A stretch of DNA of 37,059 bases from Deltaproteobacteria bacterium. GTDB lineage: Bacteria > Myxococcota_A > Polyangia > Polyangiales > Houyiibacteriaceae. The stretch's first letter is position 1; every line of letters begins with the position of its first letter. The position numbers and the translations under genes were made by a program. The DNA lies in the NCBI GenBank assembly GCA_019313915.1, contig JAFDAJ010000015.1:1-37059 (forward strand). The letters are read 5' to 3'. Of this stretch, positions 1 through 37,059 are shown piece by piece. A model generated the notes under the pieces. The model was not told where the DNA came from. It made no database searches and worked only from the letters and a program-made list of their open reading frames with translations.

Positions 1-388
1 CGTACACAGAGCTAGGTGCACCACGCCGCATTTCCGGCCGATGCTCGACTCTTCCGTTCATTCCAGTGTCGTGAGCTCCCCGCGCAACTTTTCGGGACCC
101 AAAACCGATAACAGGGTGGTGGAAAGGAACATTCGATATGGATGACAAGCGTCGATCAGAGAGAAGTCGAGACGTGAGCGACACGCGGGTCGTTGCGACC
201 CGGAAGGTCTCGCCGCGGTCCTGCACGCCGCCGCGTTGCTTACAGGGATGCGCATCGGGAAAACTTGCGGCTGGCGCTCGGGTGGCACACCGTGTGCCGA
301 AAGCGTCATTCGGTGGCGCTACAGGGCCGCTGCTGACTGCGCTCTTCCCTGAAACGATTGAATAAACCTGCTATGGGAGCCTGTTGCT
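1..388. other. Gene-poor left edge; no supported gene
   Basis: This stretch carries no protein I recognise. A 75-codon plus-strand frame at 138-365 has a plausible AAGGA about ten bases upstream of its ATG, but its product is arginine/serine-rich and low in hydrophobic residues, as expected of a chance frame in GC-rich DNA. An 83-codon minus-strand frame at 58-309 is equally featureless. The stretch adjoins the broken end of the tRNA-Lys remnant at 389-431, so it may be foreign or rearranged DNA. I see no integrase, transposase or clear attachment-site repeat. Confidence 0.4.
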
Positions 389-431
389 GCGGATTAAAAG
401 TCCGCTGCTCTACCAACTGAGCTAACAGCCC
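389..431 (-). pseudogene. tRNA-Lys(UUU) remnant, 5' half only
   Basis: Read on the minus strand from 431, the sequence gives an acceptor 5' strand (GGGCTGTT), a canonical D arm (AGCTCAGTTGGTAGAGCA) and a perfect five-pair anticodon stem (GCGGA/TCCGC) around the loop CTTTTAA. The anticodon is therefore TTT. After the anticodon stem the sequence should continue with a variable loop and a T arm of the GGTTCGAATCC type, but neither is present. A stretch reading AACAGGCTCCCA follows within a few bases and only loosely resembles an acceptor 3' strand (expected AACAGCCC). Bacterial tRNAs need the T arm, so this is unlikely to be functional. It could be a deletion within a former tRNA gene or a duplicated tRNA half. 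Confidence 0.8.
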
Positions 432-448
432 AAGCAAGGTCCGGGGCT

Positions 449-475
449 GTTTAACATGCCGATCCGTGGGGTCAA
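449..475 (-). promoter_or_regulatory. Probable promoter of the tRNA-Lys remnant
   Basis: On the minus strand a TTGACC box (470-475) is followed 15 bases later by TTAAAC (449-454). This is about 17 bases upstream of the tRNA 5' end at 431. TTGACC is one base from the -35 consensus; the -10 match is weak and the spacing short. The position fits a tRNA promoter, implying the remnant kept its native upstream region and might still be transcribed. Confidence 0.4.
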
Positions 476-570
476 GCCAGCTTCCTGAAGTGGGCCGATA
501 CCCCGCTGCTAGCGCACCGGACGTGCCTCTTACTGGGCTCGCTACGCGGGCCTTTCGCGGTGGGCCTCCT

Positions 571-2703
571 TCAGAGGTCGAGTGGGGTTTCGTGCCAGAT
601 CGGAGACGTCCAGGCGCGCTCTCGAATGACGTCGAAGCGGTTCGTGCCAGCGAAGCTCCCAGGTGAGCCCGTGATGTCGCAACAGCCTTCGTAGCCGGCG
701 TCGCCGGATTCCTCGGAGAAGGCCCCGTCGGCCGGACCGAGAGCGCTACAGTCGACGCCCTGCTCGAGGCAGTTGATGGTGTTCCAGCGGCAGGTTGGCT
801 GCTCCAAGATTCGTGCGTAGTAGTACGCGGCCTCGGATGGATCGAAGTTGGGATCGGTCCACACGGCGCAGAGGGTCTCGGGGCGCGCGACCGTGTTGAT
901 CGTGCAGTCGGTGTTTGGCGCGGGCCCGTCCTTGGACCCGGCCACCGTGAATACTGCGGTTTCGACCTCGCCCGAAGCCGTGAGCTTGCCCTTGATGATC
1001 TGGATGCGCTCGAGTGGCGTTCCGCCGTTTGCCCCCCCCGCATCTTGGGCAGCCCAGACCGCGAAGCTCGGCGCGCCCGATCCGCCGCTCGGCAATAGCG
1101 CGCCCATCATGACGGCATCGACGTCGCCATCCTCCACCGGCGTTTCGCCTCGTGACAGCTGGTCACAGAAATCAGCCGGGAAGTCGCCGAACCTGGCGTA
1201 GGTACGCACCTCGATCCGTGGCCCGCTGGTCGAGTATGTCCGCCTCGCGCGGAGTGCCTCGAAGATCGCTTCCCGCGTGTTCTGCGTCGCCCAGACCGCA
1301 GCCATCCCGCCTGGGTTGTTGTTGAACGCGAGCGTCCGTTCGAACTGGCGGTCCGTACATTCCGGATCGTCGAGATCGCATGTCCACTCACCGAGTTGTG
1401 TCTCCGGGTTGTTGTCGAGCGCACCAGCGATACCTCGGTAGATCGTCTCATCGACATCACTCGGGTTTGCATTGTGGGTATCGGTGGAGCCGATGAAGCC
1501 GAGCTGATACGGATTGAGGCCCACGATTTCGCGAGCCTTGAGGCCCTCGGCCATGGCGCCGCGCATGAAGTCGTTGGGAGAGGAGCAATTGAACGGAACG
1601 GCTTCGCCATTCAAGTCCCCGGTGATGCTCGAGCACACGGTTTCGGCGGGGGGCAAGCAGCGCGGATCGTCTTGCGGCATGTCCGTGCAAAGTGGTTTGT
1701 TCTGCTCGAAGAAGCAGTCCATGTCTATCTCGTCGTTGCCGAGACCGTCGAAGCCGAGCCCGGCCATGCATTCCGATTGGCCCTTGGCCTGGTGCATCTC
1801 GACGACTACGTCCGCCTTCGCGCGGAGCGCAGCATCCTCAGGTGTGAGGGGCTGATTGTCGCGACCAGCAAACAGGCCTGGTGTCCCGACCGGGAGGAAC
1901 ATGCGGCCCGCGGAATTATTCGGGCTGTGGGGAATCGTGATGTAGTCGCAGTCCGAGGAGCTGCCGCACTCCTGTTCGAGGTGGTCGAGAAGATCCCAAT
2001 AGTCCTCGGACTCGCCGAGTGAGAACACATCCTCCGGAAGATCATTGCCGACGAAGAGCACATTACGGTGCATCATCGAGCCATTGATCTGCGGGCTATG
2101 CTCGTACGCGGCGAAGGTGGTGAAGGTGCACGGCTCGTTCTCCGCTTCGGCGTCCGCGATGACCTGTTGCCAAGCTTCGCTTCGCGGCGCGCGGTCGGGG
2201 AAGAGCGCCAGAATCACTTCGGGGTCGATGTCGTTCATTCCCATGATGAACTGGTCGATATTGTCGAGGACGGTCTGCTCGGCGAACCCACAGCTCTGAG
2301 CAGGGACGTCGCGGCGACATTGATCGTCGAACAAACCCAAGAACTCCGCGTGGTCGCTCACGGCGGTGAAATCGAGTGGCCGATCGAGCTGCCTGGTCTC
2401 GCAGGGAACGGTTCGGTCATCGCAGGCGATGTCGACGGTGCCGCCTTTCGCGAACTGGTAGGCTTCGCGCGGACCGGCCAGCGAGTTGAACCAGAAGCTG
2501 TCGAGCGACAAGCGGGTGTGCACGTGGGTGTCTCCCCAGAGCACGCGCAGGCCTTGGTCGATGTCGTCGCAGATTACCTGACCGGTGCCGCCCGTTCCGC
2601 CGGCGCCACATAGTTCGCCTGTGCACGCGCCGGCGCCCGAATCCTTGGTGCATCCAAACGAAAGCATGCCGAGAGCGCACGCGACAATCCATAGCTGTTT
2701 CAT
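571..2703 (-). CDS. DUF3604 domain lipoprotein, predicted extracytoplasmic hydrolase
   Basis: A 710-residue DUF3604 family protein. The start at 2703 overlaps the upstream HupE-like gene's stop by ATGA and gives a lipoprotein signal peptide with lipobox LSFGC (Cys18); an in-frame ATG at 2739 would bury it. A Gly/Cys linker precedes the catalytic-looking part. Visible motifs are GDTHVHT (His60, His62), DFTAVSDHAEF, IPHSPNN and GSTDTHN, the spread of His and Asp residues expected of a PHP/amidohydrolase-like metal site. The tail RAWTSPIW is typical of the family. The protein is rich in cysteines, which fits disulfides outside the cytoplasm. Substrate and reaction are unknown. It is the last gene of a coupled operon with a HupE/UreJ-like protein and a parvulin. 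Family confidence is high; the hydrolase role is inference. Confidence 0.9.
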   Translation of the reverse strand: MKQLWIVACALGMLSFGCTKDSGAGACTGELCGAGGTGGTGQVICDDIDQGLRVLWGDTHVHTRLSLDSFWFNSLAGPREAYQFAKGGTVDIACDDRTVPCETRQLDRPLDFTAVSDHAEFLGLFDDQCRRDVPAQSCGFAEQTVLDNIDQFIMGMNDIDPEVILALFPDRAPRSEAWQQVIADAEAENEPCTFTTFAAYEHSPQINGSMMHRNVLFVGNDLPEDVFSLGESEDYWDLLDHLEQECGSSSDCDYITIPHSPNNSAGRMFLPVGTPGLFAGRDNQPLTPEDAALRAKADVVVEMHQAKGQSECMAGLGFDGLGNDEIDMDCFFEQNKPLCTDMPQDDPRCLPPAETVCSSITGDLNGEAVPFNCSSPNDFMRGAMAEGLKAREIVGLNPYQLGFIGSTDTHNANPSDVDETIYRGIAGALDNNPETQLGEWTCDLDDPECTDRQFERTLAFNNNPGGMAAVWATQNTREAIFEALRARRTYSTSGPRIEVRTYARFGDFPADFCDQLSRGETPVEDGDVDAVMMGALLPSGGSGAPSFAVWAAQDAGGANGGTPLERIQIIKGKLTASGEVETAVFTVAGSKDGPAPNTDCTINTVARPETLCAVWTDPNFDPSEAAYYYARILEQPTCRWNTINCLEQGVDCSALGPADGAFSEESGDAGYEGCCDITGSPGSFAGTNRFDVIRERAWTSPIWHETPLDL

Positions 2704-3743
2704 CCCAAGATCCATCCCAAGCTTCGTTCGAAGCACCAATAGGCAGTGAGAGTGCCAATGCCATAGATAATGGCTCTGTCGAAGAAGGAACCACGACCGG
2801 CAACTAGGTGGCGCCTTCCTGCGATCGAACTAGCCACCCCAATGGCGGAGGCTGCCACCAGGACAATGATGATCTGTCCCACTTCAACGCCGAGGTTGAA
2901 CAACAAGAGGGGTGCGGCGATGCCCTCCGGAGGGAGTCCGATTTCGGCCAGCGCGCCAGCAAAGCCAAAACCGTGGAGAAGCCCGAAGGCCAACGCGACG
3001 ATCCACGGAAAGCGCATGGTCAGGGTAGACCGATCGTCGCGAGCGAGCTCGACCGCCAACAGCAGAACGCTGAGCGCGATGACCAACTCGGTTGGTGCCG
3101 GAGCCAACCTGACGAGGCCGAGGGTCGCTGCGGCTAGTGTGACGCTGTGGCCGACCGTGAACGCGGTAATTGTTGCCAACATCGTCTTGAAGACAGCGCG
3201 TCGGCCGTACGGTGAGCGGGTCCGCCAGACGATCAGCAACAAGGCCAACACGAAGAAGACGTGATCAAAGCCGGAAAGAATGTGCTCGATGCCGAGCGGA
3301 AGGTAACCGGCATTGCTATCGAGGCCTGGCGAGCTCAGCGCGCCGAGTCGTGTGGTCGGAAGTCCTCGCCGGACGACCGTGCTCCACCCGTGCGTGTTGG
3401 GCGACCGGAACTCGACCAAGGCCTCACCCAAGATGGTGTTGAAGCCTAGTAGCCCGATCTCCATACCGGTCAGTGGGCGCTCACACCGAATCGCCCATCG
3501 TTCGATCACACCGTCGTTTCGCGTGATCTTGGTCGGCGCCGTAAGCTCCTCGCATCCGTCGGCAAAGCGCACGCTCAGACCAGGCGTGTTGCCCTCGACT
3601 CGTGGGAGCTTGATCAATACGTCCGCTTCGTGATCATCCGCGGTCTCGATGCTGACAAACGCCGCGGCGAGACCGTGCGCTCTGACATCGGCGCTGCTCG
3701 CCAGGACGATGCAGGCTAGGATCGCACAGTGGACCCGCATCAT
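2700..3743 (-). CDS. HupE/UreJ_2-type membrane protein
   Basis: A 347-residue protein with a cleavable-looking signal peptide (about residues 1-22), a soluble extracytoplasmic region (to about 145), then a polytopic membrane domain. The membrane part has the family signature GIEHILSGFDHVFF (His154, Asp160, His161), followed by helices containing TVGHSVTLAAA (His199) and LAFGLLHGFGFAG (His257). HupE/UreJ proteins are proposed nickel/cobalt permeases; this longer version with an N-terminal domain matches the HupE_UreJ_2 group, whose substrate is not established. Its ATG overlaps the parvulin stop by ATGA, and its own stop overlaps the DUF3604 lipoprotein start, so all three are probably translated together. 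A metal-supply role for the neighbouring hydrolase is inference. Confidence 0.87.
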   Translation of the reverse strand: MMRVHCAILACIVLASSADVRAHGLAAAFVSIETADDHEADVLIKLPRVEGNTPGLSVRFADGCEELTAPTKITRNDGVIERWAIRCERPLTGMEIGLLGFNTILGEALVEFRSPNTHGWSTVVRRGLPTTRLGALSSPGLDSNAGYLPLGIEHILSGFDHVFFVLALLLIVWRTRSPYGRRAVFKTMLATITAFTVGHSVTLAAATLGLVRLAPAPTELVIALSVLLLAVELARDDRSTLTMRFPWIVALAFGLLHGFGFAGALAEIGLPPEGIAAPLLLFNLGVEVGQIIIVLVAASAIGVASSIAGRRHLVAGRGSFFDRAIIYGIGTLTAYWCFERSLGWILG

Positions 3744-4567
3744 TCTGGCGCCTCGGGCGAATACCGGGCTCGCAGTTTCGTCAGCGCTTCCTCGTTGTGA
3801 CGGGCGCGCTCGGCCCGCAGCCAGTCTCGTTCGACCTTGTCGCGCACCGTTTCAAGCTTAGGCGCCTCTGCTGAGCTTCGACTACTGACGTACACCAGGT
3901 GAAGCCCATAGGAGGACTTTACCGGCCCCGACCACTGCTCGAGCGGAACGTCGTCGATGCTTTGCGCGAACGCCTGCCCGAAGGCGCGCGTGATCTCGCT
4001 GGCGGTCGCGTCGTCAAACGCGCTTCCACGGAAGAAAGGGTCCCCGTCTACCGTGGCATCCGGATTCTCCTCGAGCGCCTCCAACGCGAACCGGGCGGCT
4101 GCGCCAAGCTCTGTACCCCGTTGTCCACGGCTGAAGAAGCGCTGCGTGAAGCTCGTCGTTGAGGGCAGTGCAAACTCGTCTGGGTTCCGTTCGAGCCAGG
4201 CTTGGAGCTGGGCGTCTGTCGGCGCCTCGATCCGATACGTGTCTTCAAGAAAGAAGCGCATCCGTTGCACGAGGCGCCGCCGAACGATGGTGTCGTTCTG
4301 GTCGAGGCCGAGCTCGATGGCGCGTCTGTACAAGATCTCGTCTTCGACCCACTCCTGGACGAGCGCGGCTTCTTCCTTGGCATCGGGGAGGGCGCCTTTG
4401 GCCGCAAACCAGTCTTGGCGAATCTGTTCGATCGGCGCGTTCGCTGGGGCGACGTACTCTGACGGCGGAGCCCCAAACAGAACGCGGTGCATAAAAAACG
4501 CGAGTCCTCCGAGCACTACGAAGTGCAGCAGCGGCTCGCGCCACCAAGTTCTGCGGCCTTCGGTCAC
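3740..4567 (-). CDS. Membrane-anchored parvulin-type peptidyl-prolyl isomerase
   Basis: A 275-residue protein with a GTG start, a short basic N-terminus and one hydrophobic anchor at about residues 14-31; the rest faces the periplasm. A helical SurA/PpiC-like region (about 40-130, including WVEDEILYRRAIELGL) leads into a divergent rotamase domain (about 135-235) that ends with the recognisable WSGPVKSSYGLHLVYV. A basic helical tail follows. Such proteins assist folding of exported proteins. It is the first gene of the operon and is coupled by a 4-bp overlap to the HupE-like gene, so its clients may be the cysteine-rich lipoprotein and membrane protein downstream (inference). Confidence 0.85.
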   Translation of the reverse strand: MTEGRRTWWREPLLHFVVLGGLAFFMHRVLFGAPPSEYVAPANAPIEQIRQDWFAAKGALPDAKEEAALVQEWVEDEILYRRAIELGLDQNDTIVRRRLVQRMRFFLEDTYRIEAPTDAQLQAWLERNPDEFALPSTTSFTQRFFSRGQRGTELGAAARFALEALEENPDATVDGDPFFRGSAFDDATASEITRAFGQAFAQSIDDVPLEQWSGPVKSSYGLHLVYVSSRSSAEAPKLETVRDKVERDWLRAERARHNEEALTKLRARYSPEAPE

Positions 4568-4753
4568 AAGTCGAGCTTATCCCACATTCGCGTCCCTGGT
4601 CGCCGCGGAGAACGAGTGAGCTTTTAGGTGGCCTCCAACCCGGCGATTACCACTGGGTCGTGGACCTGCTAGCCTGGCGGAGCCGAAAACTGGGACGATG
4701 GCATTGGGGCATGAACAGGCAGGCGATGGGGCGCCGGTTGCGGAGGAACGACC

Positions 4754-5839
4754 ATGACCACGACTGCATTGCTCACCGGTGCCGCGGGTAAAGTTGGCAA
4801 GTATGTCATCGGGGCGCTGGCCCGGCGTGGCATCCAGGTGGTGGCAACCGATATCGTCTCGAAGGGGATTCCCGACGATATTCGCTTCGAGGCTTGCGAC
4901 CTCACCGATGCTGCTGCGGTGCGCCGCCTCGTCTCGCTCGTGAAGCCCGACGTCGTCGTGCATTGCGCGGCGGTTGTTGCTCCGATCTCGTATGCCGAGC
5001 CCGAGCTTGCTGAAGCGGTAAACCTCGGCGGCACCCGGCATCTGATCGACGCGACGAAGACGCACGCGCCTGACGCGTTCTTTGCTTTTGTGTCGAGCTA
5101 CGCGGCGTTTGGGCCTTGCGCGCCGGGCGATCCGATTCGGCGCTCTACGGATCCGTGCTGGCCCGACGACAACTACGGCCTGCAGAAGCTCACGGCCGAG
5201 AGCTGGTTGCAGTATTCGGGTTTGCGCCAGTGCTCGCTCCGGCTCGGCGCGGTGATGGACCTCGACAACCTCATGCCGGCGCACCCGAGCTACCGTCCGT
5301 TCGTCTTCATGGTGTCGCTGGACCAGCCCGAGCACGGGGTCGACGTGCGGGACGCGGCGCGCGCGATCGCCTCGGCGGCTGTCCAGCAGCCTGACGGCCA
5401 TCTGCTCCTGATCGGTGGCGACGATTCGTGGAAGGTGCCGGCGCGCCAGCTGCGAGGGGAGATGTTTGGGGCGATGGGGTTGTCCATGCCGCCTGAGAAG
5501 GCGTTTCGGCCGGGCGCAGACCCCTCCGTAAAAGACGGCTGGTTCTACGAATGCTGGATGGATGAGAAGTACAGCGAGCAACTCCTCGGCTTCCAGCGGA
5601 TCTCCCGGGCCGCCTTCATGGACGAGCTCCGCAAACGCTACTGGGTGCAAAGGCTCGCCTTACTCCCCGTCCGCCCGTTCGTCTCCCGAACCTTGACTGC
5701 GGCCTCTCCCTACACCGGAAGACGCGCTATCAAGCCGGGGCCAACCTTGTGGAACGACGTCTTCCGAGTCTACGACCTCCCCTTCGAAGTAGCCCGCAAC
5801 CGCAGCAGTCAACCCCCACCGCCATCCCCCTTCGTGTAG
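4754..5839 (+). CDS. NAD-dependent epimerase/dehydratase (extended SDR)
   Basis: A 361-residue extended short-chain dehydrogenase/reductase. It has the Rossmann nucleotide loop TGAAGKVG at residues 8-15, an acidic residue after beta-2 (ATDIV) favouring NAD(H), an HCAAVVAP segment, VSSYAAFG with the catalytic Ser, and the YGLQK active-site Tyr/Lys motif. A clear AGGA ribosome site lies about eight bases before the ATG. The specific sugar or sterol-like substrate cannot be read from the sequence. It is transcribed divergently from the parvulin operon. Its stop (5837-5839) lies nine bases from the stop of mutH on the other strand. Confidence 0.9.
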   Translation: MTTTALLTGAAGKVGKYVIGALARRGIQVVATDIVSKGIPDDIRFEACDLTDAAAVRRLVSLVKPDVVVHCAAVVAPISYAEPELAEAVNLGGTRHLIDATKTHAPDAFFAFVSSYAAFGPCAPGDPIRRSTDPCWPDDNYGLQKLTAESWLQYSGLRQCSLRLGAVMDLDNLMPAHPSYRPFVFMVSLDQPEHGVDVRDAARAIASAAVQQPDGHLLLIGGDDSWKVPARQLRGEMFGAMGLSMPPEKAFRPGADPSVKDGWFYECWMDEKYSEQLLGFQRISRAAFMDELRKRYWVQRLALLPVRPFVSRTLTAASPYTGRRAIKPGPTLWNDVFRVYDLPFEVARNRSSQPPPPSPFV

Positions 5840-5848
5840 AAAAGGGGC

Positions 5849-6553
5849 TCACTCCGTGGCGCGCAGCCGAGCTAAGACTGCCTCGGTGAATGCCGGTCGC
5901 AGATAGAATCCGCGCGGCATCGTCCATTGTACGGCGCCTTCCTCGTCGGGCGCTCGACGACGGCTCCTCCCGTGCGGGGCTTTCGGGCGCACCTGCAACA
6001 CCTCGCCGAGGTGGCCGGTGATCTCTTCGACGTCGCCGGCGGCGATCATTTCGGCAAGCCGCTCCCAGTCGGTGCGCAACAATCGCTGCTCTTCCGGAGT
6101 CGGTGCCCACAGGTACGCGCGTCCGACTCTCCGGTCGCGGAGCGGGGTATCCGACGCCGCCTCGACCGGAACGAACAGCACCTTCGATAGCTTCTTGAGA
6201 ACGGTGCTCCGCTCCCAATCGGTGTCCGCCATCGCAGCGAGCGAAATCGAGCAGACGAAAGTCGACTCCTTCGGCTTCCCTCCCGCATCCAGCGGAATGG
6301 TTTTGAGCTCGATCCCGAGCTCCACGAAGTCCGGCTCCGCGCGCGACCCCGCCGTCGCGCCGAGGGCCTTCTCGAGAATCTGCCCGGCGATCCCTTTTGC
6401 GCGGAGCGATTCATCCGGCACCTCGACACCAACGCACGCGCCAAGCTCGCCGAGCGTGAGCCCCGCAACGTCCCACGCGCGGGAAAGCAGTTCCGCTTCC
6501 GATTCAGGAGGCCCGATTAGCCCTTTAGAAAAGGGGACTGTCCCCTTTTTCAT
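5849..6553 (-). CDS. mutH: DNA mismatch repair endonuclease MutH
   Basis: A 234-residue protein matching E. coli MutH (229 aa) along its length: LSPPETE-like start (GPPESEAELL), TLGEL, the catalytic core PDFVELGIELKTIPLD with Asp75, Glu82 and Lys84 of the D-Xn-E-X-K motif, Glu61, RRVGRAYLW, LRTDWE, QVRPKA and the C-terminal PRGFYL. In the known pathway MutS and MutL activate MutH to nick the unmethylated strand at hemimethylated GATC, so it implies Dam-type methylation. The ATG at 6553 shares a base with dnaE's ancestral stop (TAATG) and adjoins a REP-like palindrome that encodes residues 2-9; no other ATG or GTG is available before the conserved part. MutH is best known from Gammaproteobacteria, so its presence here suggests transfer. 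Confidence 0.93.
   Translation of the reverse strand: MKKGTVPFSKGLIGPPESEAELLSRAWDVAGLTLGELGACVGVEVPDESLRAKGIAGQILEKALGATAGSRAEPDFVELGIELKTIPLDAGGKPKESTFVCSISLAAMADTDWERSTVLKKLSKVLFVPVEAASDTPLRDRRVGRAYLWAPTPEEQRLLRTDWERLAEMIAAGDVEEITGHLGEVLQVRPKAPHGRSRRRAPDEEGAVQWTMPRGFYLRPAFTEAVLARLRATE
6529..6550. repeat. REP-like palindrome between dnaE and mutH
   Basis: Nine-base arms AAAAGGGGA and TCCCCTTTT flank a three-base loop (CTG). The same core recurs at 12783-12804, and a variant half at 18451-18476. A lone half arm, AAAAGGGG, stands at 5840-5847 at the other end of mutH. Here the palindrome lies directly after dnaE's ancestral stop and supplies mutH codons 2-9. Palindromes of this kind resemble REP elements mobilised by RAYT (Y1) transposases, but no such gene is in the window. 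Confidence 0.75.
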
Positions 6554-6810
6554 TAGTGGAGCTCGCAGACTTTGGTGCCGAAGAGGCGTTCTAGGCCGGT
6601 GAGGAGGGCGTCGCTTGGGTCTACGAAGAGGCCGGTTTCTGCGAGGTTGATGCGCCAGTCTCCTGGGGAGCTGAGTTCGAGGGTGACGGGGCAGGGGCCT
6701 GGGTATTGTTCGAGCATGGAGCGGAGGGAGTCGAGCTTGGCGCGGTCGATCGTTTCGACGGCGAGGCGGACGGTGATTGCGGTGGTGCGTTCCTGGAGGG
6801 CCTCTCGGGT
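6553..6810 (-). pseudogene. dnaE: Out-of-frame original C-terminus of dnaE
   Basis: On the minus strand, in a different frame from the main dnaE reading, codons from about 6810 encode TREALQERTTAITVRL, then LRSMLEQYPGPCPVTLEL, FVDPSDALLTGLERLFG and KVCELH, ending TAA at 6553-6555. This is the standard C-terminal domain of DnaE, which contacts the tau subunit. The beta strands that normally link the OB fold to this part look shortened, so a simple one-base slip does not fully restore the protein. The TAA overlaps the mutH ATG by one base. Either a real mutation or an assembly error is possible. Confidence 0.8.
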
Positions 6811-9800
6811 GCGGCGCTGTCGTCGTTGCGATCTTGCTCGTGCTTGACTCGGCCGGTCAGGAGGATGGGTTCACCCGACTGTAGAGCCTCGCGAATGCCG
6901 TCTTTTTCGAGCGGCTTTGGGCGGACGATTACTTCGACGCGGCCGAGCGAATCCTCGATGTGGAAGAACGCCATGGTGTGACCCATCTTCGTGCGGCGTT
7001 CGCGGTAGCCCTCGACCGTGCCGCCGACTGTGATCTGCCGGTGGTTGCCGAGCTGGGCCAAACTTTCGGTCGTCGCATCGCAGAAGCGAAGCAGCTCGCC
7101 TCGATAGCGGTCGAGTGGATGTCCCGACACATAGAACCCGAGCGTTCCTTTTTCCCGCGAAAGCTGATCGCGCGAGTCCCACGGGTTGAGCACAGGAAAG
7201 CTTCCGCCTGGGTGCTCGTAGGCCTCCGCATCTTCTTCGCCGCCCATCAGACCGAACAGGCTCTCCTGACCGCTCGAGCGCTCCGCCTGGATGCGCTTGC
7301 CTCGCTCAATCGACTGTTCAATCGCCACGAACGACTGCGAGCGATGCACCTGGATGGCGCTGTGAACCGTGTCGAACGCCCCGCATTGCACAAGGGCCTC
7401 GATGACGCCCTTGTTCACCCGACGCAAATCGACACGGGCGCAAAAGTCGAAGAGGTCGACGAAAGGCCGCTCGTGCGGCTCGCCGCCTTCTTCCTCGGGG
7501 TCACCCTGTCGCGCCTCGAGAATCGCCTCGACCGCTCCCGTGCCCACGCCCTTGATGGCGCCGAGCCCAAATCGAATCTTGGGCCCCATTGGATCGTGCA
7601 CGTCGCCGTTGTAGCAAACCGGTTTGTGACGAAGCCGTGCGATATCTTGTGCGTCGTCCGGCGCGTAGACGACGGTGAACTCGATCTCGGACTCGTTGAC
7701 GTCCGGAGGCAACACCGTGATCCCCATCGATCGCGCCTCGGCGACGGTGCGGACGACCTTGTCAATCTTCTCTTTATCAGCCGTCAGCGTCGCGCACGTG
7801 AACTCGACCGGAAAGTGCGTCTTGAGATATGCGGTCTGATACGTGATCAGAGCGTACGCTGCCGAGTGACTCTTGTTGAAGCCGTACCCTGCGAAGTACG
7901 CCATCAAGTCGAAGACCTCTTCGGCCTTTTCCTGTGTGTGGCCGCGCCCGGTAGCCCCCTCGATGAAGATGGCTTTTTGCTTGTCCATCTCGGACGCCTT
8001 CTTCTTGCCCATCGCGCGCCGCAACAGATCCGCGCCTCCGAGTGAGTAACCGGCCATCTCCTGCGCGATCTGCATCACCTGTTCCTGATAGACGATGACG
8101 CCTCGGGTCTCGCGCAGGATTCCTTCGAGGGAGGGATGCGGATATTCGACCTGTTGCCGCCCGTGCTTGCGATGAACGAAGTCCTTGTCCATCTGCGCGC
8201 CCATGGGGCCGGGCCGGTAGAGTGCGACCGCAGCGACGATGTCATCGAACCGATCGGGCCGGAGCTGTTTGAACAAGTTCTGCATGCCGCTCGATTCGAG
8301 CTGGAACACATTGGTGGTCTCGCCCGACTGCAACAGCGCGTAGGTCGCGTCGTCGTCCATCGGGACCTGGTCGATTCGGAACGGAGTCCCCTGGCGGTCT
8401 GGGCGGCGGTCGATCAGCTTCGTCGCGATGTCGATCACCGTCAGCGTGCGAAGCCCGAGGAAGTCGAACTTCACCAGGCCCGCTGCCTCGACGTCATCCT
8501 TGTGATACTGCGTGACGTAGACGTTTGGCTCGGGGCAGAACACGGGCACGTGGTCCCAAATCGGACCCTCGCTGATCACGACGCCCGCGGCGTGCATCCC
8601 TGCGTGGCGAGTCAGGTTCTCGAGGGCCTGCGCGGTGTCGAGCAGCTCGTGCGCTTGTTCGTCTTGTTCGTACGCGGTCTTGAGTCGCGCCTCTTGCTCG
8701 AGGGCATCGCTGATCGGCACACTCTTGCCGCCAACCGGCTCCGGAATCATCGTGGCGATCAACCCGGCTTCGCTCGGCGTCATTCCCATCACGCGTCCCA
8801 CGTCTCGCACGACACTGCGGCTCTTGAGCTGATGGAAGGTCGCGATCTGACCGACGCTCGCCTGTCCGTACTTGTCGCGCACGTACTGAATGACCCGGTC
8901 GCGTTGATCCATGCAAAAACCGATGTCGAAGTCCGGCATGGACACGCGCTCTGGGTTCAGGAACCGCTCGAACAGAAGCCCGTGTGTGATCGGGTTCAAG
9001 TCGGTGATGCGAAGCGCCCACGCGACCAACGAGCCGGCGCCCGACCCGCGCCCCGGGCCCACCGGCACGCCGTTGTCCTTCGCCCAGTTGATGAAGTCTT
9101 GAACGATGAGGAAGTAACCGGCGAAGCCCATCTTCAAGATGACGTCGAGCTCCAGCTCGAGCCTGCTGTGATACGAATTTTCTTCGAAGGTCTCGCCGCG
9201 GTCCCGCATCTCGACCATGCGCCGTCCTAGACCGGCAACCGACAGCGCTCGCAGGTAGTCTTCCTCGCTCGCACCGCCGGGCACCGAAAAACGGGGAAGC
9301 TTCGGATCTGCGAGCGGGGTGGCCTGGCCGGCGCACATCTCCGCGATCAAAAGCGTGTTCTTCGCCGCATCGGGAACGTGCGCGAAGAGGTTGAGCATCT
9401 GCTCCGGCGTCTTCAGATAGAGCTCCGAAGAGTGGTGATGCACCGCTTCCATCTCGCGAACGCTACGTCCCGCGCCGATGCACTGAAGCACGAGTTGCGC
9501 ATGCGCAGATTGGCGCTCGAGGTAGTGGCAGTCGTTGGTGCCGACCAGCGGAAGTTCGAGCTCTTTGGCGAGCCGGCCCAAGACCTCATTGAGCGGACGG
9601 TTCTCTGGGAAGCCATGATCCTGAAGTTCGACGAAGAAACGGCCGGGGTCGAACGAGTCGCGCAGCTTCGCGATCGCTTCACGCCCGACTTCGGGCCCCT
9701 TGTTGAGAATCTCCTGCGCCACATATCCACCCATGCACGCGCTCAGGCCGACGATTCCCTTGTTGTGCTTCTGCAGCACCTCGAAGTCGATACGCGGCTG

Positions 9801-10148
9801 GTCGTAGACAGCCATTCCGTCGACCCAGCCGGTGCTGACCAAACGCACGAGGTTCTGGTAGCCCTCCTGCGAGGTCGCGAGCAGCAACAGATGATGCAGC
9901 TCGTGGTTCTGCGGATCTCGGCGGTCGCCCGAGGTGAAGCTCACTTCGCACCCGAGGATCGGCTTCACGTCGGTCCCTTGGCACGCTCGCACGAGCTGCA
10001 CGGCGCCAAACATATTGCCGTTGTCGGTGAGCGCGACTGCCGGCATCTCCATCTTGCCCACGCTCTCGACGAGCTGCGGAATCCGGATGGCGCCGTCCAA
10101 CATCGAGAACTCGCTGTGAACGTGCAGGTGAACGAATTCGGCCGCCAT
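6621..10148 (-). CDS. dnaE: DNA polymerase III alpha subunit, 3' end frameshifted
   Basis: The replicative polymerase alpha subunit, 1175 codons in this frame. The N-terminal PHP domain opens with HLHVHSEFSMLDG; position 43 is Asn where a metal-binding His (TDHGN) is common. The palm has PGRGSGAGSLVAW, MPDFDIGFCMD (Asp406, Asp408) and VKFDFLGLR (Asp562), matching E. coli Asp401/403/555. Gly410 replaces the usual third Asp of PDFDxD. Beta-binding and OB regions follow (GRVEVIV, GEPILLTGRVK). After about residue 1105 the frame becomes Ser/Pro-rich and unlike DnaE. The true C-terminus continues in another frame to a stop at 6553-6555, so there is a frameshift, probably with a small deletion, at about 6810-6845. 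It lies 51 bp downstream of the TetR gene. Confidence 0.93.
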   Translation of the reverse strand: MAAEFVHLHVHSEFSMLDGAIRIPQLVESVGKMEMPAVALTDNGNMFGAVQLVRACQGTDVKPILGCEVSFTSGDRRDPQNHELHHLLLLATSQEGYQNLVRLVSTGWVDGMAVYDQPRIDFEVLQKHNKGIVGLSACMGGYVAQEILNKGPEVGREAIAKLRDSFDPGRFFVELQDHGFPENRPLNEVLGRLAKELELPLVGTNDCHYLERQSAHAQLVLQCIGAGRSVREMEAVHHHSSELYLKTPEQMLNLFAHVPDAAKNTLLIAEMCAGQATPLADPKLPRFSVPGGASEEDYLRALSVAGLGRRMVEMRDRGETFEENSYHSRLELELDVILKMGFAGYFLIVQDFINWAKDNGVPVGPGRGSGAGSLVAWALRITDLNPITHGLLFERFLNPERVSMPDFDIGFCMDQRDRVIQYVRDKYGQASVGQIATFHQLKSRSVVRDVGRVMGMTPSEAGLIATMIPEPVGGKSVPISDALEQEARLKTAYEQDEQAHELLDTAQALENLTRHAGMHAAGVVISEGPIWDHVPVFCPEPNVYVTQYHKDDVEAAGLVKFDFLGLRTLTVIDIATKLIDRRPDRQGTPFRIDQVPMDDDATYALLQSGETTNVFQLESSGMQNLFKQLRPDRFDDIVAAVALYRPGPMGAQMDKDFVHRKHGRQQVEYPHPSLEGILRETRGVIVYQEQVMQIAQEMAGYSLGGADLLRRAMGKKKASEMDKQKAIFIEGATGRGHTQEKAEEVFDLMAYFAGYGFNKSHSAAYALITYQTAYLKTHFPVEFTCATLTADKEKIDKVVRTVAEARSMGITVLPPDVNESEIEFTVVYAPDDAQDIARLRHKPVCYNGDVHDPMGPKIRFGLGAIKGVGTGAVEAILEARQGDPEEEGGEPHERPFVDLFDFCARVDLRRVNKGVIEALVQCGAFDTVHSAIQVHRSQSFVAIEQSIERGKRIQAERSSGQESLFGLMGGEEDAEAYEHPGGSFPVLNPWDSRDQLSREKGTLGFYVSGHPLDRYRGELLRFCDATTESLAQLGNHRQITVGGTVEGYRERRTKMGHTMAFFHIEDSLGRVEVIVRPKPLEKDGIREALQSGEPILLTGRVKHEQDRNDDSAAPERPSRNAPPQSPSASPSKRSTAPSSTPSAPCSNNTQAPAPSPSNSAPQETGASTSQKPASS

Positions 10149-10199
10149 GAGCGGGTTGACTCTACTGTGCCCGCCGGAGGGGATCCACCGGACTTTCGC

Positions 10200-10802
10200 T
10201 CATAAGAGCAGGTCGAGTAGGGCGCCGATGTGTGCGCGCCGCCGCTTTCGGTCTTCTTCGCTGAAGCGATTCTCACCGAAGAGCTGCTTGATCACCGGAT
10301 CGCGGAAGAAGTACACGACCAGCGCGCCGAGTATCGACACGTATACATCTCGGGGGTCCCGGCCGGAATCGCTCGCGGGAGGCGCGTTGGCCGTGAGTGT
10401 GGCGAGCGCGGCCGACATCGTGTCGTAGAAGGCTTTCATCGACCGTTCCATGCGATCGTCTCCCGACGCCATCTCCCAGAGCATGATCCTCACCTGGTTC
10501 GGGTGGGTCCAGAACAGATCGAAGCTCTCCAACACCAGCTCCCGCGCCGTCAGGAGGTTGCCGCCGGCGAGGAGCCCCTCGAACAGCTGCTGGTGCCGCC
10601 CCAAGAGGCGGCCGAGGACTTCTTCGTAGAGCCTGTCTTTGGAGTCGAAGTAGTAGTGAAGCAGCCCGTGGGTCACCCCGGCGCGCTTGGCGATGGCGAC
10701 CATGCGCGTGCCGTGAAAGCCGTGGTCGGCAAACTCGTCCTCGGCAGCGTCTAGAATGGTCGCCCGGGTTCGTTCCGGGTCGGCATCTTTAGGGCGCGCC
10801 AT
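10200..10802 (-). CDS. TetR-family transcriptional regulator
   Basis: A 200-residue TetR/AcrR repressor. The N-terminal helix-turn-helix spans about residues 12-58: TRATILDAAEDEFADHGFHG, then VAIAKRAGVTHGLLHYYFDSKDRLY. The C-terminal domain is the usual all-helical ligand-binding dimer and does not reveal the inducer. It begins two bases after the stop of a 63-codon membrane microprotein gene and is likely co-transcribed with it. A 22-bp palindrome at 11004-11025 in front of that gene is the probable operator, implying autoregulation and possibly control of the divergent gene at 11129. dnaE starts 51 bp downstream on the same strand, so read-through into dnaE is possible. Confidence 0.9.
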   Translation of the reverse strand: MARPKDADPERTRATILDAAEDEFADHGFHGTRMVAIAKRAGVTHGLLHYYFDSKDRLYEEVLGRLLGRHQQLFEGLLAGGNLLTARELVLESFDLFWTHPNQVRIMLWEMASGDDRMERSMKAFYDTMSAALATLTANAPPASDSGRDPRDVYVSILGALVVYFFRDPVIKQLFGENRFSEEDRKRRRAHIGALLDLLL

Positions 10803-10804
10803 CG

Positions 10805-10996
10805 CTACGATTCATCGCCAGTGAAGTACGCGGTCGCTGCTTCGTACGCGCGCGCAAAGTCGTTGTCGAACGGGTCGTCGATTTCGTACAAGAAGCCGCC
10901 GAAGGCGAGGGCAGTGTTGGTGAGGTGGACCAGAGCGAACAGGGAAAAGAGCAACCCCGAAACGGCCTGCACCTGGGCGAGTCTTGCATTATTCAC
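10805..10996 (-). CDS. 63-aa membrane microprotein upstream of TetR
   Basis: A 63-residue protein starting with GTG (reading MNNARLAQVQAVSG). It has one strongly hydrophobic segment at about residues 11-33 (SGLLFSLFALVHLTNTALAF) followed by an acidic tail with several Asp and Glu. The ARLAQVQAVSGLLF...VHLTN style resembles the first helix of larger heme-binding-like membrane proteins of the succinate dehydrogenase cytochrome b type, so it may be a truncated first segment of such a protein. It ends TAG two bases before the TetR ATG, and the promoter/operator region lies directly upstream. Function unknown. Confidence 0.55.
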   Translation of the reverse strand: MNNARLAQVQAVSGLLFSLFALVHLTNTALAFGGFLYEIDDPFDNDFARAYEAATAYFTGDES

Positions 10997-11003
10997 AAGA
11001 GTG

Positions 11004-11025
11004 TTAGTAACAGCGCTGTCAATAA
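11004..11025. promoter_or_regulatory. Probable TetR operator overlapping a -35 box
   Basis: The arms TTAGTAACAGC and GCTGTCAATAA form a 22-bp palindrome matching at 9 of 11 positions, with a perfect ten-base core ACAGCGCTGT. On the minus strand it contains TTGACA (11018-11023), a consensus -35 box placed suitably for the microprotein-tetR genes. Such a palindrome over a promoter in front of a tetR gene is a typical autoregulatory operator. It also lies about 105 bp before the divergent gene at 11129. Confidence 0.6.
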
Positions 11026-11128
11026 CTGTCCAGCCCAGCGTTCCAGATGCCGTACCCCGGCTTGCACGGTGGGTCCCTCGTGCTACTCCGGGCGCTCCCC
11101 AGCCCAGAAAAACTGGTGTTTAGGGGCC

Positions 11129-11506
11129 ATGGTGCACGTGATGAGCAAGTCCCCACTCTCGATTGTAAAAGAGCGCTTCGGAGATGATCCGAAGAAGGCG
11201 AAAGAACAACTGGTTGCTGCCGTGAAGAAGGTTGCTGGCAAGGACCTTTGGCTGGACCGCCTGAATGAGGAAAAAGGCCTCCAGCACGTGTCGAACCGCA
11301 AGCTGCTCCATCTGGAGCAGATCTTTGCGGCGGTCAGCAAAGAGGCCGGATCCCGCGACGAGCTCATCGGTAAAATCGCGAAGCTGCAGGGCCGCGCAAA
11401 GGACGAGGACTACGTCGCTCGTTTGGGCGAGGAGTCGACTCCGAGCTTGTGGGATCGGTACCAGTCGGTACAATCCAACTCTTCCGGGAATCCCGGATCG
11501 CACTGA
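11129..11506 (+). CDS. Small conserved-looking hypothetical protein
   Basis: About 125 residues from the ATG at 11129; an in-frame ATG at 11141 (MSKSPLSIVKERFG) may be the true start. The protein is highly charged and helical, soluble, with no signal peptide. Its pattern SIVKERFGDDPKKAKEQLV, DLWLDRLNEEKGLQHVSNRKLLHL and SRDELIGKI suggests two similar helical units of about 40 residues (KERFG...LV and AVSKEAGSRDELIGKI). I do not assign a named family. It ends 51 bp before the RRM gene and may be co-transcribed with it. Confidence 0.65.
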   Translation: MVHVMSKSPLSIVKERFGDDPKKAKEQLVAAVKKVAGKDLWLDRLNEEKGLQHVSNRKLLHLEQIFAAVSKEAGSRDELIGKIAKLQGRAKDEDYVARLGEESTPSLWDRYQSVQSNSSGNPGSH

Positions 11507-11557
11507 AGCACCGCCTCGGCATAACGCCGCGTCGGCTGCACAGTGAAAGAGTTGGCC

Positions 11558-11857
11558 ATGAGTAACAGACTTTTCTGCGGGGGGCTCGCCTGGGCCACGA
11601 CCACTGAGGACCTTCAGGAGGCCTTCGCGCCGTTTGGCGAAGTCACCGATGCGAAAGTCGTGAGCGATCGCGAGACCGGCCGTTCGCGAGGCTTCGGATT
11701 CGTGACGTTCACCACGGAAGAGGCCGCTGCGTCAGCGCGCGACCAAATGGACGGTGCCTCGCTTGGCGGTCGTACCATTCGCGTCGACCTTGCGCGTGAG
11801 CGTCAGGGCGGCGGCGGTGGTGGTGGTGGTGGTGGTGGTGGCGGCTACCGACGCTAA
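11558..11857 (+). CDS. RNA-binding protein with one RRM and polyglycine tail
   Basis: A 99-residue protein with a single RNA recognition motif: RNP-2 LFCGGLAW at the N-terminus and RNP-1 RGFGFVTF at about residues 46-53, with the beta-4 segment GGRTIRVDLA. This is the short bacterial/cyanobacterial Rbp type with a glycine-rich tail, often linked to cold adaptation; the RNA target is unknown. The ATG at 11558 is chosen because the RRM begins directly after it; an in-frame GTG lies at 11543. The tail is 13 consecutive glycines and then Tyr-Arg-Arg. Its stop is four bases from the stop of the convergent prepilin peptidase gene. Confidence 0.9.
   Translation: MSNRLFCGGLAWATTTEDLQEAFAPFGEVTDAKVVSDRETGRSRGFGFVTFTTEEAAASARDQMDGASLGGRTIRVDLARERQGGGGGGGGGGGGGYRR
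11807..11845 (+). repeat. (GGY)13 trinucleotide tract in the RRM gene
   Basis: Thirteen consecutive glycine codons, nearly all GGT in the centre, encode the C-terminal tail. Such a perfect trinucleotide repeat can slip in whole codons, changing tail length without shifting the frame. Confidence 0.85.
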
Positions 11858-11861
11858 CCGT

Positions 11862-12764
11862 TCATCGTTGTAGCAAGCCGAAGTACCAAGACAGGATTGC
11901 GTCTCCTGCGAGCAGGTACTCCAGCGCGCCGAGCGCGAGAAACGGCCCGAACGGCAGCTTGAGCGCCCCGACATGACTGGCGTCGGCCTCTTCAGGCGCT
12001 TCGAGCACCTCGCCATCGATGACACGTTCTTCGATGTCCGGGGTGAGCTTGCGTCCGGTGACCAGCGCGAAGGCCGCGAAGACGAGCCCCTGTAGCGAGC
12101 CAGCGACGACGCTGAAGAGTGCGCCTTTCCATCCGAGGAATGCGCCGATCATCAACAAGAGCTTCGAGTCCCCTTCGCCCATGCCTCGGCGGCCAGCGAT
12201 GCGTTCGTAGCCCCAGACGAAGATCACCTGAACGAACAGATACGCGGCGCCGGCGCCCACGGCTGCGGACCAAAGCCCGGGCTCGGTTCGAAACGGCGCG
12301 CTCACCAGGCCGAGCGCAGCGCACGGCAAACTCACTTCGTCGGGGATCTCCATCCATTCGAGATCGACGAAAGTGGCGATCAGGAGGCCTCCCGCGAAGA
12401 CGAAGTACAGGAGGGTTTCGATGGATGCGTGGAGGAGCAGCGTTCCGGGTTCCGCTCGCACGACCCAGAGCTCGGCGATCGCGACACACAGAACCGCAGC
12501 GAGGAGCTCGACCAACGGGTAGCGGGGCGAAATCGACGTCCCGCAACAGGACGCCTTCCCGCGCAAGAAGAGCCAGCCCACAATCGGCACGTTGTTCCAT
12601 GCTCGGATCGGCGTGCCGCACCCGGGGCAATGGCTCGGCGGCGTGACGACGGACATCCCCCGAGGCCAGCGATAGATAGCGACATTGAAGAAGCTCCCCC
12701 ACGCCGCACCCCAGGCAAAGGCCATCAGCCAAATGAACCAGCGCGCCACATCCCCCGCAAGCAT
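11862..12764 (-). CDS. pilD: Type IV prepilin peptidase / N-methyltransferase
   Basis: A 300-residue A24-family peptidase that cleaves prepilin leaders and usually N-methylates the new N-terminus. N-terminal segment: GSFFNVAIYRWPRG, a CPGC zinc motif, NNVPIVGWLFLRG, then ASCCG. The catalytic Asp residues lie in FVDLEWMEIPDE and in GMGEGDSKLL (the GxGDxK motif). Several membrane helices are evident. The second zinc Cys pair is shifted: where C-x-x-C is usual the sequence has adjacent cysteines. A Glu-rich insert of about 25 residues (TPDIEERVIDGEVLEAPEEAD) interrupts the last loop. No pilin genes are nearby. It faces the RRM gene, with no terminator visible between them. Confidence 0.92.
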   Translation of the reverse strand: MLAGDVARWFIWLMAFAWGAAWGSFFNVAIYRWPRGMSVVTPPSHCPGCGTPIRAWNNVPIVGWLFLRGKASCCGTSISPRYPLVELLAAVLCVAIAELWVVRAEPGTLLLHASIETLLYFVFAGGLLIATFVDLEWMEIPDEVSLPCAALGLVSAPFRTEPGLWSAAVGAGAAYLFVQVIFVWGYERIAGRRGMGEGDSKLLLMIGAFLGWKGALFSVVAGSLQGLVFAAFALVTGRKLTPDIEERVIDGEVLEAPEEADASHVGALKLPFGPFLALGALEYLLAGDAILSWYFGLLQR

Positions 12765-12782
12765 CCCCCAATGCTACCAGCG

Positions 12783-12804
12783 AAAGGGGGACTGTCCCCT
12801 TTTT
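12783..12804. repeat. REP-like palindrome between pilD and proB
   Basis: A second copy of the palindrome seen at 6529-6550: AAAGGGGGA and TCCCCTTTTT around CTG. One arm carries five Gs instead of four. It sits in the short divergent gap between pilD and proB, where the promoters of both genes must also lie. Confidence 0.75.
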
Positions 12805-12852
12805 GCGCCCTAGTTGCAGGACTCCGCCGGGGATGCGATTCACAAGCCACCC

Positions 12853-13962
12853 ATGACCGGCGACCAAACAAGATCAGCCCTCCGCGACTGCAAGCGATTG
12901 GTAGTCAAAATCGGCAGCCGCGCGCTGTGCGCCGAAGGGGGGCGGTTTGCCCAGGTGGCCGAGCAGGTCGCCACGCAGGTCCGGGCAGGGCGCAAAGTCG
13001 TGCTCGTCTCATCCGGTGCGGTCGCCCTCGGCAGGGGGCGTCTCGGCCTCACCGAACGCCCGAAGAAGGTTTCGCTCCTTCAGGCCGCCGCAGCGACCGG
13101 TCAGTCCTTGCTCATGCGCGCGTACGAAGACGCATTTGATCCGCTTGGTATCCACGTGGCGCAGGTGCTGTTGACGCACGATGCAGTGAGGGATCGCGAC
13201 CGCTATTTGCACGCAAGACAGGCGATCGATGAGCTCCTCAAGCTCGGCGTCGTTCCGATCATCAACGAGAACGACACCGTCTCGATCGACGAGCTTCGCT
13301 TCGGCGACAATGACCAGCTTGCCGCAATGGTGTGCACGCTGGTTGGCGCCGATTTGCTGGTGCTTCTGAGCGACGTAGTCGGCATCCTCGACGACCAGGA
13401 GGCGCGCATCTCGCTCGTGCGCGAGGTCGCGGACATCGAGCATTTCATCAAGCCCCCGGATGGCGATCTTGGTCTCGGGGGAATGCAATCCAAAGTGGAG
13501 GCAGCGCGCCGCGCCACGCTACATGGTTTGCCGGTCGTCGTCGGACCCGCGTCGTCGTCGGGGTTTCTCGAGGCACTCATGCAGGGTGATGATGTCGGCA
13601 CCTTGCTGTTGCCGCACGGTTCACCGTTGCCGAGCCGAAAGCACTGGATCGCCTACACGCTCAAGCCGCAGGGGCGCATCGTCATCGATGCCGGTGCGTG
13701 CCGCGCGTTGGAGCAGCGCAACTCGAGTCTGCTTCCGGCGGGCGTCGTTTCGGCGACCGGTTCGTTCAAGGTCGGTGATGCCGTGTCGATTGTCAGCGAG
13801 TCGGGCAAGGAGCTTGCCCGGGGCCTCGCGCGCTACAGCGCCGACGAGGTGAGCCGGCTTGCGGGCAGTCATAGTCACCAGATCGCGGAACGGATCGGCA
13901 ACCACGCCGGCGACGAGATCGTGCACCGTGACGACATCGTTCTCACCCATAATGGCGTCTGA
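12853..13962 (+). CDS. proB: Glutamate 5-kinase
   Basis: Catalyses ATP-dependent phosphorylation of glutamate, the first step of proline synthesis. From the ATG at 12853 it has 369 residues. The amino acid kinase domain shows LVVKIGSRAL, VLVSSGAVALG, INENDTVS, FGDNDQLAAMV, LLSDVVGI and GLGGMQSKVEAA (glycine-rich GTGGM-type motif). The C-terminal ~90 residues (GRIVIDAGACRAL...LLPAGVVSATGSF) form a PUA domain, the usual site of proline feedback-linked regulation. An in-frame TTG at 12814 is less likely as a start. It is the first gene of the plus-strand cluster, 46 bp before proA. Confidence 0.95.
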   Translation: MTGDQTRSALRDCKRLVVKIGSRALCAEGGRFAQVAEQVATQVRAGRKVVLVSSGAVALGRGRLGLTERPKKVSLLQAAAATGQSLLMRAYEDAFDPLGIHVAQVLLTHDAVRDRDRYLHARQAIDELLKLGVVPIINENDTVSIDELRFGDNDQLAAMVCTLVGADLLVLLSDVVGILDDQEARISLVREVADIEHFIKPPDGDLGLGGMQSKVEAARRATLHGLPVVVGPASSSGFLEALMQGDDVGTLLLPHGSPLPSRKHWIAYTLKPQGRIVIDAGACRALEQRNSSLLPAGVVSATGSFKVGDAVSIVSESGKELARGLARYSADEVSRLAGSHSHQIAERIGNHAGDEIVHRDDIVLTHNGV

Positions 13963-14008
13963 GCCGGGCGACTCCCGCTTGGCCCAAAAGGTGCTACCGT
14001 CACGGGCT

Positions 14009-15274
14009 ATGAGCGATGACTTGACGGCCCTCGTCACGGGCTTGGCCCAGCGAGCGAAAGAGGCTTCGCGCGTCCTCGCGAATGCGAGCACCGAGCAGAA
14101 GAACGCCGTGTTACGCCGTGTGGCCGGAGCCCTACGCGGCGAGGCTGGCGATCATGTACTGGAGGCGAACTCCAAAGACATGGCCGCGGCCCAAGACATG
14201 GGGCTGTCGACAGCGATGCTCGATCGCCTCGAGCTCGATCGGAAGCGTCTGGACGGAGTCGCCGACGGCCTCGATCAAGTGGCCGAGCTCCCAGACCCCG
14301 TGGGCACCGTCGTCGAGGACCGTGTGCTTGCCAACGGCCTCCGCGTGGGAAGGATGCGCGCACCCCTGGGCCTCATCGGAATCATCTATGAATCCCGGCC
14401 GAATGTGACCGCTGACGCGGCATCCCTTTGCCTCAAGAGCGGCAATGCCGTCCTTCTTCGAGGAGGGAAAGAAGCGTTTCGCAGCAACACGGCGATCGCC
14501 GAGATCTTCACTCGGGCGCTCGAGGACGAAGGCCTGCCTCCCGAATCCGTGACACTTTTGCCCACCACCGATCGACAAGCGACTTTGGTCATGATCGGTC
14601 TTGATGGTATTGTCGACATGGTCATACCGAGAGGTGGAGAAGGATTGATTCGGTTCGTCGCTGAGCACGCACGGGTTCCTGTCATCCAGCACTACAAGGG
14701 TGTGTGTCACGTCTTTGTCGACCGTACCGCTGACGCCGAGATGGCCCTTCGGATCGCGCTGAACGCCAAAGTACAGCGTCCCGGCGTGTGCAACTCCATG
14801 GAGACGCTTCTCGTCGACGCCGACGTTGCGCCGACGTTTCTGCCGAAGCTCGCCGCCAAGATGGAAGCCGAGGGCGTGGAGATCCGCGCGGACGAGCGCG
14901 CGGCCACCTATCTGAATGGCGTGAAGCGCGCGAGCGCAGAGGACTGGGACACCGAGTATCTCGACTTGATCCTCAACGTCGGTGTCGTCGACGGAATTGA
15001 CGGTGCGCTCGATCACGTTGCCAAACACGGATCGAATCACACCGAGGCGATCGTCACCGAAGATGCCGCCCATGCCGATCGCTGGATGCACGAGGTCGAC
15101 GCGAGCTTGGTTCTCGTGAACGCCTCGACTCGTTTTAACGACGGGTTCGCGCTTGGCCTCGGCGCTGAGATCGGAATTTCGACAACAAAGCTTCATGCCT
15201 ATGGTCCAATGGGCTTGGCCGAGCTGTGTACTCTCAAATGGGTCGGCCAAGGAGAGGGCCAAATCAGGCAGTAA
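14009..15274 (+). CDS. proA: Gamma-glutamyl phosphate reductase
   Basis: A 421-residue NADPH-dependent enzyme that reduces glutamyl-5-phosphate to the semialdehyde, following ProB. Motifs are PLGLIGIIYESRPNVTADAA, LCLKSGNAVLLRGGKEA, the nucleotide-binding IPRGGEGLI, the catalytic-Cys region KVQRPGVCNSMETLL, SNHTEAIVTED and LGLGAEIGISTTKLHAYGPMGL. The ATG at 14009 begins MSDDLTALV; a longer in-frame reading back to 13859 would overlap proB and lacks family similarity. Its TAA is part of the strong ribosome site of rsfS. Confidence 0.96.
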   Translation: MSDDLTALVTGLAQRAKEASRVLANASTEQKNAVLRRVAGALRGEAGDHVLEANSKDMAAAQDMGLSTAMLDRLELDRKRLDGVADGLDQVAELPDPVGTVVEDRVLANGLRVGRMRAPLGLIGIIYESRPNVTADAASLCLKSGNAVLLRGGKEAFRSNTAIAEIFTRALEDEGLPPESVTLLPTTDRQATLVMIGLDGIVDMVIPRGGEGLIRFVAEHARVPVIQHYKGVCHVFVDRTADAEMALRIALNAKVQRPGVCNSMETLLVDADVAPTFLPKLAAKMEAEGVEIRADERAATYLNGVKRASAEDWDTEYLDLILNVGVVDGIDGALDHVAKHGSNHTEAIVTEDAAHADRWMHEVDASLVLVNASTRFNDGFALGLGAEIGISTTKLHAYGPMGLAELCTLKWVGQGEGQIRQ

Positions 15275-15280
15275 AGGAGG
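15273..15280 (+). promoter_or_regulatory. Strong ribosome binding site fixing a TTG start
   Basis: AAAGGAGG begins inside the proA stop codon (TAA, 15272-15274) and lies seven bases before TTG at 15288. It justifies the non-ATG start of rsfS and suggests translational linkage with proA. Confidence 0.8.
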
Positions 15281-15287
15281 AAACTAG

Positions 15288-15731
15288 TTGGTCAAACAAG
15301 CAGACGGTGCACAATTGAAAACAAACCCGAGTCCCCCTTCGACGAACGACCAGATAGTCGGCCGTGAGCTGGCTTTGAAGGTCGCCGAGGCAGCGCTCGA
15401 TAAGAAGGCAGCAAGAATCGAGATCATCGATGTACGCGGCAAGGTCGATTACACCGACTACGTCATCGTAATGAGCGGGCGAAGCGACCGCCAGGTGGCT
15501 GCTATCGCCCGCGGGATCGAAGAAGACGTCAAGCACAAGTATGGAGCACGCTGCTCAGGCGTTGAAGGGCTTCCGCAAGGAAACTGGGTGCTTCTCGATT
15601 TCGGCGATGTGGTCGTGCACATCTTTCATCAGGACACGCGCGGCTACTACGACCTCGAGGCACTTTGGCTCGATGCCGATCGGGTAGAGTTCGAAGGCCA
15701 GCGGGCCGACGAGGGTTTCGTCTTTCCGTAG
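15288..15731 (+). CDS. rsfS: Ribosomal silencing factor RsfS (Iojap family)
   Basis: A 147-residue RsfS/Iojap protein, which binds L14 on the large subunit and blocks subunit joining in starvation. The core VGRELALKVAEAALDKKA, IEIIDVRGK, DYTDYVIVMSGRSDRQV, GNWVLLDFGDVVVHIF and YYDLEALWLDA is well conserved. The N-terminal ~25 residues are a charged, poorly conserved extension. Start is TTG, supported by the strong ribosome site. It lies between proA and rlmH; nadD, often the neighbour of rsfS, is absent here. Confidence 0.94.
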   Translation: MVKQADGAQLKTNPSPPSTNDQIVGRELALKVAEAALDKKAARIEIIDVRGKVDYTDYVIVMSGRSDRQVAAIARGIEEDVKHKYGARCSGVEGLPQGNWVLLDFGDVVVHIFHQDTRGYYDLEALWLDADRVEFEGQRADEGFVFP

Positions 15732-15742
15732 ACCCTCGCGTC

Positions 15743-16183
15743 GTGCGCATCAAAATCATCGCCGTTGGCAGAGCAAAGGACCGCGACTTGCGGTCGTTGC
15801 TGGGCGACTACTACGCGCGCATCGGGCGATACGCCAAGCTCGAAGAGATTGAAATCAAGGATGCGAAGGCGGACGAGGTTGCCGAACGCCTCGCGCGAAG
15901 CATCCCGGACCGGTCGCGTGTCGTTGCACTAGAAGTCGACGGCCGCGCTCTTAGCAGTCGAGACTTCGCGAAGTGGTTGGGCCGCGCTGAAAACGAGTCA
16001 GTTCAGACCGTGGTATTCTTGATCGGCGGCTCCTACGGCCTCCCCCAGGAGCTCTCGAAGAGAGCAGACCTCAGGCTCTCACTCTCGGCAATGACCCTCC
16101 CGCACCGCCTAGCCCGCCTGTTCTTAGCGGAGCAGGTCTATCGAGCCTTCTCAATCCTCAGAGGCGAACCTTACGACCATTAG
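15743..16183 (+). CDS. rlmH: 23S rRNA pseudouridine-1915 N3-methyltransferase RlmH
   Basis: A 146-residue SPOUT methyltransferase that methylates pseudouridine 1915 of 23S rRNA using AdoMet. Motifs: IKIIAVGRAKD, VVALEVDGRALSS, FAKWL, TVVFLIGGSYGLP (the AdoMet-binding knot), LSLSAMTLPH and the C-terminal FSILRGEPYDH (usual ending ...GEPYHH). The GTG at 15743, 11 bases after the rsfS stop, places the first beta strand at the N-terminus. A GC-rich hairpin begins at its stop codon. Confidence 0.94.
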   Translation: MRIKIIAVGRAKDRDLRSLLGDYYARIGRYAKLEEIEIKDAKADEVAERLARSIPDRSRVVALEVDGRALSSRDFAKWLGRAENESVQTVVFLIGGSYGLPQELSKRADLRLSLSAMTLPHRLARLFLAEQVYRAFSILRGEPYDH

Positions 16184-16203
16184 GCGCCGCCAACAGCGGC
16201 GCC
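16183..16203 (+). terminator. Hairpin at the end of the proB-rlmH cluster
   Basis: A perfect eight-pair stem, GGCGCCGC/GCGGCGCC, with a five-base loop (CAACA), begins at the last base of the rlmH stop codon. There is no U-tract, so termination may be partial or Rho-assisted. Confidence 0.55.
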
Positions 16204-16211
16204 CCCCGAGC

Positions 16212-16259
16212 CTCGGGCCCCGATTCTCGACACTCGGGCCCCCGGACCCGGGGCTCGAG
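16212..16259 (+). other. Second GC-rich hairpin with a competing arm, before comF
   Basis: CTCGGGCCCC occurs at 16212-16221 and again at 16233-16242. GGGGCTCGAG at 16250-16259 can pair with either copy (ten pairs, one G-T), so two mutually exclusive stems are possible. The nearer pairing leaves a seven-base loop. The structure ends 44 bases before the comF ATG and could influence read-through or comF translation, or be a remnant repeat. Confidence 0.5.
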
Positions 16260-16303
16260 GTCGGAGAGAGGCAACCCCGATCGCGACGGGCCGATACGGT
16301 CTC

Positions 16304-16927
16304 ATGCGAGATCTCCTCGGCGGCTTCCTGAGCTTGCTTGCACCTGCTCGGTGCGCCGGTTGTGACGAGGCTGCGGAAGGCCCTGCCGTCTTCTGTCATT
16401 TTTGCGCGATGCTCGCCGAACCGGTCTCCGACCGGGGCGCGGTCTTCGAATACGGCGGCCCCGTCGCGGATGCAATTCAACGCTTCAAGTACGACGGCCG
16501 CAGCGAGTTCGGCGCGGGGCTCGGCGCTGTGATGGCCGAGGAGGCTTATCATTGGGCCGAGAAGGTTGACGTGGTGGTGCCGGTGCCACTGCATTGGCGC
16601 CGGCGTCGTGCGCGCGGCTACGACCAGGCCGCGCTGCTCGCGAGGCCGGTGGCGAAGTCGCTTGGGGTTCCGGTGCTGCTGCGAGGGCTCCGTCGGGTGC
16701 GGAACACGCCGAGGCAAGTCGACTTACCCCATGCCGAACGGCAGAAGAACATTGCGGGCGCGTTTGTGCCTTATCGGCTTGGTGGCGCGGGGCGGGTGCT
16801 CCTCGTGGACGACGTGCGGACGACGGGGGCGACGCTCCGGGCGGCCTCGGAGGCTCTGAGGGCGGGTGGGGTGTCCGAGGTGCACGCGTTCGTGCTGGCG
16901 GCTCGCGTTCTTGTTCAAGCCACGTAA
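16304..16927 (+). CDS. comF: ComF family phosphoribosyltransferase-like protein
   Basis: A 207-residue ComF-type protein. The N-terminal zinc ribbon has CAGC at residues 17-20 and CHFC at about 31-34. The phosphoribosyltransferase-like fold follows, with FKYDGRSEFGAGLG, VPVPLHWRRRRARGYDQAA, LLRGLRRVRNTPRQVDL, ERQKNIAGAF and the PRPP loop VLLVDDVRTTGAT. ComF proteins take part in uptake or processing of transforming DNA in competent bacteria; in many non-competent species the role is unclear. It opens the second half of the plus-strand cluster. Confidence 0.92.
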   Translation: MRDLLGGFLSLLAPARCAGCDEAAEGPAVFCHFCAMLAEPVSDRGAVFEYGGPVADAIQRFKYDGRSEFGAGLGAVMAEEAYHWAEKVDVVVPVPLHWRRRRARGYDQAALLARPVAKSLGVPVLLRGLRRVRNTPRQVDLPHAERQKNIAGAFVPYRLGGAGRVLLVDDVRTTGATLRAASEALRAGGVSEVHAFVLAARVLVQAT

Positions 16928-16936
16928 AGTAGCGCG

Positions 16937-17713
16937 GTGCGTTACCTCGTCCTTGCGTGCGCGGTCATGGTCGGATGCGGGAAGCCCGAGCCGGTTCAAG
17001 ATCCTCTCGACTATCTGCGAATCGGCGTCGACGCTCATGCGGAGGCGGACGCAGTGATCGGGGATCTGCGCATGCACGGGTTCCAGATTCGCCGCCGCAT
17101 CGACGAGGCTGATTTCGTGGCCTTCGACGCGGTTCGCGGTCCTGACTCGACCGTTCGTGTGGTGACCTCACGGGGCCCTTCCTTGTCGATGCAGGTCCCG
17201 GACGCGCGCTGGCCCGAGCGGCTGTGGGTCGAGCTCGCCTCTGAACCTCGCCCGGACTTCGATCGCGATGGCCGGCATGATGTCGTGGTGGCGATCCGGG
17301 AACGGGAGCGAACCTGCCTGGCCTGGGCCCAAGTCGACGCCGATGGTTACGTTTCTGAGGTTTTTCGCCCCCGCGTCGAGTGGGGAGAGTCGCCGTGCGT
17401 CATCGAGATCGATGCATCCTGGCCGCGACTTCTATTGGAGGTGGCGGTTCCCGACTCGCCGGTCCCCGACGCGCGCGTTCAGCTCCCCATCAAAGCGCGC
17501 GCCCGGAGCTGGGTGCTCGATGACTCCCCTTCTGCGAGCGCGCGTTGGGACCACGAGGTCGAACATCGGAGGCAGGCTCTCGAGGAGGCCGAAGCACGTG
17601 CCGACCGGCCCACAGCCCGTCGCTTGGAGACGGAGCTCGCGTGGCTCGACCAACTTCGCAAACCCCAAGAGCCCGTGCTAGAGGCGACAGGAGATGGCGA
17701 AGAAGCGCGTTGA
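16937..17713 (+). CDS. Hypothetical lipoprotein
   Basis: A 258-residue protein with a GTG start and a short lipoprotein signal, YLVLACAVMVGCGKPEP, with the lipobox Cys at about residue 14. The middle contains PDFDRDGRHDVVVAIRERERTC, an FG-GAP-like calcium-binding style segment, and the C-terminal third is a charged helix (HRRQALEEAEARADRPTARRLETELAWLDQL) that could form a coiled coil. No named family recognised. Its last 20 bases overlap the start of smpB, so the two are translationally linked. Confidence 0.75.
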   Translation: MRYLVLACAVMVGCGKPEPVQDPLDYLRIGVDAHAEADAVIGDLRMHGFQIRRRIDEADFVAFDAVRGPDSTVRVVTSRGPSLSMQVPDARWPERLWVELASEPRPDFDRDGRHDVVVAIRERERTCLAWAQVDADGYVSEVFRPRVEWGESPCVIEIDASWPRLLLEVAVPDSPVPDARVQLPIKARARSWVLDDSPSASARWDHEVEHRRQALEEAEARADRPTARRLETELAWLDQLRKPQEPVLEATGDGEEAR

Positions 17714-18182
17714 TAAAGGCGTTCCAGGGATGGAGTTCCTGGTGTGCCGAAATCCAAAGGCCGCCAAACGCTATGACATCGAGGAGCGGCTCGAAGCCGG
17801 CATGGTGCTCTACGGTACCGAGGTGAAAAGCCTTCGCGCCCGGCGCGGGAACCTCGAAGCCGCCTACTGCCGAATCGATGCCGATGAGCTCTTTCTGTAC
17901 GGCATGCACATTGCACCGTACGAGCAAGGCGGTCACGCAGGGCACGAGACCCAGAGGCGCCGCAAGCTGCTCGTGCACAAGCGCGAGATCGAAAAGCTCC
18001 GAGGACGGCTCACGATCCGCGGTTACGCGCTGGTCCCTCTTCAAGTCTATTTCAAGAACGGCGTCGCCAAGGTTCAGCTGGGGCTCGGACGAGGAAAGAA
18101 GAAGGGCGATGAGCGAGATTCGATCCGAAAACAGGAAGATCTCAAGGAAGCTCGCGCCGCAATGCGCCGCCAGAAGGGATGA
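17694..18182 (+). CDS. smpB: SsrA (tmRNA)-binding protein SmpB
   Basis: A 162-residue SmpB, the partner of tmRNA in rescuing stalled ribosomes. Motifs are NPKAAKRYDIEERLEAGMVLYGTEVKSLRA, GNLEAAYCRID, the LFLYGMHIAPY strand and the basic C-terminal tail (RGKKKGDERDSIRKQED) that enters the empty mRNA channel. The ATG at 17694 gives the usual MAKK start, though it overlaps the lipoprotein gene by 20 bases and its GGAG is very close; GAGG a little further upstream may serve. The tmRNA gene itself is not in this window. Confidence 0.96.
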   Translation: MAKKRVDKGVPGMEFLVCRNPKAAKRYDIEERLEAGMVLYGTEVKSLRARRGNLEAAYCRIDADELFLYGMHIAPYEQGGHAGHETQRRRKLLVHKREIEKLRGRLTIRGYALVPLQVYFKNGVAKVQLGLGRGKKKGDERDSIRKQEDLKEARAAMRRQKG

Positions 18183-18183
18183 C

Positions 18184-18444
18184 GTGAAGCTTCGCCTGGA
18201 CACCGGTGAGGATGCCGAGGCCCGCACGTTTGACGGGGCGCTTCTCACGTTGTTGAGCCCGCGACCATTCGCGCCCGGGGCTCCCATCCGGTTCACCGCA
18301 ACGTCCGAGGGCGACTTGCGAAGTTTCGAGGGGAGGGTGCTCGGCTCAAAGAGGGTCGACGATGCACACTTCGAAGTGCGGATGCGTTTCGTGAATCTGC
18401 GCCGCCACGACCGCGAGATCCTCGCGGATCGCGTCGGGCATTAG
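18184..18444 (+). CDS. Small PilZ-like domain protein
   Basis: An 86-residue protein with a GTG start one base after the smpB stop, preceded by AAGGGA. The sequence has a beta-rich pattern (FDGALLTLLSPRPFAPGAPIRFTATS, FEGRVLGSKRVDDAHFEVRMRFVNL) resembling the myxobacterial PilZ-like fold, but the RxxxR and DxSxxG c-di-GMP-binding signatures are not evident. An alternative ATG at 18109 would overlap smpB by 74 bases and add a basic leader. I regard it as a degenerate or specialised PilZ-type protein; direct c-di-GMP binding is doubtful. Confidence 0.6.
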   Translation: MKLRLDTGEDAEARTFDGALLTLLSPRPFAPGAPIRFTATSEGDLRSFEGRVLGSKRVDDAHFEVRMRFVNLRRHDREILADRVGH

Positions 18445-18450
18445 CCCTAG

Positions 18451-18476
18451 GGGGAAAGGGGACAGAGCTCTTTTAT
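18451..18476. repeat. Variant REP-like element at the thrC stop
   Basis: GGGGAAAGGGGACAGAGCTC followed by a T-rich stretch shares the AAAGGGGAC core of the palindromes at 6529 and 12783 but continues with GAGCTC. It overlaps the thrC stop codon (TAA on the minus strand, 18473-18475), so the element supplies that stop. Confidence 0.55.
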
Positions 18477-19810
18477 TTGGCGCGGGCTTCCAGCTCTTTG
18501 AAGACGGCGGACTTTACCGCTTCGAACTCGCTTGGGAGACTGACCGGCTTGTTGGGGTATTTGCTTTCGACGCCCGCGATCTCGTTTTCGTGGTAGCGAA
18601 TCTTGAACTGCGTGAACTTCAAGCCGTTGGCCGTGGCGATGACGACGGCGCGCTGGCCGGGCTCCACCATGCCCTTGGCTCGGAGTTTCTCGAGGGCCGC
18701 GAGCGCCACACCTGTGTGCGGGCACGTGTAGCTGCCGGCCCGGTCGGCTGCGGCAGAGGCTTCAGCCAGCTCGGACTCGCTTGCTTGCTCGACCACACCA
18801 TCGAACGCTTGCAGTGCGCGAATCGCGCGGCGGACGCTCACCGGGTTGCCGATCCGAATGGCGCTCGCCTCGGTCTCACCCGCGGTTATCGCCTCGAAGC
18901 TGTCCCATCCCTGCTTGTAGGCGCGGTAGAGTGGGTTGGCCTTTTCGGCCTGCGCCAGGCAAATCCTCGGCCGTTTCGAGATGAGCCCCAACTCGAACAT
19001 CATGTCGAACCCGGCTGCCAATGCGGCCACGTTGCCGAGGTTGCCGCCTGGAATGACCACCCAGTCCGGCACTTGCCAGTCGAACTGCTGAACGATCTCG
19101 ATTGCGACCGTCTTCTGCCCTTCCAGGCGAAGTGAGTTCATCGAGTTGGCGAGGTAGATCCCCTCCTCGGCGGTCAGCTTCTGGACGATCTCCATGCACC
19201 CGTCGAAGTCGGTGTCCAGTGCGCAGACGAGCGCTCCGTTGGCCAGGGGCTGGACCAGCTGTGCCGTCGTCACCTTGCCCTTGGGCAGCAACACGACGGA
19301 TGGAATTCCCGCCGACGCGCAGTAGGCCGCAAGCGCCGCCGACGTGTCACCGGTCGACGCGCACGCGATCGCGCGGATCGGTTTGCCGTCTTCGATCATC
19401 TGCTTGACGGTGCTCACCAGGACCGTCATCCCGAGGTCTTTGAACGACCCGGTGTGGCTGTTGCCGCAGTTCTTGATCCACACGTCCTTGAGACCGATGG
19501 TCTTGCCGTAGCGTTCCGCCCAAAACAGGTTCGTGCCACCCTCGGCTGTCGATACGACGTTCTCTTCGAGAAGGTGGGGCTGCACCCATTCTTTCTTGCC
19601 CCATACGCCGCTGCCGTACGGCCAGTCGCGGGTCATCCAGCGTTGATCGAACAGCTTGATCCAAGCCGAGCCGCTTCGGTCCTTCAAGGCCTCCATGTCG
19701 TGGTGGACCTCGAGGAGCTCTCCGCACTGCGGGCAGTTGTAGATGACTTGGTCGAGCGGGTAGGTCCCGTGACAACCCGCGACGCAACGAAATGAGGCGC
19801 TGTAACTCAT
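18473..19810 (-). CDS. thrC: Threonine synthase
   Basis: A 445-residue PLP-dependent enzyme converting O-phosphohomoserine to threonine. An N-terminal zinc-ribbon-like segment is present (Cys9, Cys13, then CPQC). The PLP lysine lies in [15 protein letters not shown]. Also seen are [63 protein letters not shown] and [11 protein letters not shown]. This is the class with a ribbon and a C-terminally complete PLP domain. It follows the cyclic-nucleotide-binding gene by 54 bases on the same strand. Its stop lies inside a REP-like element. Confidence 0.93.
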
Positions 19811-19864
19811 GGAAGTCTCAGTATAGAAGGTTCGTCGAGCGGTGCACCTCGCCCGCCGCGAGCT

Positions 19865-21256
19865 TCATGCGGTGCTTTTTCGCCACGGCTCCGGTAGGAG
19901 CGAGAAACTCGGTGCGCTCGGCCGCTTCGCGAGCTCTTCGAGGTGCGCGACCATGTCCGGGTATGTGGAAGCCAGCTCGTGGAAGCGCCGCGCTGACAAC
20001 CGCAGCACGAGCACATCCGACGCCGCTCGGACCGTCATGTGCGACGTGCTGCGAGTCAGCATCGAATGTTGGCCAAGCGCCCGCCCGAGCTTGAGGTTCC
20101 CGATCTCCTCGCCGCTCGACCGAATTGCGGTCAGCGCGCCGATCATCGGGATGTAAAGGCCGTCGGCACGTTTGCCCGTCTCCAAAATCACCGTCCCCTG
20201 GCTGGCGCGACGGACCTCGAACATGGCGGCCACCTTCGAGCGGGCGCCGTTGTTGAAGCTCGAAAACATCGGAGATGTGCGCACCAACGTAGCGACCAAC
20301 CGACGCCCAAGAACCTCCAGCAGGAGGTCGCCCAGGGCGGGGTGCTCGGCGACGAGCCGGTCCAGCAATAATTTGCTGATGCGCATAGCGCGAACCTTGG
20401 TCCGCGCCGTGACGGTCCCTTCGTAGCTCACGTCTCCGAGCAGACAGGAAATGCCGACCACGTCGCCCTCCGACAGCACGACGGCGTCTTCATCGGCTTC
20501 GCGAATCAGCTGAACGCTTCCCTCGATGAGCGCGAAGAGAGCATCGGCCGTGGTTCCCCGCTCGATCAGGTTTTCTCCCGGCTCGAGGTCGATCAAGCGC
20601 GACTCCTGGACAATCTTCGCCAGCATCGACTTCGGCACCTCCGCGAACAGTGGCATCGACGGGAGCTGAGCAAGGTGCTCCGCGGTGGGGCGCTCGCTGA
20701 TACCGTTCACGGTTGGCGGGCGGTCCTGCACTTCTGCATCAGAGATGTCGAGGTCGAGCGTGAGGTGCTTGGCCGCAGGTGGCTTTGTGAACCTCAGCAG
20801 GTCGTCGTCTGCAGAATCGTCGGCCACCAGCGGCAGCGCGTCGAGTGTGAGGTGCTTGGTCCGTGCGGCCGGTTCGCCTTCGCGCTGGGCCCCCGCATCG
20901 GCGGTGACGACCACAGACCTCGTCGACCGGTGAAGCTTCCTCGCCGCATCGAGGTCCACGCGCTCGAGCACATCCACTCGCTCCGGGGCGATCCCCAAGA
21001 CGACCTTGGCCATCGCCACCGCTCGGGCCACGAACCCCTGCTGCGCGTAGAGGTCGACCGCTCGCTCGTACGCCTCAACCGCCTCTTGGGGGCGTCCCAG
21101 CCGCTTGAGCAGGTCGCCTTTGCGATGCGGCCATCGCGGCTCGTTCCGCTCCATCATCTGCAGAGCCTCGTAGTGCCCGAGGGCTTCTCCAAGGCGTTCC
21201 CTGCGGAGTGCCTGGTTCAGCTTGTCTCTGAGCTTCCGGCTGCGACTATCCGACAC
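19865..21256 (-). CDS. Tandem cyclic-nucleotide-binding domain protein with TPR-like leader
   Basis: A 463-residue protein with a GTG start. Residues 10-90 look like two or three TPR helices pairs (GEALGHYEALQMMERNEPRWPHRKGDLLKRLGRPQEAVEAYERAVDLYAQQG). A low-complexity linker (about 110-195) contains the motif KHLTLD twice (134 and 163). Two cNMP-binding folds follow: about 200-310 (LFAEVPKSMLAKIV, GENLIERGTTADALFALIEGSVQL) and about 325-430 (GTVILETGKRADGLYIPMIGALTAI). No helix-turn-helix is visible, so it is probably a signalling scaffold rather than a CRP-type regulator. The conserved phosphate-binding Arg is not clear in either domain, so nucleotide binding is uncertain. Confidence 0.85.
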   Translation of the reverse strand: MSDSRSRKLRDKLNQALRRERLGEALGHYEALQMMERNEPRWPHRKGDLLKRLGRPQEAVEAYERAVDLYAQQGFVARAVAMAKVVLGIAPERVDVLERVDLDAARKLHRSTRSVVVTADAGAQREGEPAARTKHLTLDALPLVADDSADDDLLRFTKPPAAKHLTLDLDISDAEVQDRPPTVNGISERPTAEHLAQLPSMPLFAEVPKSMLAKIVQESRLIDLEPGENLIERGTTADALFALIEGSVQLIREADEDAVVLSEGDVVGISCLLGDVSYEGTVTARTKVRAMRISKLLLDRLVAEHPALGDLLLEVLGRRLVATLVRTSPMFSSFNNGARSKVAAMFEVRRASQGTVILETGKRADGLYIPMIGALTAIRSSGEEIGNLKLGRALGQHSMLTRSTSHMTVRAASDVLVLRLSARRFHELASTYPDMVAHLEELAKRPSAPSFSLLPEPWRKSTA

Positions 21257-21263
21257 GACCCTC

Positions 21264-21285
21264 TGACCTTATACCCTTTAGGTCA
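21264..21285. promoter_or_regulatory. Inverted repeat with a -10-like box in a divergent promoter region
   Basis: TGACCT (21264-21269) and AGGTCA (21280-21285) are six-base inverted arms ten bases apart. The gap carries TATAAG on the minus strand (21270-21275), a good -10 box about 14 bases before the GTG of the cyclic-nucleotide-binding gene. No good -35 is visible. The site lies between that gene and the divergent UbiB-like gene, so a regulator here could affect both. Confidence 0.35.
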
Positions 21286-21343
21286 TCCGCTAAAGCGGTG
21301 GGACGTTCTCCAATCGCTGCTATTGTTCCGACCGCCGAACCGC

Positions 21344-22780
21344 ATGAATCTTTTCGTCCGCCTCGTCCGTGCCCAGCTCAGCTTTGGCGTGATTTTCGCC
21401 AGCTACATGGTGCAATTGGCCTTGGTGAGGATCTTTCGCCGGTGGCGCCGTGATCCGGTCACGAGCCATGAAGAGCCGGTGTTGCCTTCGTGGCTAACCC
21501 GCCGAGCGGCCCGAGTCGACGAGAAGAACGCCGAGCGGATGCTTGCTGGGATGCTCCGGCTGCGCGGCGTCTACATCAAGTTGGGGCAGGTCCTGTCGAT
21601 CATGGGTGGCTTTCTGCCGCCCGTGTACATCAAGAGGCTCGAGACGCTGCAGGACGCGGTGCCGCCACATCCGTTTGACGAGATCGAGCAAGCGTTCGTC
21701 GAGAGTCTTGGCGCTCAGCCCGAGGCGTTCTTTCGAAGCATGGATCGTGAGCCGGTTGCTGCGGCCTCGCTCGGCCAGGTGCACGTCGCCTACATGGACG
21801 ACGGCCGCAAGGTCGCGGTCAAGGTGTTGTATCCGGGGATTCGCGACATCGTCGCTATCGACATGCGCGTCATCAAGCTCATGGTTCGCGTCTACAAGTG
21901 GTTCGTGCCCGTGCAGAACATCGAGGCCGTTCACGAGTCGCTCGTCGACCTTCTGCGCCGCGAGACCGACTATCTGCACGAGGCCGAATGCATGCGTCGT
22001 ATGTCGGCGAACTTCGCGGACGATGATCACATTCTGTTTCCCGAAGTGGTCGACGATGTGACCACGCGAGACGTGCTGACGATGTCTTTCATGGAAGGCA
22101 TCAAGATCACCCACCTCGATGCAATCCGGGACCGCGGCGTCGATTTGAACAAGCTTGCGGAGCGGCTCGTAAAGAGCTTCTACAAGCAGGTTTTCGTCGA
22201 CCGGTTTTTTCACGCCGATCCGCATCCGGGGAACTTCTTGGTGCAACCGGTCGAGGGCTCCGATGACGCCAAGCTGGTCGTGCTGGACTTCGGCGCGATC
22301 AGCGAAGTTGACGACAAGACGGTGTTTGGGATGGTCGACGTCTTGCGTGGTTTTTTCGAGCAGAACGACGCGTTAGCGCTGCAAGGCATCGAGGCGATTG
22401 GCTTCGTTGCTGAAGGTGGCGACCGTGCGCTGCTCGAGCAGACGGTGAAGACCTACTTCCGAAAGCTCCTCAAGCTCGAATCGCGGACGCCGGCGGCGCT
22501 GATGAAGGCCAACGCGAAGGAGCTCGAAGAGCTGGCCGATCCGGAGATCGAGCGCCGCGAGCTTCGGACTCTGATGCGCTCGGTGCACTATCCCGACGGC
22601 TGGTTCTACGTCGAGCGCGCCTCGGTCATGATGTTTTGGTTGGCGGGACAGATCGCGCCCGACCTCGACCAAGTTCAGGTCGGTTTCCCGTACGTGCTGC
22701 CGCTGCTGAGTCAGCGCCTGGCATCGAGTCGACCGTCCCCTCCTGCCGACTCTGCGCCGCGGCCGGTGGCGGGCGGCTGA
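21344..22780 (+). CDS. ABC1/UbiB family atypical kinase
   Basis: A 478-residue ABC1/ADCK/UbiB protein. The family's KxGQ region is clear (YIKLGQVLSIMGGFLPP), followed by the Ala-rich loop AAASLGQVHVA, KVAVKVLYPGI with the catalytic Lys, FHADPHPGNFLV and the metal-binding LDFGAIS. A hydrophobic N-terminal stretch (SYMVQLALVRIFRRW) may bind membrane. Members assist ubiquinone or lipid metabolism through ATP hydrolysis; no ubi genes are nearby, so I leave the symbol blank. The ATG at 21344 is the start; an open frame continues far upstream but only as antisense to the neighbouring gene. It leads the ruvX-mltG-cysC-glpD run. Confidence 0.92.
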   Translation: MNLFVRLVRAQLSFGVIFASYMVQLALVRIFRRWRRDPVTSHEEPVLPSWLTRRAARVDEKNAERMLAGMLRLRGVYIKLGQVLSIMGGFLPPVYIKRLETLQDAVPPHPFDEIEQAFVESLGAQPEAFFRSMDREPVAAASLGQVHVAYMDDGRKVAVKVLYPGIRDIVAIDMRVIKLMVRVYKWFVPVQNIEAVHESLVDLLRRETDYLHEAECMRRMSANFADDDHILFPEVVDDVTTRDVLTMSFMEGIKITHLDAIRDRGVDLNKLAERLVKSFYKQVFVDRFFHADPHPGNFLVQPVEGSDDAKLVVLDFGAISEVDDKTVFGMVDVLRGFFEQNDALALQGIEAIGFVAEGGDRALLEQTVKTYFRKLLKLESRTPAALMKANAKELEELADPEIERRELRTLMRSVHYPDGWFYVERASVMMFWLAGQIAPDLDQVQVGFPYVLPLLSQRLASSRPSPPADSAPRPVAGG

Positions 22781-22781
22781 C

Positions 22782-23228
22782 GTGAGCCGAATCGTGGGCA
22801 TCGATCCAGGGCAGGCGCGAATCGGCGTTGCCATCTCGGACGAGGAGAGGTCGATAGCCTTTCCGCGAGAGACAGTTCCAGCGCGGGGAGGCACGACGGA
22901 GGCGGCGCGACGCGTTCGAGAGGCCCTCGGGGAGGACGAGATTTCGCTGGCAGTGGTCGGGCTGCCGCTGCGGCTCGATGGAAGCGAAGGTGAGGCGGCG
23001 CGGCGCGCGCGAGCGTTCGGTGAGGCCCTCGGACGGGCGCTCGAGGTCGAGGTCGTCTACTGGGATGAGCGATTGACGACGGTCGCAGCGGAGCGCTCTT
23101 TGCGGGAGATGGGCCGGCGAGGGGCCAAGCAGCGTGAAGTCGTCGACCAATCTGCAGCGACCATCTTGCTCCAAGGGTATCTAGACGCCAATAAGGGTGG
23201 GAAGTGGCCGGACCCGGACAGCCTATGA
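22782..23228 (+). CDS. ruvX: RuvX/YqgF family RNase H-like nuclease
   Basis: A 148-residue YqgF/RuvX protein with an RNase H-like fold, implicated in 16S rRNA 5'-end maturation and called a Holliday junction resolvase homologue. The catalytic Asp is in VGIDPGQARIGVAISD; further motifs are VVGLPLRLDGSEG, the Glu in VYWDERLTT, and VDQSAATILLQGYLD with the last acidic residue. The GTG at 22782 is one base after the ubiB-like stop. Its TGA overlaps the mltG ATG. Confidence 0.93.
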   Translation: MSRIVGIDPGQARIGVAISDEERSIAFPRETVPARGGTTEAARRVREALGEDEISLAVVGLPLRLDGSEGEAARRARAFGEALGRALEVEVVYWDERLTTVAAERSLREMGRRGAKQREVVDQSAATILLQGYLDANKGGKWPDPDSL

Positions 23229-24316
23229 AGGTCGAGAGTGATTTCGGCAGCGGGGTCGCACGGGCCTTGAGCCTCCTGACGTTGCTGGCGGTGCTCAGCG
23301 TTCTCGGCGCGACAGGGTGGTTGTTCGTGATCTATCCTGACACCGATGGCCCCGCGAGCGACGTCCAGGAGGTCCACGTCCAAGTCTCCGAGGGCACGAC
23401 CCTACGACAGCTCGCCAATGAGCTGAAGAGTGAAGGGGTGATCAAGGACGCAAAAGTGTGGTCCCTGTACATGCGTATGCGGGGACTCGACCGGCACCTC
23501 CGACAGGGCAAGGTTCGTTTTCGGGTGCCGATGACCCCCGAGGAGGCTGCGCGTCATGCAACGACGCGTTTGGGTCGCATTCAGGTTCGTATACTCATCC
23601 CGGAAGGCTTTTCTCGCTTTGAGATTGGGCAGCGGCTCGAGGAGTACGGCGTCTGCGATGCGGACGATTTCCTCGACGCGACCGAAGATGCATCTCTACT
23701 CGCAAGCTACGGGGTGGAGGCCCATGACGCCGAAGGATACCTGTTTCCCGACACGTACGAGTTCGACGACGACACCAAGCCCAGACGCGTCGTTGAACGA
23801 ATGCTGGCGAACTGGACTCGAAAGCATGAAGAGATACAGCAACAGTATGCCGACGAGCTGAGCGCCTTGAAGGGTTGGACCACGCATGACCTCGTCACGC
23901 TGGCATCGATCGTCGAGAAGGAAGCCGCTGTGCCAGCCGAGCGCTCGAGGATTGCGGGCGTGTTCTGGAACCGACTGAGGTCGAGACGATTCCTACCGCG
24001 GCGCAGGCTCCAAGCCGATCCAACGGTTCAGTATGGTTGTGTCGCGGTGCCCGAAGCAGCGCCCTCGTGTGCGGACTACGACGGCCAGATCACGCGGGCT
24101 ATGCTGGACGACCGGGAGAATCCCTACAACACCTATCGGCATTCAGGGCTTCCCCCAGGGCCGATCAGCAATCCGGGGAGGGCTGCGCTCGCAGCGGTCA
24201 TCGACCCCGAAGAGCACGACTATTTCTACTTCGTCGCGCGAGGCGGTGGTCAGCATCACTTCAGCAGGACGCTTCGGCAACACAACATCGCAGTTCGACG
24301 CAACGGTCAGAAATGA
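23225..24316 (+). CDS. mltG: Endolytic murein transglycosylase MltG
   Basis: A 363-residue inner-membrane protein that cleaves nascent glycan strands and is thought to set strand length. There is one N-terminal membrane segment (about residues 15-38, [23 protein letters not shown]), a LysM-like region ([20 protein letters not shown]), then the YceG domain with [12 protein letters not shown], the catalytic Glu in [25 protein letters not shown] and [18 protein letters not shown]. The ATG at 23225 overlaps the ruvX stop by ATGA; an upstream in-frame GTG at 23204 is less likely. Its own TGA overlaps the cysC ATG. Confidence 0.95.
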
Positions 24317-24945
24317 CTATGTTCACCGCGATGAGCGCGCCGAAGGCAGACAACCTGACCTGGCACATGGGCGAGGTCGACCGCGAGGCCCGCGCGGCTG
24401 CGCACGGGCACCGTGGCGTCGTGCTTTGGTTCACGGGCCTTTCGGGGTCTGGCAAGAGCACTATCGGGCATCGGGTGGAGCGCATGCTCATCGAGCGCGG
24501 CGCCTTCGCGTACGTGCTCGATGGCGACAACATTCGGCATGGGCTCAACAGTGACCTCGGCTTCGCGCCGGAGGACCGTGTCGAGAACATCCGGCGCATT
24601 GGTGAGGTGGCGCGACTATTTGCGGACGCCGGCGGTCTCGTGTTGTCGGCATTCATTTCGCCGTACCGCAAGGACCGCGACCGCGTGCGAGCACTGATGG
24701 GTCCGGGAGAATTCATCGAGGTGTTCGTCGACACCCCACTCGAGATTTGCGAGGCACGCGACCCGAAGGGCCTGTACAAGAAAGCGAGAGCCGGCGAGAT
24801 TTCGAATTTCACCGGGCTCGATGCGCCGTATGAGGCTCCCCAGAGTCCCGAGGTTCATCTTTTGACCGCGAGCCTCAGCGTTGACGAGGCGGCGGCTCAG
24901 GTGATCCGCTACTTAGACGAACAGAACATCTTAGGAGACTCCTGA
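24313..24945 (+). CDS. cysC: Adenylylsulfate (APS) kinase
   Basis: A 210-residue APS kinase that phosphorylates adenosine 5'-phosphosulfate to PAPS. It has the Walker A loop [11 protein letters not shown], then [29 protein letters not shown], and [33 protein letters not shown], all diagnostic. The ATG at 24313 overlaps the mltG stop by ATGA, and its TGA overlaps the glpD ATG by one base. No ATP sulfurylase genes (cysD, cysN or sat) are in the window, so its substrate supply lies elsewhere. Confidence 0.95.
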
Positions 24946-26624
24946 TGCCCTCTCGCGAACAGATGTGGGAGAAAATCCCGGAGGAAGTCGACCTCGTCGT
25001 CATCGGCGGCGGTATTACAGGCGCCGGAATCGTCCGAGATGCCGCGCGTCGCGGGCTACGCGTGGTTCTGTTTGAGCAAAACGACATCGCGTACGGGACG
25101 AGCTCTCGGTCGAGCAAGCTCATCCACGGGGGGCTTCGCTACCTCGAAAGTTACGAGTTCAGCTTGGTCTTCGAGTCGGTAAGCGAGCGTCGAGTCGTGA
25201 TGGACCTAGCGCCTCACCTCGTCAATCCTCAGGCGTTCTTGTTCCCCATCTATCAAGACTCGGGCAAGAGCTTGCGCATGATCAGTGCCGGCATGTGGCT
25301 CTACGACGGCCTCGCCTTGTTTCGTTCGCCGAAGCGCCACCGGGCGCTGAACCCGGGCGAGGTGGCGGAGGAAGAACCGCTCCTCAGGCAGGAAGGACTG
25401 CAAGGCGCTCCGCTCTACTACGACTGCTCCACGGACGACGCTCGGCTCACGCTCGAAACCATCATCGACGCGACCGAGAACGGTGCCGTCGTGGTCAGTT
25501 GGGCGAGGGTCGACGCATTGGTCAAAGACGATCAGGGACGCGTTTCCGGGGTGATCGTGAAGAACGGGCGGGACGGGAGCCTGAGGGAAGTGAAGGCGCA
25601 CACGGTAATCAATGCTACGGGCCCGTGGACCGATGAGGTGCTGGCGATGAGCGGCCCTCGAACCGGCAAGATGCTGCGGCCGACCAAAGGCATCCACATC
25701 GTGGTCGAGAGGAACAAGCTCCCGATAGAAAATGCAGTGGTGCTCTTCCACCCGGTCGACAAGCGTGTTCTCTTCGCGTTGCCATGGGGAGAGCGCACGT
25801 ACGTGGGCACGACCGACACCGATTACGACGGCGTGCCAGGGGAGGAAGCCGCGACGCTCGAGGATGTCGACTATACGATCGCTGCGGCCAACCACTATTT
25901 CCCGACCCACCCAATTGGTCGCGACGACGTGATCTCTACGTGGGCTGGGCTGCGGCCGCTCATCGCGCCCGAACCCGAGGTCGGCGAGATGGCCGAGTCG
26001 AAGGTCAGCCGAGAACACCAAATCATGATCGGCCAAGATGGGTTGATCACGATTGCGGGCGGCAAGCTCACGACGTACCGAAAAATGGCCAAGGAGTGTG
26101 TCGACGTGGCGGTCAATCTGCTGAAGCTGTCGGACAAGCTGCCCGAGGACATTCACTCCGGGCAGACGTTCAAATTTCCTCTTCCTGGTGCAGTCGGTTG
26201 GCCCGAAGACGACGACCACGCCAAGGTCGCGGCGGAGCTCGCCAAGGCCTGTGACTGCGACCTTTCGGAGGAAGTGAGCCGCCACCTGGTTGATACGTAC
26301 GGTATGCGCGCGTTGGAGCTCGCGAAGCTCTGCGCCGCCGACCCTTCCTTGAGGGAGCCGATTGTCCCTGGGCGAGTGGAGATCATGGCACAGGTTGATT
26401 TCGGAGTTCGGGAGGAGCTCGCCGCGAGCGTCAGCGACATCATGATTCGCCGGACCCAGATCTTCTTCCGGGATTTCGATCAAGGCCTCGGCTCAGTCGA
26501 AAAGGTCGCGACCCGCATGGCCCACCTCATTGGCTGGTCGGACGAGGAGAAGCAGAAGTCCGTGGATGCCTATAAGGCGGATGTCGCGCTGTCGCGACGT
26601 TGGAAAGAAGAGCTTACGGGGTAA
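24945..26624 (+). CDS. glpD: Aerobic glycerol-3-phosphate dehydrogenase
   Basis: A 559-residue FAD-dependent enzyme oxidising glycerol-3-phosphate to dihydroxyacetone phosphate and passing electrons to quinone. The FAD-binding start is VVIGGGITGAGIVRDAARRG, followed by TSSRSSKLIHGGLRYLESYE, INATGPWTDEV, STWAGLRPLIAP and GGKLTTYRKMA. The C-terminal GlpD cap contains VDFGVREELAASVSDIMIRRT. It starts within the cysC stop (TGATG) and ends 11 bases inside the convergent gene at 26614, the two stop codons sharing one small hairpin. Confidence 0.95.
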   Translation: MPSREQMWEKIPEEVDLVVIGGGITGAGIVRDAARRGLRVVLFEQNDIAYGTSSRSSKLIHGGLRYLESYEFSLVFESVSERRVVMDLAPHLVNPQAFLFPIYQDSGKSLRMISAGMWLYDGLALFRSPKRHRALNPGEVAEEEPLLRQEGLQGAPLYYDCSTDDARLTLETIIDATENGAVVVSWARVDALVKDDQGRVSGVIVKNGRDGSLREVKAHTVINATGPWTDEVLAMSGPRTGKMLRPTKGIHIVVERNKLPIENAVVLFHPVDKRVLFALPWGERTYVGTTDTDYDGVPGEEAATLEDVDYTIAAANHYFPTHPIGRDDVISTWAGLRPLIAPEPEVGEMAESKVSREHQIMIGQDGLITIAGGKLTTYRKMAKECVDVAVNLLKLSDKLPEDIHSGQTFKFPLPGAVGWPEDDDHAKVAAELAKACDCDLSEEVSRHLVDTYGMRALELAKLCAADPSLREPIVPGRVEIMAQVDFGVREELAASVSDIMIRRTQIFFRDFDQGLGSVEKVATRMAHLIGWSDEEKQKSVDAYKADVALSRRWKEELTG

Positions 26625-26627
26625 GCT
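26611..26627. terminator. Hairpin carrying both convergent stop codons
   Basis: AGCTTAC and GTAAGCT form a perfect seven-pair stem around GGG. The glpD stop (TAA, 26622-26624) is in one arm and the opposing gene's stop (TAA on the minus strand, 26614-26616) in the other. It has no T-tract, so it is at best a weak bidirectional terminator. Confidence 0.4.
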
Positions 26628-27228
26628 GCGGGAGCTTGAGCTTCAGGGCGAGTGCGCCAGGCTCGACCTGGAGCGATTCGAGCTCGAGCACGTCGAAGAT
26701 CATGGCGGCCGTTTGGGTCGATACGAAGCGGCGCACGGCCGGGACGCTTCGGAGGTCCACCCTCAGGCGGCTGGGAGTTTCGCGTTCGACGATGGCGCTG
26801 CCGATGTCGCTCGAGCCTGCAGGCGCGATCATCGGCCATGTAGCCTTCGCGATGCACCCCGCCAGCGCCCCGACGATGGATGTGTCATGCGCGTCCGGAG
26901 GCTCGACGTCGAATGAAATCTCCTTTGCGCCTCGCGGCGCAAACCGCACGGAGCGAGGCGTCAAACTAAACTGAACCTCTCTACCATTGGTCATCGAGGC
27001 ATCGATGAACATACGCCCCGAACGACACGCCACCATGGCGGAATCGACTCCGTCGGCGTGGGCCGCCGCCGATGTGAGCAGCTCGTCGCTCAGCCGCCAT
27101 CGCTGCTGCGTCAATCGCTCGAGAAGCTGCTTGGTCACCGACGCCACCTTGGTGCCGGTGATGCGCTGGACCGCCCGGTCCGCCGCAACGCGCACCCAAC
27201 TCCGGACGATGTCGATACGGTCGGTCAT
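26614..27228 (-). CDS. Hypothetical protein coupled to the radical SAM gene
   Basis: A 204-residue soluble protein. Its ATG overlaps the radical SAM stop by ATGA, so it is probably translated with it. The N-terminus is amphipathic (DIVRSWVRVAADRAVQRITG), the middle alternates beta strands (GRMFIDASM, VQFSLTPRSVRFA, ISFDVEPP) and the end is LQVEPGALALKLKLPQL. The strand pattern and the leucine-rich ending are reminiscent of lipid-binding barrel or LmeA/DUF2993-like proteins, but the match is too weak to name. There is no signal peptide. Confidence 0.7.
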   Translation of the reverse strand: MTDRIDIVRSWVRVAADRAVQRITGTKVASVTKQLLERLTQQRWRLSDELLTSAAAHADGVDSAMVACRSGRMFIDASMTNGREVQFSLTPRSVRFAPRGAKEISFDVEPPDAHDTSIVGALAGCIAKATWPMIAPAGSSDIGSAIVERETPSRLRVDLRSVPAVRRFVSTQTAAMIFDVLELESLQVEPGALALKLKLPQLTP

Positions 27229-30002
27229 TCTGCTGCCTGAAGTGACGGTTTGGCCCGAAGGAGCTCCAACTGCAACGGCGTGACCCGTCCGGTGGGACGA
27301 TTCGCGAAGAATCCGGAGCGTACGACGCGCGGGGCGAGCTCGCCGATGCCCGTCAGGGCCCGAAGCACTTCTCCGGGCCGCGGTGTGGTTTGGCCGCCGA
27401 GGCGAAGCGTGATGGTGATCGGTAACAGGTCGCCGATGAGGCCAGCCTGCGAGAGGGCGTCCGCACCGTGGCCGACCCGGACGTCGACCAGGGCGGCGCC
27501 AACATCGACGCGCTTCTTCACGCCCTTGATGTCGCGATCGATGTAGAGGTCGGTGGGGCGCTTTGCGAGGGTCTCGCGCAGAGTCTTCTCGTCGACGAAG
27601 CCCAGCGCGGCGAGTTCCCCCCGTGCCATGGCTACGACGAAGTCGGTTTCCTCGATGACCCGGTTGAGTGCGGCGTCGTGAGGACCCAAGACCTGATGCT
27701 CGAAGAACTCGATGCCATCGATTGCCGCGTCGTTGAGACGCGCGCAAAGGTTGTCGAGATTCGGAGACTCGGCTTCGCGGAGCCGAACGTCGACGTGCTC
27801 GCACAGACTCGCCGTTCCGACCGGCAGGGCGGGTCCGAACGTGAGCCGTGGTAGCGGACGGTATCCCTCGCTGTAGTAGAGCGGAAGGCCCACACGTCGC
27901 AGCATGCGCGGAAAACTACGGACCAAATCGAGATGCGAAGTGTACGCGGTTCGTCCGAGCTTTCGGTAAGCTATTCGGACCCGCATCGGGGGGCCCTGGT
28001 CGACGCCATGGAACGGCCGCCGGTCCACCATGGCGACCTCGGCGACTTCCTCGGGCGGCGCGAGCGCCGCGCGGGGCTCGAGGGAATTCATGTCTCGAAG
28101 GAAGCCGATTCGCTCTTCTTTCATCTGAGTGAGGTCGCACGCGATGCCGCAATCGTAGCAAACCAAGCGGCGCTTCTCTTCTTTGGCATCTTTCACGTTC
28201 GTGTGATGCACGAAGCTGCCGACCGTCTTTCCGCATGGGGGGCTTAGCCGATTGCGAAGCGCTTTTCGATACTCGCGAGCGAGGAACCCCTGCTCGAGAC
28301 CAACGTCAATGTGTGACCACGGAAGGCGTGCCGACACGGGAATCGTTCCGAGGTACCAAGAAGGGTCGATGGCTGCTTCTTCGATCGAGGCGGTCCAGGC
28401 CGCGAGGTCGAGGCGCTCGTCCCACGAATCGAAGCGTGCGCCTCGGGTGTAGGCGCCGTGAATCACGTCCGCCAAGCGGCGGTCGCCGCGCGCTAGCATT
28501 CCTTCGAGCCACGAGCCGGCCGAGCTGTGCATCTTGAGCTGGACACGGGTGGCCGCGGCCTCGTAGCGGAGCACTGACTGCTTGCGGATGATTTCGTCGC
28601 GCGAGTCCATCGCGCACCACTGAAACGGTGTATGAGGTTTGGGAACGTGTGTCGACACGCTGACCGTCACGCGTGCGCGCTTGTTGCGCTGAACGCGGCG
28701 CGCCACATCGAGCGCTCGGGCGCCCGTTCGCACGATGTCCCGCACGTCGTCGTCCTCTTCCGTGGGCAGACCGATCATGAAGTAGAGCTTCATCTTGCTC
28801 CACCCTCGCGAGAATACGCGTTCGGCGGTCAGCATGAGTTGATCGTCGGTGACGTTTTTGTTCACCACGTCGCGCATACGCTGGCTGCCCGCTTCTGGTG
28901 CAAATGTCAGGCCCCCGGCGCGTTGCCGCTTCATGTCGTCCAGCACATCCTCGCTGAGCCCGTAGGCCCGAAGCGACGAGACACTCAGCGATACCTGATG
29001 TGGCGCGAGTGCTTCGATCGATTCGTGCACGAGCGGCGCGATCGCACTGTAGTCTGCCGTCGAAAGCGACGTCAGGGACGCCTCGTCGTACCCGGCTTCC
29101 GAAACCGAGCGTACCATAGCCTCGATGATCGCCTTGGGCTCTCGCTCTCGAACGGGGCGGTAGATCATGCCGGCTTGACAGAAACGGCAGCCCTCGGTGC
29201 ATCCGCGTGCAACTTCAATCGACGCGCGGTCGAAAACCGTTTGGCAATTGGCGATGGGTCCGTCTACGGGGAAGGGGTAGTCGTTCAGATTCTGGACGAT
29301 CGACCGGCGAACCGGGAACGGCGCCTCTGGGTGATCGGGCTCGACGACCTGCATCTCGGTGTCGTCCGTCGGTACGCTCTTGTAGAGAGCGGGCACGTAG
29401 AAGCCCCCGAGGTGTGCAATGCGAAGCAGTCGTTCAGCGCGTGGCAGTCCGGCGGCCTTCATCTCGGCCCAGGCGTGCATGAGCTCCGGCACCTTGGCCT
29501 CGCCGTCACCGATTAGAAACGCATCGATGAACGGCGCCATGGGCTCTGCGTGGGTCGCCGTTGGGCCTCCGGCGATGATCAGCGGGTGCGCGTCCGACCG
29601 CTGCTCGGAGCGCAACGGAATCTTCCCAAGCTCGAGGATCTGCAGGACGTTCGTGTAGGTCAGCTCGTACTGAAGCGAGAAGCCCACGATGTCGAACTCG
29701 TGAAGCGGGCGTGCGCTTTCGAGCGAGCACAAAGGCTGATCGTGGGAGCGCAGCTCGTGCTCCATGTCGGCCCACACCGCGTACGCGCGCTCGGCGAGGA
29801 AGTCGGGGCGCTTGTTGACGATATCGTAGAGAATCTTGTAGCCGAGATGGCTCATCCCGATCTCGTAGAGATCGGGGAACGCGAGGCACATGCGGCAAGC
29901 CACGTCATCCCACGCTTTGCGCGATTCTCCCTGCTCTCCGCCCAAATATTGGGCCGGCTTGTGCACTCGGTCGATGAAGGGCGCGTAGGGGTGGTCTCGC
30001 AT
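27225..30002 (-). CDS. TIGR03960-type radical SAM protein fused to DUF2344
   Basis: A 925-residue protein of two known modules. The N-terminal radical SAM part has an unusual leader (HKPAQYLGGEQGE, CRMCLAFPDLYEIGMSHLGYKILYDIVN), a B12-binding-like region (IVGFSLQYELTYTNVLQIL) and the cluster motif CTEGCRFC (Cys268, Cys272, Cys275). The C-terminal part, from roughly residue 690, is the TIGR03936/DUF2344 module (RVRIAYRKLGRTAYTSHLDLVRSFPRMLRR...YSEGYRPLPRLTFGPALPVG). In many bacteria these are separate or fused genes beside ribonuclease G; their reaction is not established. Start at the ATG 30002 gives the typical MRDHPYAPF. It sits between a DUF1444-like gene and a coupled hypothetical gene. 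Confidence 0.92.
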   Translation of the reverse strand: MRDHPYAPFIDRVHKPAQYLGGEQGESRKAWDDVACRMCLAFPDLYEIGMSHLGYKILYDIVNKRPDFLAERAYAVWADMEHELRSHDQPLCSLESARPLHEFDIVGFSLQYELTYTNVLQILELGKIPLRSEQRSDAHPLIIAGGPTATHAEPMAPFIDAFLIGDGEAKVPELMHAWAEMKAAGLPRAERLLRIAHLGGFYVPALYKSVPTDDTEMQVVEPDHPEAPFPVRRSIVQNLNDYPFPVDGPIANCQTVFDRASIEVARGCTEGCRFCQAGMIYRPVREREPKAIIEAMVRSVSEAGYDEASLTSLSTADYSAIAPLVHESIEALAPHQVSLSVSSLRAYGLSEDVLDDMKRQRAGGLTFAPEAGSQRMRDVVNKNVTDDQLMLTAERVFSRGWSKMKLYFMIGLPTEEDDDVRDIVRTGARALDVARRVQRNKRARVTVSVSTHVPKPHTPFQWCAMDSRDEIIRKQSVLRYEAAATRVQLKMHSSAGSWLEGMLARGDRRLADVIHGAYTRGARFDSWDERLDLAAWTASIEEAAIDPSWYLGTIPVSARLPWSHIDVGLEQGFLAREYRKALRNRLSPPCGKTVGSFVHHTNVKDAKEEKRRLVCYDCGIACDLTQMKEERIGFLRDMNSLEPRAALAPPEEVAEVAMVDRRPFHGVDQGPPMRVRIAYRKLGRTAYTSHLDLVRSFPRMLRRVGLPLYYSEGYRPLPRLTFGPALPVGTASLCEHVDVRLREAESPNLDNLCARLNDAAIDGIEFFEHQVLGPHDAALNRVIEETDFVVAMARGELAALGFVDEKTLRETLAKRPTDLYIDRDIKGVKKRVDVGAALVDVRVGHGADALSQAGLIGDLLPITITLRLGGQTTPRPGEVLRALTGIGELAPRVVRSGFFANRPTGRVTPLQLELLRAKPSLQAAE

Positions 30003-30043
30003 GGTCCGTGTCCGCAGGACGGCCCTAGTTTTGGGGCCAAGCT

Positions 30044-31195
30044 CTAGCGCCGCAAGGGGCGTGGGCCTTGTGGTGTAATGGCGAAGATCGCCGCGGAAAT
30101 CGGGTGCGGAGCGCGGCGGACGGCATCTTCTGCGCGCCTGCTGAGCTCCCTGATCGCCTCTCCGCGGGCCAACAACAGCACATCGCGGTGAGGTGCGGCG
30201 GCGATCCACGTGCCTGGCTGGAGCTTTGTGAGCCGGGCCGCCAAGTCGGGAAGCATCAGGCGCGCGCCATCCAAGCCGTCCCCCTGCCGGACGCGCAGGA
30301 TCTCTTCCGTGACGCGCTCGAGGCGCAACGAGCGCGACTTCGCCGAGAGGTTCTCGATCGCCTGTTGCCGGGCAGCGGCTCGTTCGAGCGCCCACGAATC
30401 GACCTCGGCACACCGCACATAGCGCGCGCGCGTTCCATACCGAAGCTGCAGGGCAAAGTGCACGTCGTTGCCAAGGGCGTCTGCATACAAAGTCTGTTCG
30501 TTGGGCAGCGACGCTAGAAATTGCTCGGAGACGAGCCGCGGCACCAGTCGCGGTGCAGCTTCGTTCCACGGGGTTTCTGCTTGCGTGTTGGCTCCGGGGA
30601 GCATGCTGATGATGCGGCGCGCGGCTTCGGTTGCCGCGTCGTCGTCCTGGTCGCGCGCGACGCGCTCTAGACGGGCCAGGTCGACGCTTGCGCCGTTGTT
30701 GAGGTCGAGTGTCAGCTCGAACTGTGACTCGATGTCGAGGTCGGGGCGCTCGCGGCCGAGCGTGTTGGCGAAGACACGCACCACGCGCGAGACGGGGCCG
30801 TCATCGGCGGCCTCGCGCTCGGCAACGGACAGGTACTCCGAGAGACACCCCCGCGGGTCCTCCGCGTCCAAGGCCTCTTGGATCGTCCCGAATGGATCGA
30901 ACCAACCGAAGCGCCCAAGCTGCACACGGTGGCACCCGTCACGTTCGCGCGTCCGGCCACCCAAATGGTCGATCAGCAGCAGACCGAGAAGCGCTCCTGC
31001 ACCTTCGACGAAGCGATCGTCGTCACTCCCATCGGTGTCCCGATCGACGAAATCCTCGAGCTGGGCCGCGAGCCATCGAATCCCCCGAGCGCCCGTTCCG
31101 GGCAGAGGTGGCCGTTGCGAATCCACGAAATCGCGCGCGGCGGGCACGAGGCGACCGCCGACGTCCTCCAGAGTATTGAGCCAATCCGCCCCCAC
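30044..31195 (-). CDS. DUF1444/YtpQ-like protein
   Basis: A 383-residue soluble protein with a GTG start. The C-terminal half has the DUF1444 (YtpQ) pattern: FALQLRYGTRARYVRCAEVDSWAL, a helix of QQAIENLSAKS, VRQGDGLDGARLMLPDLAARL and GTWIAAAPHRDVLLLA. The N-terminal half (IRWLAAQLEDFVDRDTDGSDDDRF, GGRTRERDGCHRVQLGRFGWFDPF) contains an acidic patch. The function of the family is unknown. It is 41 bases upstream of the radical SAM gene on the same strand and divergent from the GTPase-like gene. Confidence 0.65.
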   Translation of the reverse strand: MGADWLNTLEDVGGRLVPAARDFVDSQRPPLPGTGARGIRWLAAQLEDFVDRDTDGSDDDRFVEGAGALLGLLLIDHLGGRTRERDGCHRVQLGRFGWFDPFGTIQEALDAEDPRGCLSEYLSVAEREAADDGPVSRVVRVFANTLGRERPDLDIESQFELTLDLNNGASVDLARLERVARDQDDDAATEAARRIISMLPGANTQAETPWNEAAPRLVPRLVSEQFLASLPNEQTLYADALGNDVHFALQLRYGTRARYVRCAEVDSWALERAAARQQAIENLSAKSRSLRLERVTEEILRVRQGDGLDGARLMLPDLAARLTKLQPGTWIAAAPHRDVLLLARGEAIRELSRRAEDAVRRAPHPISAAIFAITPQGPRPLRR

Positions 31196-31265
31196 CAGCT
31201 ACCCGGCCGCGACGTTAACATGACTCGGGTTGCGCGCCTAGACTGCAGGGCGAATGAATTGATCG

Positions 31266-32318
31266 ATGAGCGATCGCGCAAAAGAGGTGGCGTTGGACCA
31301 GCTCGTCAGGGTTCTCGATCGGGTTCCGTTGGTGTCCAGCGTGAAGAACGATCTGAGTGGCCTTCGTTCATTGCTCTACCGACGCCGGCCGCCTCGCATC
31401 GCGGCGTTGGGGCGGGCCAATAGCGGCAGGTCGACGTTGCTGCGCGCGCTGATCGAGCGACGCCCTGCGCGAGATCCCTTGCAGGCAGATCATGGGCAAT
31501 GGGTGCACCTCGAGCACGAAGGAGCCAAAGTCCATTGGCTCGAGATCGACGTGGATGATTCGGACGCGCGATCACAATGGAAGACGGCGCTCGAAAACGA
31601 AACGCCCGATCTCGTGTTACTGACGTTCGAACCCAACGACGCGCAGGACATGGGTCGGACTATCGAGCGCGCGAAGAGCTTGCTTCCCGACGTTCCCGAG
31701 GGAAGTGCGCCCTTGCGTGTGTTTCCGCTATTGACCCACTCGGACTTAATCGGCAGAGGCGAACCCGATATTGAAGCCGCACGCAATGAGCTCGAGGCAA
31801 AGCTCCGCGACTCCGGCCTGGACGCAGACCCGGCGAGGGCGGTGTCGTCCATCAGCGGCGATGGCCTCCGCGGGCTCTCCGAAGCCATGATCCTGGCGTT
31901 GCCCGAAGAAGCGCGAGTCGAGGCGGCTCGAGCGCTGATGCGCGCGCAAGAAGGGCGCATTCGAATCGGCAACGAGATCGTTCAAGCCTGTACGGCGGTT
32001 TCGGTTACCGTCGGCCTCACACCGATTCCGTTCTCCGACATGGCATTGCTCGGGCCCCTGCAAGCCATGATGGTGAGCTCGCTAGCGTATCTGAGCGGCC
32101 GCAGTTGGAGTAAGAAGACGGCGATGGAATGGCTCGGGAGCTTGGGGGTCGTCGGCGGACTCGGGATCGGCCTGCGGTTTTCGGCACAAACGATCGCCAA
32201 GTTCGTTCCTGGGGCAGGCAATGTCGTATCCGCTGGCGTTGCCGGCGCCGGAACGACCGCGATGGGTCAGAGCGCGATCAAGTACTTCCTCACGGCTGAC
32301 GAGACGGCTACAGGCTGA
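31266..32318 (+). CDS. Degenerate GTPase with DUF697 tail
   Basis: A 350-residue protein. The N-terminal G domain has a P-loop GRANSGRST (residues 49-57) in which the essential Walker Lys is Arg55. The NKxD motif is replaced by THSD (LLTHSDL), so nucleotide hydrolysis may be lost or altered. The C-terminal part (about 235-345) matches DUF697: CTAVSVTVGLTPIPFSDMALLGPLQAMMVSSLA, then GVVGGLGIG, FVPGAGNVVSAGVAGAGTTAMG, giving paired hydrophobic segments that may insert in membranes. Its last 11 bases overlap the convergent lipB gene. Role unknown. Confidence 0.82.
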   Translation: MSDRAKEVALDQLVRVLDRVPLVSSVKNDLSGLRSLLYRRRPPRIAALGRANSGRSTLLRALIERRPARDPLQADHGQWVHLEHEGAKVHWLEIDVDDSDARSQWKTALENETPDLVLLTFEPNDAQDMGRTIERAKSLLPDVPEGSAPLRVFPLLTHSDLIGRGEPDIEAARNELEAKLRDSGLDADPARAVSSISGDGLRGLSEAMILALPEEARVEAARALMRAQEGRIRIGNEIVQACTAVSVTVGLTPIPFSDMALLGPLQAMMVSSLAYLSGRSWSKKTAMEWLGSLGVVGGLGIGLRFSAQTIAKFVPGAGNVVSAGVAGAGTTAMGQSAIKYFLTADETATG

Positions 32319-32976
32319 GCCCGCCGGGGAGGGTGTCCTGCCATTCGACGTCGGTATCGTACAGTCCGGCGAAATGCGTTGCGAGGGGAACGATCACGTC
32401 GGCGACGCCAACCGTCCGACCGAGCTCGGCGGAAAGGGAAGTGACCACTTTGTCCTGGATGCCGCAAGGGACGATCAGATCGAAGTGTGTCAGGTCGCTG
32501 TTCGCGTTGAGCGCCAGGCCATGCATAGTGACCCATCTGCTGATCCGTACGCCGACCGCGCCGACTTTGCGCTCGCCAATCCACGCGCCATTCAACCCCT
32601 CGACCCTCGTGGCGGACAACCCGAAATCCGAGCAGGTGCGAATCATCGTCTCTTCGAGCGACCACATGTATTTGCGCACGTCGCGCCGGTCAGGCTTGAG
32701 GTCGATGATTGGGTACGCGACGAGCTGGCCCGGCCCGTGATACGTCACGTCCCCCCCGCGTCCCACGTCGTGGACCGAGATCCCTCGCGCTTCGAGAACT
32801 TCGGGCGGCGCAAGGACATGTTGTTCCTTAGCGGAACGCCCCATCGTCAAGACCGCCGGGTGTTCGAGCAGCAACACCGTGTCGCCGATTTTCCCCGCGA
32901 TGCGCTTTGCCTGCAGCTCCTTTTGCAAACGATGCGCTTCGGCATAGTCGACGGTTCCAAGGCGGCAAAACAGCAC
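32308..32976 (-). CDS. lipB: Lipoyl(octanoyl) transferase
   Basis: A 222-residue octanoyltransferase that moves octanoyl from ACP to lipoyl domains, the first step of endogenous lipoate synthesis. Motifs: LLLEHPAVLTMGRSA, GRGGDVTYHGPGQLVAYPI, Lys137 in GERKVGAVGVRI, MHGLALNANSDL and the nucleophile Cys171 in VPCGIQDKVVTSL. Start is GTG at 32976, with GAGGGG five to ten bases upstream and eight bases after the lpdA stop; a longer frame exists upstream but only as an overlap with lpdA. lipA is not in the window. Its 3' end overlaps the convergent DUF697 gene by 11 bp. Confidence 0.94.
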   Translation of the reverse strand: MLFCRLGTVDYAEAHRLQKELQAKRIAGKIGDTVLLLEHPAVLTMGRSAKEQHVLAPPEVLEARGISVHDVGRGGDVTYHGPGQLVAYPIIDLKPDRRDVRKYMWSLEETMIRTCSDFGLSATRVEGLNGAWIGERKVGAVGVRISRWVTMHGLALNANSDLTHFDLIVPCGIQDKVVTSLSAELGRTVGVADVIVPLATHFAGLYDTDVEWQDTLPGGLSL

Positions 32977-32984
32977 TGGGCCCC

Positions 32985-34391
32985 TCAGCGGTTCATGATG
33001 TGGACGGCCTCGCCCAACGCATGCTTGAAGGCTTCCATGACGCCTTCGCCAAGCGTGGGGTGGGGGTGGACCGTAAGCGCAACGTCCTCCGCAAACGCGC
33101 ACATCTCGAGGGCCAACGCCGACTCGCTGATGAGGTCGCTTGCTTCCGGTCCCACGATTGCGACGCCGAGCAACTGATGATCGGCCTCGTCGATGATTAC
33201 CTTGATGAAGCCGTCGGTCTCGCTCACCGCCATGGCGCGTCCGGATGCGGCGAAGGGGAATTTGCCGACCTTGATCTTTTTGCCTTGCGCCTTCGCCTCG
33301 GCCTCGGTCATTCCGACGGTCGCGATTTCTGGGTCGGTGAAGATCGCTGCCGGCATCCCCCTGTAGTCACGGGCGGACTTGTGACCCGCGATGACCTCTG
33401 CGGCAATCTCGCCTTCCTTTGAAGCCTTGTGCGCGAGATAGGGCATCCCGGCGACATCTCCGATCGCGTAGATCGAGGGAACGTTGGTGCGCATCTGGTC
33501 ATCGATCGCGATGTGGCCGCGCTCGTCGAGCTTCACGCCGGCGCTCTCGAGGCCAATGCCTGCAGAGTTGGGCTTGAAACCCACCGCGACGAGAACTTTT
33601 TCTGCTTCGACGAGCTGCTCTTTGCCTTCGGTTTCGATCGTGACCTTCGCGCGGCCGCCGCTCTTGTCGAGCTTGGCCGCTTTGCTCTTGAGATGGATGT
33701 CGGCGCCGGCGTTCTTCAGGTGCTTCTGCACGACGCGAACCAAGTCGGGATCGGTTCCGGGGAGCAGTTGATCCATCAGCTCGACGACCGTGATTTTCGT
33801 TCCGAGCTTCTGATACACCATGCCGAGCTCGAGTCCGATCACCCCGCCGCCGATGATCACCATGCTTTCAGGCGCGCTTTGCAGGCTCACGGCTTCACGG
33901 GCGGTGATCACGACGTCCCCGTCCGGGTCGAAGCCGGGGATCTGAATCATCTGGGTGCCGGTAGCGACGATGATGCCTTTGCTGGCCGTGTACGTTTCCT
34001 TCTTGCCGTCGGCGCTCGTCACCTCGACGGAGTTCGGGCCGGCGAGCGTGGCATCGCCCATGGCAATGGTGCCCCCGTTGCCCTTCACGAGGCTCGTGAC
34101 GCCTCCGACCAGCTTCTTGACGATGCCTTCCTTCCACTCTTGCATCTTGGCCACGTCGACCTCGAGGTCTTTGACGGTGATGCCCATGTGTCCGGCGTTA
34201 CGAACCTTGTTGGCGAGGTTCGCTGCAGCGATCAAAGCCTTGGACGGAATGCATCCCCAGTTGAGACACACGCCACCCATCGATTCCTTCTCGACACAAA
34301 GCGTCTTCACTCCAAGCTGCCCAAGCCGAATAGCAGCGACATAGCCCCCCGGGCCGCCGCCAATGACGATTGCTTCGTAGTCGTTGGCCAT
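32985..34391 (-). CDS. lpdA: Dihydrolipoyl dehydrogenase
   Basis: A 468-residue E3 component of 2-oxoacid dehydrogenase complexes and the glycine cleavage system, reoxidising dihydrolipoyl groups with NAD+. It has FAD-binding VIGGGPGGYVAA, the redox-active disulfide GGVCLNWGCIPS, the NAD-binding VIIGGGVIGLELGMV, the second FAD segment YAIGDVAG and the C-terminal catalytic HPHPTLGE. It is transcribed ahead of lipB, which makes its lipoyl substrate, giving a sensible lipoate pair. The divergent gloA starts 80 bp away. Confidence 0.95.
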   Translation of the reverse strand: MANDYEAIVIGGGPGGYVAAIRLGQLGVKTLCVEKESMGGVCLNWGCIPSKALIAAANLANKVRNAGHMGITVKDLEVDVAKMQEWKEGIVKKLVGGVTSLVKGNGGTIAMGDATLAGPNSVEVTSADGKKETYTASKGIIVATGTQMIQIPGFDPDGDVVITAREAVSLQSAPESMVIIGGGVIGLELGMVYQKLGTKITVVELMDQLLPGTDPDLVRVVQKHLKNAGADIHLKSKAAKLDKSGGRAKVTIETEGKEQLVEAEKVLVAVGFKPNSAGIGLESAGVKLDERGHIAIDDQMRTNVPSIYAIGDVAGMPYLAHKASKEGEIAAEVIAGHKSARDYRGMPAAIFTDPEIATVGMTEAEAKAQGKKIKVGKFPFAASGRAMAVSETDGFIKVIIDEADHQLLGVAIVGPEASDLISESALALEMCAFAEDVALTVHPHPTLGEGVMEAFKHALGEAVHIMNR

Positions 34392-34408
34392 CGCGGGGGA
34401 GTCTGCAT

Positions 34409-34442
34409 CAGGGGCAGGGGCAGCGCCAGGGGCAGCGTCAGT
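34409..34442. repeat. Short degenerate CAGGGGCAG tandem repeat
   Basis: CAGGGGCAG recurs about three times, with CGC and CGT variations, in the divergent gap between lpdA and gloA. A TATAGT box lies at 34457-34462, about ten bases before the gloA ATG, suggesting a promoter with a very short leader; no -35 is clear. Confidence 0.35.
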
Positions 34443-34471
34443 ACCAGCGACGGTGGTATAGTTAGCGCCTC

Positions 34472-34912
34472 ATGCGCTATCTGCACACAATGATCCGCGT
34501 CAGAGACCTAGACGCGTCGCTCGACTTCTTCTGCAACAAGCTTGGTCTCGTCGAGACGACGCGGAAGGACAGTGAAGCTGGGCGGTACACGCTCGTGTTC
34601 TTGGCCGCGCCCGAGGACAGCGCCCGCGCCGCGGCCGAGGCGTCACCGCTGATCGAGCTCACCTATAACTGGGACCCCGAGGAATACACCGGCGGCCGCA
34701 ACTTCGGTCACCTCGCCTTCGAAACCGAGGACATCTACACGCTGTGCCAGCGACTCATGGACGCCGGCGTCGCCATCAACCGTCCACCACGCGACGGACG
34801 AATGGCGTTCGTGCGCTCCCCCGATGGGATCTCGGTTGAGTTGCTACAGATGGGGGACGCGCTGGAGTCAAAAGAGCCCTGGGCATCGATGCAGAACACC
34901 GGAAACTGGTAG
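34472..34912 (+). CDS. gloA: Lactoylglutathione lyase (glyoxalase I)
   Basis: A 146-residue glyoxalase I, isomerising the methylglyoxal-glutathione hemithioacetal to lactoylglutathione. Features are the first metal His in [18 protein letters not shown], then [21 protein letters not shown], the metal Glu in [22 protein letters not shown] with the second His, and the last Glu in [11 protein letters not shown]. The family length is typical. A run of strong stem-loops follows its stop. Confidence 0.94.
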
Positions 34913-34960
34913 TGGTACAGGGCACGGCGCAGCGCGACACGGAGACCCCGCGGACGGGTC

Positions 34961-35247
34961 GGCTTGCAAAGGTGGCCGGAGGGGCTTGGGGCCTGAGGCC
35001 ACGCAAGCCTCCCCTCGGCGCTCGCGCCCAATCGGCGATGGTTGCTGTCTTGCCGATTGTCACTCGCTACGCCGCTGGGTCCCCGCATCGCGCTCCGCCG
35101 TGCCCCTCCGTACGTAGACATCTACGGAGGAGAACGGCTCGGGATGGGCAGCACAGCGATTGGGCCGGCGCCTAGTCGTATGTCGACTTGAGGAGTCGTG
35201 GCGACGGGGCGCCCGATCGCGAGCATGTCCGTCGCGAGCCGTTCTCC
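34961..35247. other. Dense stem-loop region between convergent gloA and thiolase
   Basis: The 350 bases between the stops (34913-35262) carry no convincing gene but many perfect or near-perfect inverted repeats. (a) GGCTTGC-AAAG-GTGGCC (34961-34977) pairs with GGCCACGCAAGCC (34997-35009). (b) GGAGGGGCTTG (34978-34988) pairs with CAAGCCTCCCC (35004-35014) and competes with (a). (c) CAATCGGC (35029-35036) pairs with GCCGATTG (35052-35059). (d) CCTCCGTA (35105-35112) pairs with TACGGAGG (35123-35130). (e) GGAGAACGGCTCG (35129-35141) pairs perfectly with CGAGCCGTTCTCC (35235-35247). GCCCAATCG (35027) is also repeated inverted at 35158. It could be a bidirectional terminator cluster, a structured RNA or a non-autonomous repeat element. 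Confidence 0.5.
35105..35130. terminator. Hairpin between convergent gloA and thiolase genes
   Basis: CCTCCGTA/TACGGAGG forms eight pairs, with an inner alternative CGTAGA/TCTACG. There is no T-tract. Being symmetrical it could slow transcription from either side. Confidence 0.4.
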
Positions 35248-35262
35248 GGCATTGCAGTTGAT

Positions 35263-36432
<1,170 letters not shown>

Positions 36433-36477
36433 GTCTCTACTCCTGATTTCCTGTTGGCTCGTGCGTTCCGGGTTGGC

Positions 36478-37059
36478 CTAGTTCCTCAAAGGCTTGTTGG
36501 TGGTCAGCATGTGCTGCATGCGCTCTTGGCTCTTCTGCTCGCCGCAGAGGCTGATGAACGCCTCGCGTTCGAGCTCGAGCATCTGCTCCTCGGTGACTTC
36601 GTGGGCAGCTCCCGATGGGCCGCCGCACAGAACCATTGCAACCTTGCGGGCGATGAGCGCGTCGTGCTCGCTCGCGTAACCGCCGGCCTGCAGTGTGTCG
36701 ATCATCATGTCGAGCGTCGCCATGCCGCTTTCGCCGGGAAGGCGGTACGCACGCCGGACCGGTGGGTGGTAGCCCGCCTCCGCCATGCCGATGGCGCGGC
36801 CCTTGGCTTCGGTCAGCAGGCGCGCCTTGTCGAACGAGATGCTGTCCGACTTGCGGAAGTAACCGAACTCCCGCGCCTCGCCGGCGCCGGTGGCAACACG
36901 CGCCATCGCGATGTTTTGGAACGTGCGCGAGACGAAGGGAAGGGTGTCGACGTCCGTGCCGTCGGGAATCCCCTCGAGCGCGCGCCACAGCATGTTCATG
37001 TTGCCCGCGCCGCCCGGCAGAAGACCCACACCCACCTCGACGAGGCCGACGTAGGTTTC
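36478..37059 (-). CDS. 3-hydroxyacyl-CoA dehydrogenase/enoyl-CoA hydratase, C-terminal part
   Basis: The last 194 codons of a gene that runs off the right edge. The residues ETYVGLVEVGVGLLPGGAGNM belong to a crotonase (enoyl-CoA hydratase) active-site region, followed by AMARVATGAGEAREFGYFRKSDSISFD and AGYHPPVRRAYRLPGE. A hydratase at the C-terminal end is the order of FadN-type proteins (dehydrogenase first), so a 3-hydroxyacyl-CoA dehydrogenase domain should lie beyond the window. With the thiolase 45 bp downstream it forms a fatty-acid beta-oxidation pair. Confidence 0.88.
   Translation of the reverse strand, partial: ETYVGLVEVGVGLLPGGAGNMNMLWRALEGIPDGTDVDTLPFVSRTFQNIAMARVATGAGEAREFGYFRKSDSISFDKARLLTEAKGRAIGMAEAGYHPPVRRAYRLPGESGMATLDMMIDTLQAGGYASEHDALIARKVAMVLCGGPSGAAHEVTEEQMLELEREAFISLCGEQKSQERMQHMLTTNKPLRN

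Follow-up and report, generated by a model that had tools for sequence, protein, structure and literature searches.

A full-length MutH downstream of dnaE and probable methyl-directed mismatch repair in a member of the Myxococcota

Papers from 2021 describe methyl-directed mismatch repair, or the occurrence of MutH and Dam, as confined to a subset of the Gammaproteobacteria related to E. coli (PMC8235422, PMC8034640, PMC8744996). A MutL that lacks the nuclease motif is the state described for organisms using MutH (PMC8744996). In B. subtilis, P. aeruginosa and Caulobacter, repair is independent of MutH and pairs MutS1 with a MutL that is itself the endonuclease. Restriction endonucleases of the Sau3AI family have a nuclease domain homologous to that of MutH and also act on GATC. 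Our search of the literature, with most subscription journals outside its reach, found no report of MutH in the Myxococcota. Annotation pipelines will already name such genes MutH.

The DNA analysed here, referred to as the window, is a stretch of 37,059 nucleotides, contig C312 of a 4.4 Mb MAG that is complete by marker count. Its dnaE is about 92% identical to that of a genus mate (G173), and in the MutH tree its MutH forms a clade with those of genus mates with a support of 100, so the contig is not a contaminant. We take the host to be a member of the Myxococcota (Polyangia) and no gammaproteobacterium. The preliminary description had placed MutH in a non-gammaproteobacterial genome and allowed that the contig might itself prove gammaproteobacterial; the first is borne out by the myxococcotan host and the second is not. 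The features of the window discussed below are as follows.

5849..6553, minus strand: mutH, methyl-directed mismatch repair endonuclease, 234 aa with an ATG start, identified from the open reading frame, profile matches and alignment.
6552..10148, minus strand: dnaE, DNA polymerase III alpha, upstream of mutH and in the same direction.
6529..6549, no strand assigned: a 21-bp palindrome, AAAAGGGGACTGTCCCCTTTT, a dispersed REP-like repeat encoding MutH residues 2-8 (KKGTVPF).
5840..5847, plus strand: an isolated 8-mer, AAAAGGGG, where the epimerase gene and mutH converge, between their stop codons.
4754..5839, plus strand: an NAD-dependent epimerase-like gene, convergent with mutH; the same neighbour is found in genus mates G173 and G135.

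Profile scores and alignment confirm the reading frame at 5849-6553 as a genuine full-length MutH. It scores 107 bits with the Pfam MutH profile and exceeds the cut-offs of two NCBIfam MutH equivalogs, reaching 272 bits against 243 for NF003458, a curated full-length profile, and 238.7 bits against 229.9 for TIGR02248. E. coli MutH (1azo) aligns with residues 10-229 (E 9e-63), which upholds the earlier claim of a match across the length of the protein, and H. influenzae MutH also aligns. In contrast, Sau3AI enzymes of about 475-490 aa are roughly twice as long and have a second domain that the host protein lacks, and the host protein gains 62.6 bits with the Sau3AI profile against a cut-off of 300.

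The catalytic set Asp75/Glu82/Lys84 had been named correctly in the numbering of the reading frame. D75, E82 and K84 are invariant across 31 aligned MutH, as are E61, K53, K121, R189, P190, K191 and Y217, and the catalytic D/E/K together with the E56 equivalent are kept in all 163 standard MutH. Numbering differs from that of E. coli by a constant offset of five, E61 being E. coli E56, R189-P190-K191 being R184-P185-K186 and Y217 being Y212. We take R189-P190-K191 and Y217 to match the GATC-reading RPK and Y212 of E. coli, whose roles are known from MutH-DNA structures. Within the genus the dN/dS of mutH is 0.09-0.17, which indicates purifying selection.

A functional MutH, the preliminary description had reasoned, would need a Dam-like methylase and a MutL able to activate it. 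The genome has a Dam-family methylase and a MutL of a kind that should be compatible with MutH. The Dam-family methylase, on contig C424, scores 293 bits with TIGR00571 (cut-off 114.85). Its best PDB match is the GATC methylase DpnM (E 4e-68), followed by E. coli Dam (about 1e-47), and because it gains 196 of the 441 bits set for the stricter E. coli-type Dam equivalog, we infer its GATC specificity from homology. MutS1 is also encoded (864 bits). The single MutL of the host genome, 557 aa, has a good ATPase half and retains the MutL_C domain (90 bits); at the position of the nuclease motif DQHA(X)2E(X)4E it has DRQRADALVRYD, and CPHGRP has been lost as well. The genome thus combines MutS1 with a MutL that has no endonuclease site of its own. 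Among the genes that had been proposed for a genome search, dam, mutS and mutL were found and seqA, in the same genome, was not, although repair can proceed without SeqA. Elsewhere the genome encodes another adenine methylase of the D12 class, with a weaker score (126 bits; G000:C187:1627-2433, locus L033), beside a sensor-kinase-like gene. GATC is frequent and hardly avoided in the window, where 258 sites (observed/expected 0.92) have a mean spacing of 144 bp and a largest gap of 847 bp.

The sequences show directly which genes are present, which catalytic residues they keep or have lost, how they are conserved, and that mutH is under purifying selection; methyl-directed mismatch repair outside the Gammaproteobacteria is the likeliest role that these observations suggest in the host. 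Dam would methylate GATC, and fresh replication would leave hemimethylated GATC sites marking the new strand. MutS would detect the mismatch, and the nuclease-less MutL would activate MutH, which would nick the unmethylated strand of a hemimethylated GATC nearby; excision by a helicase and an exonuclease is assumed to follow. GATC methylation, activation of MutH by MutL and a repair phenotype are thus predictions of this scheme.

The host shares with E. coli and H. influenzae a MutH of full length whose catalytic and GATC-reading residues agree, a Dam-family methylase, MutS1, and a MutL with a dimerisation domain and no nuclease motif. It differs from them in belonging to another phylum, in having mutH follow dnaE with overlapping stop and start codons, in a Dam that resembles DpnM more closely than E. 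coli Dam, in a shorter MutL (557 aa) and in that SeqA was not found in its genome. With the MutL-endonuclease systems it has MutS1 and MutL in common; the host genus has lost both DQHA(X)2E(X)4E and CPHGRP, whereas many Myxococcota keep a nuclease MutL of the B. subtilis, P. aeruginosa and Caulobacter type, with or without MutH.

MutH and Dam might instead act outside mismatch repair as a restriction or defence-like pair similar to Sau3AI/DpnII, cutting unmethylated GATC. The shared fold of MutH and Sau3AI fits such a role, as does the origin of DpnM, the nearest solved relative of the host Dam, in a restriction system. Family f22 (L002, L012, L015, L305, L309 and L320), probably the Bradymonadaceae, also bears on it: these genomes combine MutH with a fully intact MutL nuclease, and most are without a Dam-family methylase. 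No obvious partner gene was seen beside mutH in the Bradymonadaceae neighbourhoods. We nevertheless regard a restriction role as improbable in the host. Its MutH has a single domain, passes the MutH equivalog cut-off and scores well below that of Sau3AI, and mutH and dam are each solitary, on different contigs. No restriction enzyme gene was recognised within 5 kb on either side of dam, whose neighbours are metabolic (aspartate carbamoyltransferase and alanine racemase, with an aminotransferase and dihydroneopterin aldolase also in genus mates); these surroundings are partly conserved within the genus. The loss of the MutL nuclease in the genus, moreover, is best understood if the cut is made by a different nuclease.

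We looked at MutL over the phylum, fetching it from 120 further genomes and classing 118 proteins, the window's own included. A strict DNA pattern for the nuclease motif was misleading, as it misses variants with a last-position E-to-D change and yields chance matches, so it was dropped and the actual MutL proteins were aligned. A MutL was classed as eroded when both the nuclease motif and the HGR motif were lost. On this definition 45 were eroded, 69 intact and 4 partial. MutH or a MutH-like gene is present in 39 of the 45 genomes with eroded MutL, the remaining six all belonging to one family (f11), while the 69 with intact MutL divide into 37 with and 32 without MutH. Outside f11, every genome without MutH has an intact MutL nuclease site. 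Fisher's test of eroded MutL against MutH presence gives p 2e-4 and ignores relatedness. On a tree of the N-terminal half of MutL at least 12 changes are required to account for the eroded state, and the phylogenetically independent pairs, about 3 to 0 in the expected direction, are too few for significance, so that the correlation is strong by the counts themselves and only suggestive once relatedness is allowed for. In the host's own family the MutL nuclease is intact in two MutH-carrying genera (G028 and G126) and lost in five others (g1 and g5-g8). Three MutH carriers with eroded MutL (G020, G025 and G127) are without a Dam match.

The MutL of family f43 is eroded and a first search gave at best a trace of MutH, so MutH-like genes were sought there. 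Widening the profile with divergent relatives recovered them in all three f43 genomes; of the genomes without MutH that were searched with them, three gave matches, only weak and partial. The MutH-like proteins of families f32 and f43 (L351-L358 and L364-L374) are divergent and single-domain, and in f32 the spacing from D to ELK is two residues shorter (DFGDWELK). Their genes occur alongside eroded MutL, at about 10 kb from mutL in two genomes (G058 and G214).

In the six f11 genomes (G095, G100, G131, G213, G218 and G228), which have an eroded MutL, neither MutH nor Dam was detected, the widened profile included. Either another nuclease serves MutL in this family, or its mismatch repair has changed or decayed. 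The f11 pattern would suit a reading in which loss of the MutL nuclease motif reflects decay of mismatch repair overall and MutH is a relic. For the host this seems very improbable, as its genus keeps an intact MutS and the ATPase and C-terminal domains of MutL, and mutH is under purifying selection.

The distribution of MutH argues for inheritance within the lineage. A full MutH occurs in about 88 of 284 genomes sampled over the phylum, or 100 when weak ones are included, and the host's family has it in each of the 12 genomes sampled. Lineages stay together in the MutH tree far more than in shuffles. Vertical inheritance of a gene common in the lineage, which the preliminary description had set out as the outcome that would count against its own view, is what this phylogeny and the family-wide presence indicate. 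The dnaE-mutH pair is conserved in three families of the order, with the same-strand order found beyond the genus in two genomes of the host's family (G028 and G081) and in three of two other families (G023, G256 and G269).

In the window the TAA stop of dnaE overlaps the ATG of mutH as TAATG once a 37-bp gap in dnaE is allowed for, and the earlier placing of mutH directly after dnaE was correct; across the genus the mutH start is overlapped or abutted by the dnaE stop. Compared with all genus mates, the window dnaE is without 37 bp at about 6800-6820, which causes a frameshift near the end of the gene. Downstream of the gap the dnaE frame runs on to the normal C-terminus. dnaE is an essential gene, and the gap in it probably arose in assembly.

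The palindrome and the 8-mer had been described as bordering mutH, the one as a REP-like repeat and the other as a half arm, and as hinting at acquisition. Neither survives as an insertion mark. The palindrome lies inside mutH, as codons 2-8, and does not border it. Exact copies number 26 in the host genome and 0-20 in the genus mates searched, and there were none in three genomes searched outside the genus. The palindrome is a later decoration of mutH and no scar of acquisition. An 8-mer of the AAAAGGGG type is expected by chance about once per 37 kb, and this lone copy gives no evidence of a repeat arm. In other species of the genus (L028 and L312) the mutH start bears other palindromic repeats, GGGGTCTGACCCC in G135 and a degenerate form in G018. 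As the palindromes at this position differ between species, the N-terminus of MutH has been remodelled repeatedly by repeats.

That MutH was picked up recently or is a stray, brought in from Gammaproteobacteria or by a mobile element and without an integrated role, is scarcely credible: it is patchy in the phylum, at about a third of genomes, and a repeat overlaps its start, but it is fixed at the level of both genus and family, groups with its own lineage at a support of 100, has a low dN/dS and a dnaE neighbourhood conserved in three families, and the repeat is dispersed and genus-wide.

An ancient transfer of MutH into the phylum is possible. A quick tree rooted on divergent relatives suggested that gammaproteobacterial MutH is nested inside the Myxococcota, a placement that we rejected. 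A tree constrained to keep the Gammaproteobacteria as one clade fits better than the nested one, and the root of the quick tree sits on a long branch, so we claim no direction of transfer.

We are fairly confident that the host has a vertically inherited, functional MutH serving repair of the E. coli type, and that MutH is old in the phylum, with repeated later decay of the MutL nuclease. Since MutH and an intact MutL are found together in many genomes, MutH probably came first, and loss of the nuclease followed repeatedly in MutH carriers, among them the host genus. We also lean, somewhat tentatively, towards a broader account in which the Myxococcota reached the E. coli-like end state separately from the E. 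coli lineage. Many lineages would have held a dual system of MutH and a nuclease-competent MutL, the MutL nuclease would then have been lost many times, including in the host genus, with all the transition steps preserved, and the Bradymonadaceae would make use of MutH in the absence of a Dam-family methylase.

This evolutionary series of MutH and MutL across the Myxococcota appears to be undescribed so far. As the MutL nuclease sites of the phylum range from intact through partly lost to fully lost, the replacement of the MutL nuclease by MutH becomes a set of repeated, testable cases and no longer a one-off. It also shows the risk of taking MutH to mark a gammaproteobacterium or to indicate transfer.
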